A stretch of 64,000 nt of DNA, taken from the NCBI GenBank assembly GCA_902779395.1, contig CACZBK010000003.1:1-64000 (forward strand), written 5' to 3'. Positions 1 to 64,000 of this stretch are shown piece by piece (position 1 is the stretch's first letter; the number at the start of each line of letters is the position of its first letter). Position numbers and translations under genes: made by a program. Source of the DNA: an uncultured Lachnospiraceae bacterium (GTDB taxonomy: Bacteria > Bacillota > Clostridia > Lachnospirales > Lachnospiraceae). The notes under the pieces are model-generated. The model made no database searches, was not told the DNA's origin, and saw nothing but the letters and a program-made list of their open reading frames with translations.

Positions 1-2
1 TG

Positions 3-101
3 CCCTTTGATTATGTTATGGAGGGGACAACGAACAGCTTTAAGAGACTTGGAAGATCCGTATACACATGGCATGGACAGGACGTGCCGTATTCGCCATA
101 A
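3..101 (+). CDS. 3' fragment of an unknown gene (C-terminal 32 residues)
   Basis: One frame is open from the left edge to a TAA at 99-101 and reads as a plausible soluble C-terminus, ending in ...YTWHGQDVPYSP. No family was recognised. An overlapping frame is open longer (to 198), so the choice rests only on how protein-like the peptide looks. From 102 to 357 I see no gene; the stretch is AT-rich with A-runs around 200-235 and may be remnant DNA. Confidence 0.3.
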   Translation, partial: PFDYVMEGTTNSFKRLGRSVYTWHGQDVPYSP

Positions 102-357
102 GAGACTTGTTTTCCTCGGACTGATCATAGGGCTGGATATTCTGCGTATAAAACAACTCAACGGAACGTCGTGGATCGGGGACGGCACGGGAAACTGATG
201 GAAAAATTTTGTAAAAAAATCGTAAAGACTGCACTTTAAAGGAAGTAGAAAAGATGGGCATGTGTTTTTAATGCGATTCCTGCATTTATGTTTCCGGGAC
301 TGGCTGTTATGCTATAGAGTTTTTTGAATAAATAGAAGAATTGGAGTGAGAAACATC

Positions 358-450
358 ATGAAATACTTTGAATTTGGGGATCGCTTCTTCTGGAACCCGA
401 GAGATATAAGGGGAGATATAAGTCAAGGTAGTTTTATTCGAGTAGGATAA
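358..450 (+). CDS. small ORF, 30 residues, possible gene remnant
   Basis: An ATG preceded by a weak purine-rich stretch (TTGGAGTGAG at about 343-352) opens a 30-codon frame beginning MKYFEFGDRFFW and stopping at 448-450, 17 bases before the DUF1016 gene. The opening MKYFEFG resembles, from memory only, the start of small proteins seen in mobile regions of Firmicutes. If that is right, this is a truncated copy. It could equally be chance. Confidence 0.2.
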   Translation: MKYFEFGDRFFWNPRDIRGDISQGSFIRVG

Positions 451-467
451 TAGAGAAGAATGAGCTG

Positions 468-1571
468 ATGATGCCACAGGATTACAAAGAGTGGGTTAAA
501 TCTATAAGCGCAAGATACAGGCAGTGCCAGATAAAAGCCGCTGTTTCCGTTAACCGGGAACTGATATCCTTTTATTGGTCTCTGGGCCGGGATATAGTAG
601 AGCGTGAAGCGGAAAAAACATATGGAAGCGGGTTCTATGATAAACTCAGCAGGGATTTAAAAGCTGTTTTTGAGGGAAATAGCGGGTTTTCCAGTAGAAA
701 TTTAAGGTATACTGCGCGGTTTTTCAGATTGTACAGTGCTCCGTCAAATTTGCCACAAGTTGTGGCAAAATCTGATGAAACGGGGAGTGATTCAAATTTG
801 CCACAAGCTGTGGCAAATTCTGAAGGTTCAAATCTCCCACAGCTTGTGGGAAAAGTAGACTACGAAGATCTGCTTACGGTTCCGTGGGGGCATCACAGGC
901 TGATCATTGACAGGTGCAAAGAAGATGGCGCAAAAGCTTCCTTTTTTGTCCGGAAAACGATACAGAATAACTGGTCCCGCGCCGTGTTGGAGAACTTTCT
1001 TGATACAGATCTGTATGAGCGGCAGGGCAAGGCGATAACCAATTTCGAATATGCCCTTCCAGCACCACAAAGCGATTTGGCCCAGGAGATGACAAGGGAT
1101 CCTTATAACTTCGATTTTCTGACTATACGGGAAGATTATGATGAAAAACAGCTCAAAGATGCGCTTGTAGATAATGTGATCAAATTCCTGCTTGAGCTGG
1201 GTAGAGGGTTTGCCTTTGTGGGAAAGGAATACCCGCTTCCTATAGAGGGGACTGAGGAACGAATAGACCTATTGTTTTACCATCTGTGCCTGCACTGCTA
1301 TGTGGTAGTAGAGGTCAAAGTAAAAGCGTTCAGTTCACGGGATATAAGCCAGACGGCTACGTATGTTGCCATTGCAGATGATCTTATCCGTAAGGAAGGG
1401 GACAATAAGACTATAGGCCTGATAATCTGTAAGAGCAAGAACAATGTTCTGGCCAAATATGCCGTGGGAACATCGAAGGAACCTATAGGGGTGTCGGAGT
1501 ATGAATTATCCAATCTGCTTCCTACTCCGGAAGAAATAGAGAAGGAATTACTCGGAGGAAACGAGAGTTGA
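468..1571 (+). CDS. DUF1016 / YhcG-type PDDEXK nuclease-family protein
   Basis: This 367-residue protein has the two-part build of the DUF1016 (YhcG) family. An N-terminal helical domain (about 1-90: KEWVKSISARYRQCQIKAA, then FYWSLGRDIVERE and GFSSRNLRYTARFF) is followed, after a repetitive linker, by WGHHRLIIDRCK and a C-terminal PDDEXK-like domain. That domain has GRGFAFVGKEYPL, then ERIDLLFYHLCLHCYVVVEVKVKAF (D-x(n)-E-x-K), then a late QTATYVAIAD helix. The family is often encoded beside type I restriction genes, and the stub that overlaps its stop codon here (1568-1632) fits this. The linker, residues about 94-125, is a threefold repeat of SNLPQ-V encoded by palindromes. Alternative start: ATG at 471. 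A role in defence or DNA repair is inferred from family context, not shown. Confidence 0.88.
   Translation: MMPQDYKEWVKSISARYRQCQIKAAVSVNRELISFYWSLGRDIVEREAEKTYGSGFYDKLSRDLKAVFEGNSGFSSRNLRYTARFFRLYSAPSNLPQVVAKSDETGSDSNLPQAVANSEGSNLPQLVGKVDYEDLLTVPWGHHRLIIDRCKEDGAKASFFVRKTIQNNWSRAVLENFLDTDLYERQGKAITNFEYALPAPQSDLAQEMTRDPYNFDFLTIREDYDEKQLKDALVDNVIKFLLELGRGFAFVGKEYPLPIEGTEERIDLLFYHLCLHCYVVVEVKVKAFSSRDISQTATYVAIADDLIRKEGDNKTIGLIICKSKNNVLAKYAVGTSKEPIGVSEYELSNLLPTPEEIEKELLGGNES
749..851 (+). repeat. three palindromes inside the DUF1016 gene
   Basis: Unit 1 has perfect 10-bp arms (TTTGCCACAA 749-758 / TTGTGGCAAA 760-769). Unit 2 has perfect 11-bp arms (AATTTGCCACA 795-805 / TGTGGCAAATT 809-819). Unit 3 has 7-bp arms (TCCCACA 835-841 / TGTGGGA 845-851). 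In unit 3 a G-C pair of the stem has become C-G on both arms together, which keeps the pairing. Each unit encodes one SNLPQ(V/A/L)V step of the interdomain linker. Confidence 0.9.
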
Positions 1572-1632
1572 TAGATACAGAAGCTTTAAGAAAAAAGTTA
1601 TAGATCTTGCTTTGATGTTAAACTGGTCCTGA
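1568..1632 (+). pseudogene. stub of a type I restriction specificity subunit gene (hsdS-like)
   Basis: A GGAGG (about 1554-1558) precedes a TTG at 1568 that overlaps the DUF1016 stop codon as TTGA. The frame reads IDTEALRKK and then hits TAG at 1601 within an A-run. Skipping one base there continues as VIDLALMLNWS to TGA at 1632. The combined string (M)IDTEALRKKVIDLA is very like the conserved start of HsdS proteins, which commonly begin M(I)DTxxLRKKxLDLAIxGKLV. I infer that only the first ~20 codons survive, with a 1-base frameshift in the A-run, and the rest of the gene is gone. The identification rests on a short match. Confidence 0.5.
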
Positions 1633-1656
1633 CGGAAGAATATGTATTATTTGATC

Positions 1657-1699
1657 GTCCCATATTTTTTCTAAAAAAAGAAAAAATATGGGACATTTT
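1657..1699 (+). terminator. long perfect stem terminator after the DUF1016/hsdS remnant
   Basis: Perfect 16-bp arms at 1657-1672 and 1679-1694 (GTCCCATATTTTTTCT and its complement) enclose six A residues and are followed by ATTTTT. The stem is flanked by A- and T-runs on both strands, so it may act in either direction. Confidence 0.75.
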
Positions 1700-1754
1700 T
1701 GACGTCTGCTGCGTTTTATATAGTAAGAGGAGCAAAATACAACAGGAGTGGTCC

Positions 1755-2231
1755 ATGGCAGAAGTTAATATTGATGAAGTAACCGGGATAATAGAAAAAC
1801 ACAGCGATATGATCTGGCGGCTTGCATTATGCCGAATTCAGAATGTGCAGGATGCTGAAGATGTATACCAGGAATGCTTTTTGAGATTCCTTAAACAAGA
1901 GAGACGGAATTGGGATGATGAGCGTATCAAAGCTTGGCTTATCAGGACGGTTTTGAATCTGTGCGCAGATCATTTCAGAAGACGGATCAGGCATCCTGAA
2001 ACAGATATTGAAGATTTTAAGGATACAGGGGCATATATACCTGAGGAATACAGGGAATTATGGGATCAGGTAGCACAGCTCCCGTATAAATACAGGGTGG
2101 TGATACATCTTTTTTACGGAGAGGGATATAGCACAAGAGAAATAGCCGGGATCTTACGCATAACAGATTCGGCAGTCCGAACGCGGCTTGAAAGAGGCAG
2201 AAACATGTTAAAGAAAGAGATGGAGGGATGA
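1755..2231 (+). CDS. ECF-type RNA polymerase sigma factor
   Basis: The 158-residue protein has the size and order of an ECF sigma factor. Region 2 (about residues 10-80) includes DAEDVYQECFLRFLK and the DNA-melting segment WLIRTVLNLCADHFRR. Region 4 (about 100-155) includes LPYKYRVVIHLFYGEGYSTREIA and a helix-turn-helix ending SAVRTRLERGRNMLK. The start ATG has a CAGGAG at 1744-1749. The next gene begins only 2 bases after its stop and encodes a membrane protein, so the pair is very likely a sigma factor and its membrane-bound controller. Its regulon is unknown; the operon itself is a usual target for autoregulation. Confidence 0.93.
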   Translation: MAEVNIDEVTGIIEKHSDMIWRLALCRIQNVQDAEDVYQECFLRFLKQERRNWDDERIKAWLIRTVLNLCADHFRRRIRHPETDIEDFKDTGAYIPEEYRELWDQVAQLPYKYRVVIHLFYGEGYSTREIAGILRITDSAVRTRLERGRNMLKKEMEG

Positions 2232-2233
2232 TC

Positions 2234-3469
2234 ATGGAAGAGTATAGAATGTTATGCAAAGAGATTAAAACTCCCGATAAGCTTAAGGAAGAACTGCTTG
2301 AGACGATACAGTATCAGAATAACGAAAAGACAACGGTGGGCTTTCACCGGAATATATTGCGGGTTGCTGCGGTGCTGCTGATAAGCCTGTTTGGGATTGG
2401 GATCCTTGGCCTGGGGGTATATGCCGGATCGCGTTTTGTCTCACATTTACTTGATGATAGATTTCACATATACAGTGATTCGGATGCGGAGGAGAGTGAG
2501 TATATCGGCACTTTGTCATATCCGGAAGATATAAATACAACAGATCAGGGGATAAGGCTATCTCTTGTGGAAACAGCATCAGATTTATTTGGCTTTTTTC
2601 TGGCGCTTCGGGTTGATGGAGTGCTGTATGATGGTAATAAGGCTGTGAAAGTAGAGAAAGGTGCAGTCTTTTTGGACGGAATTGAGATCCCGGCAGTTTT
2701 TGGTGAAATGAAATGGATTGAAGACGGAGAATATTATGAGTTATCTGTTGAATATTATCAGGATATATATACCTATGATGAAACTGCTCTTGGGAAAGAG
2801 GTAAAGGTGATCATATACAGCTTTTCGGCAGAGGATCCGGTTGAAGGTGACAGTAAGGTCATGGCAGAAGGAGAGTGGGCCGTTAACTGGACCGTTGAAG
2901 GGAATGGGGATGTGCGTGTTACATCCGCATGGCGTTTGGATGACGGTGATAACCATGCTTATTTTGATAACGGTATTTTGTTGCATTCAATAAGAGTTTC
3001 ATCGCTTAGGATTGATGTGGATTATATATATCCAAAGGAAGGATTAAAGGAGGACAGGAAATTTGGTTTTGGAATGGCTTATGCCCTGGATGATGATGCA
3101 TTTCCGCCTGTTCCGGTTGGATTTCTTATGGGGGATGGAAGCATAAAGCGTTTCGATATTTCGGCACCCGGCTGGAGCGGGTATTGTGATAATCCTGATT
3201 GTTTAGGCGGGCTGAATACAGATGATGTATACATATACTCTCATCTTACGGGAACGATCGTTGATCCACATAGTAGAGTAGGGGTGCTGTTTCTTGACAG
3301 TGACAGCGAATATTTCGGAACAGATGAAGAATACGGTGTACCGGAGCTGCCTCTTGATGAGTATCAGATATTTGCATTAAGACATATCGAAATAGAAGAA
3401 TATGAAAGATTACGGGATAAGAATTATGACAGTAAGAATAAAGATGCGGTACAGCCGGAAGAAGAGTGA
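2234..3469 (+). CDS. membrane protein partner of the ECF sigma factor (DUF4179-like)
   Basis: The 411-residue protein has a short cytoplasmic N-terminus (residues 1-42, KTPDKLKEELLETIQ), one membrane helix at about 43-65 (VAAVLLISLFGIGILGLGVY) and a large extracytoplasmic domain of about 340 residues. That is the layout of DUF4179-type anti-sigma proteins in Firmicutes. I chose ATG 2234 because GGAGGG at 2222-2227 sits six bases before it; ATG 2228 overlaps the sigma stop but has no room for a ribosome. The acidic external domain (WRLDDGDNHAYFDNG and similar) probably senses an envelope signal. The anti-sigma role is inferred from topology and gene order; no zinc-finger anti-sigma motif is present. 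Confidence 0.75.
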   Translation: MEEYRMLCKEIKTPDKLKEELLETIQYQNNEKTTVGFHRNILRVAAVLLISLFGIGILGLGVYAGSRFVSHLLDDRFHIYSDSDAEESEYIGTLSYPEDINTTDQGIRLSLVETASDLFGFFLALRVDGVLYDGNKAVKVEKGAVFLDGIEIPAVFGEMKWIEDGEYYELSVEYYQDIYTYDETALGKEVKVIIYSFSAEDPVEGDSKVMAEGEWAVNWTVEGNGDVRVTSAWRLDDGDNHAYFDNGILLHSIRVSSLRIDVDYIYPKEGLKEDRKFGFGMAYALDDDAFPPVPVGFLMGDGSIKRFDISAPGWSGYCDNPDCLGGLNTDDVYIYSHLTGTIVDPHSRVGVLFLDSDSEYFGTDEEYGVPELPLDEYQIFALRHIEIEEYERLRDKNYDSKNKDAVQPEEE

Positions 3470-3542
3470 GGTGAGATGAAATAGAACTGCTATATCAGAC
3501 ATTTTATTATCAGACCAGTTAGAAAAAACACAGGAGGAAAAG

Positions 3543-4877
3543 ATGTTGAAAAAGATCGTATTAATGATGATGACAGGGCTTATCCTTTGTGGATGTGCCG
3601 ATCAGGGGATAATTGAAGAACAGAAAAGCGCTGAACAACAAGATGTTACAGATATTCCGGGAGATAATTTGGAGCAAGCAGATACGGAGGATAATGCAAT
3701 TAATGAAGAAAGTAGTGATGATGTTATCGACACATCTGATCATAAGCTTATCACTTTCAGGTATCGTGATCACCCCTGCGTTTTTACGTATGAGGATGAA
3801 GAGTATGCTTATCGGAACTATACGACTATAAGCACCGAAACTTATGAAAATGATGAGGATATCCATGAATACTCTGCGCTGAAAAACAGACTCGTTGCAT
3901 TTAATGAGGAGCAAAAAGAGAAAATACTTGGAAATGATGGGATACTTGAGCTTGCTGAATTAGCTGAATCTGATACAGGATCCGGATATGTCAAAGACGA
4001 GCATCGGGAGGTTGATCCGTATGAATATAAGTATCTGCGTGAAATGATACCTATCCGGGCAGACTCTGAAGTGTTTTCATTTGTTGTGTTCAGTCAGCAG
4101 TACAGTATGGCGCCGACAGGTTCGATCGAATGGCTGCACTACAATATCGATCCCATAAGTGGGGAGGATATCAGATTTGCTGATGTTGTAACTGATACGG
4201 AAAACCTTACGGATATCATCTTTGATAAGCTTGAAACGATAAATGAAAGCCTTGCATCCGATTCGACGATAGGGTACATGCATGTTGCCGACCGGTATAT
4301 AATAAGCCGTAACGGAGATTTTATGGCAGATGAATATATATATAAGATCCCGGCAGAGGAGAAGGATCGTAATGCAATGAAGGAGCGGCTGGAAAGATAT
4401 CAGTGTTGGGCGCTCGATCATGACGGAGTCTGGTTATTCTTTTCAGGTAACCAGCATAATGCTTATGGTGTAAAGATAAGATATAAGGATCATCCGGAGA
4501 TCTTTTCCGAGAAGTATTTCCTTTCTAACACTGATGGAGATGTTGCCTTTCAGGCGATCAAATATAAAGATGCGGATACAAAGTATATAGATCTGATGCA
4601 TCCGGAAGAGGAAGGAGCTCAGGGTGAGGGAGAACCCTTAACATTATCAGATTACCAGGCGGAGCTAGACAAAATAAACGAAGAACTCGGAACAAATTAT
4701 AGTTTTCCAAAGGAAGATCTGCTTAAAGCAGAGGGAAGAACTCCTAAAGATGTGGAAGAGTTTTTTCAGAAGATGAGATTAGAAGAATTCAGAGATTATG
4801 TTATTGATGCTTCACAAAATGCTTTTGTTAATACGCTGCCTATAGAACATGAATATAGTGTGGAGAATTCAAATTAA
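3543..4877 (+). CDS. lipoprotein of unknown function in the sigma factor operon
   Basis: The signal peptide ends in the lipobox LCGC with the lipidated cysteine at residue 18, after which a long acidic, low-complexity linker runs to about residue 65. The rest is a globular domain with repeated beta-strand-like segments (HKLITFRYRDHPCVFTYEDE, YSMAPTGSIEWLHYNIDPISGED). The latter resembles DUF3298/RsiV-type extracellular domains, but I could not settle a family. The C-terminal helical part contains LSDYQAELDKINEELGTNYSF. An AGGAGGAAAAG ribosome binding site precedes ATG 3543. It lies 73 bases downstream of the membrane sigma partner, so it is probably co-transcribed and part of the same envelope-sensing unit. 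Confidence 0.75.
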   Translation: MLKKIVLMMMTGLILCGCADQGIIEEQKSAEQQDVTDIPGDNLEQADTEDNAINEESSDDVIDTSDHKLITFRYRDHPCVFTYEDEEYAYRNYTTISTETYENDEDIHEYSALKNRLVAFNEEQKEKILGNDGILELAELAESDTGSGYVKDEHREVDPYEYKYLREMIPIRADSEVFSFVVFSQQYSMAPTGSIEWLHYNIDPISGEDIRFADVVTDTENLTDIIFDKLETINESLASDSTIGYMHVADRYIISRNGDFMADEYIYKIPAEEKDRNAMKERLERYQCWALDHDGVWLFFSGNQHNAYGVKIRYKDHPEIFSEKYFLSNTDGDVAFQAIKYKDADTKYIDLMHPEEEGAQGEGEPLTLSDYQAELDKINEELGTNYSFPKEDLLKAEGRTPKDVEEFFQKMRLEEFRDYVIDASQNAFVNTLPIEHEYSVENSN

Positions 4878-4880
4878 GAC

Positions 4881-4916
4881 AGGGGGGCGCTCATGGCCAT
4901 ATCAGCCCCCTATTTT
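4881..4916 (+). terminator. probable terminator after the lipoprotein gene
   Basis: AGGGGG at 4881-4886 pairs with CCCCCT at 4906-4911, with a 19-base loop, and is followed by ATTTT. It is G-C rich but short. It lies directly against the oriT on the right. Confidence 0.5.
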
Positions 4917-4960
4917 AATAAGGGCGCACTTCTATACATTCCCTTCGGGATGTAGTGCGT
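4917..4960 (-). other. candidate oriT of the MOBQ (RSF1010/pIP501) family
   Basis: Read on the minus strand, 4931 to 4920 is AAGTGCGCCCTT, which contains the TAAGTGCG/CCCT-like nick core of RSF1010 and pIP501 origins of transfer. The expected nick is between bases 4925 and 4924 (minus-strand order). As in those origins an inverted repeat sits directly 5' of the core on the cleaved strand: CGCACT (4925-4930) pairs with AGTGCG (4954-4959). It encloses a second stem of TACAT (4935-4939) with ATGTA (4950-4954) and CCC (4941-4943) with GGG (4947-4949). The motif match is seen; activity as an oriT is inferred. No relaxase gene is present in the window. Confidence 0.65.
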
Positions 4961-5050
4961 CTGGCAGGAGCCGGGATCCGGCTGCGCCGGGGTTTGCCTT
5001 CGCTTGCGCTTCGGAGATTTGTGAAAATACGTATATAACATGTTGGGGAT

Positions 5051-5086
5051 AAAGCGTTTCGGAATAGTCCGGAGCGCTTTTTTATT
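5051..5086 (+). terminator. terminator or attenuator ahead of the DUF3847 gene
   Basis: AAAGCG (5051-5056) pairs with CGCTTT (5075-5080), with an inner CGGA/TCCG stem around ATAG, and TTTATTTT follows. It lies 35 bases before the DUF3847 start codon, between the oriT and the gene. It could stop read-in from the oriT side or attenuate the gene's own leader. Between it and the oriT, 4970-4989 holds two overlapping GC-rich palindromes (GCCGGGATCCGGC and CCGGCTGCGCCGG). Confidence 0.65.
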
Positions 5087-5120
5087 TTCAAAAACAACAA
5101 AACGAAAAGGAGGATTTACC

Positions 5121-5570
5121 ATGGAAGATCAGATCAAGGAACTGGAGGAAATGAGGAAAGAGGTCGATAGGATGGAAAAGCAGAAAGAGCAGAGTGAGCA
5201 TCAGATCAACCGATTGGAGAACAGGATCGGGAAGATCGAGAAGGTCGGCCGGAAGCAGAGGACGCATCTTTTGTGTTCAAAGGCCGGCTATATAGCTGAC
5301 TTCCTTGAGCATACGAAAGAGCAGTATGTATGTGTATCGATGCTCGCCCGTGAGGCTCTGGGATATCCGGCATTTGAGAAACTCCGGAAGAGCGATTGTA
5401 ACAATATAGCAGAGATAATGAGGACTATGCCGGAGTGGGAGAAAGCAGGGACCAGGAGCATTGGAGTATATGGTAAGCAGCGGGTGTGGAAAAGGAAAAA
5501 GCCGTTGCAGGCAGGAGCTGAACCGGGAGAGGAACCGGAGCAGCTTGAGATACCGTTTGAGGTTAAGTAG
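5121..5570 (+). CDS. DUF3847-type mobile-element protein
   Basis: The start ATG 5121 has AAGGAGG at 5108-5114; a longer upstream frame from 5040 lacks a ribosome binding site. Residues 1-45 are a charged coiled coil (IKELEEMRKEVDRMEKQKEQ), followed by IGKIEKVGRKQRTHLLCSKAG, which matches the RRARTHRL(C)xxGG-type core of DUF3847 proteins. Those proteins are small, of unknown function, and found near relaxase genes in mobilizable and conjugative elements of Firmicutes. The rest (about 60-149) is a helical segment and a basic, then acidic, tail. Its neighbours, an oriT on one side and an excisionase and integrase on the other, agree with a mobile-element origin. A role in plasmid or element maintenance or transfer is a guess. 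Confidence 0.7.
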   Translation: MEDQIKELEEMRKEVDRMEKQKEQSEHQINRLENRIGKIEKVGRKQRTHLLCSKAGYIADFLEHTKEQYVCVSMLAREALGYPAFEKLRKSDCNNIAEIMRTMPEWEKAGTRSIGVYGKQRVWKRKKPLQAGAEPGEEPEQLEIPFEVK

Positions 5571-5605
5571 GGCAACCAACCAGGGTAACCAAGTGCGGCA
5601 ACCAA
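5571..5605 (+). repeat. three GGYAACCAA repeats spaced exactly 13 bp
   Basis: GGCAACCAA at 5571, GGTAACCAA at 5584 and GGCAACCAA at 5597 begin 13 bases apart, right after the DUF3847 stop codon and just before the excisionase. The regular spacing suggests a protein-binding array, possibly for the excisionase or another element-encoded protein. Confidence 0.7.
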
Positions 5606-5629
5606 CTTAAAGACTTTTTTTCAAAGGAA

Positions 5630-5773
5630 ATGTGCAGTAACATTGGTCAGAATCGCATTGAGAAGCTGCTCCGGGCGCCCAACTGTCCGTTTGTGCTTTT
5701 TGTGGGGGCAAAGAAGCTGGTTAAAAGGCGTGAATTTGAAGCGTTTATCAGCTCAAGAATAGAGATTAAGTGA
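5630..5773 (+). CDS. xis: short excisionase (Tn916 Xis-like), possibly 5'-truncated
   Basis: A 47-codon frame reads IGQNRIEKLLRAPNCPFVLF, then VGAKKLVKRREFEAFI. This is the C-terminal two thirds of the winged-helix excisionases of Tn916-type elements, which are usually about 65-70 residues. The frame stays open upstream to 5567 but has no ATG, and the usual N-terminal xxLTIxEAxxY helix is not visible. ATG 5630 has AAAGGAA only two bases before it, a poor spacing. I therefore think the N-terminus was lost or replaced and the protein may be non-functional. It lies 92 bases upstream of the integrase, the normal xis-int order, and would direct integrase toward excision. Confidence 0.6.
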   Translation: MCSNIGQNRIEKLLRAPNCPFVLFVGAKKLVKRREFEAFISSRIEIK

Positions 5774-5779
5774 AATGAA

Positions 5780-5850
5780 ACTACCCTTGAAAGAGCCTTG
5801 CTTTTATGATACAATCCTCGGGTTGTACCTGGGCTCACTTTCAGGGTAGT
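5780..5850 (+). promoter_or_regulatory. integrase promoter inside an inverted repeat
   Basis: The -35 TTGAAA (5787-5792) and -10 TACAAT (5810-5815) are 17 bases apart. They are bracketed by an imperfect inverted repeat, ACTACCCTTGAAAG (5780-5793) and CTTTCAGGGTAGT (5838-5850), which differ by one inserted T. The left arm overlaps the -35, so a factor binding the repeat, or a hairpin in the leader, could control int. Confidence 0.65.
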
Positions 5851-5865
5851 CAGAAAGGAGCTCAT

Positions 5866-7134
5866 ATGGGAAAGAACTTAAAAAATGTAGAGATAGGAAA
5901 GGGATTATCACAGAGGCGGGACGGCCGTTACTCAGCCCGTTTTGTGACAAAGACAGGTAAGCGTAAGGAAAGGTACTTCGAATCCCTTCTGCAGGCAAAG
6001 AACTGGCTTGAGGAGGCACGTCATGAGGATAAGCATGCCGTAGTGGCACCTTTCGATATGGTGGCGGAGGATATCATAAAAAATGATACTTCACTCCCCG
6101 CATTTTCGGATATGACGGTCGATGAGTGGCAGGATTTTTGGATAAACAATATCGTGAAGGATCTGCGTGGCAATACGTTAAGGAATTATCGTGAACGCTA
6201 CAGGATCAACATCCGGCCGGTTATGGGCAGGTTGAAGATGCAGGATGTTCGTCCAATGCACTGCAAGAAAGTGCTGATGGATATGGATGGAGATTATGCA
6301 GGTTCGACCATCAAGCAGACTTATACTACTATGGGAACTCTGTTTAAATCGGCCGTGATGAACGGTGTGATAAAGAAGCATCCTATGGATGGCGTAAGGT
6401 GTACGCGTAAGCCTAAGGCCAAATCGGATATCAAAGCTATGACGGTTAAAGAGCAGGAACTTTTTACCGAAACAGCTGAAAGGTCACATAATTATGATCA
6501 GTATCAGCTGATACTGCAGACCGGTATCCGTACAGGGGAACTTGTGGGCCTGACATGGGACGCGATAGATTTCAAAAATAAGACACTGACTGTGAATAAG
6601 TCTCTTGAATATCGATACGAAAGAGGAACGTGGGAAGCTGGTCCGCCTAAGACAGAAGCAGCATATAGGACCATTCCGCTTACGTCATGTGCATTTGGCA
6701 TACTCAGTAAGCTGTATGATGCGCGGAAAATAAGGTATGAGTCAGAAGAACTTGACCAGGCGCTTATATACAGAGATAAACTGACCGGTGAAGACAAGGT
6801 ACTTAAAATGAAAGATCTTGTTTTTGTCAATTATCGTACCGGGATGCCGACAAAAAACAGTTCATACGATACGCATATGTATAAACTCTGTGAGGAAGCC
6901 GGGATCCAGCATTTCTCCATGCATTCGCTCCGCCATACATTTGCTACCAGAGCGATTGAGAAGGGCGTACCTCCGAAAGCATTGCAGAAATTACTGGGGC
7001 ATGAATCTGTTCAGACAACCATGGATACCTATGTACATGTGACAGATGATTCCAAGCTGCTTGCTGTTAAGATTTTTGAGGGCAGTGTCGGTGGGGATAC
7101 AACGGAAAATGGCGTAGGAAATGGCGTAAAATGA
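5866..7134 (+). CDS. int: tyrosine recombinase / integrase, Tn916 Int type
   Basis: The start ATG 5866 follows AAAGGAGCTC; a longer frame from 5806 runs through the promoter. The 422-residue protein has an N-terminal arm-binding domain ([20 protein letters not shown]), a core-binding SAM-like domain (about 90-170) and a C-terminal catalytic domain. The catalytic set is visible: Arg in [25 protein letters not shown] (H-x-x-R), [14 protein letters not shown] with the second His and the nucleophile Tyr. All residues expected of an active enzyme are present. Its last codons (NGVGNGVK) are themselves made of the AAATGGCGTA iterons that continue downstream. The element end and the chromosomal gene ychF follow directly, so the integrase sits at one boundary of the element. 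Confidence 0.93.
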
Positions 7135-7219
7135 AACTACTTTGGCGTAAAAAATGGCGTAAACACAAAAATGGCGTAAAATCGGAGAAAAAAATGGCGT
7201 AAAAATGGCGTAAAACGCC
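7106..7219 (+). repeat. seven iterons at the integrase end of the element
   Basis: The core TGGCGTA, mostly as AAAATGGCGTAAAA, occurs seven times, at about 7106, 7119, 7141, 7151, 7168, 7191 and 7201. Spacing is irregular but all copies are in the same direction. The first two lie inside the int reading frame. The last continues into GGCGTAAAACGCC (7207-7219), a small hairpin. Such arrays beside int are typical arm-type binding sites for the N-terminal domain of Tn916-like integrases. Confidence 0.8.
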
Positions 7220-7277
7220 GGAAACGTTCCTGAAAAACATTGAAAACACTGTATTTTAAAGGAGGTTTTAGATAGAT

Positions 7278-8378
7278 ATGAAACTAGGAATCGTGGGTCT
7301 GCCCAACGTGGGCAAATCAACCCTTTTTAATTCACTGACCAAGGCGGGGGCGCAGGCAGCAAACTTTCCGTTCTGTACCATCGATCCGAATGTGGGAATA
7401 GTTCCGGTACCGGATGAGCGCATTGAAAAGCTGGGAGAGATGTATCACACAAAGAAGGTGACGCATGCTGCCATTGAATTTGTTGATATCGCAGGTCTGG
7501 TAAAGGGAGCGAGCAAGGGCGAGGGCCTGGGTAACCAGTTCCTGGCAAATATCCGTGAAGTGGATGCCATCGTACATGTTGTACGCTGTTTTGAAGACGC
7601 GAATGTGATCCATGTGGACGGCTCGGTCGATCCGGCACGTGATATAGATACGATCAATATGGAACTGATCTTTTCTGATATTGAGATCCTGGAGAGAAGA
7701 TACGCCAAGGTAGTAAAGCAGGCCAAGATGGATAAGACTCTTCAGAAAGAAGTGGAGATGATCGAAGCTTTAAAGAAGCATCTGGATGAGGGCAATACGG
7801 CCAGGACCTTTGAAGTGCCTGATGATGAAGATGTGCAGAAGGCATTTGCGGAATATAATCTGCTGACCGCCAAGAAGACTATATACGCAGCCAATGTGGC
7901 TGAGGATGATCTGGCTGACGACGGTGCCGGCAATCCTTATGTGGCGAAGGTGCGTGAGATGGCTGAAGCAGAGGGAAACGGCGTATTCGTGATCTCTGCG
8001 AAGCTGGAAGAGGAATTGTCTGAACTGTCAGATGAAGAAAAGAAGGAATTCCTGGCAGACCTGGGTGTAGAGTCTTCCGGTCTGGATAAGCTCATTGCTG
8101 CAAGCTACAAGCTGCTCGGGCTCATCAGTTTCCTTACTGCAGGAGAGGATGAATGCCGTGCTTGGACCATTAAGGAAGGGACGAAGGCGCCTCAGGCGGC
8201 CGGTAAGATCCATACTGATTTTGAACGCGGGTTTATCAAGGCGGAAGTGGTCAACTATCAGGATCTGCTGGATAACGGTTCACTTGCGGCAGCAAGAGAA
8301 AAAGGTATCGTAGGTATGGAAGGCAAGGATTACGTGGTCAAAGACGGGGATGTTATTCTCTTCAGATTTAATGTATAA
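7278..8378 (+). CDS. ychF: YchF/OLA1 family ribosome-associated GTPase/ATPase
   Basis: The 366-residue protein has the YchF hallmarks: the P-loop [12 protein letters not shown] at residues 5-16, [20 protein letters not shown] (switch II, G3), and a changed G4 motif (ANVAEDD instead of NKxD) that favours ATP over GTP. A helical coiled-coil insertion (about 130-200) and a C-terminal TGS-like domain (about 280-366, [20 protein letters not shown]) follow. It binds ribosomes and responds to stress in other bacteria. The AAAGGAGG at 7258-7265 is well placed for ATG 7278. The integrated element ends within about 60 bases upstream, so its native promoter may have been displaced. Confidence 0.97.
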
Positions 8379-8389
8379 GGGGCATTGAA

Positions 8390-9307
8390 ATGTCTGATTG
8401 GATGAATAATGGCGATATAGCCTTTCCTAATCTGGGGATATATCTTAAGAATGTGCCGGAGTCGTTTACTGTCTTTGGTTTTACGATCAAGCTATACGGA
8501 GTGATCATCGGCATTGGTGTGGTGCTGGCTTTTCTTCTGATCTCAAAAGTGGCTAAGCGTGACGGTCAGAATCCCGATGATTTTTACGATATGGGAATAT
8601 ATACCCTTATCTTCGGTATATTAGGCGCCAGGATCTATTACGTGATATTTGCCTGGGATTACTATAAAGATGATCTTCTGAGTGTTCTGAACATCCGCCA
8701 GGGCGGTCTGGCCATCTATGGCGGGGTTATTGCCGGGACTGCCACGGTTATCATTTATTCGAAGATTAAAAAGAAAAATGTATTTGAAATGCTGGATACT
8801 GCTTTTTGCGGAGTGCTTGTGGGACAGATACTGGGAAGATGGGGCAATTTTACCAACAGAGAGGTTTTCGGCGGGTACACAGACTCGCTTTTCGCGATGA
8901 GGCTTCCGATCGAAGCGGTGCGCTACAGGGATGTGACGCAGGAGCTTTACGATCATATCCCGGCGGGAGCGAATTATATACAGGTGCATCCGACTTTCCT
9001 TTATGAGAGCTTTTGCAACCTTATACTTTTGGGGATCATTCTTGCATATGGAAGGAAAAAGGCTTTCAAAGGCGAATGTACCCTTATATATCTTGGCGGA
9101 TATGGCATTATCCGCTTCATCATAGAGGGGATAAGGGTGGACAGGCTTTTGTTCCCGGGAACCGATATTGCGGTATCCCAGGCTCTGGGAATGTTCCTTT
9201 TTGTATCTGCGCTTATATGTGATATAGCGGTCAGGCTAAAGATGAATAAAAATAAAGCGGTGATGGTACCGGAAAAGGAAGAGGATGCTGCTGAAAACAA
9301 GGATTGA
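8390..9307 (+). CDS. lgt: prolipoprotein diacylglyceryl transferase
   Basis: Lgt transfers diacylglycerol from phosphatidylglycerol to the lipobox cysteine of prolipoproteins at the membrane. The 305-residue sequence has about seven membrane segments, the family signature GRWGNFTNREVFGG (residues about 148-161), and HPTFLYES near 200. QGGLAIYGG is the substrate-binding loop. It follows ychF by 11 bases, so the two are probably co-transcribed. The window encodes many lipoproteins that would be its substrates. The C-terminal tail is charged (PEKEEDAAENKD). Confidence 0.97.
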   Translation: MSDWMNNGDIAFPNLGIYLKNVPESFTVFGFTIKLYGVIIGIGVVLAFLLISKVAKRDGQNPDDFYDMGIYTLIFGILGARIYYVIFAWDYYKDDLLSVLNIRQGGLAIYGGVIAGTATVIIYSKIKKKNVFEMLDTAFCGVLVGQILGRWGNFTNREVFGGYTDSLFAMRLPIEAVRYRDVTQELYDHIPAGANYIQVHPTFLYESFCNLILLGIILAYGRKKAFKGECTLIYLGGYGIIRFIIEGIRVDRLLFPGTDIAVSQALGMFLFVSALICDIAVRLKMNKNKAVMVPEKEEDAAENKD

Positions 9308-9374
9308 GTACCTGATAGATCTGACTAAATATGGTAAGATCATATGAAGCTGACACAATATGACGGATTACCTG

Positions 9375-9403
9375 AAAAATAAGGCTTTAGGCCTTATTTT
9401 TTT
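9375..9403 (+). terminator. terminator after lgt
   Basis: AATAAGGC (9378-9385) and GCCTTATT (9391-9398) pair around a 5-base loop, flanked by A5 on the left and T-run TTTTT on the right. It ends the ychF-lgt unit just before the mraZ promoter. Confidence 0.88.
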
Positions 9404-9425
9404 GCTTAAAAACAGCAAAATTTTC

Positions 9426-9489
9426 TTGATTTCTGTAAATGTTTGGGATAAAATGGGATTTGCGAGGAGAAAAGGGGAAAATCGTGGGG
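9426..9489 (+). promoter_or_regulatory. mraZ promoter overlapped by MraZ operator boxes
   Basis: The -35 TTGATT (9426-9431) and -10 TAAAAT (9449-9454) are 17 bases apart. Five G-rich boxes sit at exact 10-bp steps: TGGGAT 9444, TGGGAT 9454, GAGGAG 9464, GGGGAA 9474 and GTGGGG 9484. MraZ is known to bind TGGGN repeats separated by 5 bases upstream of its own operon. The first two boxes fit the consensus and flank or overlap the -10. The later three are degenerate and run to the ribosome binding site. Confidence 0.85.
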
Positions 9490-9499
9490 AGAATCACCT

Positions 9500-9961
9500 T
9501 TGAAAGACGGTAATTCAAAAAAAGAAAAGATAAACGGAGAGATCTGCCACAGTATCGATGAAAAGGGCAGGCTTTCTATTCCTAACCGTTTTCGTGAATC
9601 TATGGGTGATTCTTTTGTGGTGACAAGGGGACTTGATCACTGCCTGTGGATGATGACCTCAAAACAGTGGGAGAGTATGGAAACGGGCATCCGAAAACTC
9701 AACCACAATTCGCGTGAGGCCCGTGCTTATGCCAGATTTTTTCTTGGCGGTATGTGCGAGGTGGAACTTGACAAGCAGGGAAGGATGATGCTTCCCCAGA
9801 GCCTTAGGGATTATGCCAGGCTTGATAAGGAAGTACTCTTTTCCCAGGGCCTTGATTATGTGGAGATCTGGCCTAAGGATAATTATTACGGAGAAATAGA
9901 AGGAATTGATATGGCGGATTGCGCCGAGAAGATATATATGATGCCCGGTGAGAATGATTAA
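9500..9961 (+). CDS. mraZ: MraZ transcriptional regulator of the division cluster
   Basis: The 153-residue protein has two SpoVT/AbrB-like repeats, HSIDEKGRLSIPNRFRE (about 17-33) and CEVELDKQGRMMLPQSLRDY (about 88-107), the family signature DxKGRxxxP twice. In other bacteria MraZ forms a ring-shaped oligomer and represses its own operon. No ATG fits; TTG 9500 is used, with GGGGAGA at 9486-9492. Compared with canonical MraZ the N-terminus is extended by about 10 charged residues (KDGNSKKEKING). rsmH follows after 12 bases, so the whole division cluster is likely under this control. Confidence 0.95.
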   Translation: MKDGNSKKEKINGEICHSIDEKGRLSIPNRFRESMGDSFVVTRGLDHCLWMMTSKQWESMETGIRKLNHNSREARAYARFFLGGMCEVELDKQGRMMLPQSLRDYARLDKEVLFSQGLDYVEIWPKDNYYGEIEGIDMADCAEKIYMMPGEND

Positions 9962-9973
9962 GCGGGGGGCGGT

Positions 9974-10906
9974 ATGGAGTTTAAACATACGCCGGTACTC
10001 TTAAATGAGGTCCTGGAGGGCCTTGATATAAAGGATGAAGGGGTATATGTGGATGGCACCGTAGGCGGTGCGGGGCACAGCAGCGAGATAGCCGGGAGGT
10101 TAGGTGCAAAAGGACGGCTGTATTGCTTCGATCAGGATGAGGAAGCGCTGCGGACTGCTTCGGAGAGGCTGGCAAAGTATCGCGAAAAGGTCGTACTGAT
10201 CCGAGATAACTTTGAAAATGCGGTAAACAGGCTGAAGGAAAACGGTGTTGACGGGGCGGATGGAATACTGCTGGACCTTGGAGTTTCCTCCTATCAGCTT
10301 GATAATCCTGAGAGAGGATTTTCCTACCGCTACGACGCACCGCTTGATATGAGAATGGATAAGGAATCCACGCTGAGTGCTTATGAGATAGTGAACGGAT
10401 ACAGCAGGGAAGAGCTGTTTCATATTATCAGGGATTACGGCGAAGAGAAATACGCTTCGAACATTGCAAACAGGATAGTTAAGGCGCGTGAGGAAAAAAC
10501 TGTCCGGACAACTTTTGAACTGAATGAACTGATAAAAAGTTCAATACCTGCCAGAATGCGTGTTGACGGACATCCTTCAAAGAGAACATTTCAGGCGATA
10601 AGGATAGCCTGCAACAGAGAGCTTGAAGTGCTGAAGGCTTCGATAGAGCCGATGATCGATTTCCTTAAACCCGGAGGAAGGCTCTGCATTATAAGCTTTC
10701 ATTCGCTGGAAGACAGAATAGTGAAAGATGCTTTCAGAGCCGCGGAAAGACCGTGTATATGCCCTCCGGATTTTCCACAGTGTGTATGCGGCAGGGTATC
10801 AAAAGGGAAAGTGATCAGCAGGAAAGTGATCACGGCAACGGAAAAAGAAATAGAAGAGAATCTGAGATCCAAACCGGCTAAGTTAAGGATATTTGAACGA
10901 ATATAA
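9974..10906 (+). CDS. rsmH: 16S rRNA (cytosine1402-N4)-methyltransferase
   Basis: RsmH (MraW) methylates N4 of C1402 in 16S rRNA in the ribosomal P site. The 310-residue protein shows HTPVLLNEVLEGL at the start, the SAM-binding GTVGGAGHS motif (about 29-37), DGILLDLGVSSYQLD, RGFSYRYDAPLDMRM and the SFHSLEDRIVK motif near 230. A CPPDFPQCVCG Cys cluster is normal for the family. It is the second gene of the mraZ operon. Confidence 0.97.
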   Translation: MEFKHTPVLLNEVLEGLDIKDEGVYVDGTVGGAGHSSEIAGRLGAKGRLYCFDQDEEALRTASERLAKYREKVVLIRDNFENAVNRLKENGVDGADGILLDLGVSSYQLDNPERGFSYRYDAPLDMRMDKESTLSAYEIVNGYSREELFHIIRDYGEEKYASNIANRIVKAREEKTVRTTFELNELIKSSIPARMRVDGHPSKRTFQAIRIACNRELEVLKASIEPMIDFLKPGGRLCIISFHSLEDRIVKDAFRAAERPCICPPDFPQCVCGRVSKGKVISRKVITATEKEIEENLRSKPAKLRIFERI

Positions 10907-10921
10907 ACAGGGGAGAAAAAC

Positions 10922-11359
10922 ATGGCAGCAGCTTATTCGAGAAGCAGTACGGCAAGAATAGAAGAAAGGATTACCGAGAGGATCCCGGATATACATCCTA
11001 TCCGTGAACAGCGGAAAAAATCCAGGGGAAGCATACGTGTGGGCATATCTTCGGTTATCATACTGATGCTAGGATTTGTGCTTATGATAGGTGCGGCGCT
11101 CATGTTCATAAGAACGCAGAATACGCTTACCATGAGCAAGACACAGTATGCTTCGAAGCTTTCACAGTATGAGGAGCTGAAAAGATCCAACGATCTGTAT
11201 GAGGAAAGGATCATAAGCCGTGTGGACATGGAAGAAGTTGCACGGATAGCTGAAGAGGAGCTTGGGATGCAGCGTGCAAGCGAAGGGCAGATCATCTCAT
11301 ACTCCGGACAGATAGATGATTATGTCAAGCAGTACGCTGATGTACCTGCGCTAGACTGA
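10922..11359 (+). CDS. ftsL: FtsL-type septum protein
   Basis: The 145-residue protein is a small bitopic membrane protein. It has a basic cytoplasmic N-terminus (about 1-42), one membrane helix (about 43-62, ISSVIILMLGFVLMIGAALM) and an extracytoplasmic coiled coil (about 70-120, KTQYASKLSQYEELKRSNDL). That layout and its position between rsmH and the division transpeptidase identify it as FtsL, which with DivIB and DivIC controls septal synthesis. Sequence conservation in this family is low, so the call rests on topology and order. The N-terminal tail is longer than in most FtsL proteins. Confidence 0.85.
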   Translation: MAAAYSRSSTARIEERITERIPDIHPIREQRKKSRGSIRVGISSVIILMLGFVLMIGAALMFIRTQNTLTMSKTQYASKLSQYEELKRSNDLYEERIISRVDMEEVARIAEEELGMQRASEGQIISYSGQIDDYVKQYADVPALD

Positions 11360-11385
11360 GAAAGGTAAAGAGAAGAGAAGGGACG

Positions 11386-13686
11386 TTGGAAGAAGAAAGA
11401 AAAATAAAGAGGCGAAAGAGGAAACGTTTATCTCCGGAAGCCTCTGTTATGCATACGATCAGTGCAAAGATCATTATCATGGCTGCTATCATGATAATGT
11501 TTTTTGCTTTTCTGATATTCAGAACATGGACCATAATGAGGGACAATGGTGAGCGCTACAAAAAGCAGGTGCTCAACCAGCAGAAATATGACAGCAGGTC
11601 TATCCCTTATCAGCGTGGTGCGATACTTGACAGAAACGGAACTCTTCTTGCGTATTCCGAGCGTGTTTATAATGTGATACTTGATGCCAAGATGGCGCTC
11701 AGGGATCCTGACAGTATCGAGCCGACCTTTAATGCGGTAAGTACCTGCCTGGGGATTGACACTTCGGTGGGTTCGGATCTTCGCGATTATATGGCAGACA
11801 ATCCGGAGAGTCAGTATCATGTGGCGGGGCTGATAACCTATGAGCAAAGACAGGAATATGAGACCTATATAGCCAACTATAACGCAACGATCGCTGAGGA
11901 GAATAAGAACAGGGACAAGAAGCTTCCGGAGATCAATAAAAAGGCTATATGGTTTGAAGATCAGTTTAAGAGAACTTATCCGGGAGGAACTCTTGCATGT
12001 GATGTTATAGGCTTCACGACATCTGACGGACGAGGGCAGTATGGTCTGGAAGAGTACTATGATGATATGCTGACCGGAAAAAACGGGCGTGAATACGGAT
12101 ATCTTACTGCAGAGAATGCACTTGAGCGTACGGTTGTACCTGCTCAGAACGGATATACGCTGGTCACGACGATAGATTCCTACGTTCAGCGCGTGTGCGA
12201 GGAAAAACTCAAGGAATATGATGAGACCCATGCAGGGGAATACCGTGAAAATGAAATGGGTGCTGATAATACGGGCGTCATAGTGATGGATATTCACAGC
12301 GGCGAGATCCTGGCTATGGCCAGTTATCCGTATTATAACCTTAACGATCCCAGAGATCTTTCCATGTACAGCGATATAGAGGTTGGGCAGCTGGCCAGGA
12401 TAGGCGGCTGGAACGAAGAGTTTGTTGAAGGGGAAACGAGTGAGGAAAGGAAGGAGAAAGAGGAGAGCCGGCTGGAAAAGGCCAGACAGACTCTCTGGAA
12501 GAATTTCTGTATTGCCCAGTCCTATGAACCCGGATCGGTCTGTAAGACTTTTACCGTAGCTGCGGCACTTGATGCCGGTGTTATACATGACGGAGATTCC
12601 TTTGACTGCCGCGGATATCTTACTTTCGGTGAGGGCAGCAGGGCGACCACGATCAGATGCCATCAGCGATACGGAGATGGTGTTATCAGTTTAAAACAGG
12701 CTGTTGAGAAATCCTGTAACGTTGCTCTTATGCTTATCGGGCAGAAGCTTGGAAAAGATAAATTCCTTAAATATCAGAGGAATTTTAACTTCGGACTCCG
12801 GACCAATATAGACCTTGCCGGTGAGATGCGTACAGCTACCCTTGTATTTAATAAGAACAATATGGGCATAACAGAGCTTATGACATCTACTTTCGGTCAG
12901 GGCTTTAACGTAACGATGATACAGAATATAAGTGCGTTTGCAAGTCTTGTGAACGGCGGGTATTATTACCAGCCTCATGTGGTAAAGCAGATAAAGGATT
13001 CGGCAGGTGCCGTGGTTGAAAATATAGAGCCTACTATCGTAAGGCAGGCGGTGTCTGAGAGCGTATCCAGACTTATGATCGACTATTGTATAGGGGTTGT
13101 TGATGAAGGAACGGGTACCAGGGCACGCCCTGCCGGATACCGTATAGGAGGAAAGACAGGTACCGCAGAGCGGTCCGGTCAGGGTAAGCGTGACTATACC
13201 GTTTCGTTTATGGGCTTTGCTCCGGCAAATGATCCTCAGATAGCTATATACGTGGTAGTCGACAGGCCAAACACTGCATCCCAGGAAAACGGAACAAGAA
13301 ATGCATGTATTCTTTGTAAAGATATTCTTACCGAGATCCTGCCGTATCTTCATATTTTTATGACTGAACCGCTTACGGCTGCAGAACGTAAAGAACTTGA
13401 AGAAAAAGGCCTTAAGGATACTCTTTCTCAGAACAGTATTTCCGACAGCGCTTCGGAGAATGAAGTATCAGCACCTGTTCCCGTTGAGGAAAAGCCGGAT
13501 GTGAGAGTGCTCATAGATGATAAGACAGGGTATGCCATAGACCCTATTAACGGTGAATACCTTGATCCCGATACAGGTGTTCCTATAAATGATGATTCCA
13601 GTATCTTCCAGGATGCTAACGGTAATCCTGTGGAAATAGAAGTTCTTAAGGATGAAGAAGAAGAAAAACTCGATCCGAGAGAATAG
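11386..13686 (+). CDS. ftsI: division transpeptidase (class B penicillin-binding protein, FtsI/PBP2B)
   Basis: The 766-residue protein cross-links septal peptidoglycan. It has one N-terminal membrane helix (about 25-45), a dimerisation domain (RGAILDRNGTLLAYS) and a transpeptidase domain with SVCK (Ser384, Lys387), SCN (443-445) and KTGT (590-593). Start is TTG 11386 after AGAAGGGA. Two oddities stand out. A highly charged insert (ETSEERKEKEESRLEKARQ) lies about 25 residues before the active serine. The C-terminus, about 100 residues, has no PASTA domains but an acidic tail with a repeat-like segment (GYAIDPINGEYLDPDTGVPI). The cluster has only this one PBP, so it probably serves vegetative division. 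Confidence 0.95.
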   Translation: MEEERKIKRRKRKRLSPEASVMHTISAKIIIMAAIMIMFFAFLIFRTWTIMRDNGERYKKQVLNQQKYDSRSIPYQRGAILDRNGTLLAYSERVYNVILDAKMALRDPDSIEPTFNAVSTCLGIDTSVGSDLRDYMADNPESQYHVAGLITYEQRQEYETYIANYNATIAEENKNRDKKLPEINKKAIWFEDQFKRTYPGGTLACDVIGFTTSDGRGQYGLEEYYDDMLTGKNGREYGYLTAENALERTVVPAQNGYTLVTTIDSYVQRVCEEKLKEYDETHAGEYRENEMGADNTGVIVMDIHSGEILAMASYPYYNLNDPRDLSMYSDIEVGQLARIGGWNEEFVEGETSEERKEKEESRLEKARQTLWKNFCIAQSYEPGSVCKTFTVAAALDAGVIHDGDSFDCRGYLTFGEGSRATTIRCHQRYGDGVISLKQAVEKSCNVALMLIGQKLGKDKFLKYQRNFNFGLRTNIDLAGEMRTATLVFNKNNMGITELMTSTFGQGFNVTMIQNISAFASLVNGGYYYQPHVVKQIKDSAGAVVENIEPTIVRQAVSESVSRLMIDYCIGVVDEGTGTRARPAGYRIGGKTGTAERSGQGKRDYTVSFMGFAPANDPQIAIYVVVDRPNTASQENGTRNACILCKDILTEILPYLHIFMTEPLTAAERKELEEKGLKDTLSQNSISDSASENEVSAPVPVEEKPDVRVLIDDKTGYAIDPINGEYLDPDTGVPINDDSSIFQDANGNPVEIEVLKDEEEEKLDPRE

Positions 13687-13696
13687 GTGAGTGATG

Positions 13697-14662
13697 ATGA
13701 GAGATACACTTTTAGCCATTATAATATCATTTGCGGTAAGTGCGGCTCTTGGACCTTTTGTTATACCGCTGCTGTTAAGGCTGAAGATAGGTCAGACTGT
13801 TCGTGACGACGGGCCCCAAAGCCATCTGGCAAAGAATGGGACGCCTACGATAGGAGGGCTTATATTTCTCGCCGGCATAGGTGTTGTGACCGTGGTGTTT
13901 CGAAAAAAATATCCCAGCATCACACCGCTTATCTTCCTTACTTTTTGTTTTGGGATAATAGGTTTTATAGATGATTTTATAAAGGTCGTACTTAAAAGAT
14001 CCAAGGGACTGGCGGCGTGGCAGAAGTTTTCACTGCAGTTTATCGTAACAGCCGTGTTTGCATGGTTTCTTGTGAAATTTGAAGGCCAGAACCTTGACAT
14101 GATCTTACCGTTTACGGGAAAAATGATCGATCCGGGATATCTTGGAATGCCCCTTCTCTTTGTGGTGGTTTTGGGAACGGATACGGGCGCAAATTTTACC
14201 GATGGACTGGATGGTCTGGCTTCATCGGTTACTGCCGCTATAGCTGTATTTTTTATGGCGCTTGCATTTGTGCTTGGAGGTGATGGCTCTGAGGCTGTGG
14301 CTGTGGTTTCCGGAGCTGTATTGGGCGGTCTTTTGGGCTTCCTGCTTTTTAATGCCCATAAGGCAAAAGTTTTTATGGGTGATACCGGAGCCCTTGCACT
14401 GGGGGGATATGTTGCCGCTGCCGCATATATGATGCATGTACAGCTTTTGCTTCCGATAGTAGCGGTTATTTATGTGATAGAGGTTGCATCGGTGATGATC
14501 CAGGTATCATATTTCAAGCTTACCCACGGTAAGCGGGTATTTAAAATGGCTCCTATTCATCATCATTTTGAAAAATGCGGCTGGAGTGAGACACAGGTTA
14601 TGACACGTTTTACCGTGGTGACGATAATAGCGGCAGCTATTGGTCTCCTTGCGGTAATATAG
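13697..14662 (+). CDS. mraY: phospho-N-acetylmuramoyl-pentapeptide transferase
   Basis: MraY moves phospho-MurNAc-pentapeptide from UDP to undecaprenyl phosphate, making lipid I on the inner face of the membrane. The protein has about ten membrane segments, the NFTDGLDGLASS loop with catalytic aspartates, GDTGALALGG, and the MAPIHHHFEKCGWSE loop. Of three adjacent start codons (GTG 13691, ATG 13694, ATG 13697) the last has the best spacing from AGGTGA at 13685-13690. It starts only 10 bases after ftsI. Confidence 0.96.
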   Translation: MRDTLLAIIISFAVSAALGPFVIPLLLRLKIGQTVRDDGPQSHLAKNGTPTIGGLIFLAGIGVVTVVFRKKYPSITPLIFLTFCFGIIGFIDDFIKVVLKRSKGLAAWQKFSLQFIVTAVFAWFLVKFEGQNLDMILPFTGKMIDPGYLGMPLLFVVVLGTDTGANFTDGLDGLASSVTAAIAVFFMALAFVLGGDGSEAVAVVSGAVLGGLLGFLLFNAHKAKVFMGDTGALALGGYVAAAAYMMHVQLLLPIVAVIYVIEVASVMIQVSYFKLTHGKRVFKMAPIHHHFEKCGWSETQVMTRFTVVTIIAAAIGLLAVI

Positions 14663-14690
14663 ATATTGAATATTCACAGAGGGTGATAAA

Positions 14691-16103
14691 ATGGACTTAA
14701 AAGGGAAAAAAGTTGTGATCATGGGAGCGGGAAAGAGCGGCATTGCAGCAGCGCAGCTGCTGGATCAGGTAGGCGCAGAGATCGTGCTCTTTGATCAGAA
14801 TGAGAGTCTGGATATAGAGGAACTTATAAAAAAGATCCCTCCCAATATCCATGTTTATGCAGGAGAACTTCCTCAGGAAGAAAAGACAGATGCGTCTCTT
14901 TTGGTGATGAGCCCGGGAATACCGGTGGATACGCCTTTTGTTGAGAGTTTCAGATCTCTTGGGATTCCGGTCTGGGGTGAGATAGAGCTGGCATACCGTT
15001 ATTCCAAAGGCCGTCTGATCGCGATAACAGGTACGAACGGAAAGACCACGACCACGGCACTTACAGGCCATATCATGAAAGACTGGTACGAAGATCATGG
15101 TATAGACGGTAAAGTGTATGTTGTCGGCAATATCGGTGATCCATATACGGAGATAGCGCTTAAGACAGGAGAAAATGATACGGTGGTCCTTGAAGTTTCG
15201 AGTTTTCAGCTCGAAACCATCGAAGAGTTTCATCCTCAGATAAGTGCGATACTGAATATCACACCGGATCATCTTAACCGGCATCATACCATGGAAGCTT
15301 ATTCTGCATGTAAGGAAGCTATAGCAAAGAATCAGTCTTCCGATGAGTTTTGTATATTGAATCATGAAGATGAGAGACTCAGGGCTTTCGCGTCAGAACG
15401 TTTAAAGGCCGGAGCATGTTTCTTCTCATCAGCCGGGGCGATCGACGCAGCGGATAAACCGGCGGTTAATCTGTATGAAGAAGACGGAAAGATATATGCC
15501 GTACGCCGTAATCCCGGGGAACTGAACATGGGCAGGGTGCAGCGGCTTATGGATATACATGATATGAAGCTTTTAGGAACTCATAATGTCGAAAATGTTA
15601 TGGCGGCTATAGCCATGTGTACTGTGGCGGGGGTTCCCATGGAGCGGATCATTTCGTCCGTATGCTCTTTTGATGCGGTTGAACACAGGATCGAATATAC
15701 CGCGACGGTAAACGGGGTGGATTATTATAATGATTCCAAAGGAACGAATCCTGATGCAGCCATAAAAGGTATACAGGCTATGGTTAAAAAGACTGTACTC
15801 ATAGGCGGAGGCTATGATAAGCAGAGTGAATATGATGAATGGATCGACAGTTTTGACGGAAAGGTAACATATCTTATTCTTCTGGGCCAGACTGCAGAAA
15901 AAATAAAGAAGTGTGCCGAAGCTCATGGATTTAAAAATATCGTTATGGTCTCAGACATGGAAGAAGCGGTAAAAAAGGCTCATGAGCTGGCCGGACCGGG
16001 AGAGGCTGTGTTGCTCTCACCCGCCTGTGCGAGTTGGGGAATGTTTAAAAACTACGAGGAAAGAGGCCGCATATTTAAGGAACTTGTGAGGAAGCTGCAG
16101 TAA
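14691..16103 (+). CDS. murD: UDP-N-acetylmuramoylalanine-D-glutamate ligase
   Basis: MurD adds D-glutamate to UDP-MurNAc-L-alanine in the cytoplasm using ATP. The 470-residue sequence has an N-terminal Rossmann domain (KVVIMGAGKSGIAAAQLL), the ATP loop TGTNGKTTTTAL (about 113-124), the central NITPDHLNRHHTMEAY, HNVENVMAA, and YYNDSKGTNPDAAIKGI with the typical Mur ligase Lys/Asp region. GGGTGATAAA precedes ATG 14691. Its stop overlaps the ftsW start (TAATG), indicating translational coupling. No murC, murE or murF is nearby. Confidence 0.97.
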   Translation: MDLKGKKVVIMGAGKSGIAAAQLLDQVGAEIVLFDQNESLDIEELIKKIPPNIHVYAGELPQEEKTDASLLVMSPGIPVDTPFVESFRSLGIPVWGEIELAYRYSKGRLIAITGTNGKTTTTALTGHIMKDWYEDHGIDGKVYVVGNIGDPYTEIALKTGENDTVVLEVSSFQLETIEEFHPQISAILNITPDHLNRHHTMEAYSACKEAIAKNQSSDEFCILNHEDERLRAFASERLKAGACFFSSAGAIDAADKPAVNLYEEDGKIYAVRRNPGELNMGRVQRLMDIHDMKLLGTHNVENVMAAIAMCTVAGVPMERIISSVCSFDAVEHRIEYTATVNGVDYYNDSKGTNPDAAIKGIQAMVKKTVLIGGGYDKQSEYDEWIDSFDGKVTYLILLGQTAEKIKKCAEAHGFKNIVMVSDMEEAVKKAHELAGPGEAVLLSPACASWGMFKNYEERGRIFKELVRKLQ

Positions 16104-17317
16104 TGGAAGAAGCGGCAAAGAAAGAAAACTTAAAGAGAAAAAGAAAAAGACGAAGAAGACCGGCAGCGGAACCGCTGACTCCGCCTGATCCGGCTATTGT
16201 GATCGCGCTTTTTGGTCTGATGATAATAGGTGCGGTGATGATCTATTCATCTACTTCTTACACATCGGATCTTGACAGCCAGTCGACTTTCCTTGTAAAG
16301 CAGATAAGAGCCGAGGTGCTGGGGATACTTGGTATGGGGCTTATCTATATCATGCCCTTCGGAGTCATAAGATGGTTTGGGAGATTAAAGCCAAGGATCG
16401 TATTATTGTGCGGTTCTCTTGGTACGGTTTTTTTACTGCTTACGCCTCTTGGAAAAACCGTTAACGGTGCAACACGCTGGATCAACCTGGGCCCCATAGG
16501 GCAGGTCCAGCCTGCTGAGATAGTAAAGATAGCGGTACTTATTTTCATAGCAGGTTATGTTGCAGAAAAAACAGGGGCTGTAGACACATTGAAGGGTTAT
16601 GCCATTCCGGCATTAGTTACATTGGGAAGCGCCGGGCTGGTATATAAGATATCCAATAACTTATCAAGTGCACTTATAATAGCTGCTATAGGAATGCTGA
16701 TGATCTTTACGGCATCAAAGAAATGGCAGTGGCAGATAATCGTATATCCGCTTATAGCCGTTCTGGGGGTGGCATACTTTTTGTCTAAGGCACATGCTGC
16801 ACAGGCTGCGGGGGATGTTGATAATCTGAAGTTCAGATATAAACGTATACTGATATGGGAGGACCCGACTAATCCGGATTTCTATTACGAAGGTGCTTTT
16901 CAGACATTACAGGGACTTTATGCCATCGGCAGCGGAGGAGTTTTCGGGAAAGGTGTAGGCAAGGGGATACAGAAGCTTGATAAGATCCCCGAGGTGCATA
17001 ATGATATGATCTACTCCGTTATATGTGAGGAGATGGGACTTGTGGGAGCAGGAGTGGTACTGATCCTTCTTGCGGTGCTGGTAATAAGGTCGGCTCAGAT
17101 AGCATTAAAAGCCAGGGATACATACTCGATGCTTTTGTGTTTCGGTGTGACGATACATATAGCGATACAGACCATATTGAATGTCATGGTTGTTACGAAT
17201 ACCATGCCCAATACCGGTGTCAGCCTGCCGTTTATCAGCTACGGAGGTTCATCTGCACTCTTTCTGATGGCCGAGGTTGGATTGGTGCTGCGCGTGGCCA
17301 GGAATAATAACAGATGA
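16103..17317 (+). CDS. ftsW: septal peptidoglycan polymerase (SEDS family, FtsW)
   Basis: FtsW is the glycosyltransferase partner of the division transpeptidase. The 404-residue protein has a very basic N-terminal tail (KRKRKRRRRP), about ten membrane helices and the SEDS signatures NGATRWINLGPIGQVQPAE and NTGVSLPFISYGGSSAL. FGKGVGKGIQKLDKIPEVHNDMIY carries the catalytic-loop Asp region. The divIB start overlaps its stop by four bases (ATGA). murG, which usually follows here, is missing. Confidence 0.95.
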   Translation: MEEAAKKENLKRKRKRRRRPAAEPLTPPDPAIVIALFGLMIIGAVMIYSSTSYTSDLDSQSTFLVKQIRAEVLGILGMGLIYIMPFGVIRWFGRLKPRIVLLCGSLGTVFLLLTPLGKTVNGATRWINLGPIGQVQPAEIVKIAVLIFIAGYVAEKTGAVDTLKGYAIPALVTLGSAGLVYKISNNLSSALIIAAIGMLMIFTASKKWQWQIIVYPLIAVLGVAYFLSKAHAAQAAGDVDNLKFRYKRILIWEDPTNPDFYYEGAFQTLQGLYAIGSGGVFGKGVGKGIQKLDKIPEVHNDMIYSVICEEMGLVGAGVVLILLAVLVIRSAQIALKARDTYSMLLCFGVTIHIAIQTILNVMVVTNTMPNTGVSLPFISYGGSSALFLMAEVGLVLRVARNNNR

Positions 17318-18060
17318 GAGATAACGATGATCCTATAAGGATAAAGCGTAATATCATAGTAATCGAACTTGTGGCCGTAATATTGCTTGGTGCTTTTTAT
17401 GTGATACTAATGGAGTTTAAGATCACGAGCGTTATGGTCCAGGGAAATAAGCATTACACTTCGGATCAGATCGTACATCTTATTGAAAACGGATGGTTTG
17501 GTGATAATTCACTGATACTGTCGCTCAAATACAGACATAAGGCTTTTAAGAACGTTCCGTTCATAGAGACTATGGAAGTCAAGATCGAAGACCGCCATAG
17601 TGTTAAGGTAAGAGTATATGAAAAGGCACTTGCGGGTTACATAAGATATCTTGACCGGTATATGTATTTTGATAAAGACGGCATGATCGTGGAAAATGCC
17701 GATGTGCCGACGGAAGGGATACCGCTTGTTACAGGACTGGAATTCGATCATCTTACAATGTATGAGCCTCTTCCGGTGGGAGACAGCGGAGTGTTTCAGA
17801 CAATTCTCGATGTGACAAAGATATTGTCAAAGCATGATATGAGTGCGGATAAGATTTACTTCAATGAGAAGTTTGAAATGACATTGTATTTCGGAGAAAT
17901 GCGAATACAGCTTGGCAGCAAGGACCTGCTGGAAGAGAAGATACAACAGGTGGAAGCGATCATGAAGACCGTTGAAGGAAAGCAGTACAAAGGTGTTCTT
18001 GACCTGAGTTCATATCAGAGCGATACGGCTACTGTAAGTTTTCAGGGAGATGAGGAATAA
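17314..18060 (+). CDS. divIB: DivIB/FtsQ-type division protein
   Basis: The 248-residue protein has a short basic cytoplasmic N-terminus, one membrane helix (about 12-32) and a POTRA-like domain (ITSVMVQGNKHYTSDQIVHL, about 37-56), then a beta domain with VKVRVYEKALAGYIRYLDRYMYFDKDG. This is the layout of FtsQ/DivIB, which recruits FtsL-DivIC and the septal synthase. It overlaps ftsW by four bases and ends the first transcription unit before ftsZ. Confidence 0.93.
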   Translation: MRDNDDPIRIKRNIIVIELVAVILLGAFYVILMEFKITSVMVQGNKHYTSDQIVHLIENGWFGDNSLILSLKYRHKAFKNVPFIETMEVKIEDRHSVKVRVYEKALAGYIRYLDRYMYFDKDGMIVENADVPTEGIPLVTGLEFDHLTMYEPLPVGDSGVFQTILDVTKILSKHDMSADKIYFNEKFEMTLYFGEMRIQLGSKDLLEEKIQQVEAIMKTVEGKQYKGVLDLSSYQSDTATVSFQGDEE

Positions 18061-18115
18061 TTGACTACCAAAGTCAACGCGCCCAAAATACGCTGTTTTT
18101 TGCACCTCAAAGATG

Positions 18116-18144
18116 TTGCGTAATAAAAAAAATCATTATATTAT
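18116..18144 (+). promoter_or_regulatory. candidate ftsZ promoter
   Basis: TTGCGT (18116-18121) and TATTAT (18139-18144) are 17 bases apart in the 192-base gap before ftsZ. The gap also has a small inverted repeat at 18061-18077 (TTGACT / AGTCAA) without a T-run. The long untranslated leader (about 18151-18252) suggests separate control of ftsZ. Confidence 0.5.
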
Positions 18145-18252
18145 AAAAAAGCATTACGGGAATTGATACAGTATTTAGTATGATTGCAGAGGGTTAATGC
18201 ACAATATCCTGTGCGTCCTGTGCGCAGATCACACCAGGAGGAGGGAAAAAAA

Positions 18253-19653
18253 TTGTTTGAGTTGTCAGATGTGAAGTCAAGTGAGATCGTAAAGATCAAA
18301 GTAGCCGGTGTAGGCGGTGCAGGAAACAACGCAGTAAACCGCATGATCGATGAGGGTATAGCCGGAGTTGAGTATTATGCAGTTAACTGTGATAAGCAGG
18401 CTTTGTTAAATACAAAAGCAAGACCTATTCAGATAGGGGAAAAGACGACCCAGGGTTTTGGAGCAGGAGCGGATCCCGAGATAGGCTGTGCTGCTGCCGA
18501 AGAAAGTATAGATGAGATCAAAGAAGCTCTTGAAGGAGCGGATATGGTATTTATCACCTGCGGTATGGGTGGCGGAACCGGAACCGGTGCCGGACCTGTA
18601 GTTGCTAAGGTTGCAAAGGATATGGGAGCTCTGGTCGTAGCAGTTGTTACCAAACCTTTCAGCTATGAGGGTGATGTGCGTATGCAGAATGCACTCAGCG
18701 GCATTGAGAACCTGCGTAACAATGTGGATACAATGGTTGTCATCCCTAATGATAAGATCCTTGAGATCGCAGACAGACGCATGACCAAGAAGGACGGTTT
18801 CAAGAAGGCAGATGAGATCCTTCAGCAGGTTGTTCAGTCTATAACAGAGCTGATCAACAATGTGCTGGATGTTAACATCGACTTTGCGGATGTTAAGAAG
18901 GTTATGTGCAATGCCGGTATCGCACATGTTGGTGTAGGCTTTGGCTCCGGTGATGAGAAAGCCATGGATGCTGTTAAGCAGGCTGTTGAGAGCAAGCTTC
19001 TCGAAACAAATATAGCAAACGCAAGAGCTGTTCTTCTTAATGTAACAGCCGGCAATTATACAATGTATGATGAGCAGACCATTTCCGAATATATCGTTTC
19101 CCAGACCGGACGTGCAGTAAACCTTATAATAGGTTCCAATGATGTTGAAGATGAAGATATGCAGGAAAACTGCAAGGTGGTTCTTATTGCGACCGGTATT
19201 GATGATCCTATGATCCACTCCGGTGGCAGGATGGTAAATCCCATAAATTATCGTGCCGGAGCCGGCAGACCTGTGCAGGGTATGCCTCAGCTCAACAGAC
19301 CTCAGTTTAATACCGGTATGATCCAGAATCCGATGCAGCAGGGTGATACCCTTGCACAGAGAGGTATGACGGCACCGTTAAGAACAGGTGTACTTCCTAC
19401 CTTCCCCGGTTCTGTTCAGGATATGCAGGCAATGCAGGCACAGCAGGATCAGTATGACGATCCTAACGGAATGCCTTCTCAGGGCGTACCCATGGGAACC
19501 AATAATCTGCCCAGATTCAACAATGGTGTTGCAAACGGAGGATTTAATTCTTCTGCCGGAACGGGCCGTATACCTACCAAACCCCGTGAACAGTTTGACA
19601 TTCCAAGCTTTATAAGCCGAAGCGGAAAGAAAGGTAAGCGCGATGACCAGTAA
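18253..19653 (+). CDS. ftsZ: cell division GTPase FtsZ
   Basis: FtsZ polymerises with GTP to form the division ring. I place the start at TTG 18253 because AGGAGGAGGG at 18236-18245 lies seven bases upstream; a longer frame from 18184 has no ribosome binding site and would add residues not seen in FtsZ. The 466-residue protein has the tubulin signature [13 protein letters not shown], the T7 loop NVDINFADVK-like segment ([16 protein letters not shown]), a Met/Gln/Asn-rich linker (about 325-435) and the C-terminal peptide [13 protein letters not shown] that binds partners. ftsA does not precede it, as is common in Clostridia where SepF substitutes. Confidence 0.98.
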
Positions 19654-19678
19654 AGAATGAAGATCAAGTGATCTGTCG

Positions 19679-19709
19679 GAATCCCCCTTATCCAGGGGGA
19701 TTCTTTTTA
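19679..19709 (+). terminator. ftsZ terminator
   Basis: GAATCCCCCT (19679-19688) pairs perfectly with AGGGGGATTC (19694-19703) across a 5-base loop and is followed by TTTTT. It closes the division cluster. Confidence 0.93.
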
Positions 19710-19756
19710 ACCCTTCTATATTATAAGCAATACAGTAAAAAGGAGAAGGTAAGAAA

Positions 19757-20566
19757 ATGAAAAAAGGTGAGAAGATCGATCAGAGTAAAGGACGTACCAT
19801 GGTGGCCGGTATTTTAAATCTTACTCCGGATTCCTTCAGTGACGGTGGCTTATATGAAAAGGAAGGTATCCTTAACCGTGTGGAGCATATGATCAGGGAT
19901 GGAGCGGATCTGATAGATATAGGTGCGGAATCAACACGTCCCGGAGCGCAGACGGTCACAGCAGAAGAGGAGACAGAGCGTTTGATACCGGCACTTAAGG
20001 AGATCAGAAAGCATACAGATATATATATATCCGTTGATACCTATAAGCCTGAAGTAGCACGTGCGGCACTTGATGCCGGAGCTGATATGATAAATGATGT
20101 GAGCGGGCTAGGCTATGGAGGGGTGGAGATGGCAAAGCTTTCGGCTGAATATAAAGTACCCATCATCCTTATGTATAATAAAGCTTATCATAAAAGCCCT
20201 GCAAAGCAGGATGATCTTATAGGCTATATCAATTCTGTCCTTTTCGATGCGGCACAAAAGGCCCTGAAAGCCGGGGTTTCGGAGGATAATATAATAATTG
20301 ATCCCGGCGTGGGCTTTGCCGGAGGAACCGAAAACGATCTTACCATATTAAGGGGGCTTGAGGATATATGCAGCTGGGGATGGCCTGTGATGCTGGGCTG
20401 CTCAAGAAAGTCGTTTATAGGAAATACTCTGGATCTTCCGGTAGACCAGAGGGAAGAGGCGACCATAGTGACCAGCATACTTGGGGCTCAGGCAGGCTGT
20501 GCCATTGTGCGTGTGCACAATGTGCTGGCAAACCGCAGAGCCCTTGATATGCTTGGGGCAATTTAG
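19757..20566 (+). CDS. folP: dihydropteroate synthase
   Basis: FolP condenses p-aminobenzoate with dihydropterin pyrophosphate in folate synthesis and is the sulfonamide target. The 269-residue TIM-barrel protein has GILNLTPDSFSDGG (about 18-31), DLIDIGAESTRPG, SVDTYKPEVARAAL, MINDVSG, DPGVGFAG and GCSRKSFIG in the expected order. AAGGAGAAGG precedes ATG 19757. No other folate gene is adjacent. A bulged hairpin at 20566-20595 without a T-run covers its stop codon and may help separate it from the convergent gene. Confidence 0.96.
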   Translation: MKKGEKIDQSKGRTMVAGILNLTPDSFSDGGLYEKEGILNRVEHMIRDGADLIDIGAESTRPGAQTVTAEEETERLIPALKEIRKHTDIYISVDTYKPEVARAALDAGADMINDVSGLGYGGVEMAKLSAEYKVPIILMYNKAYHKSPAKQDDLIGYINSVLFDAAQKALKAGVSEDNIIIDPGVGFAGGTENDLTILRGLEDICSWGWPVMLGCSRKSFIGNTLDLPVDQREEATIVTSILGAQAGCAIVRVHNVLANRRALDMLGAI

Positions 20567-20615
20567 GATGCTGCAGGAGTTCTTTGCAGCGATCCGGATA
20601 TTTTGTGTGAGCTTT

Positions 20616-22232
20616 TTAAAATGGTACTTCGTGTATGAAAACTATCTGGCCTTCTTTGTTGAAGTACAGATACATAAGGCCGCCATCGGGATCGGCAGAC
20701 AGGCGCTCCCGGAATTCATCATGGCTTAGGAGCGGGTTGAAAGGATTGCCGCTAAAGTTTGCATACATGGGGCAGTCGTCTGTAAGTGTGTATGATGTAT
20801 AATCCTGATCAAAGCCTGCGATGACCCATCCCTGGTCTTCAAAGTCTTTTTCACTCAGACCGTATGCATCTATCTTATCAATGTCTTCCGGTTCGATCAG
20901 CTCCACAAGATCGGCATTTATGTGATCTGAGTCCTTGCCGGCTGTCACATATGCATATGAAGAAGCATATTCATCTATATCATCAAGTGAAGCTGAGGAG
21001 AGTCTGTCCGGAGTTCCGGAAAAATCAAGTGAAGTGAGATAATTCTCCAGTGCAGTAATGGTGTAAGGACTTTGATCAGGATGAAAATATATGATATAAG
21101 CATAAGCATATCCGGGATCAACAGTATCTGTAGTGCTGTTGTATGAACCGGGTATCTGTGAGAACATGCCAAGGTAGTAACCGGTATCTTCATTGCTTCC
21201 CTGGGTCCAGAAAGTAAGCACGCTGCGATTGCCGTTTATATAGGCGTACTTAGTGAAATTACTGCTTTGATCATAATCTTTTCCGAAAATGGAAAGGCTT
21301 CCTTTGTTAGGGTGATGTCCGGTACTTTTTAAGCACATGTCAACGAATTCTTCTTCTTTCCAATAAATATCTGCACCGTCATCAGCCTTAAAGCAGCGGT
21401 TCTCTATATCGATCAGTGCTGCGTAACCTTCATCAACATAGTAATATGTATTATCATTTTCTATATGTGCTTCGACGTTTTTAAGGCCTGGCAGATGTGC
21501 GGTATTGATCAGATACTGGTGGTTTTTACCGGCCTTGCCCGTGGAATAGAAGCCGTACTGTTCTGCCGGATTGTACAAACCGCTGAAATAGAGAAACTCG
21601 GGATGATCCCGGTAGTATTGCCCGTTGGCAGATGCACCGAAGTTACAGTAATCTACCCATTCAACAAAACCATCCGGCAGGTTTTTGAAAGGACAGCCGG
21701 GCAGGAAGACGGTGAGCTTGTCTGTGTTCTCCAGACCGTAAGGCTCGCTGTACTGGTAAAGGACCTTATCCACTATCTCGTTAGTGCCGGGGGTGTTCTC
21801 ATATTCTATCTCGCCTATGGTTACGTTATAGATATAGTCGTCCACTTTTTCAAAATCTGTAAAGCGGCCGCTGAAGCTGCATTGATATATGGTACCGCCC
21901 GGATATCCCGGGCCGGTAGAGCCCATTTCCGAATCGGAATAATAGCCTTCAAAATGCCCCTTGGGGTCTACTGTAAGGCTTGTGCCCCAGCCGCCGGCAC
22001 CGCTGGAAAATTCATAATCCCATTCTGACATGATACCGTACAGGTCGATATCAGGCATAACGGGTTCTTCCGTGGGGGCAGGAGCCTGCGTGGGTTCTGC
22101 GGTGGGAGCCGGAGTCGGTGTGGCCTCATACGCTTCACCTATGGTACCCCTGCCGGAACCTTCATCAGCGGTGCAGGCGCTTATAATAACAGTTGAGAGC
22201 AGTGCTGCCAGTATCAGTCTCTTTGATTTCAT
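20616..22232 (-). CDS. lipoprotein of unknown function with Thr/Pro linker
   Basis: I start the gene at the ATG ending at 22232, which has AGGAGGATAAGG upstream; a longer frame adds an unlikely hydrophobic segment. The 538-residue product has a signal peptide with lipobox ISAC (Cys20), then a spacer of repeated TPxP/PTxxP (EATPTPAPTAEPTQAPAPTE), then a large acidic, aromatic-rich domain (for example GGWGTSLTVDPKGHFEGYYSDS). The Asp/Gly/Tyr-rich content suggests an extracellular beta-rich fold. No family was recognised. It is convergent with folP and divergent from the zinc locus, so it is a single-gene unit. Confidence 0.8.
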   Translation of the reverse strand: MKSKRLILAALLSTVIISACTADEGSGRGTIGEAYEATPTPAPTAEPTQAPAPTEEPVMPDIDLYGIMSEWDYEFSSGAGGWGTSLTVDPKGHFEGYYSDSEMGSTGPGYPGGTIYQCSFSGRFTDFEKVDDYIYNVTIGEIEYENTPGTNEIVDKVLYQYSEPYGLENTDKLTVFLPGCPFKNLPDGFVEWVDYCNFGASANGQYYRDHPEFLYFSGLYNPAEQYGFYSTGKAGKNHQYLINTAHLPGLKNVEAHIENDNTYYYVDEGYAALIDIENRCFKADDGADIYWKEEEFVDMCLKSTGHHPNKGSLSIFGKDYDQSSNFTKYAYINGNRSVLTFWTQGSNEDTGYYLGMFSQIPGSYNSTTDTVDPGYAYAYIIYFHPDQSPYTITALENYLTSLDFSGTPDRLSSASLDDIDEYASSYAYVTAGKDSDHINADLVELIEPEDIDKIDAYGLSEKDFEDQGWVIAGFDQDYTSYTLTDDCPMYANFSGNPFNPLLSHDEFRERLSADPDGGLMYLYFNKEGQIVFIHEVPF

Positions 22233-22260
22233 GATCCTTATCCTCCTGTCTATGGCATAA

Positions 22261-22289
22261 AGTATAAAGAAGAGTATTATGAAAAGCAA
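22261..22289 (-). promoter_or_regulatory. promoter of the minus-strand lipoprotein gene
   Basis: On the minus strand TTGCTT (22289-22284) and TATACT (22266-22261) are 17 bases apart, about 30 bases before the ATG at 22232. Confidence 0.6.
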
Positions 22290-22303
22290 GGAAATTGTGT
22301 TGC

Positions 22304-22332
22304 TTGACATAATGCAGGATAAAAGCTACAAT
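22304..22332 (+). promoter_or_regulatory. strong promoter of the zinc locus
   Basis: A perfect -35 TTGACA (22304-22309) and near-perfect -10 TACAAT (22327-22332) are 17 bases apart. The 65-base leader contains a small inverted repeat, CAGG-TATTAATG-CCTG. I do not recognise a standard Zur box, although strong core elements usually imply a repressor. Confidence 0.85.
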
Positions 22333-22403
22333 TTGAGTTTGTTATCGTAAGTACAGCAGGTATTAATGCCTGTGTATGACACTTGGTGTTTACAGTGTTA
22401 TTA

Positions 22404-22724
22404 ATGGAGCGGCTTGTGAACATATACGGGAAAAAACAATATGATAAGCTTGTGCTGATATTGGGAATGATGGCATTGGTTTCAATGCTGTTTTCCGTAT
22501 GCCTTGCATGTGTGGAAACGCATCATGACTGTCAGGGAGAAGATTGTCCTATATGCGCATGCATACATCAATGCCGTGAAAGTCTGAGGGATCTTTCTGC
22601 CGGCCTGATACCGGCCTTCTCCGTTTTTTTTATAGTAACGGCTGTATACGGGATCAATGAGTTCTTTTTGCCTTTCGGTAAAAATGATACGCCGGTGAGC
22701 CTCAAGGTGCGCATGAATGATTGA
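22404..22724 (+). CDS. small Cys/His-rich two-helix membrane protein
   Basis: The 106-residue protein has two membrane helices (about 19-37 and 67-90) joined by a loop packed with metal-ligand residues: CLACVETHHDCQGEDCPICA followed by CIHQC. It holds eight cysteines and three histidines within about 30 residues. It is the first gene after a strong promoter, 55 bases upstream of a zinc-binding lipoprotein gene. I infer a metal-binding or metal-sensing accessory of the zinc importer; no characterised family was recognised. Neither the ATG 22404 nor a TTG at 22383 has a clear ribosome binding site. Confidence 0.65.
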   Translation: MERLVNIYGKKQYDKLVLILGMMALVSMLFSVCLACVETHHDCQGEDCPICACIHQCRESLRDLSAGLIPAFSVFFIVTAVYGINEFFLPFGKNDTPVSLKVRMND

Positions 22725-22779
22725 GATACCGCGGTAACTGTAGGTTAACAGATTTATTTACAATTATCGGAGGTAGATC

Positions 22780-23820
22780 ATGAAAAATAAAATGTCAGTT
22801 TTTATGACCGTTCTTATCGCAACGGTATATTTATGTGCCTGTGCTCCCGAGGCAGCGGTTACGGGAGAAAAAGTTTCGGCAGCAGATAATACTATCAGTA
22901 TTGTTACCACCATTTTTCCGGAATATGACTGGGTAAGAAATATCCTTGGAGATAATCCCGCCGGAGCGGAGATAACCATGCTTCTTGATAATGGTGTGGA
23001 TCTTCACAGCTATCAGCCGACTGCAGATGATATATTAAAGATAGCACAATGTGATCTTTTCATATATGTCGGCGGAGAATCCGACAGCTGGGTTGAGGAT
23101 GCTCTTCATGAATCCATTAATAAGGAAATGAAAGTGATCAATCTGCTTGATGAGCTGGGAAACGCCGTTAAGGAAGAGGAGATCGTGGAAGGCATGGAAG
23201 CAGAGCATGATCATGAAGATGATGAGGATCATGAAGATCATGATGAGGGAGATGAACATGACCATGAGCATGAGGAAGAGCCGGAGTATGATGAGCATGT
23301 ATGGCTTTCTCTTAAAAATGCCTGTGTTCTTTGCGGCGTAGTGGAAGAAGCTCTTGCTGAGATAGATAGTACCAATGCTTCCGTATACAAGAGCAATCTT
23401 GATGATTATTGCGCTAAACTGAAAGCTCTTGATGAGGAGTATGCTGCGGCAGTTGCCTCCTCAGCTAAGGATACGGTCCTGTTTGCGGATCGTTTCCCCT
23501 TCCGCTATATGGTGGATGATTACGGACTGAAATATTATGCTGCTTTTGCCGGCTGTTCGGCAGAGAGTGAAGCAAGCTTTGATACCATTACATTCCTTGC
23601 AGGAAAGGCAGATGAGCTCTCACTTAAGCATGTTCTGATAATAGAAAGCTCTGATGGGAAGATAGCAGATACCGTCATAGCAAACACTTCATCGGCTGAT
23701 GCGACCGTACTTAAAATGGATTCGCTTCAGTCTGTTACTTCAAAAGATGTAGAAGCAGGTGCAAGTTATCTGGGAGTAATGCAGCAGAACCTGGATGTAT
23801 TAAAGGAGGCTTTACAGTAA
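22780..23820 (+). CDS. znuA: zinc ABC transporter substrate-binding lipoprotein (ZnuA/AdcA-like)
   Basis: This 346-residue protein binds zinc (or manganese) outside the membrane and delivers it to the importer. It has a lipobox LCAC (Cys21), the cluster A-I fold with a His at VDLHSYQPT, an acidic His-rich loop at about 138-170 with repeated DHED/HDHE blocks, then DEHVWLSLKN, FADRFPFRYMVDDY, and the late IESSDGKIAD segment. A His-rich loop is typical of zinc-specific members and is thought to gather the ion. CGGAGG precedes ATG 22780. The ATPase and permease genes follow in order. Confidence 0.93.
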   Translation: MKNKMSVFMTVLIATVYLCACAPEAAVTGEKVSAADNTISIVTTIFPEYDWVRNILGDNPAGAEITMLLDNGVDLHSYQPTADDILKIAQCDLFIYVGGESDSWVEDALHESINKEMKVINLLDELGNAVKEEEIVEGMEAEHDHEDDEDHEDHDEGDEHDHEHEEEPEYDEHVWLSLKNACVLCGVVEEALAEIDSTNASVYKSNLDDYCAKLKALDEEYAAAVASSAKDTVLFADRFPFRYMVDDYGLKYYAAFAGCSAESEASFDTITFLAGKADELSLKHVLIIESSDGKIADTVIANTSSADATVLKMDSLQSVTSKDVEAGASYLGVMQQNLDVLKEALQ

Positions 23821-23822
23821 AG

Positions 23823-24530
23823 ATGGCTTTACTTGATGTGAAAGATCTGTCTTTAGGATATGATTCGCATACAATAATAGAAGGCCTTACTTTCTCCGTT
23901 AATGCCGGCGATTATCTTTGTATCGTCGGCGAAAACGGAGCCGGGAAGAGCACTCTCATGAAAACCATCCTTAATCTGAGAGAACCGTACGGTGGACGGA
24001 TCATCCTGGGAGAAGGATTAAAGCGCAGTGAGTTTGGCTATCTTCCGCAGCAGACTATAGTGCAGAAGGATTTTCCCGCGTCTGTTTATGAGATAGTTCT
24101 TTCGGGGAACCAGGGACATTGCGGCTGGCGGCCTTTTTACAATGCGGAAGATAAGAAGAGAACTCTTGAAGCTATGGAGCGGCTGCAGATCACGGATCTG
24201 AGTAAACGATGCTACAGGGAACTTTCGGGCGGACAGCAGCAGAGAGTGCTTCTGGCAAGGGCGCTTTGTGCAACAAAGAAGCTGCTTCTTCTGGATGAGC
24301 CTGTATCCGGGCTCGATCCCAAGGTGACCGTGGAGATGTATGAACTGATCGAAAGTCTTAATAAGGATGGGATCACGATGATCATGGTAACCCATGATAT
24401 ACACGCTGCGTTATCTTATGCCAGTCATATACTTCATATCGGCAGCGATATCTTTTTCGGAACACGGGATGAGTATGTCGACAGCGAAGAGGGACGGTAT
24501 TTTATTAATAAGAAGGGAGAAAAGTCATGA
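23823..24530 (+). CDS. znuC: zinc ABC transporter ATP-binding protein
   Basis: The 235-residue ATPase has Walker [10 protein letters not shown] (about 37-45), the signature ELSGGQQQRVLLARAL, Walker B KLLLLDEPVSGLD and the switch His in MVTHDIH. It begins three bases after the substrate-binding gene and overlaps the permease by four bases, so the three are co-translated. Family and context point to zinc uptake; manganese is an alternative. Confidence 0.94.
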   Translation: MALLDVKDLSLGYDSHTIIEGLTFSVNAGDYLCIVGENGAGKSTLMKTILNLREPYGGRIILGEGLKRSEFGYLPQQTIVQKDFPASVYEIVLSGNQGHCGWRPFYNAEDKKRTLEAMERLQITDLSKRCYRELSGGQQQRVLLARALCATKKLLLLDEPVSGLDPKVTVEMYELIESLNKDGITMIMVTHDIHAALSYASHILHIGSDIFFGTRDEYVDSEEGRYFINKKGEKS

Positions 24531-25399
24531 TCGATAAGCTTTTATTGTATCTGCAGATCCCTTTTGTAATATATGCCCTTATAGTCGGCGTGCTGGTCGC
24601 GCTGTGTTCGTCTTTACTGGGGGTGACACTGGTATTAAAGCGATTTTCATACATAGGCGACGGGCTTTCTCATGTAGCGTTCGGGACCATGGCGATCGCA
24701 TCGGCGCTTAAAGTGGCAGCCGAAAACACACCGGTCGCATCTGCGCTTTCAGCTACGGGAGACATGATACTGGTAATGCCGCTCACCATACTGTGTGCGG
24801 TGCTTTTGCTGAAGACAGGTCAGAATACTGCTGTAAAGGGAGACGCAGCCATAGCGATGCTTTCGGTTGGAGCATTGAGTTTCGGATACCTGATCATGAA
24901 TATTTTTCCTACATCGGGTAATCTCAGCGGGGATGTATGTTCCACGCTTTTTGGATCAACATCGATACTGACGCTGCTGCCTGCAGACCTGATAGTATGC
25001 GTAATATTATCGATCATAGTGATCGTGGTATTTGTATTCTTTTATAATAAGATATTTGCAGTGACTTTTGATGAAGATTTTGCGAAAGCGATCGGAACAC
25101 AGGCGGGTGTATATAATCTTATAATAGCCATAGTTACTGCTGTGATAATAGTTCTGGCTATGGATCTGGTAGGTACGTTATTGATATCCGCGCTGGTGAT
25201 CTTTCCGGCTATCTCGGCTATGCGCCTGTTTAAGAGTTACAGGGCTGTGACTGTATGTTCGGTGGTATTATCAGTATTCTGCGCTTTGGCAGGGATCATC
25301 ATATCCATACTTGCCGGTACACCTGTCGGCTCAACAATAGTGGCGGCTGATGTTGCGGCATTCGGGATATGCTGGATCATAGGTAAGTTCAGGAGATGA
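24527..25399 (+). CDS. znuB: zinc ABC transporter permease
   Basis: The 290-residue protein has seven to eight membrane helices and the ABC-3 family features: SLLGVTLVLKRFSYIGDGLSHVAFG near the start and the DLVGTLLISALVIFPAISAM segment near 200. It is the membrane channel partner of the preceding ATPase. Its stop is followed at once by the next gene. Confidence 0.94.
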   Translation: MIDKLLLYLQIPFVIYALIVGVLVALCSSLLGVTLVLKRFSYIGDGLSHVAFGTMAIASALKVAAENTPVASALSATGDMILVMPLTILCAVLLLKTGQNTAVKGDAAIAMLSVGALSFGYLIMNIFPTSGNLSGDVCSTLFGSTSILTLLPADLIVCVILSIIVIVVFVFFYNKIFAVTFDEDFAKAIGTQAGVYNLIIAIVTAVIIVLAMDLVGTLLISALVIFPAISAMRLFKSYRAVTVCSVVLSVFCALAGIIISILAGTPVGSTIVAADVAAFGICWIIGKFRR

Positions 25400-25400
25400 T

Positions 25401-26003
25401 ATGATAATGAAAAGAAAGATATTTATAACCGCTTTGGTTTTTATGACACTTATACCGGCATGTTCGGGTGATAAAGGCACAGCGTCGCGGACCGCCGGAA
25501 ATACTCAGACGGTGAATGATATTCTGGAGCAGGGCCTTGCCGATGCCGGGAAGCAGTCTGTAACCATATCCACACCCGATCCGACATCAACACCTACACC
25601 CATACCCACACCGACGGCTGCGGATACTGAAGAAGAAAAGGAAGAGGAAGAAGTTGTTTTAAGTACTACAGAAGGAATAGATGTAGATCTTACACAGCTT
25701 TCTTCGACACTGGTTTATTCCGAGGTGTATAATATGATGTATATGCCGGAGGATTATATCGGTAAAGTTATAAAAATGGAAGGAGCCTGCTCCTTTTATC
25801 ATGATGATATCACTGGAAATGAATATTATTCCTGTATAATACAGGATGCTACAGCTTGCTGTGCGCAGGGGATCGAATTTGTGCCTGTTAATCCGGAGGT
25901 GGTACCGGGTGAAGGCGGAGATGTCACGGTTGTAGGTGTCTTTGATACATACATGGAAGGTGATTATATGTATTGTACGCTGCGAAATGCTACTGTTCTA
26001 TGA
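25401..26003 (+). CDS. lipoprotein at the end of the zinc importer genes
   Basis: The 200-residue product has a signal peptide with lipobox IPAC and a Thr/Pro linker (TPTPIPTPT). A C-terminal domain of about 100 residues follows, with DYIGKVIKMEGACSFY and YYSCIIQDATACCAQGIEF. It resembles OB-fold-like domains seen beside metal importers, with three cysteines (SC, ACC). Being one base after znuB and lipid-anchored, it probably helps capture or sense the metal outside the membrane. The function is inferred from position only. Confidence 0.7.
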   Translation: MIMKRKIFITALVFMTLIPACSGDKGTASRTAGNTQTVNDILEQGLADAGKQSVTISTPDPTSTPTPIPTPTAADTEEEKEEEEVVLSTTEGIDVDLTQLSSTLVYSEVYNMMYMPEDYIGKVIKMEGACSFYHDDITGNEYYSCIIQDATACCAQGIEFVPVNPEVVPGEGGDVTVVGVFDTYMEGDYMYCTLRNATVL

Positions 26004-26042
26004 TCTGACAAAAAAGCAGCGCAGTTCGTTTGCGGAGGAAAA

Positions 26043-28925
26043 ATGAAAGAGCATAAGCTTCCGAAATACGTCTGGGGAGAGCTCACGTCTCACAACATTA
26101 AGGAAGGGGATGTGCTTTGCACAAGTCCCGTAGATCTGTCTTTTGAATGTGAATATATTTCCGGTTTCGTATTCCTTACAGAAAAAATAATAGGTGCTTA
26201 CACCGAAAAGCTTCCTGCTGATCACATCCGTTATTTCAGGGGGACCAAAACCCAGGACCTGAAGGATGCTGAACAGGGGAGCGATACAGATATACGTCTG
26301 TTTGACATAAAAAAGACGGAGAATGTCCGCCTTGAACGTCATATAGGCTCCAATATCCTGTGCGCCGAATATGACGGTGAAAAGATAGAGATAGCAGCTC
26401 TTACCAATACCAATGCAGAGTCCATGTTCTTTTTTATCAGGCAGTTTAAGAATGTAAAAAAAGGTCTGAGCGTGGATGAGGAGATGATACAAAAGGAAGA
26501 GGAAGAAGAGGAATCTCTGTATTGCCCGATATGCGGTACCATGTATCCCGATCCGGAAAAGAAGCTGTGTCCCAAATGTACCAACAAGCGGACGATCTTC
26601 GGAAGGACATTAAAATATTTCTTCAGATATAAAGCTTCGATCGCATTGTTGTTTTTATGTTATTTGATCTCTTCTGTTATAAGCATTGCATGGCCGTATC
26701 TTTCGGGTAAGATGCTGTATGACCGGGTGCTGGCAAAAGATCCTGAATTTCTTGCCAGGTACGGACTGGGAGGACAGTTTACACTGGCCCTGATCCTGCT
26801 GGTCGTAATGATGTTCGGATGCAGGCTTATCTCACATCTTACAAGTGCTGTTCAGATGGCTGTAATGGCTAAGGTTGCCACATCAACTGTCCGTGATATC
26901 AAGACTGATATCTTTTCCGCGATGAGCAGACTGTCACTTAATTTCTTTACCAGCAAACAGACCGGTGGTCTGATGACACGTGTTGTGAGCGATGCAGATC
27001 GAGTAACTGAATTCTTCATAGATGGTCTTCCTTCCGTATTTATCCAGGGGATGACGATAATCGCAACCTTTGTGGTAATGTACCGCCTGAACTGGCAGAT
27101 GGCTCTTATTGCATGTATACTCCTTCCGCTTCTGGTATTCATGACTGTCAAGCTCCGTCCCGGACTATGGACGCTTTCGGGCAGAAGGCACCGTGCGGAA
27201 AAAGGTGTTACAGGCAAGGCAAACGATAATCTGACAGGGGCACGTGTTGTCAAGGCGTTCGGGCAGCAGGAGGCAGAGATAGAGCGTTTTGAAAGGCCCA
27301 ACAAAAACCTTCGTGAAGCCGAAGTCAATATAGTTAAGCTCAGAAATCAGTTTTCCATTTTATATAATATGGTGCAGGAGGTATCCAGCATCTGGATATG
27401 GATCATAGGAGTATTTTTTGTCCTGAAGACGGAGCAGATGGAACTGGGGGTTTTGCTGACCTTTGTAGGTTATGTGGGGCAGCTGAACGGTCCTATGAAT
27501 TTCTTTTCAAGGGTATTCCGCATGTGGTCGGACAGTATCAATTCCGCGCAGAGGCTTTTTGAGATAATCGATTCCATACCGGATGTTAAAGAGAGTGAGC
27601 ATCCCGTACATATGAAGGCGCCCAGGGGAGAGATCGAACTGGATAACGTGACTTTTGGGTATTCGATCAGCAAACCTGTACTTAAGAATATCACATTAAA
27701 AGTCAGAGAAGGGGAATTGCTGGGGATAGTCGGACGTTCGGGCGCGGGAAAGTCTACACTGGTTAATGTTATCTCAAGACTTTATGATATTCAGGAAGGA
27801 AGCATTAAGATCGACGGAGTTGATGTAAAAGATCTTGCGCTTTCGGATCTTCGTCGTAATGTGGCCATGGTATCCCAGGATACATATATTTTCATGGGAA
27901 GCGTGGCGATGAACATCGCCTATGGAAGAGAAGAAGCTAAAAGGGCGGACATCATACGTGCAGCCAAGATGGCAAGTGCTCATGATTTTATATCAAAAAT
28001 GCCGGATGGTTATGATACGGTAGTCGGAGCCTCGGGAAAGGATCTCTCCGGCGGTGAGAAACAGCGGCTTTCAATTGCAAGGGCAATACTTGCCGATCCT
28101 AAGATACTGATACTTGATGAGGCCACCGCAAGCGTTGATACGGAGACGGAAAAGGCGATCCAGAATTCACTTAAATTCCTTGTAAAAGGGCGAACGACGT
28201 TGTCTATAGCACACAGGCTGTCCACCCTGAGGGATGCCGACAGGCTGATAGTCATAGAAAAGGGACGGATCGCCGAAGAAGGTACGGCAGCAGAACTGGA
28301 TAAGATAGAAGACGGTATTTATCATAAACTGTGCAGGTTACAGGTAAGAAAAAGTGATTGGGACAGAGAGGTGATGGAAATGGTACAGACGGCTGAAAAT
28401 GATATCAACTATTATGAAAAAGAAGCGGAGGAGATGACCAGGCTCTACATGATAACCCCTGAAGATAAGTTTGAACGTACCGAAGGCGGGTTTGTAGATC
28501 TTACCAGCGGGGGCAGGCTTTACAGAAGCGTAAAAGTCGTAAGACTCTTTCCGTTCACGGACGCGGATAAGTATATCTCGATAAGAGAAGGGGATGAGAA
28601 GGCCAGGGAGATAGGTATAATCGAAGATCTGGATTCCATGCCCGAAGAGACGGTAAAGATACTCAGGGAACAGCTGGATCTTAATTATTTCACACCGGTA
28701 ATAAAGAAGATATACAGCATAAAGGATGAATTCGGCTTTGCTTATTTTCATGTGCTCACGGATAAGGGAGAGTGCAAGTTTGCCATAAATATGGCGTCAA
28801 ATGCTGTGACCAAGCTTTCTGATGACAGGCTCATAATAGCAGATCTTGATGAAAACCGTTTTGAGATACGTGACGTAAATGCTCTTACCATGAAGGAACG
28901 CCGTAAACTGGATATGTTCCTGTAG
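26043..28925 (+). CDS. ABC exporter half with zinc ribbon and C-terminal DUF1854
   Basis: The 960-residue protein has five parts. An N-terminal beta-rich domain (about 1-140) resembles a PH/GRAM-like fold. A four-cysteine zinc ribbon has Cys161, 164, 176 and 179 (CPICGTMY...LCPKC). A six-helix exporter domain spans about 190-500. The nucleotide-binding domain has Walker A GRSGAGKST (564-572), signature LSGGE (668-672) and LILDEATASVD. A C-terminal DUF1854 domain spans about 797-960. It starts 39 bases after the zinc lipoprotein and pairs with the next gene as a heterodimer. DUF1854 exporters have been linked to cyanophycin metabolism in some bacteria, but no such gene is here. The substrate is unknown. 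Confidence 0.85.
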   Translation: MKEHKLPKYVWGELTSHNIKEGDVLCTSPVDLSFECEYISGFVFLTEKIIGAYTEKLPADHIRYFRGTKTQDLKDAEQGSDTDIRLFDIKKTENVRLERHIGSNILCAEYDGEKIEIAALTNTNAESMFFFIRQFKNVKKGLSVDEEMIQKEEEEEESLYCPICGTMYPDPEKKLCPKCTNKRTIFGRTLKYFFRYKASIALLFLCYLISSVISIAWPYLSGKMLYDRVLAKDPEFLARYGLGGQFTLALILLVVMMFGCRLISHLTSAVQMAVMAKVATSTVRDIKTDIFSAMSRLSLNFFTSKQTGGLMTRVVSDADRVTEFFIDGLPSVFIQGMTIIATFVVMYRLNWQMALIACILLPLLVFMTVKLRPGLWTLSGRRHRAEKGVTGKANDNLTGARVVKAFGQQEAEIERFERPNKNLREAEVNIVKLRNQFSILYNMVQEVSSIWIWIIGVFFVLKTEQMELGVLLTFVGYVGQLNGPMNFFSRVFRMWSDSINSAQRLFEIIDSIPDVKESEHPVHMKAPRGEIELDNVTFGYSISKPVLKNITLKVREGELLGIVGRSGAGKSTLVNVISRLYDIQEGSIKIDGVDVKDLALSDLRRNVAMVSQDTYIFMGSVAMNIAYGREEAKRADIIRAAKMASAHDFISKMPDGYDTVVGASGKDLSGGEKQRLSIARAILADPKILILDEATASVDTETEKAIQNSLKFLVKGRTTLSIAHRLSTLRDADRLIVIEKGRIAEEGTAAELDKIEDGIYHKLCRLQVRKSDWDREVMEMVQTAENDINYYEKEAEEMTRLYMITPEDKFERTEGGFVDLTSGGRLYRSVKVVRLFPFTDADKYISIREGDEKAREIGIIEDLDSMPEETVKILREQLDLNYFTPVIKKIYSIKDEFGFAYFHVLTDKGECKFAINMASNAVTKLSDDRLIIADLDENRFEIRDVNALTMKERRKLDMFL

Positions 28926-28941
28926 ATCAGGGGAAAACAAA

Positions 28942-31110
28942 ATGATATTAAAATATACCATACCACAAAGAGTAAATGATCTCATCACCCTTAGAGAAGA
29001 TGAGCGGATATACTATGCCGTTCCTTTTGATATAAGCAGGGAGGCGGCATTTACTGATGATTCATATCTTGTGGTCACCACACAGAGAGTGCTCGTTTTC
29101 ACACAGGGGGAGCCCGGCGAAGCTTATGAAATAAAAGATATCAGTGCTGCGAGAGCCGTACCCCGTGTGGGAGGCGGTCTTCTTACCGTTACGTTTAAAG
29201 GAGAGGAAAGGATACTAGTACATTATTCGGCTAAACATCTTAGCCGCTATGCTTATATTGCCAGAGGTATTAATATCCTGGTATCGGGCCGCTTTGAGGA
29301 AGTGGAGAGCAGGGAATATGAGAAGATGTGTCCGATATGCGGCCGTGTCATACCGGGAACGAAGAACTGTCCCAAGTGTTCAAAAGAGGGAGGCTTTATT
29401 AAAGCGTTCACACGCATGGCAAAGCCCTATAAAAAGGATTTCTTCGGGATCTTTATTCTTATGATACTGGCGGCGGTTACCACTCTCTTAAATCCGGAGA
29501 TACAGAAACATCTGATAAATGATGTGCTTAAAGGAAACGGAGGTATGAAAAAGGCTTTAGTCTTTTTAATGATGATGTTTTCTTTGAGTATCGGTATAGT
29601 GATCGTAAATGTGTTGAAGAGCAATGCTTCGGCAAAGCTGGGAGCGAAGATATCTGCGGATCTCAGGTCAAAGCTCTTCAGAAAATACCAGGAGCTGCCT
29701 ATCAGTTTTATAAATGACAGACGTCCGGGTGAACTTTTAAATCGTATAACCAATGATACTATGTATATACGTATGTTTATGGAAGATGTGTTCTGCAATC
29801 TTTTTGCGGTGCTGTTCATCTTTATATGGGATGTGATATTTATGATGGCACTGAACCTGAAGCTTTCGCTGATCACCTTTGCTTTTATTCCTGTAGCAGT
29901 TTTTCTTACGGTAGCCTTCAGAAAGACCGTCAGCAGGATCTTCAGACTGCAGTTTCGAAAAAATGACGATGTGGCGAGTGACCTTCAGGATGTTCTGTCC
30001 GGAATGCGTGTTGTAAAGACATACGGAAAAGAAAAAGAAGAGTCTGAAAAGTTCAAAAGACTTTCTGCCGAATATGCACGTATAAACAGAAGAAATGAAA
30101 CCTTCTGGGCATATTTTTCGCCTTTGCTCCAGCTGGTGATGGGGCTGGGGGTACTGGCAGTGGTCCTGTTCGGCGGTATGGATGTTTTGGGAGATAAGAT
30201 GAGTGCAGGCGAGCTTTATCAGTTTATCACCTATACATCACTTCTGTTCCAGTATATATCATGGATGAACCGTCTGCCGCTCCAGCTGGCACAGCTGTCA
30301 GCGTGTCTGGACCGTGTAAATGACATACTTGGACAGGATGTTGAGAAAGAGGATGAAAGTATCGTACAGGATATGGATATCAAGGGAGAGATAACTTTTG
30401 ATCATGCCACCTTCGGATATAAATCCTATCAGCCTATACTTGAAGATCTTTCCGTTACGGTAAAACCCGGTGAGATGATAGGTATTGTCGGGGCTTCCGG
30501 AGCGGGTAAATCAACACTTATCAATCTGCTTATGGGACTTTATGATGTTGATGACGGAAGGATACTTATAGACGGCCGTGACAAAAAGACGATACGAAGC
30601 AGTTCTTACCATTCACAGATAGGTGTAGTATTGCAGGAGACATTCCTTTTTTCAGGGACCATACTTGACAACATACGTTTTTCAAAACCCGACGCCACTT
30701 ATGAAGAGGTCATAAGGGCAGCAAAGATGGCGAATGCTCACGATTTTATCAGCGACACGCCAAACGGATATAATACCTATGTAGGGGAAAAAGGCTATTC
30801 CTTATCCGGCGGAGAAAGACAGCGTATAGCCATAGCAAGGGCTATACTTACCGATCCAAGGCTTTTGATCCTTGACGAGGCAACCGCAAGCCTGGATACA
30901 GAGAGCGAGTTCATGATACAGAAGGCGCTTAACCGTCTGACCGGTGGAAAGACTACTTTTGCCATAGCGCACAGGCTCTCGACACTTAAGAATGCAGACC
31001 GTATAATGGTCATTGATAAAAGGCATATAGCCGAGATGGGGTCTCATGAGGAGCTCCTGGCGAAAAAAGGAATATATTATAATCTTCAGATGGCTCAGAA
31101 CAGTCATTGA
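28942..31110 (+). CDS. ABC exporter half with zinc ribbon, partner of the preceding gene
   Basis: The 722-residue protein repeats the architecture without DUF1854. An N-terminal beta domain (about 1-120: ERIYYAVPFDISREAAFTDD, VVTTQRVLVF) is followed by a zinc ribbon with Cys130, 133, 143 and 146, and a six-helix domain (about 160-470). The nucleotide-binding domain has GASGAGKST, YSLSGGERQRIAIARAIL, LLILDEATASLD and the IAHRLST switch. All catalytic motifs look intact in both halves. It starts 16 bases after its partner. The N-terminal domain carries a TTQRVL motif of the kind seen in PH-like YdbT/GRAM domains; this is a loose resemblance. Confidence 0.87.
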   Translation: MILKYTIPQRVNDLITLREDERIYYAVPFDISREAAFTDDSYLVVTTQRVLVFTQGEPGEAYEIKDISAARAVPRVGGGLLTVTFKGEERILVHYSAKHLSRYAYIARGINILVSGRFEEVESREYEKMCPICGRVIPGTKNCPKCSKEGGFIKAFTRMAKPYKKDFFGIFILMILAAVTTLLNPEIQKHLINDVLKGNGGMKKALVFLMMMFSLSIGIVIVNVLKSNASAKLGAKISADLRSKLFRKYQELPISFINDRRPGELLNRITNDTMYIRMFMEDVFCNLFAVLFIFIWDVIFMMALNLKLSLITFAFIPVAVFLTVAFRKTVSRIFRLQFRKNDDVASDLQDVLSGMRVVKTYGKEKEESEKFKRLSAEYARINRRNETFWAYFSPLLQLVMGLGVLAVVLFGGMDVLGDKMSAGELYQFITYTSLLFQYISWMNRLPLQLAQLSACLDRVNDILGQDVEKEDESIVQDMDIKGEITFDHATFGYKSYQPILEDLSVTVKPGEMIGIVGASGAGKSTLINLLMGLYDVDDGRILIDGRDKKTIRSSSYHSQIGVVLQETFLFSGTILDNIRFSKPDATYEEVIRAAKMANAHDFISDTPNGYNTYVGEKGYSLSGGERQRIAIARAILTDPRLLILDEATASLDTESEFMIQKALNRLTGGKTTFAIAHRLSTLKNADRIMVIDKRHIAEMGSHEELLAKKGIYYNLQMAQNSH

Positions 31111-31168
31111 TGAAGATCATTTTGATCGGAATATTTACATATCGTGCCTGATGTGATAGTGTGGGATT

Positions 31169-33199
31169 ATGAAAAAGCAGGATAAAAAAAGTACAAAACC
31201 CATGAAAAGATCCGCGTTCCGAAACGGCAGCGTAGGTCTTATCGTAAATGTTATCCTGACGGCTTTTATAATGGTAGCTGTCTTTATACTTCTGCTGGTT
31301 TCCCGAAGGGATAAAGAAGACAGAGTAGATGTACCGGCTGTCGTAAAGGCAGGTGAAGACGGCTTCGATGACAGCGGAGCATGTAAGTTTAACCAGTTTA
31401 CTTGGTCATCGGACGAAGGGAGAGAAGATCCGGGCAAGCTGGTGGGAGCCCGCCTGGGGAGTGTGATCTCCGTATTCGGAATGAGTGCGGGCAGGGATGT
31501 TGATTCGGTAATAGGATCAAAAGAGATCACTGAGGAATTCGCTCTTTCATCAGGGAGCGGTACTCTGTATGTAACGGCTATAAACGTCTGTGCGGATCCT
31601 GTCAGATTAAACGACTGCTATATCTGTGCGGTAAGGTTTACTCCGGATGCGGGAGTATATGGTCTGGCAAAAAATATGACCTGCGGCATCAGGGAACTGG
31701 GTGAGATACGCAGCTATTATTCCGAACATAATCTGTTTCTGGAGACAGATGCATCACTTCTGTATAAAACGAATGATGAAAACATCAGTTTTACATACGC
31801 GGAAACTGAGTCCGGACGTGTTACCCGGCCGGTATTTCCGGGGATAAATGAAGTGGATGGCATCTTTAGTTTTGAGGATGGTATACTTGACAGTTACCGT
31901 GTGGAGGCACCGGAGCTGCTTTATTACGCTCTGAGAAACAATGTCAGCCAGTATGATCTGGAGCAGATGAGCGCTGCTGAACTTGAAGCCGTAAAAAAAC
32001 AGCGGGATCATTATCTGGATGAGCTTCGGGAAGCCTTTGATGCTGCGGGTGTGGAAGTTGATATCGATGATGAGACCGGCACCATAGCAATGAAGAGTGA
32101 TGTGCTCTTTGATTTTGATTCTTATGTGGTCAGACCGGATTCAAAGGAATATATAAATGACTTTATCAATGCATATGCATCTGTGCTTCTGAGGGATGAT
32201 ATCATCTCGTCCATCCATGCTCTTCGTTTTGAGGGACATACGGATACAAGAGGAACGCATGAATATAATAAGAAGCTGTCGCTAAAACGTGCTCAGAGTG
32301 TGCTGGATTACTGCATTAAGGAAAGCAGTTTAAGTGATGAGCAGCGAAGTGATGTTTCGGCTCTGGCCGAGACTGTGGGTTATTCATATGATTATCCCGT
32401 ATACAGGGATAACGGAACGGTAGATATGGACGCATCCCGTCGTGTGGAGATCAATTTTGTGATAGGGACCAGGTATTCCACATACGGCCCTGACAGGGAG
32501 GAAAGACCGGACGATAAAGAAGGTGATCTTTCCTCAGCTTCGGAAAATGTGCTGAGAGGGGTTAGCTGCAATCCCGATCAGTGGACGGTAGCGGGCCTCA
32601 GCGATACATTTTCGGATGATCCACAAAAGAGGCTGTATGAGCTTTTGAATGCGGATACAATGTGCATACTTGCAGGCCAGAAGACAAGGATCAGCCCCTC
32701 CGGAGACGGACAGATAAAAAGGATGACTCTGTCAGATCCGGGGATAGGAAGGATCTCTTCGGAAAATGATATATATTATTTTGAGGCTAAAAAAGCCGGT
32801 ACGACAAAGGTGGAGGCGAAGATAGAGGGAGGATATACAGACGGCTCCGATCTGAAAGCTTATGTTACCATGCATGTGCTTGAACCATCCGATGATCTTC
32901 CGCTCAAGCTCATACCGGATAAAAGCAGTTTTAAAAGAGGAGATAATGTGAAGTTTTCCGTGAAAGGAGCTTTTGACGGTGATGTGTGGGCCTTTGCATA
33001 TTACACAGGGCTGCGTAACGGAAAGCTTTCATCAGGCGGATATGGGAAGGGAGCAGACTGGATAGATGGGACCACATTATCCATAGATCTGACACAGCCG
33101 GCATCTGCAGCCGATAAGGCTGAGCTTACCGTGATCCTTACTCCGGCATATGATCCGGATACAATACTGGGGTATTACCGTTGTACCGTAAGGAAATAA
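31169..33199 (+). CDS. membrane-anchored OmpA/MotB-domain protein
   Basis: The 676-residue protein has a basic N-terminus, one membrane helix (about 25-45, VILTAFIMVAVFILLL) and a DUF4352-like beta domain (about 85-180). A helical stretch rich in Glu/Lys precedes an OmpA-type peptidoglycan-binding domain (about 305-425: DVLFDFDSYVVRP, LRFEGHTDTRGTHEYNKKLS, RRVEINF). Two Ig-like C-terminal domains follow (about 470-676). The DxxxxNxxLSxxRA peptidoglycan contact pattern is present in variant form (EYNKKLSLKRAQ). It lies 58 bases after the exporter pair. An OmpA domain on the outside of a monoderm membrane is uncommon and suggests a wall-tethering role. Confidence 0.8.
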   Translation: MKKQDKKSTKPMKRSAFRNGSVGLIVNVILTAFIMVAVFILLLVSRRDKEDRVDVPAVVKAGEDGFDDSGACKFNQFTWSSDEGREDPGKLVGARLGSVISVFGMSAGRDVDSVIGSKEITEEFALSSGSGTLYVTAINVCADPVRLNDCYICAVRFTPDAGVYGLAKNMTCGIRELGEIRSYYSEHNLFLETDASLLYKTNDENISFTYAETESGRVTRPVFPGINEVDGIFSFEDGILDSYRVEAPELLYYALRNNVSQYDLEQMSAAELEAVKKQRDHYLDELREAFDAAGVEVDIDDETGTIAMKSDVLFDFDSYVVRPDSKEYINDFINAYASVLLRDDIISSIHALRFEGHTDTRGTHEYNKKLSLKRAQSVLDYCIKESSLSDEQRSDVSALAETVGYSYDYPVYRDNGTVDMDASRRVEINFVIGTRYSTYGPDREERPDDKEGDLSSASENVLRGVSCNPDQWTVAGLSDTFSDDPQKRLYELLNADTMCILAGQKTRISPSGDGQIKRMTLSDPGIGRISSENDIYYFEAKKAGTTKVEAKIEGGYTDGSDLKAYVTMHVLEPSDDLPLKLIPDKSSFKRGDNVKFSVKGAFDGDVWAFAYYTGLRNGKLSSGGYGKGADWIDGTTLSIDLTQPASAADKAELTVILTPAYDPDTILGYYRCTVRK

Positions 33200-33232
33200 A
33201 AAACTCCTTTGTTTTCGGCAAAGGAGTTTTTT
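33198..33232. terminator. bidirectional terminator
   Basis: AAACTCCTTTG (33201-33211) pairs perfectly with CAAAGGAGTTT (33219-33229); A-run before and T-run after. It serves the OmpA-domain gene on the plus strand and the aldo/keto reductase on the minus strand. Confidence 0.92.
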
Positions 33233-33266
33233 GATCTGTAATGTTAAAAATGTAAGGAGAGCTGTC

Positions 33267-34397
33267 TCATCCTGCAGCTTTTTCAAGATCGGCTGTTACT
33301 TTCTTAAGATCTTCCCTTATACTTAAATGCTGGGGGCAGGCCTGTTCGCATTTTCCGCATTCCTTACAGTTGGCTGCACGTTTCCCGTCTTTCTCCATGC
33401 CTTCCCACTGCCATTTGACAACGCCGTAGTCCTGATACATATGGAAACGGTTCCAGACACTGAAGTTGCCGGGGATATCCACGCCGAAAGGACAGGGCAT
33501 GCAATACCTGCAGCCGGTACAGCCGTTCTGGATACGGCTGTTCATTATCTCTTTTATTGTGTCTATAGCTTTATATTCCTTTTCCTCCATGGGAATGAAA
33601 TCCGTAAAGGTATCAAGGTTGTCTTCCACCTGTTCCATGGACGACATACCGCTGAGTACAGTGAGGATATCAGGGAGAGTAGCTACATAACGGAGGGCAA
33701 AAGATGATGGGCTCTTGCCGGGGCGTACACTTTCGAATACATCTGTTATGTCTTTTGAAAATCTTGCAAGTGATCCCCCTTTAATGGGCTCCATTATAGT
33801 TAAGGGTATGCCAAGCTCTTCGGCAAGTTTATAACCTTTCATTCCGGCCTGCTCGTCAACATCCATGTAGTTGAGCTGTATCTGACAGAAATCCCAGTCT
33901 CTGTATCTGATTATCTCCTCAAACACATCATAGCTGTCGTGGAATGAAAAACCGAGGAAGCGTATCTTTCCTTCGGCTTTTAATTCTTCAAGACGCTTAA
34001 CCGTGCCGAGATCACGCTGCTTTTCCCAGCTGCCTCGATTCAGAGCGTGCATGAGATAAAAATCAAAATGGTCTGTCTGCAGTTTTTCGAGCTGTTCATT
34101 AAAGTACTTATCAACATCCTCTATGGTGTTGATAAACCATACCGGCAGTTTGGTAGCCAGGTAGAAAGAATCCCTGGGATATTTTTTCAGAGCCTCTCCG
34201 ACAAAACGTTCGCTTTCACCGTCATGATAGGGATAAGCCGTATCGATATAATTTACCCCCGAAGCAATGGCTTTATCCAGCATTTTCTCTGCCAGAGGCC
34301 TGTCGATCTTTCCTTCTGCATTAACAGGAAAACGCATACAGCCAAAGCCAAGCAGAGAAACATTGATCCCCAGTTTATCAAACCTTCTCTTTTCCAT
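33267..34397 (-). CDS. aldo/keto reductase with C-terminal 4Fe-4S ferredoxin domain
   Basis: The 376-residue protein has an NAD(P)H-dependent aldo/keto reductase barrel (about 1-280: LGINVSLLGFGCMRFP, NYIDTAYPYHDGESE with the catalytic Tyr, FDFYLMHALNRG). A C-terminal cysteine-rich domain follows, CTGCRYCMPCPFGVD and NCKECGKCEQACPQ, expected to carry one or two 4Fe-4S clusters. This fused type is common in anaerobic Firmicutes; substrates are unknown. AAGGAGG lies before the minus-strand ATG at 34397. It is a single gene between the shared terminator and the divergent cation transporter. Confidence 0.93.
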   Translation of the reverse strand: MEKRRFDKLGINVSLLGFGCMRFPVNAEGKIDRPLAEKMLDKAIASGVNYIDTAYPYHDGESERFVGEALKKYPRDSFYLATKLPVWFINTIEDVDKYFNEQLEKLQTDHFDFYLMHALNRGSWEKQRDLGTVKRLEELKAEGKIRFLGFSFHDSYDVFEEIIRYRDWDFCQIQLNYMDVDEQAGMKGYKLAEELGIPLTIMEPIKGGSLARFSKDITDVFESVRPGKSPSSFALRYVATLPDILTVLSGMSSMEQVEDNLDTFTDFIPMEEKEYKAIDTIKEIMNSRIQNGCTGCRYCMPCPFGVDIPGNFSVWNRFHMYQDYGVVKWQWEGMEKDGKRAANCKECGKCEQACPQHLSIREDLKKVTADLEKAAG

Positions 34398-34517
34398 CCC
34401 CGAACCTCCTTATTATTCATTTTATAATAGGGTTAAAATAACGGATATTCACATTATATCATTTTCCGGCGGAAATACTTCTTATTATTTGAGGGTATGC
34501 ATATTATTTTTTGCTGT

Positions 34518-34546
34518 TTGTAAATAATACGGAATTGTAGTATATT
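34518..34546 (+). promoter_or_regulatory. promoter of the cation diffusion facilitator gene
   Basis: TTGTAA (34518-34523) and TATATT (34541-34546) are 17 bases apart, with a transcription start expected about 28 bases before ATG 34581. GGGAGG serves as ribosome binding site. Confidence 0.65.
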
Positions 34547-34580
34547 AAGGCGTATTAACTTTGAAGATGGGAGGTCTGTC

Positions 34581-35705
34581 ATGGGCAGGACTGCGGATAA
34601 TAAAGAACGTGAGAAAGCTATAACCGGGACCAGTATAATAGGCATATTGGCCAATATATTTCTGGCGGCATTTAAGGCCGGAGCCGGGCTGGTGGCGGGG
34701 TCTATAGCCATAGTCCTGGATGCTGTGAATAACCTTACGGACGCATTCAGCTCGGTTATAACCATAATAGGTATCAAACTCGCAAAAAAGAAACCTGATC
34801 AGGATCATCCGTACGGCTACGGAAGGATCGAATATTTCAGCACCATCCTTATATCTCTTATCGTTTTTGCGGCAGGAGCGGCATCGCTTATAGAATCTGT
34901 AAAGAAGATAATCACTCCTACGATGCCGGAATACACGGCAGTAACGGTTATAATAATCGTGGTATCGGTTATCACAAAGCTGATACTGGGACGATTTGTC
35001 AAGGCACAGGGGGTGAAGTATGCATCCGATGCGCTCGTTGCCTCCGGTTCCGATGCAAGCTTTGACGCGATTATTTCAGCTTCTACGCTGGCGGCTGCCG
35101 CAGTTATGTATTTTTTTCACTTCTCGGTTGATGGTATCGTGGGAGCGATAATATCGGTATTTATCGTGAAGGCCGGTCTGGAGATGCTTTTGGATGCTAT
35201 AGGGCATGTGATCGGAAAGCGCCCCGAAAGTGCCATTACCGCTGAGATAAAAAAGACAGTCAATTCAATAGACGGAGTTATAGGTACCTATGATCTTATC
35301 CTTCATAATTACGGACCCGATTCTGCGATCGGGAGTCTTCATATCGAAGTGGATGGCAGCATGAGCGCAACACAGCTTCATGCCCTTACACAGAAGATAC
35401 AGCGCGCTATCCTTGAAGAGTTCCGTATTTTTGTGACTGTAGGTATCTATGCGGTCGATAAGGCAGATGAAGAAAAGGTACTGATGAGGAATAAGCTGGA
35501 AGAGATATCAAAGAAGCATGCCGGTATCGTGAACTGTCACGGGGTTTTTATCGATACCGTGGAGAAGTGGGTGTCTTTTGATGTTACCATGGATTTCAGC
35601 GTATCGGATAAAACGGCTTTGATCGATATGATAAAAAAGGAAGCGGAAGAGGAATATCCGGGGTATTGTATAAATATCAACCCAGATACGGATTATAGTG
35701 ATTGA
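34581..35705 (+). CDS. cation diffusion facilitator family metal exporter
   Basis: The 374-residue protein exports divalent metals in exchange for protons. It has six membrane helices with the expected metal-site residues in LDAVNNLTDAFSSVI (helix 2) and SDASFDAIISAS (helix 5), and the motif KKKPDQDHPYGYGRIEY after helix 2. A cytoplasmic C-terminal domain of about 160 residues, longer than usual, carries HNYGPDSAIGSLHIEVDG and a second alpha/beta repeat ending CININPD. The extended tail could be a second regulatory domain. Zinc, iron or manganese specificity cannot be told from sequence here. Confidence 0.93.
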   Translation: MGRTADNKEREKAITGTSIIGILANIFLAAFKAGAGLVAGSIAIVLDAVNNLTDAFSSVITIIGIKLAKKKPDQDHPYGYGRIEYFSTILISLIVFAAGAASLIESVKKIITPTMPEYTAVTVIIIVVSVITKLILGRFVKAQGVKYASDALVASGSDASFDAIISASTLAAAAVMYFFHFSVDGIVGAIISVFIVKAGLEMLLDAIGHVIGKRPESAITAEIKKTVNSIDGVIGTYDLILHNYGPDSAIGSLHIEVDGSMSATQLHALTQKIQRAILEEFRIFVTVGIYAVDKADEEKVLMRNKLEEISKKHAGIVNCHGVFIDTVEKWVSFDVTMDFSVSDKTALIDMIKKEAEEEYPGYCININPDTDYSD

Positions 35706-35731
35706 CCGGATAAATCCAATGATGGTATAGT
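35702..35731 (+). promoter_or_regulatory. promoter of the small unknown gene at 35774
   Basis: TTGACC (35702-35707) overlaps the stop codon of the metal exporter gene; TATAGT (35726-35731) lies 18 bases on. Confidence 0.5.
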
Positions 35732-35773
35732 AGATACGGTTACAGACCAAATATTAAAACATGGGGGATCATC

Positions 35774-36205
35774 ATGAATATTGAAAAGGGCGAAAAAAGA
35801 CTGGAAGCAATAAACCGCTTACACGCTTTAAGCGAGGCGTTTCATCTCGGAAATGAAGCACTGGATAAATTTAATAATAATAAGATCTGTGTTTCATCCG
35901 AAACATCCGTCAAATCACTGTTTGTGGATGACCGTTATGTAAGAATAGTGAACAAGTTTGAACAGGATAATAATGCTCTGGTATATATGGCGCTGGAATC
36001 AGGTGCTATGGAAGGATTTCTTACTCTGTCACTGCTTTACGTAAGCGACTTTAAAGGTGAGTGGAAAAAAGAATCGCTTCAGCCGAATGGTGAGATACTT
36101 GCGTATGAAAGTGTTGTGGATGACCAGATGGAAGGCGGATTCGGAAATGATACAGTATCCATAAAGCTGTCATCTGTGGGAGGCCGCCTGATAAAACTGG
36201 CATAA
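35774..36205 (+). CDS. small acidic protein of unknown function
   Basis: The 143-residue protein has GGGGGATC before ATG 35774 and its own promoter. It begins with a helical segment (GEKRLEAINRLHALSEAF) followed by a beta-rich part (VKSLFVDDRYVRIVNKFEQD, GEILAYESVVDDQ). There is no signal peptide or membrane helix, so it is probably cytoplasmic. It was not recognised. It is convergent with the diguanylate cyclase gene. A G-U containing hairpin (AGAGCGGCGGGAA at 36231 with its partner at 36267-36279) lies between the two stops. Confidence 0.65.
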   Translation: MNIEKGEKRLEAINRLHALSEAFHLGNEALDKFNNNKICVSSETSVKSLFVDDRYVRIVNKFEQDNNALVYMALESGAMEGFLTLSLLYVSDFKGEWKKESLQPNGEILAYESVVDDQMEGGFGNDTVSIKLSSVGGRLIKLA

Positions 36206-36250
36206 CGAAAAAAAGGCATAACGATAACAGAGAGCGGCGGGAATGTATGA

Positions 36251-37333
36251 TCAGAAGATGATCGTGTTCCTGCCGCTTTCTTTGCCGATATAGAGTTTGG
36301 CATCGGCGTCTTTGATATTGGCGGTCAGGGGTTTGTTGTTGTCATATTCCGATAGCCCGTATGTAAGGGTCACCTTTATCAGCTGGCCGGAAGCGTTTAC
36401 ACCGGCTTTTCGTACCGCACTCTGAACATTATAAAGAACATCTTTTGCCTGATCTCCGTTCAGTCCGGGAAAGGCTATAAAGAATTCCTCACCGCCCCAT
36501 CGGGCAACAAAGCCTCTGTTGTCAACGGTGGAAGAAATGGCATTCGCTATGGATCTGAGGACCATATCTCCTATATCATGTCCATATGTGTCGTTTACAT
36601 GTTTGAAGTGATCTATATCACATATACATATGCTGCAAAGCTCGGAATCAGCTCTTTTTACAAATTCCTGCAGATATTCCATAGCCATACCGCGGTTGTT
36701 GAGCCCCGTAAGTGGATCGGTATTGGCTTTTTCCTTAAGACGCTTATTGTATTCGATCAGCTTCTTTTCCATTTTCTTGCTGTCGTCGGAGAACATATGA
36801 GCAGCTATGCAGGTGCAGAGTATGATGATAAACATGCAGCTGTCTCTTAAACAATGCCGGGTGGCAGCGCTCAGTTCATAAACCGGTTCACGGTTCCCGT
36901 AGAGATAGGACATTCCCTGATAAACTATAAATGTAGAAAGGCTGAACAGCGCTTTCTGCAGAAAGCTTTCATAGCTGGCAAAGAAAAATATGATTATCAC
37001 AAAGGGCGGAAAGATCTGAAATGACGAGTCGGGCCCAAACAGCCACAAAAGCCCCATTGCCCAGGCTGTCGTGACCAGAATAAATGACCATACAAGTATC
37101 ATCTTGGGGACATGGAAAGAAAGGATAAAGATGATAAGATAAAAAAAAGCCAGTAAAAGAGTACCAAGACTGGCTGCATATCGGGATATTATAGTGAATC
37201 CGGCTGCGTTTACTGCAAAAAAAAGGATGAGTGTAAGGCATATTATCCGGATGAGAACGGCCATTTTTTTTGATTCGTTCTCATCTGAAGTCTCTTTGGT
37301 GATAAGGTTTTTAAGAGCCTCAAACACTTTCAT
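36251..37333 (-). CDS. membrane diguanylate cyclase
   Basis: The protein makes cyclic di-GMP from two GTP. It has about six membrane helices (residues 30-190) with no periplasmic sensor loop of note. A short coiled coil (KKMEKKLIEYNKRLKEKANT) is followed by a GGDEF domain with DPLTGLNNRGMAMEYL and active site RWGGEEFFIAF (GGEEF). No RxxD inhibitory site is seen just before it. I use ATG 37333: a longer frame would start at a TTG that overlaps the -35 box. There is no ribosome binding site, and the promoter puts the transcript start at or next to this ATG. The cognate HD-GYP enzyme at 58498 could degrade the product. Confidence 0.9.
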   Translation of the reverse strand: MKVFEALKNLITKETSDENESKKMAVLIRIICLTLILFFAVNAAGFTIISRYAASLGTLLLAFFYLIIFILSFHVPKMILVWSFILVTTAWAMGLLWLFGPDSSFQIFPPFVIIIFFFASYESFLQKALFSLSTFIVYQGMSYLYGNREPVYELSAATRHCLRDSCMFIIILCTCIAAHMFSDDSKKMEKKLIEYNKRLKEKANTDPLTGLNNRGMAMEYLQEFVKRADSELCSICICDIDHFKHVNDTYGHDIGDMVLRSIANAISSTVDNRGFVARWGGEEFFIAFPGLNGDQAKDVLYNVQSAVRKAGVNASGQLIKVTLTYGLSEYDNNKPLTANIKDADAKLYIGKESGRNTIIF

Positions 37334-37340
37334 GCATTTT

Positions 37341-37369
37341 ATTATACAGGAATGAAATTTTGCGGACAA
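37341..37369 (-). promoter_or_regulatory. diguanylate cyclase promoter, predicted leaderless
   Basis: On the minus strand TTGTCC (37369-37364) and a perfect TATAAT (37346-37341) are 17 bases apart. Only seven bases separate the -10 from the ATG at 37333, so the start of transcription should fall on the start codon. Confidence 0.7.
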
Positions 37370-37438
37370 TAAGGTTTTTTTGTCAAAAAAAAGCCTCAGA
37401 TAGCAAGAATGTCCTGTTTCTCATGATATCGTTTCACA

Positions 37439-37467
37439 TTGTCACCATTTTAAGAATGTGTTAAGAT
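37439..37467 (+). promoter_or_regulatory. sugar-sensor operon promoter, predicted leaderless
   Basis: TTGTCA (37439-37444) and TAAGAT (37462-37467) are 17 bases apart. The ATG at 37474 is six bases after the -10, and no ribosome binding site precedes it. This promoter and the diguanylate cyclase promoter face away from each other in the same 140-base gap. Confidence 0.65.
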
Positions 37468-37473
37468 GTCTTT

Positions 37474-38532
37474 ATGCGATCCAGGTTTACTATGGTTTTG
37501 AGCATTATATTATTATCTGTGGCTGCGATCTTCATCGTGGCGTTTTTGTATTTCAGGATAAATATAAGTAAGGCGCGCGAGGATGAAAATGTCCGTCTGT
37601 ACAAGCGCTATTATGTGATGATATGCGATGATATCAATTCTTCGTTCTGGCAGCATGTATATCAGGGAGCAGCTGATGCAGCTGAGAGCATGGATGCCTA
37701 TGTAGAGCTTTTCGGGCATGGCCTGAATGAGGATTATTCACCTGAGGAGCTTATGGAGATGGCTATATCGTCAAAGGTTGACGGTATAATGGTGCTTGGC
37801 AATGAGGAAGATGAAATGACTGCTCTGATCGACCGCTCGGCAGATCTGGGGATCCCGGTCGTGACGATGTATTCGGACAGTCCGAGTTCAAAGCGCTGTT
37901 CTTTCGTGGGAGTGAGTGCGTTTAACATAGGACGTGAGTACGGACGGCAGATAGTAAATGCCAGAAATGAGAAGCTGCGTATCGGAGCGGGAACGGAAGA
38001 TGCGGATCAGGACAGCGCAGAGCCTGTCGCCGTTACGATATTTTTTGATGATAATAACCGTCTGTATGATCAGAGCGTGATACTGTCCGGCATTAACGAT
38101 GCATTAAGCCGTGAGGCTGCGGATGCGGAGTTTTTGATCAGGACTGTGGCGGTAGATAACAGCAATCCCTTTTCGGTCGAGGAAAGCATGCGTGATGTTT
38201 TTATGGATGAAGAGGTGCCGGATATCCTGGTGTGTTTAAGCGAGCTTGATACCACCTGCGCTTATCAGGCGGCCATAGATCATAATATGGTGGGTAATGT
38301 ATATATACTGGGATATTATGATTCGGAAAAGATACTGAATGCTTTGAGCCGCAATGTCCTGTATTCAACACTCGCGGTTGATACTTCCGAAATGGGACGA
38401 TACTGTGTGGAGGCTCTTAATGAATATGTCGAAATGGGTAATACCAGCCAGTATTTTTCGACAGATGTTACCATTATCGACAGAGGGAATGTGAGCTCTT
38501 ATCTTAACAGTGGAGGGGAGGCTTATGAATAA
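37474..38532 (+). CDS. membrane-anchored sugar-binding sensor (XylFII-like)
   Basis: The 352-residue protein has one N-terminal membrane helix (about 7-28) and a periplasmic-binding-protein fold (Peripla_BP_4 type) outside: YYVMICDDINSSFWQHVYQG, SSKVDGIMVLGN, LGIPVVTMYSDS, DILVCLSELDTTCAYQAAID. It lacks a lipobox and a signal-peptidase site, so it stays anchored. In Clostridium a similar protein, XylFII, binds xylose and activates the LytS kinase encoded next to it. The same gene order here (sensor, kinase, YesN-type regulator, importer) supports that model. It overlaps the kinase gene by eight bases. Confidence 0.85.
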   Translation: MRSRFTMVLSIILLSVAAIFIVAFLYFRINISKAREDENVRLYKRYYVMICDDINSSFWQHVYQGAADAAESMDAYVELFGHGLNEDYSPEELMEMAISSKVDGIMVLGNEEDEMTALIDRSADLGIPVVTMYSDSPSSKRCSFVGVSAFNIGREYGRQIVNARNEKLRIGAGTEDADQDSAEPVAVTIFFDDNNRLYDQSVILSGINDALSREAADAEFLIRTVAVDNSNPFSVEESMRDVFMDEEVPDILVCLSELDTTCAYQAAIDHNMVGNVYILGYYDSEKILNALSRNVLYSTLAVDTSEMGRYCVEALNEYVEMGNTSQYFSTDVTIIDRGNVSSYLNSGGEAYE

Positions 38533-40033
38533 AAAGATAGGCAGTCTGCCTCTTTCGGCTAAGATAAGCGGTATTTTCATATCTGCAAACCTCTTTATAT
38601 TTATCGTAGATATAATGCTGTTTCTGGGGATAAACAGTATGTCAGTTGAACTGGAAGGAACATATCTGGAGAACCGGCATCTCAATGAGCTTACGGAAGC
38701 CCTGGATGATGTGCAGAGAGCCATGACGGAGTATCTGGATTCCAAGTCGACAGATTCACTTTCAGATTATTATATCAGTGAGCAGAGATATAATGAGCTT
38801 TCCTCGGGGCTGGATAAACAGGTGACTAACAGGGCTTATGACAGGATGGAACGTAATATCAGTTTTATGTCTGTGGATTATCTTGAAAAAGTTGCCCGGA
38901 CTATCGAGGCAAAACGTGGCAGAAATGTTGAAAGATACAGGGTACAGTATGAGGAGGCGTCGAAGCTTTATGAATACATACGCTCATATATACGCAGCTT
39001 AAACGGTGAGCGTTTTGTAAGCAATTCCGAGAGGTATGCGACTCTTTCCGAAAGCTTCAGGAAATTTGAATTTTTCGCCATGGCCGTCATGGTGGTTGTA
39101 TTTATAGCAAGTGCGTTTGTTATTATCCGTATCACCCGTATGCTGATCTATCCTCTTCAGGCTCTGGCCAGGAGTGCAGATGAAGTGGCGGGAGGTAATC
39201 TGGAGGCAGAGCTTCCAAAGAGTGTCAATAATGATGAGACCGGCAGGCTGACTGCGGCTTTTTCCAAGATGATGGTGAGTATCAGGGAGTATATTGAGCG
39301 TCTGCGCGAGAGTATGGAAAAGGAACGCCTTATGCAGGAGAAGGAATTGATGATGGAGACGCATCTTAAAGATGCGCAGCTCAAATATCTTCAGGCTCAG
39401 ATCAATCCGCATTTCCTTTTTAATACGTTAAATGCCGGTGCACAGCTGGCCATGATGGAAGGAGCTGACAGGACTTATGAGTATGTGCAGACCGTGGCTG
39501 ATTTCTTCCGTTATAATGTAAGGAAACAGGATGAGCTGGTCAGTATTGAAAATGAGGTTGATCTGGTGGATAATTACATACGTATACTTAATGTGCGTTT
39601 TTCCGGTGACATCCACTATGACAGGCAGACTGACGAGCGTCTGCTTAAGGTTAAGATGCCGGGGATGATCTTACAGCCTATCATAGAAAATGCCGTGAAT
39701 CACGGGATACGTGAGATGGGGGACAGGGGCCATATCCAGCTTAAGGTATACAGGGATGAAGACAGGGTGTTCATTTCGGTAAAAGATAACGGGAAAGGAA
39801 TGAGCCGTGAGGATATAGACAAACTCCTTTGCGGCGAATGGAAATATGAGGAGAAAAAAGGAGATTCCAACGGGATCGGAATGGATAATGTGATCGCACG
39901 GCTTAAACTTTTTTCGGAACGGGATGATGTGATAGACATAGTGAGCGAAGGGATCGATAAGGGAACCGAAGTTATCATCAATCTTCCGCTGGAAAAGGAA
40001 AATGAGACTGATACTGAAATAAAAAGTGCTTAA
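38525..40033 (+). CDS. LytS/YesM-type sensor histidine kinase
   Basis: I use ATG 38525, six bases after GGAGGGGAGG; a GTG at 38510 is inside that ribosome binding site. The 502-residue protein has two membrane helices (about 15-37 and 180-200), a HAMP domain (to about 250) and a His_kinase domain with the phosphorylation site QINPHFLFNTLNA (His296). The ATPase domain follows, with LQPIIENAVNHGI (N box), VKDNGKGMS (G1) and SNGIGMDNVIARL (G2). Together with the sensor upstream and the regulator downstream it forms a sugar-responsive two-component system. Confidence 0.94.
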   Translation: MNKKIGSLPLSAKISGIFISANLFIFIVDIMLFLGINSMSVELEGTYLENRHLNELTEALDDVQRAMTEYLDSKSTDSLSDYYISEQRYNELSSGLDKQVTNRAYDRMERNISFMSVDYLEKVARTIEAKRGRNVERYRVQYEEASKLYEYIRSYIRSLNGERFVSNSERYATLSESFRKFEFFAMAVMVVVFIASAFVIIRITRMLIYPLQALARSADEVAGGNLEAELPKSVNNDETGRLTAAFSKMMVSIREYIERLRESMEKERLMQEKELMMETHLKDAQLKYLQAQINPHFLFNTLNAGAQLAMMEGADRTYEYVQTVADFFRYNVRKQDELVSIENEVDLVDNYIRILNVRFSGDIHYDRQTDERLLKVKMPGMILQPIIENAVNHGIREMGDRGHIQLKVYRDEDRVFISVKDNGKGMSREDIDKLLCGEWKYEEKKGDSNGIGMDNVIARLKLFSERDDVIDIVSEGIDKGTEVIINLPLEKENETDTEIKSA

Positions 40034-40047
40034 AAAGAGGTTGTGAT

Positions 40048-41643
40048 ATGTACAGGGTTATGCTGGCCGATGACGAAGGGATAGTCATCGATTCAATGAA
40101 GTTCATAATAGAGAAGGAGTTCGGCGAGGAATGTGAGGTGGAATTTGCCAAGACCGGAAGAGCGGTCATTGAACTGGCGGAACGCTTCAGACCGGATATT
40201 GCGGTAATGGATATCCAGATGCCGGGGATAAACGGTATCGAAGCAATGAAGGAGATAAAAGCGTTTTCGGCAAATACTGTCTTTATAGTGATGAGCGCTT
40301 ACGATAAATTTGATTATGCCCAGGAAGCCATAAAACTCGGAGTACTTGAATATATCAATAAACCCATGGAGAAGACCAGGTTTGTACAGGTACTGAAGAA
40401 AGCAATGGAGCTCATTGACAATAAGCGCAAAAAGCGCAGCGATGATCTGCTGGTCAAAGAAAAGCTGGAAAGCGTAGAACCCATAATAGAGAATGGTCTG
40501 ATATACAATATACTGTTCCAGGAGCATTTTGAAGAGGATATAGATAATTACAGGACCATACTGGGAGTTGAGGCGGATCACGGATACATGATGTGCGTTG
40601 TCTGCGGTGATACCCAGGAAGGAAACCATATGACCAATGCAGTGGGCAGCTCGGTAAAGATATCAAAACATTACACAGAGGTAAGAGCCGGGCTGAAAGA
40701 GTTCTTTAACTGCAAGATAGGAACGGTCATGGCGAACAAGATAGCAGTACTTGTTCCTTATGAAAACAGTACCATGGATTACAATACCAGGATCGATCTG
40801 ATCGATAAAGGCAGGGAGATGGTAAGATACTTAAGGAGACGCTTTGATATAAGCTTCCGCCTGGGGATAGGAGGTGTCAAACCCTTAAAAGAAATGGGAC
40901 AGTCCTATCAGTAGGCTATAAATGCTCTTATAGCCACTACCAATCAGGTGGCTCATGCCGACGATCTTCCGATAGGCTGTGATTATGAAAAGGACTATCC
41001 GGTGGATATAGAAAAGCAGCTTTTTGAGAGCGTGCAGCGCGGGGACTATAATGAGGCAGCTCTTCATGCAACAGGGTTTATCGAATGGATGGAGGGATTT
41101 GACGGATCGAATATCATGTCGATACGCCTTAAGCTTTTGGAATTTGTCCTTTGGGCAGAACGTCTGGCTTATGAGAATGGAGGTATGACATACCGCTTCG
41201 GGTCAAGAGATTCATATCTTCCGGAGATCATGTCGATGGATGGAACGGAGCAGCTTAAGGAATGGTTTTTGAATAAGATCAAGACCTCATGCCAGAATAT
41301 CGGGAGTAAACGGCAGGAGCGTTCTACGGATACTATCAAGATAGCACGTGATTATATAGGAGAGAATTTCTCAAAAGATATCTCTCTTGATGATGTTTCC
41401 AGAGTTGTGAACATATCGCCATATTATTTCAGTAAGCTCTTTAAGGAAGCGACCGGAGAGAATTTTATTGAGTATCTGACCAACATCCGGATAGAAAAAG
41501 CGAAAGAACTGCTTAAGAATTCCGATATGTCAATGAAGGAGATATGCGCAATGTGCGGATATTCGGATCCTAATTACTTCAGCCGCACTTTTAAAAAGAA
41601 TGTAGGCTATACACCAACGGAGTATAAAGAAAAAAATGCGTAA
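40048..41643 (+). pseudogene. YesN/AraC-type response regulator gene interrupted by an in-frame TAG
   Basis: The reading frame runs from ATG 40048 to TAG at 40912-40914 (codon 289). Without any shift it then continues through AINALIATTNQVAHADDL to the natural stop at 41643. The first part has a receiver domain (LADDEGIVID; phospho-acceptor Asp55 in VMDIQMPG; Lys in INKPME) and a linker domain. The second part ends in an AraC DNA-binding domain (ISPYYFSKLFKEATG, MCGYSDPNYFSRTFKK). At the TAG, relatives have SYxEA, so one G-to-T change of a GAG would explain it. A restart at GTG 40948 lacks a ribosome binding site. Options: a true loss, read-through, two separate chains, or a base-calling error. 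Confidence 0.85.
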
Positions 41644-42685
41644 GAACGAAAAAAAAATACTTGTTTTGATACTGGCGTTTTTTAGTGCGCTTGCTTTATG
41701 CTGCTGCTCAAATACCGTGACCCAGGATACCCAGAATCCGGATAAGCAGGAGGATAAGCTTACGATAGGCATGAGTTTCGATTCGTTTGTCATAGAGCGC
41801 TGGCAGAGGGACCGTGACATTTTTGTACAGGCAGCCAAGGAACTGGGGGCGGAGGTCAATGTCCAGAATGCCAATGGTGAGGTGGAAGAACAGAAGCAGC
41901 AGATAGAGTACTTTATAAAGAAAAAAGTGGATGTTATAGTCATAGTCTGTATCGATTCCGATGCACTTTCGGATACGATAAAGAGCGCGCATGAAGCGGG
42001 AATAAAGGTGATCGCTTATGACCGCCTGATAAACAACGCCGATATAGATCTTTATATTTCTTTTGATAATGAAATGGTCGGAACGCTGATGGGGCAGAGC
42101 CTGATAGATAACGGGATCGCAGGCGGCAAGGTAGTGATGGTTGGAGGATCTTTGGCGGATAACAATGTTTCACTGGTTGAAGATGCTTTTGAAAAAGTCA
42201 TGAATGACAATAATGTACAGATAGCAGACCGTACGCATTGTGACGGATGGAGGGCTGAGCTTGCCGCCGATTATATCTATTCACATCGTGTGCTGGTGTC
42301 TGACTGTGATGCGGTCATGTGCGGTAATGACAATGTTGCCAGTCAGGTCGTAAATGCTCTGGCCGTGCAGCGGCTGGCCGGTAAGATGCTGGTTACGGGA
42401 CAGGATGCGGATCTGGAGGCCTGCCAGCGTATAGTAGAGGGAACACAGATAATGACTGTTTATAAGCCGGTAGAAAAACTGGCACACAGAGCCGCGGAAT
42501 GTGCAGTGGCTATGGCAAAGGGGCAGGAGATAAGCGGGGAAGATGTAGGGACCATTTCCAACGGAAAGAAGGAACTTCCCTGTGTTAAACTGGAGCCGGT
42601 GATGGTCACCAAAGACAATATGGATGAGGTGATAATAGACAGCGGTTTTCATTCCAGAGAGGAAGTTTACCTTAATATAAAATAG
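41636..42685 (+). CDS. sugar ABC transporter substrate-binding lipoprotein, first copy
   Basis: The 349-residue protein is a ChvE/XylF-type periplasmic-binding protein: TIGMSFDSFVIERWQRDRDI (ligand-contacting Trp/Arg), KKKVDVIVIVCIDSDAL, AGIKVIAYDRLI, VMCGNDNVASQVVNAL, VTGQDADLEACQRIV. The signal peptide ends in a cysteine-rich stretch (ALCCCSN) in place of a standard lipobox, so the modified cysteine is unclear. It overlaps the regulator gene by eight bases. A terminator follows, separating it from a second, more strongly translated binding protein. It may act as a regulatory or low-level receptor. Confidence 0.88.
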   Translation: MRKNEKKILVLILAFFSALALCCCSNTVTQDTQNPDKQEDKLTIGMSFDSFVIERWQRDRDIFVQAAKELGAEVNVQNANGEVEEQKQQIEYFIKKKVDVIVIVCIDSDALSDTIKSAHEAGIKVIAYDRLINNADIDLYISFDNEMVGTLMGQSLIDNGIAGGKVVMVGGSLADNNVSLVEDAFEKVMNDNNVQIADRTHCDGWRAELAADYIYSHRVLVSDCDAVMCGNDNVASQVVNALAVQRLAGKMLVTGQDADLEACQRIVEGTQIMTVYKPVEKLAHRAAECAVAMAKGQEISGEDVGTISNGKKELPCVKLEPVMVTKDNMDEVIIDSGFHSREEVYLNIK

Positions 42686-42715
42686 TACATCGCCTTTAAT
42701 TTTTTGCAGAAAATT

Positions 42716-42754
42716 CCTGGACCATGACAAAAAAATGCTGGTTCAGGTTTTTTT
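42716..42754 (+). terminator. terminator between the two sugar-binding protein genes
   Basis: CCTGGACCA (42716-42724) pairs with TGGTTCAGG (42739-42747) with one G-U pair, followed by T7. It splits the regulatory part of the locus from the transport operon. Downstream, TTGACC at 42805 has only a poor -10 (TGTAAG at 42828-42833), consistent with an activator-dependent promoter. Confidence 0.8.
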
Positions 42755-42897
42755 GTTGCTTAAAATCAGACAATAAAGTGAAGCAATTAGCAAACAACTA
42801 CTATTTGACCTGTGTTAGTATTTGCAGTGTAAGGAAGCAAAAGTGCTTTCGGGAAAAACGAAAAATAAAAATCCAAATTAAAAGGGAGGAATGTAAC

Positions 42898-44055
42898 ATG
42901 AAGAGATTTACCAAGACACTGTTAGGTGCTACATTGGCAGTTTCCATGCTGGCAGGATGTACCGGTGATACCGGAGCTACCACCACAGGAGGATCTACCG
43001 GCGGATCTACAACATCTACTACTACCAGCACAACAACAGACAGCGGTTCATCTACAACCACATCTAATGAAGGCGCAGGCAAGAAGGTTGGTGTGTCGAT
43101 GCCTACCAAGGATCTGCAGAGATGGAATCAGGACGGCGCTAACATGGAGAGCGAGCTGAAGGCAGCAGGATATGAAGTAGATCTTCAGTATGCAGCAAAC
43201 GATGTTCAGCAGCAGCTGTCCCAGATAGAGAACATGATCGCCGGCGGATGCGACGTAGTCGTTATCGCAGCTATCGAAGGTTCTTCGCTGGGTGAAGCTC
43301 TTGACATGGCTAAGGCATCAAACATCCCGGTTATCGCTTATGACCGTCTGCTCATGAACAGTGATGCAGTATCTTACTACGCAACATTTGATAACTACAA
43401 GGTTGGTACCGTTCAGGGTACATATGTAAAGGATACCCTTGATCTGGATAATGCAGCAGGACCTTTCAATATTGAGTTCACCGCAGGTGACCCCGGTGAT
43501 AACAATGCAGGTTATTTCTTCAACGGTGCTTACGATGTTCTTAAACCCTACATCGATCAGGGCAAGCTTAACGTAGTATCCGGACAGAAGTCCTTTGATG
43601 AAGTTGCAACTCCTACCTGGGCAACCGATAAGGCTCAGTCCAGAGCAGAGAACATCTTATCATCCTACTATGCAGACGGAACCAATGTAGATGTATGGCT
43701 GTGCTCAAATGACTCTACCGCACTTGGTGTTGAGAACGCTTTAGCAGCTAACTACAATGGAACCTATCCTATCATCACCGGTCAGGACTGTGATATTGAG
43801 AATACCAAGAACATGATCGCAGGCAAGCAGAGCATGTCAGTATTCAAGGATACCCGTACTCTTGCATCACAGGTTGTTAAGATGACAGGCCAGATCTTAA
43901 GCGGAACTACTGTAGATGTTAATGATACTTCTACATACAACAACGGTGTTATCACTGTTCCTTCATTCCTTTGCGAGCCTGTATTTGCTGATGCAGATAA
44001 CTACAAGGCTATCCTGATCGATTCCGGTTACTACACCGAAGATCAGTTAAAATAA
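42898..44055 (+). CDS. sugar ABC transporter substrate-binding lipoprotein (ChvE/XylF-like), second copy
   Basis: I use ATG 42898 with AAAGGGAGG upstream; a longer frame from 42724 runs through the terminator. The 385-residue protein has the lipobox LAGC (Cys21), a Gly/Ser/Thr-rich spacer of about 45 residues, then the binding fold: GVSMPTKDLQRWNQDGANME, GGCDVVVIAAIEGSSL, ASNIPVIAYDRLL, CSNDSTALGVENAL, ITGQDCDIENTKNM. The DNA uses a restricted set of codons (GCA, AAC, TAC, GTT), unlike its neighbours, as expected for a highly expressed protein. Xylose, glucose, arabinose or galactose are typical ligands of this family. Confidence 0.93.
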   Translation: MKRFTKTLLGATLAVSMLAGCTGDTGATTTGGSTGGSTTSTTTSTTTDSGSSTTTSNEGAGKKVGVSMPTKDLQRWNQDGANMESELKAAGYEVDLQYAANDVQQQLSQIENMIAGGCDVVVIAAIEGSSLGEALDMAKASNIPVIAYDRLLMNSDAVSYYATFDNYKVGTVQGTYVKDTLDLDNAAGPFNIEFTAGDPGDNNAGYFFNGAYDVLKPYIDQGKLNVVSGQKSFDEVATPTWATDKAQSRAENILSSYYADGTNVDVWLCSNDSTALGVENALAANYNGTYPIITGQDCDIENTKNMIAGKQSMSVFKDTRTLASQVVKMTGQILSGTTVDVNDTSTYNNGVITVPSFLCEPVFADADNYKAILIDSGYYTEDQLK

Positions 44056-44086
44056 GAAAAAGAGATAGCAGTAAATCATTATACGG

Positions 44087-44108
44087 CAGGCGGGGAAAAC
44101 CCCGCCTG
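44087..44108 (+). other. intercistronic mRNA hairpin
   Basis: CAGGCGGGG (44087-44095) and CCCCGCCTG (44100-44108) form a perfect 9-bp stem with an AAAA loop, with no T-run after it. Placed between a binding-protein gene and its ATPase gene, it probably protects the upstream message or lets only part of the transcription through, giving more binding protein than transporter. Confidence 0.75.
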
Positions 44109-44157
44109 TTGTATAGCAGGGAAGACAGAGGCACTCAGTACAGATTGGAGGGGCATT

Positions 44158-45696
44158 TTGGGCAAGATATTACTTGAAATGAAGGATATTACCAAGACTT
44201 TCCCGGGCGTTAAGGCTCTCGATAATGTCAACTTAAAGGTTGAAGAAGGCGAGATACACGCACTGGTCGGAGAGAACGGGGCAGGTAAGTCCACGCTGAT
44301 GAATGTGCTCAGCGGTATATATCCCTTTGGAAGTTATGAAGGAGATATAATATATAATGGTGAGGTATGCCAGTTCCAGAAGATAACGGATTCGGAGAAG
44401 AAAGGTATCGTTATCATTCACCAGGAGTTGGCGCTGGTTCCTCAGATGACTATAGGTGAGAATATGTTCCTGGGCAACGAGCGCGGGAGCAAGAATGCTA
44501 TCAACTGGGATGAAACGTACGGCGAGGCTGACAAGTATCTTAAGATGGTGGGACTGTCGGAGTCATCGCGTGTACTTATAAAAGATATAGGAACAGGCAA
44601 ACAGCAGCTGGTGGAGATAGCAAAGGCACTGGCAAAAAACGCAAAATTGCTGATATTGGATGAGCCCACATCATCACTTAACGAAACCGATTCCAGAGCA
44701 CTTCTGGATCTGATGCTCGAATTTAAGAAAAAGGGCATGACCATGATCATCATAACACACAAGCTCAATGAGGTTGTGTACGTTGCAGATAAGATCACGG
44801 TAGTGCGCGACGGTTCGACCGTTGAAACTATGGACTGTCATACTATGGAGATCAACGAGGACAGGATCATCAAGGGAATGGTAGGCCGTGAGATCACAGA
44901 CCGTTTCCCGAAGAGAAGCAATGTGGAGATAGGCAGTGTCAATATGGAAGTTAAGGACTGGACCGTTTATCATCCTGTCTATGCGGAACGTAAGGTGGTC
45001 GACAATGTGAGCATGAACGTCAAGAAGGGCGAAGTGGTAGGTATCTACGGTCTGATGGGCGCCGGACGTACGGAGCTGGCGATGAGCATCTTCGGCCGTT
45101 CCTACGGTTCGGATATCACCGGTACTCTTTTTATAAACGGTAAGGAAGTGGTGCTTAAGAATCCGCGTGAAGCCATCAATGCAAAGCTCGCATATGTTAC
45201 AGAGGACCGTAAGGGTAACGGACTGGTTCTTTCGAATCCGATACGTGTGAACACCTCGCTTGCCAACATGAAGGGCGTGAGCAATAACGGTATCATCGAT
45301 ATGGATAAGGAATACCAGGTGGCTGTTGAGTATAAGGATAAACTGAGGACCAAGACGCCTTCTGTTGAACAGAACGTCGGTAATCTTTCCGGAGGTAACC
45401 AGCAGAAGGTCCTTCTGGCAAAGTGGATGTTTACGGATCCGGATATACTGATACTTGATGAGCCTACCAGAGGTATAGACGTAGGTGCCAAGTACGAGAT
45501 CTATTGTATAATAAATGACCTGGTAAAGGCAGGAAAATCGGTAGTCATGATATCATCCGAGCTCCCCGAGGTTATAGGAATGAGCGACCGTATCTATATA
45601 ATGAATGAGGGCCGCTTTGTGGGAGAGATGAAAGCAAGCGAAGCCACACAGGAGAATATCATGGCCTGCATCTTACAGGCGGGGAGGGGCGAATAG
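44158..45696 (+). CDS. gguA: sugar ABC transporter ATP-binding protein with two NBDs (GguA/XylG-like)
   Basis: Start is TTG 44158, preceded by GGAGGGG. The 512-residue protein has two ATPase domains as in all CUT2 sugar importers. The first is complete: Walker [26 protein letters not shown], switch His in IITHKLNEV. The second has an altered Walker A ([12 protein letters not shown], Lys to Arg), followed by [17 protein letters not shown] and [12 protein letters not shown]. It lies between the binding protein and two permeases and powers uptake. Gene order and sequence resemble gguAB/xylGH; the symbol is by family resemblance. Confidence 0.94.
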
Positions 45697-45697
45697 T

Positions 45698-46864
45698 ATG
45701 AATCTTAAATTACTTGATGTATTAAAAAAATATACGATGGTATTTGCCCTGATCGCAGTGATCATATTCTTTTATGCAAGTACCGGAGGGAAGATCCTTC
45801 TTCCCCAGAACATAAATAATCTTATCTCCCAGAATGCATACGTGTTCGTTCTGGCAGCAGGTATGCTGTTGTGTATACTGACAGGCGGTAACATAGACCT
45901 TGCAGTCGGCTCGGTGGTATGTTTTGTGGGTGGTATCGGTGCCGTGATGATGGATAAGAGCATCAATGTATGGGTAGCGGTAGCAGTAATGCTCATCGGC
46001 GGTATACTGGTAGGTGTATGGCAGGGCTTCTGGATCGCCTACGTAAAGGTGCCTCCGTTCATAGCGACTCTGGCCGGTATGTATGCCTTCCGCGGACTGG
46101 CAAATGTGGTCATGAAAGGTTTTGCGGTAGGTGTGCGTAACGAGACTTTCCTTAATGTATTCGGCGGAGGCGCAGACTGCTATATCCCCGATGTTTTAGG
46201 CGGTGACGGCTTTAACCTTACATGTATGGCAGCAGGCGTGGCAGTAGCTTTGGTATACACGGCATTTGTTGTAAAGAAGAGACTGAGTGCAAAGGCAAAA
46301 GGCTATGAGCTGGAGCCTCTGTATCAGGTGATACCCAGGATGGTGGTCATCTGTGCGGCAGTTTTGTGGGTATTCTTTAAACTGGCTAATTACAAGGGTA
46401 TCCCCGCAGGCCTCATCTGGATAGCGGTAGTGCTGATAGCATACGGATATATCACAACAAAGACTACGATAGGCCGTTATCTTTATGCGGTAGGCGGTAA
46501 CGAGAAGGCTACCAGACTTTCGGGTATCGATTCACGTAAGGTATACTTCTTCGCTTATATCAACATGGGACTTATGGCCGGTCTGGCAGGTATACTTACG
46601 ATAGCTCGTGCATCAGGTGCACAGCCTACCTTCGGTAACGGCTATGAGATGGATGCCATCGCAGCCTGCTTTATCGGCGGTGCATCCGCAAACGGCGGTG
46701 AAGGCGGGATATTCGGTGTAATCATCGGTGCGGTGCTCATGGGTGTCATAAACCAGGGCATGAGTATCATGGGTATGTCGGCTAATTATCAGAGCGTTGT
46801 CAAAGGTATCGTGGTTCTTGTAGCGATCCTCTTCGATGTGCTCTCAAATAAGAAGAAAAAGTAA
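45698..46864 (+). CDS. gguB: sugar ABC transporter permease, first copy (GguB/XylH-like)
   Basis: The 388-residue membrane protein has about ten helices and the CUT2 permease features: NLISQNAYVFVLAAGMLLCI, TGGNIDLAVGSVVCFVGG, VPPFIATLAGMYAFRGLANV, YAVGGNEKATRLSGID and FIGGASANGGEGGIFG. It starts one base after the ATPase gene. A second, clearly homologous permease follows, so the transporter may use a heterodimeric channel. Ribosome binding site GGAGGGG lies inside the ATPase end. Confidence 0.94.
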   Translation: MNLKLLDVLKKYTMVFALIAVIIFFYASTGGKILLPQNINNLISQNAYVFVLAAGMLLCILTGGNIDLAVGSVVCFVGGIGAVMMDKSINVWVAVAVMLIGGILVGVWQGFWIAYVKVPPFIATLAGMYAFRGLANVVMKGFAVGVRNETFLNVFGGGADCYIPDVLGGDGFNLTCMAAGVAVALVYTAFVVKKRLSAKAKGYELEPLYQVIPRMVVICAAVLWVFFKLANYKGIPAGLIWIAVVLIAYGYITTKTTIGRYLYAVGGNEKATRLSGIDSRKVYFFAYINMGLMAGLAGILTIARASGAQPTFGNGYEMDAIAACFIGGASANGGEGGIFGVIIGAVLMGVINQGMSIMGMSANYQSVVKGIVVLVAILFDVLSNKKKK

Positions 46865-46876
46865 GGAGAGTGAATC

Positions 46877-48046
46877 ATGGCAAAATTTCTTGAAACATTA
46901 AAAAAGCATGCAATGCTGATCGTTCTTGTCCTGGTATATATCTTCTTTACGGTAAGGACAAATGGCTTGATGTTCTCTCCGCTGAACTTTAACGCCCTGA
47001 TCACGCAGAATGCATATGTATTCATACTGGCGACAGGTATGCTGATGTGTATGCTCACCGGCGGTAATATAGATCTTTCATGCGGATCCTTTGTATGTTT
47101 CCTGGGAGCTGTCGGCGGTATCGTAGCGGTAACTAAGGAAATGGGCACAGGCACATCGATCTTTCTTATGCTGATAATAGGAATAGTATATGGCTGTGTA
47201 CTGGGATTTCTGGTGGCTTACGTAAACATTCCGCCCTGGATCGCCACACTGGCCGGTTATCTGGCATTCAGAGGCTGGGGTACGGCACTGCTTTCGGAAA
47301 ACAGTGACACCGGAAGTATAGGACCCTTCCCCAAGAGCTTTCTTCAGATCTTTTCGGGCAAGCTTTTTGAAACCAAGATCAACGAGCTTAATATGGTCTG
47401 CCTGACCGTAGGTATCATAGCAAGCGTGATCGTGATAGCGGTTAATTTTATCGGCAGGGCAAATAAGTTAAAGAAGGGTTATGAAGCAGAATCTCTCATA
47501 TCGGTGATAGTAAGATCCGTGCTGTCCGCAGGAGTTATCATACTCTTCGCTTATAAGCTTGCGATGGCAGGCGGTATCCCTACAGTACTGGTATGGGTGG
47601 TGGCGATAGTTCTGATCTACAGCTTCATCACATCAAAGACCACCTTGGGCAGATACTTCTATACCATAGGCGGTAACAAGGAAGCGACAAGGCTTTCGGG
47701 TGTGGATACCAAGAAGATCATGTTCTTTGCTTACCTTAACATGGCTGTGCTGACGGTTATCACATCCTACATCGTAGTGGCACGTTTCCAGGCGGCTAAC
47801 TCTACTGCAGGTACCTATTACGAGATGGATGCCATAGCAGCCTGCGTTGTAGGCGGTGTATCGGCATACGGCGGTTCCGGATCGGTATTCGGTATGGTGG
47901 TCGGTGCTACACTGATCGGTGTCATCAACCTCGGCATGCAGCTTACGGGTGTGGATGCCGACTGGCAGAAGATAGTCAAGGGTGCAGTGCTTCTTGGTGC
48001 GGTTGTATTCGATATCATGGCAGCAAAGAAAAATTCAACAAAATAA
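46877..48046 (+). CDS. gguB: sugar ABC transporter permease, second copy
   Basis: The 389-residue protein lines up with its neighbour over its full length: LITQNAYVFILATGMLMCML, TGGNIDLSCGSFVCFLGA, IPPWIATLAGYLAFRGWGTA, YTIGGNKEATRLSGVD and VVGGVSAYGGSGSVFG. The two are evidently a tandem duplication that has diverged in helices 4-6, and both keep all conserved loops. Most CUT2 importers use one permease gene as a homodimer; separate permeases here suggest a heterodimer or alternative channels. AAGGAGAG precedes ATG 46877. Confidence 0.93.
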   Translation: MAKFLETLKKHAMLIVLVLVYIFFTVRTNGLMFSPLNFNALITQNAYVFILATGMLMCMLTGGNIDLSCGSFVCFLGAVGGIVAVTKEMGTGTSIFLMLIIGIVYGCVLGFLVAYVNIPPWIATLAGYLAFRGWGTALLSENSDTGSIGPFPKSFLQIFSGKLFETKINELNMVCLTVGIIASVIVIAVNFIGRANKLKKGYEAESLISVIVRSVLSAGVIILFAYKLAMAGGIPTVLVWVVAIVLIYSFITSKTTLGRYFYTIGGNKEATRLSGVDTKKIMFFAYLNMAVLTVITSYIVVARFQAANSTAGTYYEMDAIAACVVGGVSAYGGSGSVFGMVVGATLIGVINLGMQLTGVDADWQKIVKGAVLLGAVVFDIMAAKKNSTK

Positions 48047-48064
48047 GGAAAGATAAAGAAGCAG

Positions 48065-48103
48065 ACGCCCTGTCAAGAAAAAATACTTGACAGGGCGTTT
48101 TTC
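48065..48103 (+). terminator. terminator of the sugar transport operon
   Basis: Perfect 13-bp arms ACGCCCTGTCAAG (48065-48077) and CTTGACAGGGCGT (48086-48098) with an A-rich loop, then TTTTT. The right arm also carries the -35 box of the next promoter. Confidence 0.93.
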
Positions 48104-48115
48104 TTCTGGCATAAT
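48087..48115 (+). promoter_or_regulatory. ylxM-ffh promoter embedded in the terminator
   Basis: A perfect -35 TTGACA (48087-48092) lies within the terminator stem, and CATAAT (48110-48115) follows at 17 bases. The ylxM ATG is ten bases after the -10, so the leader would be about 3-5 bases long. Confidence 0.8.
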
Positions 48116-48125
48116 ACCCCTTGTT

Positions 48126-48485
48126 ATGGAAAAAATAGTCGAGCAGGGCATATTATATGATTTTTACGGACCGCTGCTTACGCAGCACCAGCAGGAGATA
48201 TATGAGGCCTGCGTGTTCGATGATCTCAGCCTTGCGGAGGCGGCGGAGTGCTTTGGGGTCAGCAGGCAGAATATACACGACCTTATAAAGCGCTGCGATA
48301 AAAGTCTTAAGGATTACGAAGCACGGCTTGGTCTGATAGCCAGATTCAGGGAAAACCGTGACAGTCTGGAGAGCATGAGAAAACTGTTATCAAAGAACAG
48401 AGATGCAGAAGGTGCACGCTCATTAAGCGCTGCAGAGACCGAAGCGCTTCTCATGGCTATAGATGAGCTGCTGGATAGTATATGA
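48126..48485 (+). CDS. ylxM: YlxM-type helix-turn-helix protein (UPF0122)
   Basis: The 119-residue protein reads ILYDFYGPLLTQHQQEIYE at the start, then a sigma-70 region-4-like helix-turn-helix (LSLAEAAECFGVSRQNIHDL). YlxM sits before ffh in most Firmicutes and is thought to affect signal recognition particle function. ATG 48126 has no ribosome binding site and lies within a few bases of the predicted transcript start. An upstream TTG (48087) would place coding sequence over the promoter and is unlikely. Confidence 0.93.
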   Translation: MEKIVEQGILYDFYGPLLTQHQQEIYEACVFDDLSLAEAAECFGVSRQNIHDLIKRCDKSLKDYEARLGLIARFRENRDSLESMRKLLSKNRDAEGARSLSAAETEALLMAIDELLDSI

Positions 48486-48508
48486 AACCCTGCTGATAGG
48501 ATATATAT

Positions 48509-49864
48509 ATGGCATTTGAAAGTTTAAGTGATAAATTACAGAATATCTTCAAGGGGCTTAAGGGCAAGGGCAAGCTGACCGAAGCTGATGTGCGCGGAGC
48601 CATGAAAGAAGTCAAAATGGCATTGCTTGAAGCAGATGTCAACTTCCGTGTAGTAAAGCAGTTCGTTAAGTCTGTTGAGGAACGCGCCGTGGGTGAGGAT
48701 GTAATGAACGGCCTCAATCCAGGGCAGATGGTCATCAAGATAGTTAATGAAGAAATGACCGCCCTTATGGGCAGTGAGACTACTGAGCTTAAGCTGCAGC
48801 CGGGTAAGGCAACGACAGTCATCATGATGTGCGGTCTTCAGGGTGCAGGTAAGACGACTACCACTGCGAAGATAGCCGGAAAGCTTAAGTTAAAAGGCAA
48901 GAAGCCGCTGCTGGTAGCCTGCGATGTGTACAGGCCTGCAGCTGTTGAACAGCTTGAGATAAACGGCAAGAAACAGGAAGTTGATGTGTTCTCAATGGGA
49001 ACAGACCATAAGCCTGTAGATATAGCAAAAGCCGCAATGGAGTATGCGGAGAAGAACGGTCATAATGTTGTTATCATTGATACTGCGGGACGTCTTCACA
49101 TAGACGAGGATATGATGCAGGAGCTGATCAACATAAAGGAGCAGATCGAGGTTCATCAGACGCTTCTGGTGGTTGATGCCATGACCGGTCAGGATGCCGT
49201 AAATGTGGCTAAAGAATTTGATGAAAAAGTCGGGGTGACGGGTATCATCTTATCGAAGATGGATGGCGATACCCGTGGCGGTGCGGCACTTTCCGTTAAG
49301 GCTGTTACAGGTAAGCCCATATTGTTCGTGGGTATGGGAGAGAAGCTTTCAGACCTTGAGCAGTTCTATCCCGACAGAATGGCAGGGCGTATCCTTGGAA
49401 TGGGCGATGTGCTCTCACTCATCGAAAAGGTTGAGCAGAGCATAGATATCGATCCGGAAACAGAAAAGGATATGGCAGGCCGCCTTAAGAAAGGCAAGTT
49501 CGATTTCAATGATTTCCTTGAATCCATGAAACAGATGCAGAAGATGGGAGGAATAGGAAGTATCCTCTCCATGCTGCCGGGTGTGGGTTCAAAGATGGGC
49601 GATATAAGCTCTATGATCGATGATAAGCAGCTTAAACAGACTGAGGCTATAGTGCTTTCAATGACGCCTCAGGAGCGTGCCAATCCCAAGCTTTTAAATC
49701 CCCAGCGCAAGTACAGGATAGCTAAGGGCGCAGGAGTCGATATAGCGATCGTAAACCGTTTTATCAAGCAGTTTGAACAGTCGCAGAAAATGATGAAGTC
49801 GATGCCGGGTATGATGGGCGGCATGGGTAAGAAAGGACGTGGAGGCTTTCGCTTTCCGTTTTAA
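48509..49864 (+). CDS. ffh: signal recognition particle GTPase Ffh
   Basis: Ffh binds signal sequences and the SRP RNA and targets ribosomes to the membrane. The 451-residue protein has an N domain (1-95), a G domain with GLQGAGKTTTTAK (about 109-121), DTAGRLHIDEDM, DAMTGQDAV and SKMDGDTRGGAAL. The Met-rich M domain (about 310-451) includes the RNA-binding motif SMTPQERANPKLLNPQRKYRIAKG region and a Gly/Met tail (MMGGMGKKGRGG). It lies 23 bases after ylxM. Confidence 0.98.
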   Translation: MAFESLSDKLQNIFKGLKGKGKLTEADVRGAMKEVKMALLEADVNFRVVKQFVKSVEERAVGEDVMNGLNPGQMVIKIVNEEMTALMGSETTELKLQPGKATTVIMMCGLQGAGKTTTTAKIAGKLKLKGKKPLLVACDVYRPAAVEQLEINGKKQEVDVFSMGTDHKPVDIAKAAMEYAEKNGHNVVIIDTAGRLHIDEDMMQELINIKEQIEVHQTLLVVDAMTGQDAVNVAKEFDEKVGVTGIILSKMDGDTRGGAALSVKAVTGKPILFVGMGEKLSDLEQFYPDRMAGRILGMGDVLSLIEKVEQSIDIDPETEKDMAGRLKKGKFDFNDFLESMKQMQKMGGIGSILSMLPGVGSKMGDISSMIDDKQLKQTEAIVLSMTPQERANPKLLNPQRKYRIAKGAGVDIAIVNRFIKQFEQSQKMMKSMPGMMGGMGKKGRGGFRFPF

Positions 49865-49904
49865 ATAATCAATCATATACATTCCAAAAGGGAGGAAATT
49901 AAAA

Positions 49905-50150
49905 ATGGCAGTAAAAATGAGATTAACAAGAATGGGAAAGAAGAAAAAGCCCCAGTATCGTATCGTGGTGGCTGATTCCCGTAATGCACGTGACGGTAAG
50001 GTGATCGATGAGGTAGGTACCTATGATCCCAATACCAATCCTTCTACCTTCAAGCTTGATGAGGAGAAGACTAAGAAGTGGCTTGCAAACGGCGCACAGC
50101 CTACCGAAACCGTAGGTAAGATCCTTAAGCTGGCTAATATCGAGAAATAA
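49905..50150 (+). CDS. rpsP: 30S ribosomal protein S16
   Basis: The 81-residue protein has the invariant start [40 protein letters not shown] and a helix ending [28 protein letters not shown] lies before ATG 49905. It is the usual gene between ffh and khpA/rimM in Firmicutes. Confidence 0.98.
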
Positions 50151-50170
50151 AAACGCCGGGGGGTATTTGA

Positions 50171-50401
50171 ATGAAAGAATTGGTTGAGGTGATCGCCAAA
50201 GCCCTGGTTGATAAGCCGGAGGCTGTGCAGGTCACCGAAGAAACTGACGGTAAGCATATTACCGTCAAGCTTAAGGTTGACCCCGCCGATATGGGTAAGG
50301 TCATCGGTAAGCAGGGCAGGATAGCCAAGGCGATCCGTGCTGTTGTTAAGGCGGCATCTACAAGGGATGATACCTATGTGGATGTGGACATAATAGAGTA
50401 A
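50171..50401 (+). CDS. khpA: KH-domain RNA-binding protein KhpA
   Basis: The 76-residue protein is a single KH domain with the VIGKQGRIAKAIRAVV loop (GxxG as GKQG) near residue 45. KhpA, with KhpB, binds many RNAs and affects cell division in streptococci and lactobacilli. It begins 20 bases after rpsP. GGGGGG lies nearby as ribosome binding site. Confidence 0.96.
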   Translation: MKELVEVIAKALVDKPEAVQVTEETDGKHITVKLKVDPADMGKVIGKQGRIAKAIRAVVKAASTRDDTYVDVDIIE

Positions 50402-50412
50402 GATAATATGAT

Positions 50413-50441
50413 TGCCCGGAAGTTTTTTTCCGGGCATTTTA
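50413..50441 (+). terminator. terminator after khpA
   Basis: TGCCCGGA (50413-50420) pairs with TCCGGGCA (50429-50436), with a T-rich loop and TTTT after. It may only partly stop transcription into rimM. Confidence 0.75.
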
Positions 50442-50495
50442 TGTAAGTTCAATACGTTTCTGTTGAAGCGAAGGATCTAAGAAGAGGAATGATAA

Positions 50496-50999
50496 ATGTC
50501 AGAAGAATACTTCAGAATAGGTGTCATCACCGAACCGCACGGTGTGCGCGGCGAAGTGAAAGTATATCCGACAACGGATGATCCGGTCCATCTGAAAAAA
50601 GTAAAAGAATATTATATGCAGGGAGCTGAAGGGATGGAACTCTTCCATCTGCAGGGGATGAAACTGCAAAGTGACCGTATCATTCTGAAATTTAAGGAGA
50701 TAACAGACAGGGATATGGCCGAAAAGCTTAGAAAAAAAGAGCTTTTTGTTGAACGGGCCGATGCTGTACCGCTTGACGAGGATGAATACTATATATCCGA
50801 TCTTGAAGGCTTGTCTGTGTATGAGAATGATGAAAAGATAGGTACGTTGGCAGAGGTTCTGAGAACAGGAGCCAATGACGTATATCGTATAGAGAGAACG
50901 GACGGAAGTGAACTTTTGCTTCCGGCCATAAAGCAATGTGTATTGAAAGTGGATGTCAGGGAAGGCCGGATAGATGTTTCGGTGATGGAAGGCTTATGA
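50496..50999 (+). CDS. rimM: 16S rRNA processing protein RimM
   Basis: RimM assists 30S head maturation. The 167-residue protein has the N-terminal barrel signature IGVITEPHGVRGEVKVYPTT and a C-terminal PRC barrel (about 95-167, YYISDLEGLSVYENDEKIG, ELLLPAIKQCVLKVD). AAGAGGAATG lies before ATG 50496. Its stop overlaps the trmD start by four bases (ATGA). Confidence 0.96.
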   Translation: MSEEYFRIGVITEPHGVRGEVKVYPTTDDPVHLKKVKEYYMQGAEGMELFHLQGMKLQSDRIILKFKEITDRDMAEKLRKKELFVERADAVPLDEDEYYISDLEGLSVYENDEKIGTLAEVLRTGANDVYRIERTDGSELLLPAIKQCVLKVDVREGRIDVSVMEGL

Positions 51000-51796
51000 G
51001 ATATTACGTAATGACACTTTTTCCCGAGCTTATAGATAAGGGAATGCATACCGGTGTACTGTACCGCGCTATGGAAGAGGGGATACTTTCGCTTGATTGT
51101 TTCCATATCAGGGAATATACTGCGAGTAAGCATAAGCGGGTAGATGATTATACCTATGGAGGCGGAGCAGGCATGCTTATTCAGTGCCAGCCGGTATATG
51201 ACTGTTACTGTGCGGTAATGGATACGATAAAAAAAAGAGCTGAGGAAGAAGGAAAGAGCACAGGCAGAAAGCGCGTTATTTATCTTACTCCCCAGGGAAG
51301 GGTATTTGACCAGGCACTGGCAGAGGAACTTGCAAAAGAGGATGATCTGATATTTCTCTGCGGACATTATGAGGGGATTGATGAGCGTGTCCTGGAGGAG
51401 ATAGTAACAGATAATGTTTCGATAGGGGATTATGTGCTCACAGGTGGTGAGCTTCCCGCTCTGGTCATGATGGACAGTATATCCCGTCTTATACCTGGAG
51501 TGCTCAATAATGATGAATCAGCCACTACAGAGAGCTTTAATGAAGGTCTGCTCGAGTATCCGCAGTATACCAGACCGGAAGAGTGGATGGGGAAAAAGGT
51601 TCCGGAGATACTCTTATCCGGTGACCATGCCAGGGTAGACCGCTGGAGGCTGCTTCAGTCTTTGGAGCGGACGAAAGAAAGACGGCCGGAGCTGTATGCG
51701 GAATATGAACAGACTCATGCCGAAGAGCTAGCAGCGCTCAGGAAAAAGCTTGAAAAGGAAAGAAAGAAGCAGCTTAAGGCCGAGGGTAAATTGTAA
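50996..51796 (+). CDS. trmD: tRNA (guanine37-N1)-methyltransferase
   Basis: TrmD methylates N1 of G37 in tRNAs read by C-starting codons and prevents frameshifts. I use ATG 50996, coupled to the rimM stop; an upstream frame from 50936 adds rimM-overlapping residues not found in TrmD. The 266-residue protein shows MRYYVMTLFPELID, DDYTYGGGAGMLIQ, IFLCGHYEGIDERV (knot region), SIGDYVLTGGELPA and the C-terminal EYPQYTRPEEW. The C-terminal tail is Lys/Glu-rich. rplS, which usually follows trmD, is absent. Confidence 0.97.
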   Translation: MRYYVMTLFPELIDKGMHTGVLYRAMEEGILSLDCFHIREYTASKHKRVDDYTYGGGAGMLIQCQPVYDCYCAVMDTIKKRAEEEGKSTGRKRVIYLTPQGRVFDQALAEELAKEDDLIFLCGHYEGIDERVLEEIVTDNVSIGDYVLTGGELPALVMMDSISRLIPGVLNNDESATTESFNEGLLEYPQYTRPEEWMGKKVPEILLSGDHARVDRWRLLQSLERTKERRPELYAEYEQTHAEELAALRKKLEKERKKQLKAEGKL

Positions 51797-51841
51797 TGCG
51801 CAGATCCTGATACTCAGGTTATTATCGGAAGAGGATATCTT

Positions 51842-52642
51842 ATGAGGATAGAAGCCAGACAGTTATGCAAGAAATTCACGCGCCTTGTGAATGATAAGGA
51901 TAAAAAAAGCCGTAAGGAAGAATTCTTTGCGGTGGATCATGTGGATATAGATGCATGCGAAGGTGAGATACTGGGAGTTTTAGGACCTAACGGAGCCGGT
52001 AAGACTACGCTGCTCAGAATGCTTGGAAATCTTCTGGAGCCGGGAGAAGGCTTTGTACATATCATAGATGATCAGGGTGAAAGGATCACCGATCCTATAC
52101 GGATAAAGAGCTGTATAGGTTACCTTTCCGGAAATACCAGACTATACGGAAGACTTTCAGCCAGGGAACTGATGCACACTATAGGCGAGATCTACGGTAT
52201 GGACGATAAGAGCCGTGAGGCGCGTATCGATCAGATAGTAGAAGTTTTAAAAATGCAGGATTTTGTAGACAATCGTATAGAACGTCTTTCTACCGGACAG
52301 ACGCAGAGGGCAAATATAGCCAGGTGCCTGGTTCATTCTCCCGGTATATATATCTTTGACGAGCCTACACTGGGGCTTGATATCCTGAGCAGCGAATCAA
52401 TAGTGAATTTTATGAAGAGTGAAAAGAATGAAGGCAGGACTGTTCTTTATTCTACTCATTACATGGAGGAAGCACAGTATCTGTGTGACCGCGTGATAAT
52501 GATGTATAAAGGACGCATAATAGCGAATGCGTCACCGGGGGAGCTTATGGAGCGGACCGGTACGGATAACCTGCGAGAGACTTTCAGGTCCATTATCGAT
52601 TCGGACGAGATAAAAGAAGCGGAGGAGGATGGAAATGCGTAA
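51842..52642 (+). CDS. natA: ABC transporter ATP-binding protein (NatA-type)
   Basis: The 266-residue ATPase has Walker A GPNGAGKTTLLRML (about 47-60), the signature ERLSTGQTQRANIARCL with Thr in place of the usual Gly (LSTGQ), Walker B IYIFDEPTLGLD and switch His in YSTHYMEEA. LSTGQ is common in NatA-type sodium exporters. It overlaps the next gene by eight bases. Sodium/drug export is inferred from family and the partner gene. Confidence 0.88.
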   Translation: MRIEARQLCKKFTRLVNDKDKKSRKEEFFAVDHVDIDACEGEILGVLGPNGAGKTTLLRMLGNLLEPGEGFVHIIDDQGERITDPIRIKSCIGYLSGNTRLYGRLSARELMHTIGEIYGMDDKSREARIDQIVEVLKMQDFVDNRIERLSTGQTQRANIARCLVHSPGIYIFDEPTLGLDILSSESIVNFMKSEKNEGRTVLYSTHYMEEAQYLCDRVIMMYKGRIIANASPGELMERTGTDNLRETFRSIIDSDEIKEAEEDGNA

Positions 52643-54659
52643 GAAAGTCATCTTTTCGCTGTATAAAAAGGAGATGCTGGATATCCTCAGGGATAAAAAG
52701 ACCATTCTTATGATGATCGTGATCCCGCTGATACTCTATCCGCTGATATTTGCCGGATCCTTATTTCTGGCTTCATCAATGCTTAAAGCTTCTACAAGTA
52801 AATCTTATATGATAGGTTTTGAAAATCTTGCGGATGAACAGGCAATGGTTGATGCTTTTGAACATTATAAGGATGATCATGACTATAGTTTTGTCTATTA
52901 CAGACCAAAGTCCGGAAAAGAGGATGATGAAGACCAATTAAAAAAAGGTAATATAGATGCGTATCTTATAGAAAGTATTTCTGATAACAGACCGTACTAT
53001 GAGATCGCTTATATGGCCTCGGAGAATGATTCCCAGACTGCAGCCGGAATGATAAAGGATATTCTGCAGGATATACAAAAGGATACTACTGAGGAAAAGA
53101 TCAAAGCTCTGGGACTTGATCCCGCAGGGATATTAAAGCCTATAGATTTCGCATACAGAGATTTTTCATCAAAAGAAGAGAATGCAGGTTATTTAGTGGG
53201 AATGATAGTTCCCTTTCTGCTCATCACCAGTATTCTGATGGGAGCCCTTTACCCGGCGATAGATGCTACGGCGGGGGAGAAGGAACGCGGCACACTTGAA
53301 ACCCTTCTGACCCTGCCTGTCAAAAATCTGGAACTGATAGTGGCGAAGTTTCTGGCCACCTCCACGGTTGCAGTGGGTGCGGCATTTTTGAATCTGATAT
53401 CCATGGCACTCATGGGATTATATATGATCAACGCCGGAAATATGGGTTCATCTTCATCACTGGATCTTGCCTCATTTTTACCTGCTGTAATAGTTACACT
53501 TTTCTGTGTATTTACTTTTGCGATGTTTGCTTCGGCAGTGTGCCTATCGGCATGTATATTTGCACGCAGCTTTAAGGAGGCTCAGAATTTTACCACGCCT
53601 GTTATGCTGGTATTTATGGTCGGTGGAATGGCCGGTATGCTTCCGCAGCTTACGCTCAATTCTGTTACGGCTATGATACCCGTTGTTAATATAGCTATGC
53701 TGATAACCGAGATATTCAAATTCCATTTTGAACTTTCTCAGATAGCGGTAGTTCTTTTATCCAATCTGGCGTATACCGCAGTGGCTGTTGTAATAATGGG
53801 CAGACTGTTTTCATCTGAAAATATTCTTTTTGGAGATGCTGCGGTTAGCTTAAGATTGCTGGAGAACCGGAGTCATATGAAAGATAAGCAGATACCGGGG
53901 ATGGGTGATCTGGTACTGGTATTTGCATTGCTTATAATAATAGTCCTGTTTGGCGGCCTGCTGGTGCTGCGTCTGGGGCTGTGGGGACTGGTAGCGGAAC
54001 AGTTCCTGATCTTTTTCGTCACTGCATTTTATGCATGGTATATCAAAACAGATACCGTAGTGGTATTTCATCTTCATAAGCCGCGCATCACAGCTGTTTT
54101 CGCGGGAATACTCGCGTGGGCGGGGATGTATCTGCTTGTACAGCTCCTGGCTAATGTTATCGTAGGGCTGTTTCCGGATCTTTCTCAGGAGAATGCGCAG
54201 ATGCTCACATCGTTATGGGAGGATTCTCCCATATGGCTTATGGTATTATCCAGCGCGCTGATGCCGGCTGTATGTGAGGAGTTTGCTTTCAGAGGATTCA
54301 TGCTTGGAAGCTTTGAATTTAAGTTTAAACCTGCAGTGGCGGTCGTCCTGACGGGATTGTTCTTTGCTGCATTTCACATGAGTCTTTTGCAGTTTTTGAC
54401 CATAGCTCCTCTGGGTATACTCCTGTCTTATATAGTATGGAAGGAGAGGAGCATATTTATAACCATGCTCCTGCATTTTCTTAACAACCTTACGTCTATA
54501 CTGCTTGAAGAATATCAGGAGGAACTCACCGCTAAGCTTCCATTTCTGGCCGGTGAGTTTAATGCAAAAGGAGCGGCAGTATTGTTTATCGCTGGCGCCG
54601 TACTTCTGGCGGCAGGATTATTGCTGTTGCACACACCGAAGCATTCACATAATAAATAA
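52635..54659 (+). CDS. natB: NatB-type ABC permease fused to a CPBP protease domain
   Basis: I use ATG 52635, six bases after GGAGGAGG; ATG 52629 is inside it. The 674-residue protein has an N-terminal helix, an extracytoplasmic domain (about 45-180) and an ABC-2 permease block (about 185-400, GMIVPFLLITSILMGALYPA, AGEKERGTLETLLTLPVK). An extra membrane block from about 425 ends in a CPBP (Abi/Rce1-like) domain with PAVCEEFAFRG (EExxxR) and FAAFHMSLLQ (FxxxH). NatB proteins with a CPBP tail exist in Firmicutes. The motifs for a glutamic intramembrane protease look complete. What it cuts is unknown. Confidence 0.9.
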   Translation: MRKKVIFSLYKKEMLDILRDKKTILMMIVIPLILYPLIFAGSLFLASSMLKASTSKSYMIGFENLADEQAMVDAFEHYKDDHDYSFVYYRPKSGKEDDEDQLKKGNIDAYLIESISDNRPYYEIAYMASENDSQTAAGMIKDILQDIQKDTTEEKIKALGLDPAGILKPIDFAYRDFSSKEENAGYLVGMIVPFLLITSILMGALYPAIDATAGEKERGTLETLLTLPVKNLELIVAKFLATSTVAVGAAFLNLISMALMGLYMINAGNMGSSSSLDLASFLPAVIVTLFCVFTFAMFASAVCLSACIFARSFKEAQNFTTPVMLVFMVGGMAGMLPQLTLNSVTAMIPVVNIAMLITEIFKFHFELSQIAVVLLSNLAYTAVAVVIMGRLFSSENILFGDAAVSLRLLENRSHMKDKQIPGMGDLVLVFALLIIIVLFGGLLVLRLGLWGLVAEQFLIFFVTAFYAWYIKTDTVVVFHLHKPRITAVFAGILAWAGMYLLVQLLANVIVGLFPDLSQENAQMLTSLWEDSPIWLMVLSSALMPAVCEEFAFRGFMLGSFEFKFKPAVAVVLTGLFFAAFHMSLLQFLTIAPLGILLSYIVWKERSIFITMLLHFLNNLTSILLEEYQEELTAKLPFLAGEFNAKGAAVLFIAGAVLLAAGLLLLHTPKHSHNK

Positions 54660-54684
54660 TATAAATTAACGGAGGAATACATCT

Positions 54685-57018
54685 ATGCTTGATTGTATCT
54701 CATATGAAGAAAAACGCCTTGTGAGTACGGAAAGGATCGGGGATGAGCTTAAGATCAAACTGAAAAAGGGTATTCAGAAGATAGTTCCGATAGATGAGGG
54801 GAGTGTAAGAGTGCTGTATTCATACAGGGATTTTTCGGATGATGCCGATAAGCCCTGCATCACAAAGCTTCCTTCATATTCCGGCTGGAGTTATACCGAG
54901 GATGATACATATGTTTTTTTGGATCTTCCGAAGCTTAAGATAAGGATCGATAAAGAAAGTAACAGTTTTTGTTATTTTGATCAGAACGGACAGATCCTTT
55001 TAAAGGAAAGAGATAAGCGGAGCAAGGAGCTGAAGGAGATACCTGTATTTTCCCTCACGGAGGAAGATGCGCAGAAGGAATATGTGGATACTGCGGATGG
55101 GCGTAAGGAAGTGATAAAGGACGCCGGCAGGATACAGACTGGCAGCGCATATCAGACAAGACTTAATTTTGAATTTGATGAGGATGAAGCAGTGTATGGC
55201 TTGGGCCAGCATGAGGAAGGATATCATTCCGTAAGAGGAAAATGCATATATCTTAATCAGGCAAACCGGACCATCGCAATCCCTTTCTTCGTTTCGGTAA
55301 AGGGCTATGGCATGTTTTTTAATACCTGCAGTCCTTCGATCTTTAATGACGGCTGTGAGGGGACGTATTTTTATACCGAAGCGGATAAGGAGATGGATTT
55401 CTTCTTTATAGGCGGCGGAAGTCCTGATGCGGTAGTCAGAGGCTTCAGGAAGATTACGGGCAAAGCACTAATGCTGCCTAAGTGGGCCTTCGGATATATT
55501 CAGTCTCAGGAGCGCTATGAAACACAACAGGAAATACTGGATGTGGCGGCCGGATACAGAAACAGGGGCATAGGACTTGACTGTATAGTACTTGACTGGA
55601 TCTCATGGCCTGACGGACAGTGGGGGCAGAAGTCTTTTGACGAAAAACGTTTTCCCGACCCGGATGCCATGACAAAGACTTTGCATGATGAGAATGTACA
55701 TTTCATGATCTCCATATGGCCCAATATGGCTGAAGATTGTGAAAATGTTAAAGCCTTTAAGGAAAGAAAACTTTTGCTGCCCAAGGTCAATATATATAAT
55801 GCGCTGGATAAAGAGGCAAGAGAGCTGTATTGGGAGCAGGTAAATGACGGTCTTTTCTGCCATGGCGTTGATGCATGGTGGTGTGATAACAGTGAGCCCA
55901 TCTGCCCTGAGTGGATGGAGGCTGTAAGGCCGGAGAATTCAAAGAATTATGAGCAGTATTGCAGGAGTGTGAGCGATCATATCCCGGCACCTTTAATGAA
56001 TGCTTTCGGTTTATATCATGCCATGGGGATATATGAGGGACAGCGAAAGACTGCACCGGATAAGCGTGTGGTCAATCTTACGAGGAGCGGATATCCCGGG
56101 CAGCAGCGTTTTGGAACGATCTTATGGTCAGGCGATATATCGGCATCCTGGGAAACTTTGAAAAAGCAGATCGCTGCCGGACTGAATTTCTGTGCCAGCG
56201 GCATGCCATACTGGACCATAGACATAGGAGCGTTTTTTGTCAAAAACGGTGTACAGTGGTACTGGGACGGTGATTATGATAAGGGGGCAGAAGATCCGGC
56301 ATATTGCGAACTGTTTACCAGATGGTATCAGTGGGGAGCTTTTCTGCCTGTATTCAGGGGCCATGGTACGGATGTGCGGCGGGAGCTTTGGAACTTTGAC
56401 AGAAAGGAGGCGCCTTTCTATGAAGCGCTGCTTTCGGCAAATAAAAGACGGTATGCGCTGATGCCTTACATTTACTCACTTGCCGGAGCAGTATATCATA
56501 AAGATGCGCTTATAATGCGACCGCTGGCATATGGTTTTACACATGATAAAAATACATATGACATATTTGACCAGTACCTCTTTGGGGATAATATGATGAT
56601 ATGTCCTGTTACTGAACCTATGTATTTCGGTAAAGATAAGAAAGAGGGAGAATTTACGCGGAAGGTGTATCTCCCTGCAGGCTGTGACTGGTATGATATG
56701 TATACCGATGAAAGATACAGCGGCGGAGTGTGGATAGATGCGGATGCAACGCTTGATAAGATACCGGTGTTTATAAAGGCAGGAGCAGTGATACCTATGA
56801 CGGAACCTGCCTTGAGTGTGGCGGAGCTTTCCGATGATATCACCATACATGTATACCCCGGTGCAGATGGAGTTTTCGGCCTGTATGATGATGCGGGAGA
56901 CGATTACGGATATGAGAACGGATCATATACCCTTAGGGAGCTGTGCTGGGATGATAAAGCAAAAGTTTTGAAGGAAAACGGAGCGGAGTGTACATATAAG
57001 ATAAGGCTTCATCAGTAA
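54685..57018 (+). CDS. GH31 family alpha-glycosidase (alpha-glucosidase or alpha-xylosidase)
   Basis: The 777-residue enzyme has an N-terminal beta domain, AVYGLGQHEEGYHSVRGK, then the TIM barrel with LPKWAFGYIQSQERYETQQE, IVLDWISWPDGQWG and the nucleophile region WWCDNSEP (Asp401). The acid/base LWSGDISASW (Asp484), GMPYWTIDIGAFF and WYQWGAFLPVFRGHG follow. A C-terminal beta domain follows. There is no signal peptide, so it acts inside the cell on imported oligosaccharides. The xylose-type importer upstream in the window suggests alpha-xylosidase activity, but alpha-glucosidase is equally possible. GGAGG lies before ATG 54685. Confidence 0.92.
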   Translation: MLDCISYEEKRLVSTERIGDELKIKLKKGIQKIVPIDEGSVRVLYSYRDFSDDADKPCITKLPSYSGWSYTEDDTYVFLDLPKLKIRIDKESNSFCYFDQNGQILLKERDKRSKELKEIPVFSLTEEDAQKEYVDTADGRKEVIKDAGRIQTGSAYQTRLNFEFDEDEAVYGLGQHEEGYHSVRGKCIYLNQANRTIAIPFFVSVKGYGMFFNTCSPSIFNDGCEGTYFYTEADKEMDFFFIGGGSPDAVVRGFRKITGKALMLPKWAFGYIQSQERYETQQEILDVAAGYRNRGIGLDCIVLDWISWPDGQWGQKSFDEKRFPDPDAMTKTLHDENVHFMISIWPNMAEDCENVKAFKERKLLLPKVNIYNALDKEARELYWEQVNDGLFCHGVDAWWCDNSEPICPEWMEAVRPENSKNYEQYCRSVSDHIPAPLMNAFGLYHAMGIYEGQRKTAPDKRVVNLTRSGYPGQQRFGTILWSGDISASWETLKKQIAAGLNFCASGMPYWTIDIGAFFVKNGVQWYWDGDYDKGAEDPAYCELFTRWYQWGAFLPVFRGHGTDVRRELWNFDRKEAPFYEALLSANKRRYALMPYIYSLAGAVYHKDALIMRPLAYGFTHDKNTYDIFDQYLFGDNMMICPVTEPMYFGKDKKEGEFTRKVYLPAGCDWYDMYTDERYSGGVWIDADATLDKIPVFIKAGAVIPMTEPALSVAELSDDITIHVYPGADGVFGLYDDAGDDYGYENGSYTLRELCWDDKAKVLKENGAECTYKIRLHQ

Positions 57019-57077
57019 ACGCTCATACTCAGATCGATATCTTGCAGATAAAGTATTAAAGGAGTGATCGGTACGGT

Positions 57078-57941
57078 ATGATAGAAGTATTAAACGAAAA
57101 AATGAATATGGAACTGCAGGCTAAACTGGACCGGCTCAAGGAATATATTGCCGGACTGGGATCTCTTGCGGTAGGGTTTTCGGGAGGGGTAGACTCTACT
57201 TTCCTTCTGAGTGTAGCCCATGAGGTTTTGGGTGACAGAGCTATAGCGGTTACCGAAGCTGACGCATCACTTCCGGTGCGCGAACTTGAGGAGACAAAAA
57301 GTTTTTGTGCAGAACGTGGTATACGTCAGATACTATGTGATGCGGATCATTTAAAAGATGAGGGATATAAAAAGAACGGCCCTGACAGATGTTATCATTG
57401 TAAGCGCAGGACTTTTGCGGAGATGATCAGGATCGCAAAGGAACAGGGGATAGAATATGTGGCCGAAGGCTCCAATACGGATGATCTGGGTGACTACAGA
57501 CCGGGACTGAAAGCGGTTGACGAGCTGAATGTAAAGAGCCCGCTTCGGGAAGCAGGACTATCAAAAGAAGATATACGTTCTCTTTCGAAAGCCATGGGAC
57601 TGCCTACCTGGAGCAAGCCGTCATATGCCTGCCTGGCATCGCGTTTTGTATATGGTGAAGAGATCACCGAAGAAAAACTCAGGATGATAGATCAGGCCGA
57701 ACAGTTTTTGATAGAACAGGGCTTTCTTGAGGAACGTGTACGTGTGCACGGTAATGTTGCCAGGATAGAGGTGCCGGCAAAAGATATCCCCCGCCTGGCG
57801 GCTGACGGTATACGTCAGGCTGTATATGAAAGATTTAAAGAGCTGGGATTTTTATTTGTAGCTCTGGATATGCACGGGTATCGCACGGGAAGCATGAATG
57901 CCACTATAAAGGGCTCAGAAGCAGGGAGTAATGGGAAATGA
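57078..57941 (+). CDS. larE: ATP-dependent sacrificial sulfur transferase LarE
   Basis: LarE gives the sulfur of its own cysteine to a pyridinium precursor when making the nickel-pincer cofactor of lactate racemase. The 287-residue PP-loop enzyme has AVGFSGGVDSTFLLS (about 33-47), CYHCKRRTF, YVAEGSNTDDLGDYRPG, SPLREAGLSKEDIR and KPSYACLASRF, whose Cys185 is the expected sacrificial residue. larA, larB and larC are not in the window, so a different nickel-pincer enzyme or a distant locus must use its product. It overlaps the acetyltransferase gene by four bases. Confidence 0.93.
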   Translation: MIEVLNEKMNMELQAKLDRLKEYIAGLGSLAVGFSGGVDSTFLLSVAHEVLGDRAIAVTEADASLPVRELEETKSFCAERGIRQILCDADHLKDEGYKKNGPDRCYHCKRRTFAEMIRIAKEQGIEYVAEGSNTDDLGDYRPGLKAVDELNVKSPLREAGLSKEDIRSLSKAMGLPTWSKPSYACLASRFVYGEEITEEKLRMIDQAEQFLIEQGFLEERVRVHGNVARIEVPAKDIPRLAADGIRQAVYERFKELGFLFVALDMHGYRTGSMNATIKGSEAGSNGK

Positions 57942-58483
57942 GCAGATTTGTTATCAGAGAGGCGCAGCCGGATGATGCTGTAAGACTGCTGGAGATATAT
58001 TCTTATTATGTTTCGGATACGGCAGTATCCTTTGAATATGAAGTTCCCACAGTGGAGGATTTTAAAGAAAGGATAATCAAGATATCTGCGCAGTATCCGT
58101 ATATTGTCTGTGAGAAAGAAAATATGATAATGGGATATGCCTATGCGAGCGCATACGGGACCCGCAAAGCGTATTCCTGGACTGCTATGACTTCGATATA
58201 TATTGATAAGGATTTCCGAAGACAGGGCGTGGGAGCCATGCTTTATAAAGAACTCGAAAAAAGAGCAGAAGATCAGGGCATCGTTAATCTCCTTGCAGGG
58301 ATCGCGTTTTGTGAAAATGAAGATAAATATCTTACACATGACAGTGTGAACTTTCATTTGAAAGAAGGATATGAGGAAGTGGCACATATGAAAACTGTCG
58401 GAAAGAAATTCGACAGATGGTATGATCTTTTGTGGATGCAGAAGAAACTGGGTGATCCCGTGGCAGCATCTGTGATACAGTGA
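57938..58483 (+). CDS. GNAT-family N-acetyltransferase (phosphinothricin acetyltransferase-like)
   Basis: The 181-residue protein has the MddA/Pat layout: IREAQPDDAVRLLEIYSYYV, VSFEYEVPTVEDF, MGYAYASAYGTRKAYSWTAM, the acetyl-CoA loop FRRQGVGAMLYKEL, and a C-terminal HLKEGYEEVAHMKTVGKKFDRW. Typical substrates are methionine sulfoximine or related amino acids. It is translationally coupled to larE (ATGA), but a shared role is not obvious. Confidence 0.92.
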   Translation: MSRFVIREAQPDDAVRLLEIYSYYVSDTAVSFEYEVPTVEDFKERIIKISAQYPYIVCEKENMIMGYAYASAYGTRKAYSWTAMTSIYIDKDFRRQGVGAMLYKELEKRAEDQGIVNLLAGIAFCENEDKYLTHDSVNFHLKEGYEEVAHMKTVGKKFDRWYDLLWMQKKLGDPVAASVIQ

Positions 58484-58497
58484 GTTTTTATAGCTAA

Positions 58498-60441
58498 ATG
58501 GAAGAGCGATCATTAAGGAAACAATTTGCGGAATATGTGGAACGCATGAGAAAAGTGCGTCTTCTGTCCACTCCGTCCTTGGAAGATATCAGTGTAGCAG
58601 AGGATTACAGCAGTCTGCTGCGTTCAAATTTCAAGAAGATCGGAGATTATGCCGGAGAAAACCGCGTGATGCTGGATGAGGTCCTGTTTCCGCTTTTGAA
58701 TAAAAAAGCGTCACTTACTGCAGTGGAAACAGCAGAGCTTGATCAACTGAACCGAATGCTCGCGGATGGAGCAATGACTACAGAGATCGATATTCATCTG
58801 TCCGATATGATAAGTGACTTTCTTTCACTGGAAGAAGAAAAAAAGTTTGCTTTGAGAAATAAGGGCAGGAGCGGGATAGAGGAGCGCATACGATTGCTTG
58901 AGCATCGTGTGGATATTTTATATGCGCGTCTGTACTACTGCGGCAGGAGTAACCGGAATGAGTGGGAAAAGATACTGGAGGAATCCATTGCCAGCTATGA
59001 AGAGGCAGTTTCGTATCTGGACAAAAAGATATTCGCTTCATTAACAGCCGAAACACGCTTTACGCTCATTATGCTTGCAATTAACGGGACGTCTATGTAC
59101 AATACCAGACCAAATGCTGAGGGCAGCGTGAATATGGGTCTGGCAATGCAGCAGAAGAAGTGGCTGGACAGTATTCTGGATATTCTGGATGATCCTTTTT
59201 ACATTGATCTGCTGACTGAAGAAAACAGAAAAAAGGCAGTACTTTATATTCATTCGTATATCGCCGCGTTCGGACTGCTGAATGGGCTTTCGCAGCAGCT
59301 TTATAATGAAGCTCATGCATGTGCCATGAAGCTCGAAAGCGAATGGAAAGAATGTCATGATCTTAATGAACGGGAATTATTCCTGCTTTCAATTCGGGAA
59401 CTTCAGCTGTATACTTCTTTTTTCTCAGACAGTACTGAACTTGAAGATTGTCTGGAAAAAGCTATAGATATTTATGAGATGCGTGATGCTGCAGATTATT
59501 CATACAAAGGAGTAATACCGAATCTGAGCATAGCAAATGCGGTTTATTTTGTGCTTGCAGGATCCTGCAAAAAAAAATCATTCTTCTTAAACGAGCGAAA
59601 GGAAAAGCTACTGTATGACATTCCGCTTGATGTTGTCCGCTATTTACATAAGGCACCTAAAAGAGAGAATCTCGGAAAATATGTAAATGCTCTTTCTACG
59701 ATGCTTGAATGCTTTGTTGAACTGCCGGGAGGGATCAATATACAGGATCTCTGCATCCGTTCAATGGCTGCCCTGCATCCTCCGACATATATACATTCAA
59801 ATATGGTGGCTAAGATATGCGACTGTCTGTGCCGGCATATTTTTGTTTTTAAACCGGAGATCTTCTGCGGCTTCCCGGGGTGTGATACTGTTGAAAAAGT
59901 GCTGGATGCTGAAGACAGGATACTGGATTATGCATATAATGCTGCTCTTATGCATGATATCGGAAAACTCTATGTGATCGATACTATTGCCATGTATGGA
60001 AGGAGGCTTCTGGATTCGGAGTTTGAGCTTATTCAAAGTCATCCGGAAAAGGGCGCGGAACTTGCCCTGCGTTATGGATCGATGAGAGAATATGCGGATG
60101 TGATACAGGGGCATCATATATGGCATGATGGCAGCAAAGGCTATCCTGAAGATTTTGATACCTCAGGCAGTCCGTATAAAATGATAATAGATATTGTCAG
60201 TGTTGCGGATAGTCTGGATGCTGCAACGGATGGTGTGGGAAGGAGCTACCGGGCAGGAAAAACGCTGGATGATTTCAAAAAAGAATTAAGAGACAGCGCG
60301 GGCAGGCGATACGCAGCTTATATGCCGGAACTGTTCGAAGATCAGTCTACATATGATGAACTGGTACAGCTGCTTGAAAACGGCAGGAAGGAGCTGTATA
60401 AAGAAACGTATTATCTGTTAAAGGATCTGCTTGAAAAATAA
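58498..60441 (+). CDS. HD-GYP-domain protein with long helical N-terminus
   Basis: The 647-residue protein has no membrane helix or signal peptide. Residues 1-470 are alpha-helical (TPR-like in pattern, no clear repeat). The C-terminal HD-GYP domain has MHDIGKL (His486-Asp487), EFELIQSHPEKGAELAL, GHHIWHDGSKGYP (His539-His540, Gly548-Tyr549-Pro550) and DIVSVADSLDAATDG. These include the metal ligands and the GYP triad, so cyclic di-GMP hydrolysis is likely. It could oppose the cyclase at 36251. There is no clear ribosome binding site for ATG 58498, 14 bases after the upstream stop. Confidence 0.85.
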   Translation: MEERSLRKQFAEYVERMRKVRLLSTPSLEDISVAEDYSSLLRSNFKKIGDYAGENRVMLDEVLFPLLNKKASLTAVETAELDQLNRMLADGAMTTEIDIHLSDMISDFLSLEEEKKFALRNKGRSGIEERIRLLEHRVDILYARLYYCGRSNRNEWEKILEESIASYEEAVSYLDKKIFASLTAETRFTLIMLAINGTSMYNTRPNAEGSVNMGLAMQQKKWLDSILDILDDPFYIDLLTEENRKKAVLYIHSYIAAFGLLNGLSQQLYNEAHACAMKLESEWKECHDLNERELFLLSIRELQLYTSFFSDSTELEDCLEKAIDIYEMRDAADYSYKGVIPNLSIANAVYFVLAGSCKKKSFFLNERKEKLLYDIPLDVVRYLHKAPKRENLGKYVNALSTMLECFVELPGGINIQDLCIRSMAALHPPTYIHSNMVAKICDCLCRHIFVFKPEIFCGFPGCDTVEKVLDAEDRILDYAYNAALMHDIGKLYVIDTIAMYGRRLLDSEFELIQSHPEKGAELALRYGSMREYADVIQGHHIWHDGSKGYPEDFDTSGSPYKMIIDIVSVADSLDAATDGVGRSYRAGKTLDDFKKELRDSAGRRYAAYMPELFEDQSTYDELVQLLENGRKELYKETYYLLKDLLEK

Positions 60442-60522
60442 CGGGGGCAATAAAACGGACTTGTTATTTTGGACATGGGCTGCAGACCGGGGCAGGTGAT
60501 CGATAGTATATGGAGAAAGAGG

Positions 60523-61170
60523 ATGTCAGCAGAAAAAGAGAATTCAATAAAATACTGGAATGACATGCATGCTAAGCTTAACTACGAGAGAGATAATATA
60601 ACGGTCGATGACTGGCTGGAAAAGTTTGAGGATATCATAGTGGCGGCAAAACTGCCTGTTGCTGATCTGGGCTGCGGCAGCGGAAATGATTCGCTGTATC
60701 TTATAAATAAAGACAAAGAAGTGATAGCCTGCGACCGGTCTGAGAAAGCAATAGAGCTCATTAAGAAAAATTTTCCCGAGATAAAAGAAACAAAGTGCTT
60801 TGACATGCTAGACGGCATGCCTTTTGAAGATGAATCTTTCGAAGTGGTAATAGCCGATCTGTGCCTGCACTATTTTACGGAGAAGGATACGTTTGGGATC
60901 ATTGATGAGATAAAGCGTATACTGCTTCCGGGAGGACATCTGATACTTCGTGTAAATTCCATAAACGATGTTAATCATGGCGCCGGAAAGGGAACGGAGA
61001 TCGAGAAACATCTGTTTGAAACAGATGATAAGAGGCTAAAGAGATTTTTTGATGATGAGGATATCAGATATTTCTTTAAAGACTTTGAGATCGAGTATAT
61101 GAATGAAGAGATAATGAGCAGGTATAAACTGGAGAAAAGACTCTACAGGGTCTGTGTCAGGAAAGCATGA
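60523..61170 (+). CDS. class I SAM-dependent methyltransferase
   Basis: I use ATG 60523, which is preceded by GGAGAAAGAGG; a longer frame from TTG 60469 has no ribosome binding site. The 215-residue protein has motif I PVADLGCGSGNDSLYL (about 45-60), VIACDRSEKAIELI (motif II), MPFEDESFEVVIADLCLHYF and LLPGGHLILRVNSI. It resembles small methyltransferases of the UbiE/TehB-like type. The substrate cannot be told. Confidence 0.88.
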   Translation: MSAEKENSIKYWNDMHAKLNYERDNITVDDWLEKFEDIIVAAKLPVADLGCGSGNDSLYLINKDKEVIACDRSEKAIELIKKNFPEIKETKCFDMLDGMPFEDESFEVVIADLCLHYFTEKDTFGIIDEIKRILLPGGHLILRVNSINDVNHGAGKGTEIEKHLFETDDKRLKRFFDDEDIRYFFKDFEIEYMNEEIMSRYKLEKRLYRVCVRKA

Positions 61171-61192
61171 GGATCCGCTATAGGAGAGGATA

Positions 61193-61694
61193 ATGGAAAA
61201 ACAATCTATACGTGAGTTTTATGAAAGAAATATGTACGGCACATGGAGGGAAGGCGAAAAGGCCGAAGAACAGACAGGCGTATTGATGGCCTGGGCGTGG
61301 GGCACTTCAAAGGTACTGGATGCGGTATATGCGGGGCTGGTTTAACGATGCGTTCCTGCAATATAAAACGCCTGCGGAGATACCGATGGATCAGGAAAAA
61401 CTTGTGAGGCTTGCGATGGATAAGGAAAGGTATTATTTTATCATCGCCGCATGCATGGGAGAGGACTGGGTCAACGCGCCTGCCATGTGGGAATGCTATA
61501 AGAAAGCCGGAGCCTTTTATGAGAAGGAAGGTATAGCGGATAATCTGGCGCTGCATTTCCATAAAGAAGGTCATGCGGTGCTCGAGGAAGATGCGGCATT
61601 GTTTACCGGGTATTTTGAGCATATGTATTACGGAACGGATAACGGCATTGATATGGATGCTCTGAAGACAGCGGTATTTGAGGGGCAGGAATGA
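61193..61694 (+). pseudogene. remnant of a CE15-like (glucuronoyl esterase type) hydrolase gene
   Basis: Two pieces lie in different frames. From ATG 61193, after AGGAGAGG, 50 codons read MYGTWREGEKAEEQTGVLMA WAWGTSKVLDAV with stop at 61343-61345. From about 61320 a second frame reads RGWFNDAFLQY, IPMDQEKLVRLAMDKERYYF, EDWVNAPAMWECYKKAG, FHKEGHAVLEED to 61694. Both resemble parts of CE15 family esterases: WAWGxSxxLD before the serine motif, then the DxxxLxxLxxPRP and EDW regions. The middle that should hold the GxSRxGK catalytic serine is missing at the junction (about 61318-61345), so the gene has an internal deletion and frameshift. The stop of the methyltransferase lies 22 bases upstream. 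Confidence 0.6.
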
Positions 61695-61760
61695 AAGAAT
61701 ACAGGCAGATCCGTGAAGAATACATTAATATAGCGAATAACGGGGGCCAATAATGAGGGC

Positions 61761-61791
61761 AAAAACCATGGGTACGGACCTCGTGGTTTTT
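61761..61791 (+). terminator. terminator after the esterase remnant
   Basis: AAAACCATG (61762-61770) pairs with CGTGGTTTT (61782-61790) with one G-U pair; T-run continues after. Just upstream, 61691-61753 holds a 20-codon frame starting MKEYRQIREEY, probably debris. Confidence 0.65.
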
Positions 61792-61820
61792 CGTGGACAA
61801 TAAATTAGGGAGTGAGCATC

Positions 61821-62399
61821 ATGGCAAAACTTGCAATATTGTTTCCGGGGATAGGGTATAATTGCGACAGGCCGCTTTTATATTATGGGAGAAAGCTGGC
61901 TGAACGAAACGCTTATGAATGCATAGCCGTTAATTATGTTTATAACGGAGATATGAATATCAGGGGAAATGTACAGAAGATGGAAGAAGCCTTTAAGGGC
62001 TTGTATCTGCAGGCACAGGAGATCCTAACGGGTGTGGACTATGGCAGATACGATGAAGTGCTCTTTATCTCGAAGAGTGTAGGAACGGTGATCGCCGCGG
62101 CCTACGCTAAAATGCTGCAGGATAAAAGAATGTGTGATGTGTCTAAGCTTAGACATGTCTTATATACACCGCTTGAGTATACTTTTAAATATGATCCGGC
62201 AAATGCTGTTGCTTTTCTGGGTACTGCCGATCCCTGGTGTGTGCCTGAAGCGGTAATACGTATAGCAAAAGAACGGAATGTTCCAATGCATTTATATGAT
62301 GCGGCGAACCATTCGTTAGAGACAGGTAATGTCACGGCAGATATTGAAATTCTTAAAGATGTAATGGGAAAGACAGAGGTTTTTATCAGAAAAGCCTGA
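61821..62399 (+). CDS. small alpha/beta-hydrolase-like protein
   Basis: ATG 61821 follows AGGGAGTGAG. The 192-residue protein reads KLAILFPGIGYNCDRPLLYY, then VLFISKSVGTVIAAAYAK with a Ser in a nucleophile-elbow-like SKSVG, VAFLGTADPWC and YDAANHSLETG near the end. The Asp and His could complete a triad. It belongs to a group of short hydrolases of unknown substrate in Firmicutes. No signal peptide is present. Confidence 0.75.
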   Translation: MAKLAILFPGIGYNCDRPLLYYGRKLAERNAYECIAVNYVYNGDMNIRGNVQKMEEAFKGLYLQAQEILTGVDYGRYDEVLFISKSVGTVIAAAYAKMLQDKRMCDVSKLRHVLYTPLEYTFKYDPANAVAFLGTADPWCVPEAVIRIAKERNVPMHLYDAANHSLETGNVTADIEILKDVMGKTEVFIRKA

Positions 62400-62426
62400 T
62401 AAGACAGATCATCGGGGAAGAGATAT

Positions 62427-63665
62427 ATGAAGATCGTATTTGCTTCGGATTCTTTTAAGGGCTCTTTATCAAGTGCGGAAACGGCAGAGCTTCTTACAAA
62501 GGCGGCAAAAGAAGTATTCGGAAATGCGGAGTGTGTTGCGGTTCCGATAGCGGACGGCGGAGAGGGGACCGTGAACGCGCTGATCGCAGCCTTACGCAGC
62601 CGCGGATATATTCAGGCTAAGGAAGGCATGGCGCTCGAGGCTAAGGAAGCAATTGCGCCTGGGGATAAGGAAGCTTTGGACTGCGCCGATGCCGGAGGCG
62701 GAGCAGGCCTTATCACTGTCACCGTACACGGCCCTTTGATGGAAGAGATCAAGGCAGTGTATGGGCGGCTGAATGAAAAGCAGGCTGTTATTGAGATGGC
62801 AGCAGCTTCCGGCCTGACACTGGTTCCTGCGGAAAAAAGGAATCCGTTATATACGACCAGTTATGGTACGGGAGAGCTGATACTTGATGCCCTGAATAAA
62901 GGCTTTGAAGAGATATATGTGGCCATCGGCGGCAGTGCTACGAATGACGGCGGCATGGGATGCGCAAGAGCATTGGGCGTAAGGTTTCTGGATAAGGAAG
63001 GGAAAGAGCTTGCCGGTACAGGAAAGGATCTTGAGAAAGTTGCAGAGATCGACGATTCCGGCCTGGATGAGCGGATAGGCAGGACGAAGATCATTGTTGC
63101 CTGTGATGTAAAGAATCCGCTATGCGGTGACAGGGGAGCAACAAAAACATACGGCGTACAAAAGGGAGCATCGCCGGATATGATAGAGCGGCTGGAAGAG
63201 GGAATGTGTAGCTACCGCGATCAGATACGAAAAAAGTTTGGGATCGATCCGGATACGCTTAGCGGAGGAGGAGCTGCGGGCGGTCTGGGAACGGCACTTT
63301 TGGTATTCCTTGGAGGCGTAATGAGATCCGGTATCGAGACGGTGCTGGATCTGGCAGAGTTTGATCATCTGCTTGAGGGCGCAGACCTCGTTGTGACAGG
63401 CGAGGGACGCACGGATTGGCAGAGCGCTTATGGGAAAGTGCTGTGCGGAGTGGGTGAACGGGCTAAGAGAGCCAAAGTACCGGCAGTGGCATTGTGCGGA
63501 AGTCTGGGGCCGGGCTATGAAAGCATTTATGAGCATGGGATCATTTCGCTTATGACTACGGTGGATGCTCCGATGACATTAGAGGAAGCGATGGAACATG
63601 CAGCGGAATTATATGAAAAAGCAGCTATACGGATGTTTCGCATGATCAATGCATTAAAGGTATAA
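62427..63665 (+). CDS. glycerate kinase (GlxK/GarK family)
   Basis: The 412-residue protein phosphorylates glycerate. It has FASDSFKGSLSSAETAELL near the N-terminus, PIADGGEGTVNAL, VIEMAAASGLTLVP, ATNDGGMGCARALG, ACDVKNPLCG, GGAAGGLGTALL and VTGEGRTDWQSAYGK, all typical of the type 1/GarK family. A Lys/Glu/Ala-rich insert (QAKEGMALEAKEAIAPGDKE, about 61-80) lies between the first and second beta strands and is longer than usual. GGGGAAGAG lies before ATG 62427. Confidence 0.94.
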   Translation: MKIVFASDSFKGSLSSAETAELLTKAAKEVFGNAECVAVPIADGGEGTVNALIAALRSRGYIQAKEGMALEAKEAIAPGDKEALDCADAGGGAGLITVTVHGPLMEEIKAVYGRLNEKQAVIEMAAASGLTLVPAEKRNPLYTTSYGTGELILDALNKGFEEIYVAIGGSATNDGGMGCARALGVRFLDKEGKELAGTGKDLEKVAEIDDSGLDERIGRTKIIVACDVKNPLCGDRGATKTYGVQKGASPDMIERLEEGMCSYRDQIRKKFGIDPDTLSGGGAAGGLGTALLVFLGGVMRSGIETVLDLAEFDHLLEGADLVVTGEGRTDWQSAYGKVLCGVGERAKRAKVPAVALCGSLGPGYESIYEHGIISLMTTVDAPMTLEEAMEHAAELYEKAAIRMFRMINALKV

Positions 63666-63724
63666 ATATGAAAAAGATCCTGAGACGATCGTGAATAGTT
63701 TAAATTAGGATCATGGAGGTACAT

Positions 63725-64000
63725 ATGCCTGATATCTTATGGCACGGAAGCCCTGTAAAGGTTGATAGACTGGTCCCGAATCAGGCTGCCGACACGGGAT
63801 TTGCTAAAGGCTGTCAGTTTGCGGTTTATGCTACAAGCAACAGGAATATGGCAATCTGCTTTGCTCTTGGATGCATAGAGAATGACCCGGAGGGAAAAAC
63901 TGAAGTAAGGCGGACCATGATGCCGGAATATGGTGATAAGATGCTTTTTGAGGGATGTCATCCGAATTACGGCGGCAAAGGGTATCTGTATAAATTGGAT
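63725..64000 (+). CDS. 5' part of a gene cut by the window end; possible ADP-ribosyltransferase-like fold
   Basis: ATG 63725 follows GGAGG with correct spacing; the frame is open for 92 codons to the window edge. It begins PDILWHGSPVKVDRLVPNQA, then CQFAVYATSNRNMAI and GCHPNYGGKGYLYKLD. An HGS near the start followed by an xVYATxxxxxA helix recalls ADP-ribosyltransferase-related folds such as DUF3990-type proteins, but the match is loose and the C-terminal part is not visible. Confidence 0.7.
   Translation, partial: MPDILWHGSPVKVDRLVPNQAADTGFAKGCQFAVYATSNRNMAICFALGCIENDPEGKTEVRRTMMPEYGDKMLFEGCHPNYGGKGYLYKLD

Follow-up and report, generated by a model that had tools for sequence, protein, structure and literature searches.

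A predicted heterodimeric ABC exporter with cytosolic N-terminal heads and a DUF1854 domain in a Lachnospiraceae genome

Heterodimeric ABC exporters such as TM287/288 and TmrAB are assembled from two half-transporters and have one degenerate ATP site; to our knowledge neither carries N-terminal heads or DUF1854, a domain of unknown function. A cytosolic domain ahead of the first membrane helix is found in the peptidase-containing exporters (PCAT, C39). The NCBIfam collection contains a cyanophycin-associated system of an ABC exporter and a DUF1854 partner (NF052233, NF052234), in which the exporter model has a core and reaches into part of an N-terminal extension. The gene pair described here resembles each of these in some respects and departs from all of them in others.

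The pair lies in the window, the whole stretch of 64,000 nucleotides that was analysed, with the features given below.

25401..26003, + strand: lipoprotein gene of the neighbouring zinc-uptake unit, outside the conserved exporter module (from the neighbourhoods of lipoprotein homologues)
26043..28925, + strand: ABC1, half-exporter in the fused form, with probable PH-like domain, ribbon, transmembrane domain, nucleotide-binding domain and C-terminal DUF1854 (open reading frame, Pfam, tree)
26043..26519, + strand: ABC1 N-terminal, probably PH-like, domain, about residues 1–159 (profile homology to the ABC2 N-terminus)
26523..26579, + strand: ABC1 ribbon CxxC-11-CxxC, residues 161–179 (Zn_ribbon_3 at E 1.1e-4, below the cut-off; in 73 of 79 ABC1 frames)
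26643..27497, + strand: ABC1 transmembrane domain, residues 201–485 (PF00664, ABC_membrane, E 7e-39)
27681..28130, + strand: core of the ABC1 nucleotide-binding domain, residues 547–696 (PF00005, ABC_tran, E 2.3e-35; motifs intact)
28521..28919, + strand: DUF1854 domain fused to ABC1, residues 827–959 (PF08909, E 5.9e-37)
28942..31110, + strand: ABC2, second half-exporter, with probable PH-like domain and ribbon (open reading frame, Pfam, tree)
28942..29328, + strand: ABC2 N-terminal, probably PH-like, domain, about residues 1–129 (bPH_3 at E 0.0019, below the cut-off)
29329..29379, + strand: ABC2 ribbon CxxC-9-CxxC, residues 130–146 (kept in 80 of 80 relatives, the best 80 of 310)

In the list of open reading frames of the window, ABC1 has 960 aa and ABC2 has 722 aa. 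The lipoprotein gene ends 39 bases before ABC1, the two exporter genes are 16 bases apart, and 58 bases separate ABC2 from the gene of an OmpA-domain protein. Both chains combine ABC_membrane with ABC_tran (residues 168–437 and 500–649 in ABC2), as type IV (B-family) ABC exporters do. The original prediction of paired ABC exporters, each with a domain and a CxxC...CxxC ribbon before the first membrane helix and one with DUF1854, is therefore confirmed by the open reading frames, the Pfam domains and the motif positions; it also gave the 39-base spacing from the zinc lipoprotein gene correctly, and its remark that this N-terminal layout is not typical of exporters is one that is shared here.

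Because the genes are adjacent, the halves paralogous and their trees nearly mirror images, ABC1 and ABC2 are predicted to make up a single heterodimeric exporter, driven by ATP and of the MsbA/TM287-288 type, and the adjacent paralogous genes likewise favour the earlier suggestion that these would be two halves of a single exporter. Among PDB sequences the matches are TM_0288 (E 3e-100) and 5mkk (E 1.1e-94), the latter being TmrAB according to a table in PMC8657885. Like TM287/288 and TmrAB, the window pair consists of two half-transporters, but the Walker A, Walker B, signature and H-loop motifs are all intact in both window halves, where no degenerate ATP site is found. In relatives of at least 600 aa the four motifs are kept, depending on the motif, in 74 to 77 of 77 ABC1 and in 74 to 76 of 76 ABC2 sequences, and the fact that they are retained in both halves indicates that this is not the usual asymmetric heterodimer. 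The cytosolic domain ahead of the first membrane helix recalls the peptidase-containing exporters, although in the window pair a probable PH-like domain and a ribbon stand in place of C39.

In a bootstrapped tree of 44 rows, the 18 ABC1 rows form one clade (support 100 of 100) and the 18 ABC2 rows another (99 of 100), and almost every grouping within one clade is matched in the other; a quick tree with 46 rows likewise supports both. The two nearly mirror-image clades indicate that the pair goes back to an old duplication and that its halves, adjacent and paralogous, have been inherited together, as might be expected of the partners in a heterodimer. Seven single-exporter rows fall outside the ABC1 and ABC2 clades, partly with weak support. 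These simpler relatives consist of one exporter gene and DUF1854, and the pair appears to share an ancestor with such one-gene, presumably homodimeric, exporters.

Matches to DUF1854 are present in 28 of the 299 genomes sampled from the family, in 63 of 391 sampled from the class (62 above the cut-off) and in 20 of 398 from the phylum, and also in 36 of the 72 genomes in the class of genome G399, with up to four copies in some. One of 14 control genomes, that of the archaeon Sulfolobus acidocaldarius, has a match as well, and the plasmid collection gave no DUF1854 relative with the protein of locus L043 as query. A scan of named genomes gave 310 relatives, of which the best 80, titled Lachnospiraceae, Eubacterium, Roseburia and other clostridial names, were used. 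Of these best 80 of 310 related loci, 79 have ABC1, DUF1854 and ABC2 in this order on one strand; the remaining one (L143) is on a contig that begins just before DUF1854 and is counted as a pair in the overall tally. Of 28 family loci, 27 show this order as well; among 80 loci from other families it is shared by 41, and the exporter gene is single in the remaining 39. All sets together contain 147 paired rows and 41 single-exporter rows, of which L073 is a pair cut by a contig end, which leaves the single-exporter loci at 40. Some loci, among them L038 and L090, belong to both the family set and the best-80 set. What is conserved is the unit ABC1-DUF1854-ABC2, an exporter module widespread in Clostridia and related bacteria that can now be defined by its parts and their order.

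The window carries the fused form of this unit. In most relatives DUF1854 is a separate gene of about 160–240 aa between ABC1 and ABC2, while the fusion to ABC1 is seen in the window, in L068, L069, L070 and L083, and in L067, where the ABC1 frame is broken (5 of the best 80 relatives). L067 to L070, the first four of the relatives by identity, all have the fused form, which occurs also in L179 and L273 (family f119) and in L265 (family f165).

Among the clustered neighbours, there is no gene recurring across lineages that would name a substrate. A protein of about 615 aa is encoded directly before ABC1 in six family loci (BT_1020-like in L060, the one scanned), near genes for SH3/NlpC-type and other enzymes; a UvrD-type helicase gene lies directly upstream in four loci of another family; and an HflX-like GTPase gene is upstream of the pair in L068 and L069. 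Each of the three is confined to its own lineage, and the neighbours were rejected as a substrate clue. The lack of a recurring neighbour counts against the reading favoured below.

The N-terminal heads and their ribbons recur along with the module. The ribbon cysteines are CPIC at residue 161 and CPKC at 176 in ABC1, and CPIC at 130 and CPKC at 143 in ABC2. The 11-residue spacer is found in 73 of 79 ABC1 frames and the constant 9-residue spacer in all 80 ABC2 frames of the best 80 of 310 related loci, and with identical spacing recurring across loci the ribbons are not due to chance. The six ABC1 frames without a ribbon are those of L068, L069, L085, L086 and L087, together with the truncated L117; in L085 and L087 the called frame begins past the head, so that the whole N-terminal head is missing. 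Since five ABC1 relatives do without the ribbon and two without the entire head, the ABC1 head is not always needed. The two N-terminal domains, ribbon included, are homologous over 152 columns in a profile comparison (99.4% probability). The ABC2 head has a weak match to Pfam bPH_3, a bacterial PH domain (E 0.0019, 19.1 bits against a cut-off of 23), as do 11 of 52 ABC2 heads at E<=0.01 and 2 of 51 ABC1 heads at E<=0.05. When PDB sequences were searched with the profile of the ABC2 head, five matched at E 1 or lower, led by anti-TRAP (E 0.0036), which aligned on the ribbon. From these sub-threshold matches the heads of both halves are probably PH-like, and the N-terminal beta domain proposed earlier is probably right in substance, while the bPH_3 matches behind it all fall short of the threshold. 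The sub-threshold assignment and the dispensable ABC1 head both count against the reading set out below.

The DUF1854 assignment itself is clear, at 126.9 bits against the PF08909 cut-off of 26.8 (E 3.9e-38 in a second search), and the predicted structure of the domain in ABC1 has a mean pLDDT of 86.3. A PDB sequence search with its profile returned a single match, at E 0.84, and the term DUF1854 was not mentioned in the open-access literature searched. In a first mirror-tree set, reduced from 67 to 35 loci by removing fused loci and near-copies, DUF1854 tracks the ABC1 nucleotide-binding domain best, with a partial rank correlation of 0.52 (next 0.17) that is the largest in 494 of 500 subsamples; the control between the transmembrane domains TMD1 and TMD2 gives 0.56. 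This set was chosen by DUF1854 similarity to the window and may thus be biased. The second, more distant set started from 38 unfused paired loci, of which L191, L262, L305 and L315, with parts missing, were left out and two more were lost in thinning. In these 32 loci the covariation of DUF1854 with the ABC1 nucleotide-binding domain is not repeated (0.17, largest in 36 of 500 subsamples); the top value for DUF1854 is 0.26, with the ABC2 head, which follows directly in the DNA, and the TMD1–TMD2 control is 0.64. The TMD1–TMD2 values of the two sets bear indirectly on a physical association of the halves. The non-repetition counts against the favoured reading, and the top value with the adjacent ABC2 head slightly lowers the confidence placed in it. 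DUF1854 is probably a third, cytosolic and regulatory part on the nucleotide-binding side of ABC1, and as an exporter subunit this domain would become approachable.

It is considered fairly likely that the pair is a heterodimeric exporter with cytosolic heads and with DUF1854 as a control platform, the ribbons being mainly structural. Each half would place its head, probably a PH-like domain with a structural zinc ribbon, ahead of the first membrane helix; the heads and DUF1854 would together make a platform for sensing a signal in the cytosol or for recruiting the substrate, and the platform would set the ATPase activity. Zinc would most likely hold the ribbons together rather than act as a gate. 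In the window the DUF1854 gene is fused to ABC1, at a locus that happens to lie behind a zinc-uptake unit. The exported substrate might be a small metabolite or osmolyte moved under the control of the signal, which is a guess made with low confidence.

It is unlikely that the pair is a flippase for lipids or lipid-linked glycans and not an exporter to the medium. MsbA models score 429 and 407 bits against the two halves, and some downstream neighbours in one subclade resemble, by eye, glycan-assembly genes; however, many exporter models score high, the MsbA cut-off of 602 is not reached, and the glycan-assembly-like neighbours do not recur in other lineages.

Export of a peptide similar to a bacteriocin, with the PH-like heads recruiting a small peptide, is quite unlikely. 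PH-domain proteins and an ABC transporter are linked to peptide export in PMC8657885, where the PH-domain proteins DdE and DdF are described as needed for export of the leaderless bacteriocin EntDD14. These two proteins are, however, assigned there to PHb2, and the ABC2 head matches bPH_3. In addition, no C39 peptidase family is among the Pfam matches at E<=1 in either half, and no neighbour gene recurs across lineages among open reading frames of at least 70 to 90 aa, a survey in which a very small peptide gene could be missed.

It might also be asked whether the pair belongs to the cyanophycin-associated ABC/DUF1854 system and acts in storage-polymer metabolism, which is very unlikely. Going by the scores, the nearest named family does seem to be this NCBIfam exporter: NF052233 is the best NCBIfam match of both halves (556 and 518 bits), its 766 positions being aligned to ABC2 from position 26 and to ABC1 from 64, and NF052234 is the only NCBIfam match of the DUF1854 part at E<=0.01 (83 bits). 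The exporter core, the reach of the model into the N-terminal extension and the DUF1854 partner are shared, yet the scores are well below the curated cut-offs of 880 and 150 bits, and the window has two paralogous exporter genes and a fused DUF1854. A cyanophycin synthetase, taken as a mark of membership from the family name, is not found over the cut-off in any of the 28 family genomes with DUF1854, that of the window (97% complete) included, and in 54 of 58 other genomes it is also missing. In the four genomes that have one it is on another contig than the module, except in a single-contig genome, where the two are about 0.49 Mb apart. Matches to TIGR02068 below the cut-off were left uncounted; those listed for the family genomes span only model positions from about 463 to 853 and are presumably Mur-ligase kin. 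The cyanophycin link was rejected for this lineage, and the caution first voiced, that no cyanophycin gene is visible here although DUF1854 has been linked to such loci elsewhere, was sound.

The position of the pair behind the zinc-uptake genes had suggested that it is part of a zinc-regulated unit. In the window, Znu genes lie upstream of the pair, the gap from the lipoprotein gene is short, no terminator-like site was found by the scan on the + strand between 25025 and 29167, and near relatives L067 and L070 have the same synteny. With no such terminator between them, the zinc genes and the pair may share a transcript in this lineage. These two are the only loci of the best 80 of 310 with homologues of ZnuA, ZnuB and the lipoprotein beside the pair. 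In 14 of the 80, ABC1 has under 2 kb of sequence ahead of it or lacks its start, and with these set aside the proportion is about 2 in 66. None of the three is found in the 28 fetched family loci, of which L058 and L059 are on short contigs. The zinc lipoprotein is present in 59 of 299 family genomes, and of the best 30 of these 59 loci, with about 1.5 kb fetched on each side and ZnuB counted on whichever strand and in whatever order, 26 have ZnuB and two others ZnuA, while the exporter pair is found beside one, which is that of the window. Among these 30 loci it is the Znu genes, and not the pair, that go with the lipoprotein (28 against 1), which makes the lipoprotein gene ahead of ABC1 a part of the zinc unit and not of the exporter module. 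Membership of the pair in a zinc-uptake (Znu/Adc) unit is not conserved and does not generalise from the window; most likely the pair came to stand behind the zinc unit only in this lineage. In L045 and L139 a cation-efflux homologue is encoded at a distance of a few kb.

A promoter-like site with 11 of 12 matches stands before the zinc unit (22304–22332) and another inside the lipoprotein gene (25704–25733), and the region has 25 such sites against 20.2 (sd 4.2) by chance, which is no excess. A search with Zur and AdcR box patterns gave no site within the zinc unit, and over the whole window the matches were no more frequent than chance predicts. The metal-gated exporter that had been proposed fares no better, since the ABC1 ribbon is missing in five relatives, including L068 and L069 with the fused form of the window, which speaks against a required metal gate; the ABC2 ribbon is kept throughout the best 80 of 310. 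A zinc-regulated unit was rejected as a general explanation on the neighbourhood counts, and a zinc-sensing exporter of such a unit, or one for a zinc chelator, is highly improbable.

A different hint as to how the family works comes from its single-exporter members. The GlnK gene lies beside the gene of AmtB, the transporter that this PII-type regulator controls. An interaction between GlnK and AmtB is mentioned in PMC4475381. Similarly, in 15 of the 40 single-exporter loci, from seven families and including one in the family of the window (L043), a gene matching the profile of the PII-like c-di-AMP receptor DarA follows the DUF1854 match on the same strand after 27–106 bases. The contig of L307 ends 54 bases after DUF1854 and is uninformative, and a weaker match in L279, 6 kb away on the opposite strand, was not counted. 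Two changes account for the linkage on the exporter tree, where it falls in one clade; this looks like one old, kept association rather than many independent gains. Control of these exporters by DarA would be a prediction from gene order, and no DarA gene is next to the module in any of the 147 paired loci; in the window ABC2 stands directly after DUF1854 instead of a PF06153 gene. PMC4475381 describes pstA as sharing an operon with thymidylate kinase in all six species that it looked at, so that the exporter-DUF1854-DarA setting is a different one.

The genome of the window has no match to PF06153, as is the case for 23 of the 28 family genomes with DUF1854, itself included, so that DarA cannot be the control of the window pair and gives only a hint as to the working of the family. 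It is tentatively proposed, as a possibility, that DUF1854 is the adaptor by which DarA gates some one-gene exporters on c-di-AMP, that the PH-headed DUF1854 exporters are signal-gated pumps, and that in the two-gene members a second half-exporter has taken the place of DarA and the heads have taken over the gating input. If so, DarA, a c-di-AMP receptor without an agreed partner, which was called a target protein of unknown function in 2021 (PMC7900238), would gain a transport target. A tie between DarA and an ABC exporter was not found in the titles and abstract openings searched, subscription literature being mostly outside that search, and the link in one clade is a specific and testable lead.

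The linked proteins keep the main residues of the c-di-AMP pocket. The five that were scanned score 99–110 bits against PF06153, the cyclic-di-AMP receptor family (cut-off 27). Of the c-di-AMP residues of LmPstA, taken from PMC4475381 and compared here with H108 left out, T28, G34, G35, F36, L37, N41, G47 and F99 are identical in all 15 linked proteins. In the B-loop kink, all 15 proteins share G95 and A96, 13 have G94 and 12 have T97. Genomes G932, G729 and G981 have no PF06153 match apart from the linked gene.

A gene for a DarA-family c-di-AMP receptor lies directly 3' of the exporter and DUF1854 genes in 15 of the 40 loci, from other genomes, where DUF1854 accompanies a single exporter gene. 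The DarA-family genes that follow the exporter and DUF1854 are:

L249, 3855-4178
L252, 5928-6251
L254, 8532-8846
L255, 8279-8602
L260, 3853-4176
L043 and nine more loci

The main pocket residues are kept in these linked proteins. Their N-terminal and B-loop stretches are, by eye, distinct from those of the other PF06153 proteins of such genomes.

Around the paired half-exporters ABC1 and ABC2 of the window are the following genes:

22383-22724, small ORF of 113 aa, first in the zinc-uptake unit
31169-33199, OmpA-domain protein of 676 aa (OmpA domain E 1.9e-10)
34581-35705, cation-efflux protein

The cation-efflux gene is 3.5 kb downstream of the pair, which means that it lies between genes for metal uptake and genes for metal efflux in this genome. 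The 113-aa ORF, for which a Pfam scan gave zero matches over the cut-off, is retained in the near relatives L067 and L070. The OmpA-domain gene starts 58 bases past ABC2, and its relatives are also downstream of the pair in L067 and L070, there with an aldo/keto reductase gene in between (labelled from a scan of the L067 protein).

Among the 80 best of 310 relatives, the widest gap between ABC1 and DUF1854 is about 1.46 kb, in L106. Immediately 5' of ABC1 in six loci from the window's own family (L054, L060, L061, L062, L063, L064) is a gene for a protein of about 615 aa, that of L060 being BT_1020-like (beta propeller), with SH3/NlpC-type genes nearby in five of the six and also in L052. In another family (L184, L185, L186, L188), a UvrD-type helicase gene, the label coming from a scan of the L185 protein, is immediately 5' of the ABC1-DUF1854-ABC2 module. 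An iron-alcohol-dehydrogenase-like gene is 5' of the helicase in L185, L186, and L188, as is an F420 gamma-glutamyl-ligase-like gene in L185.
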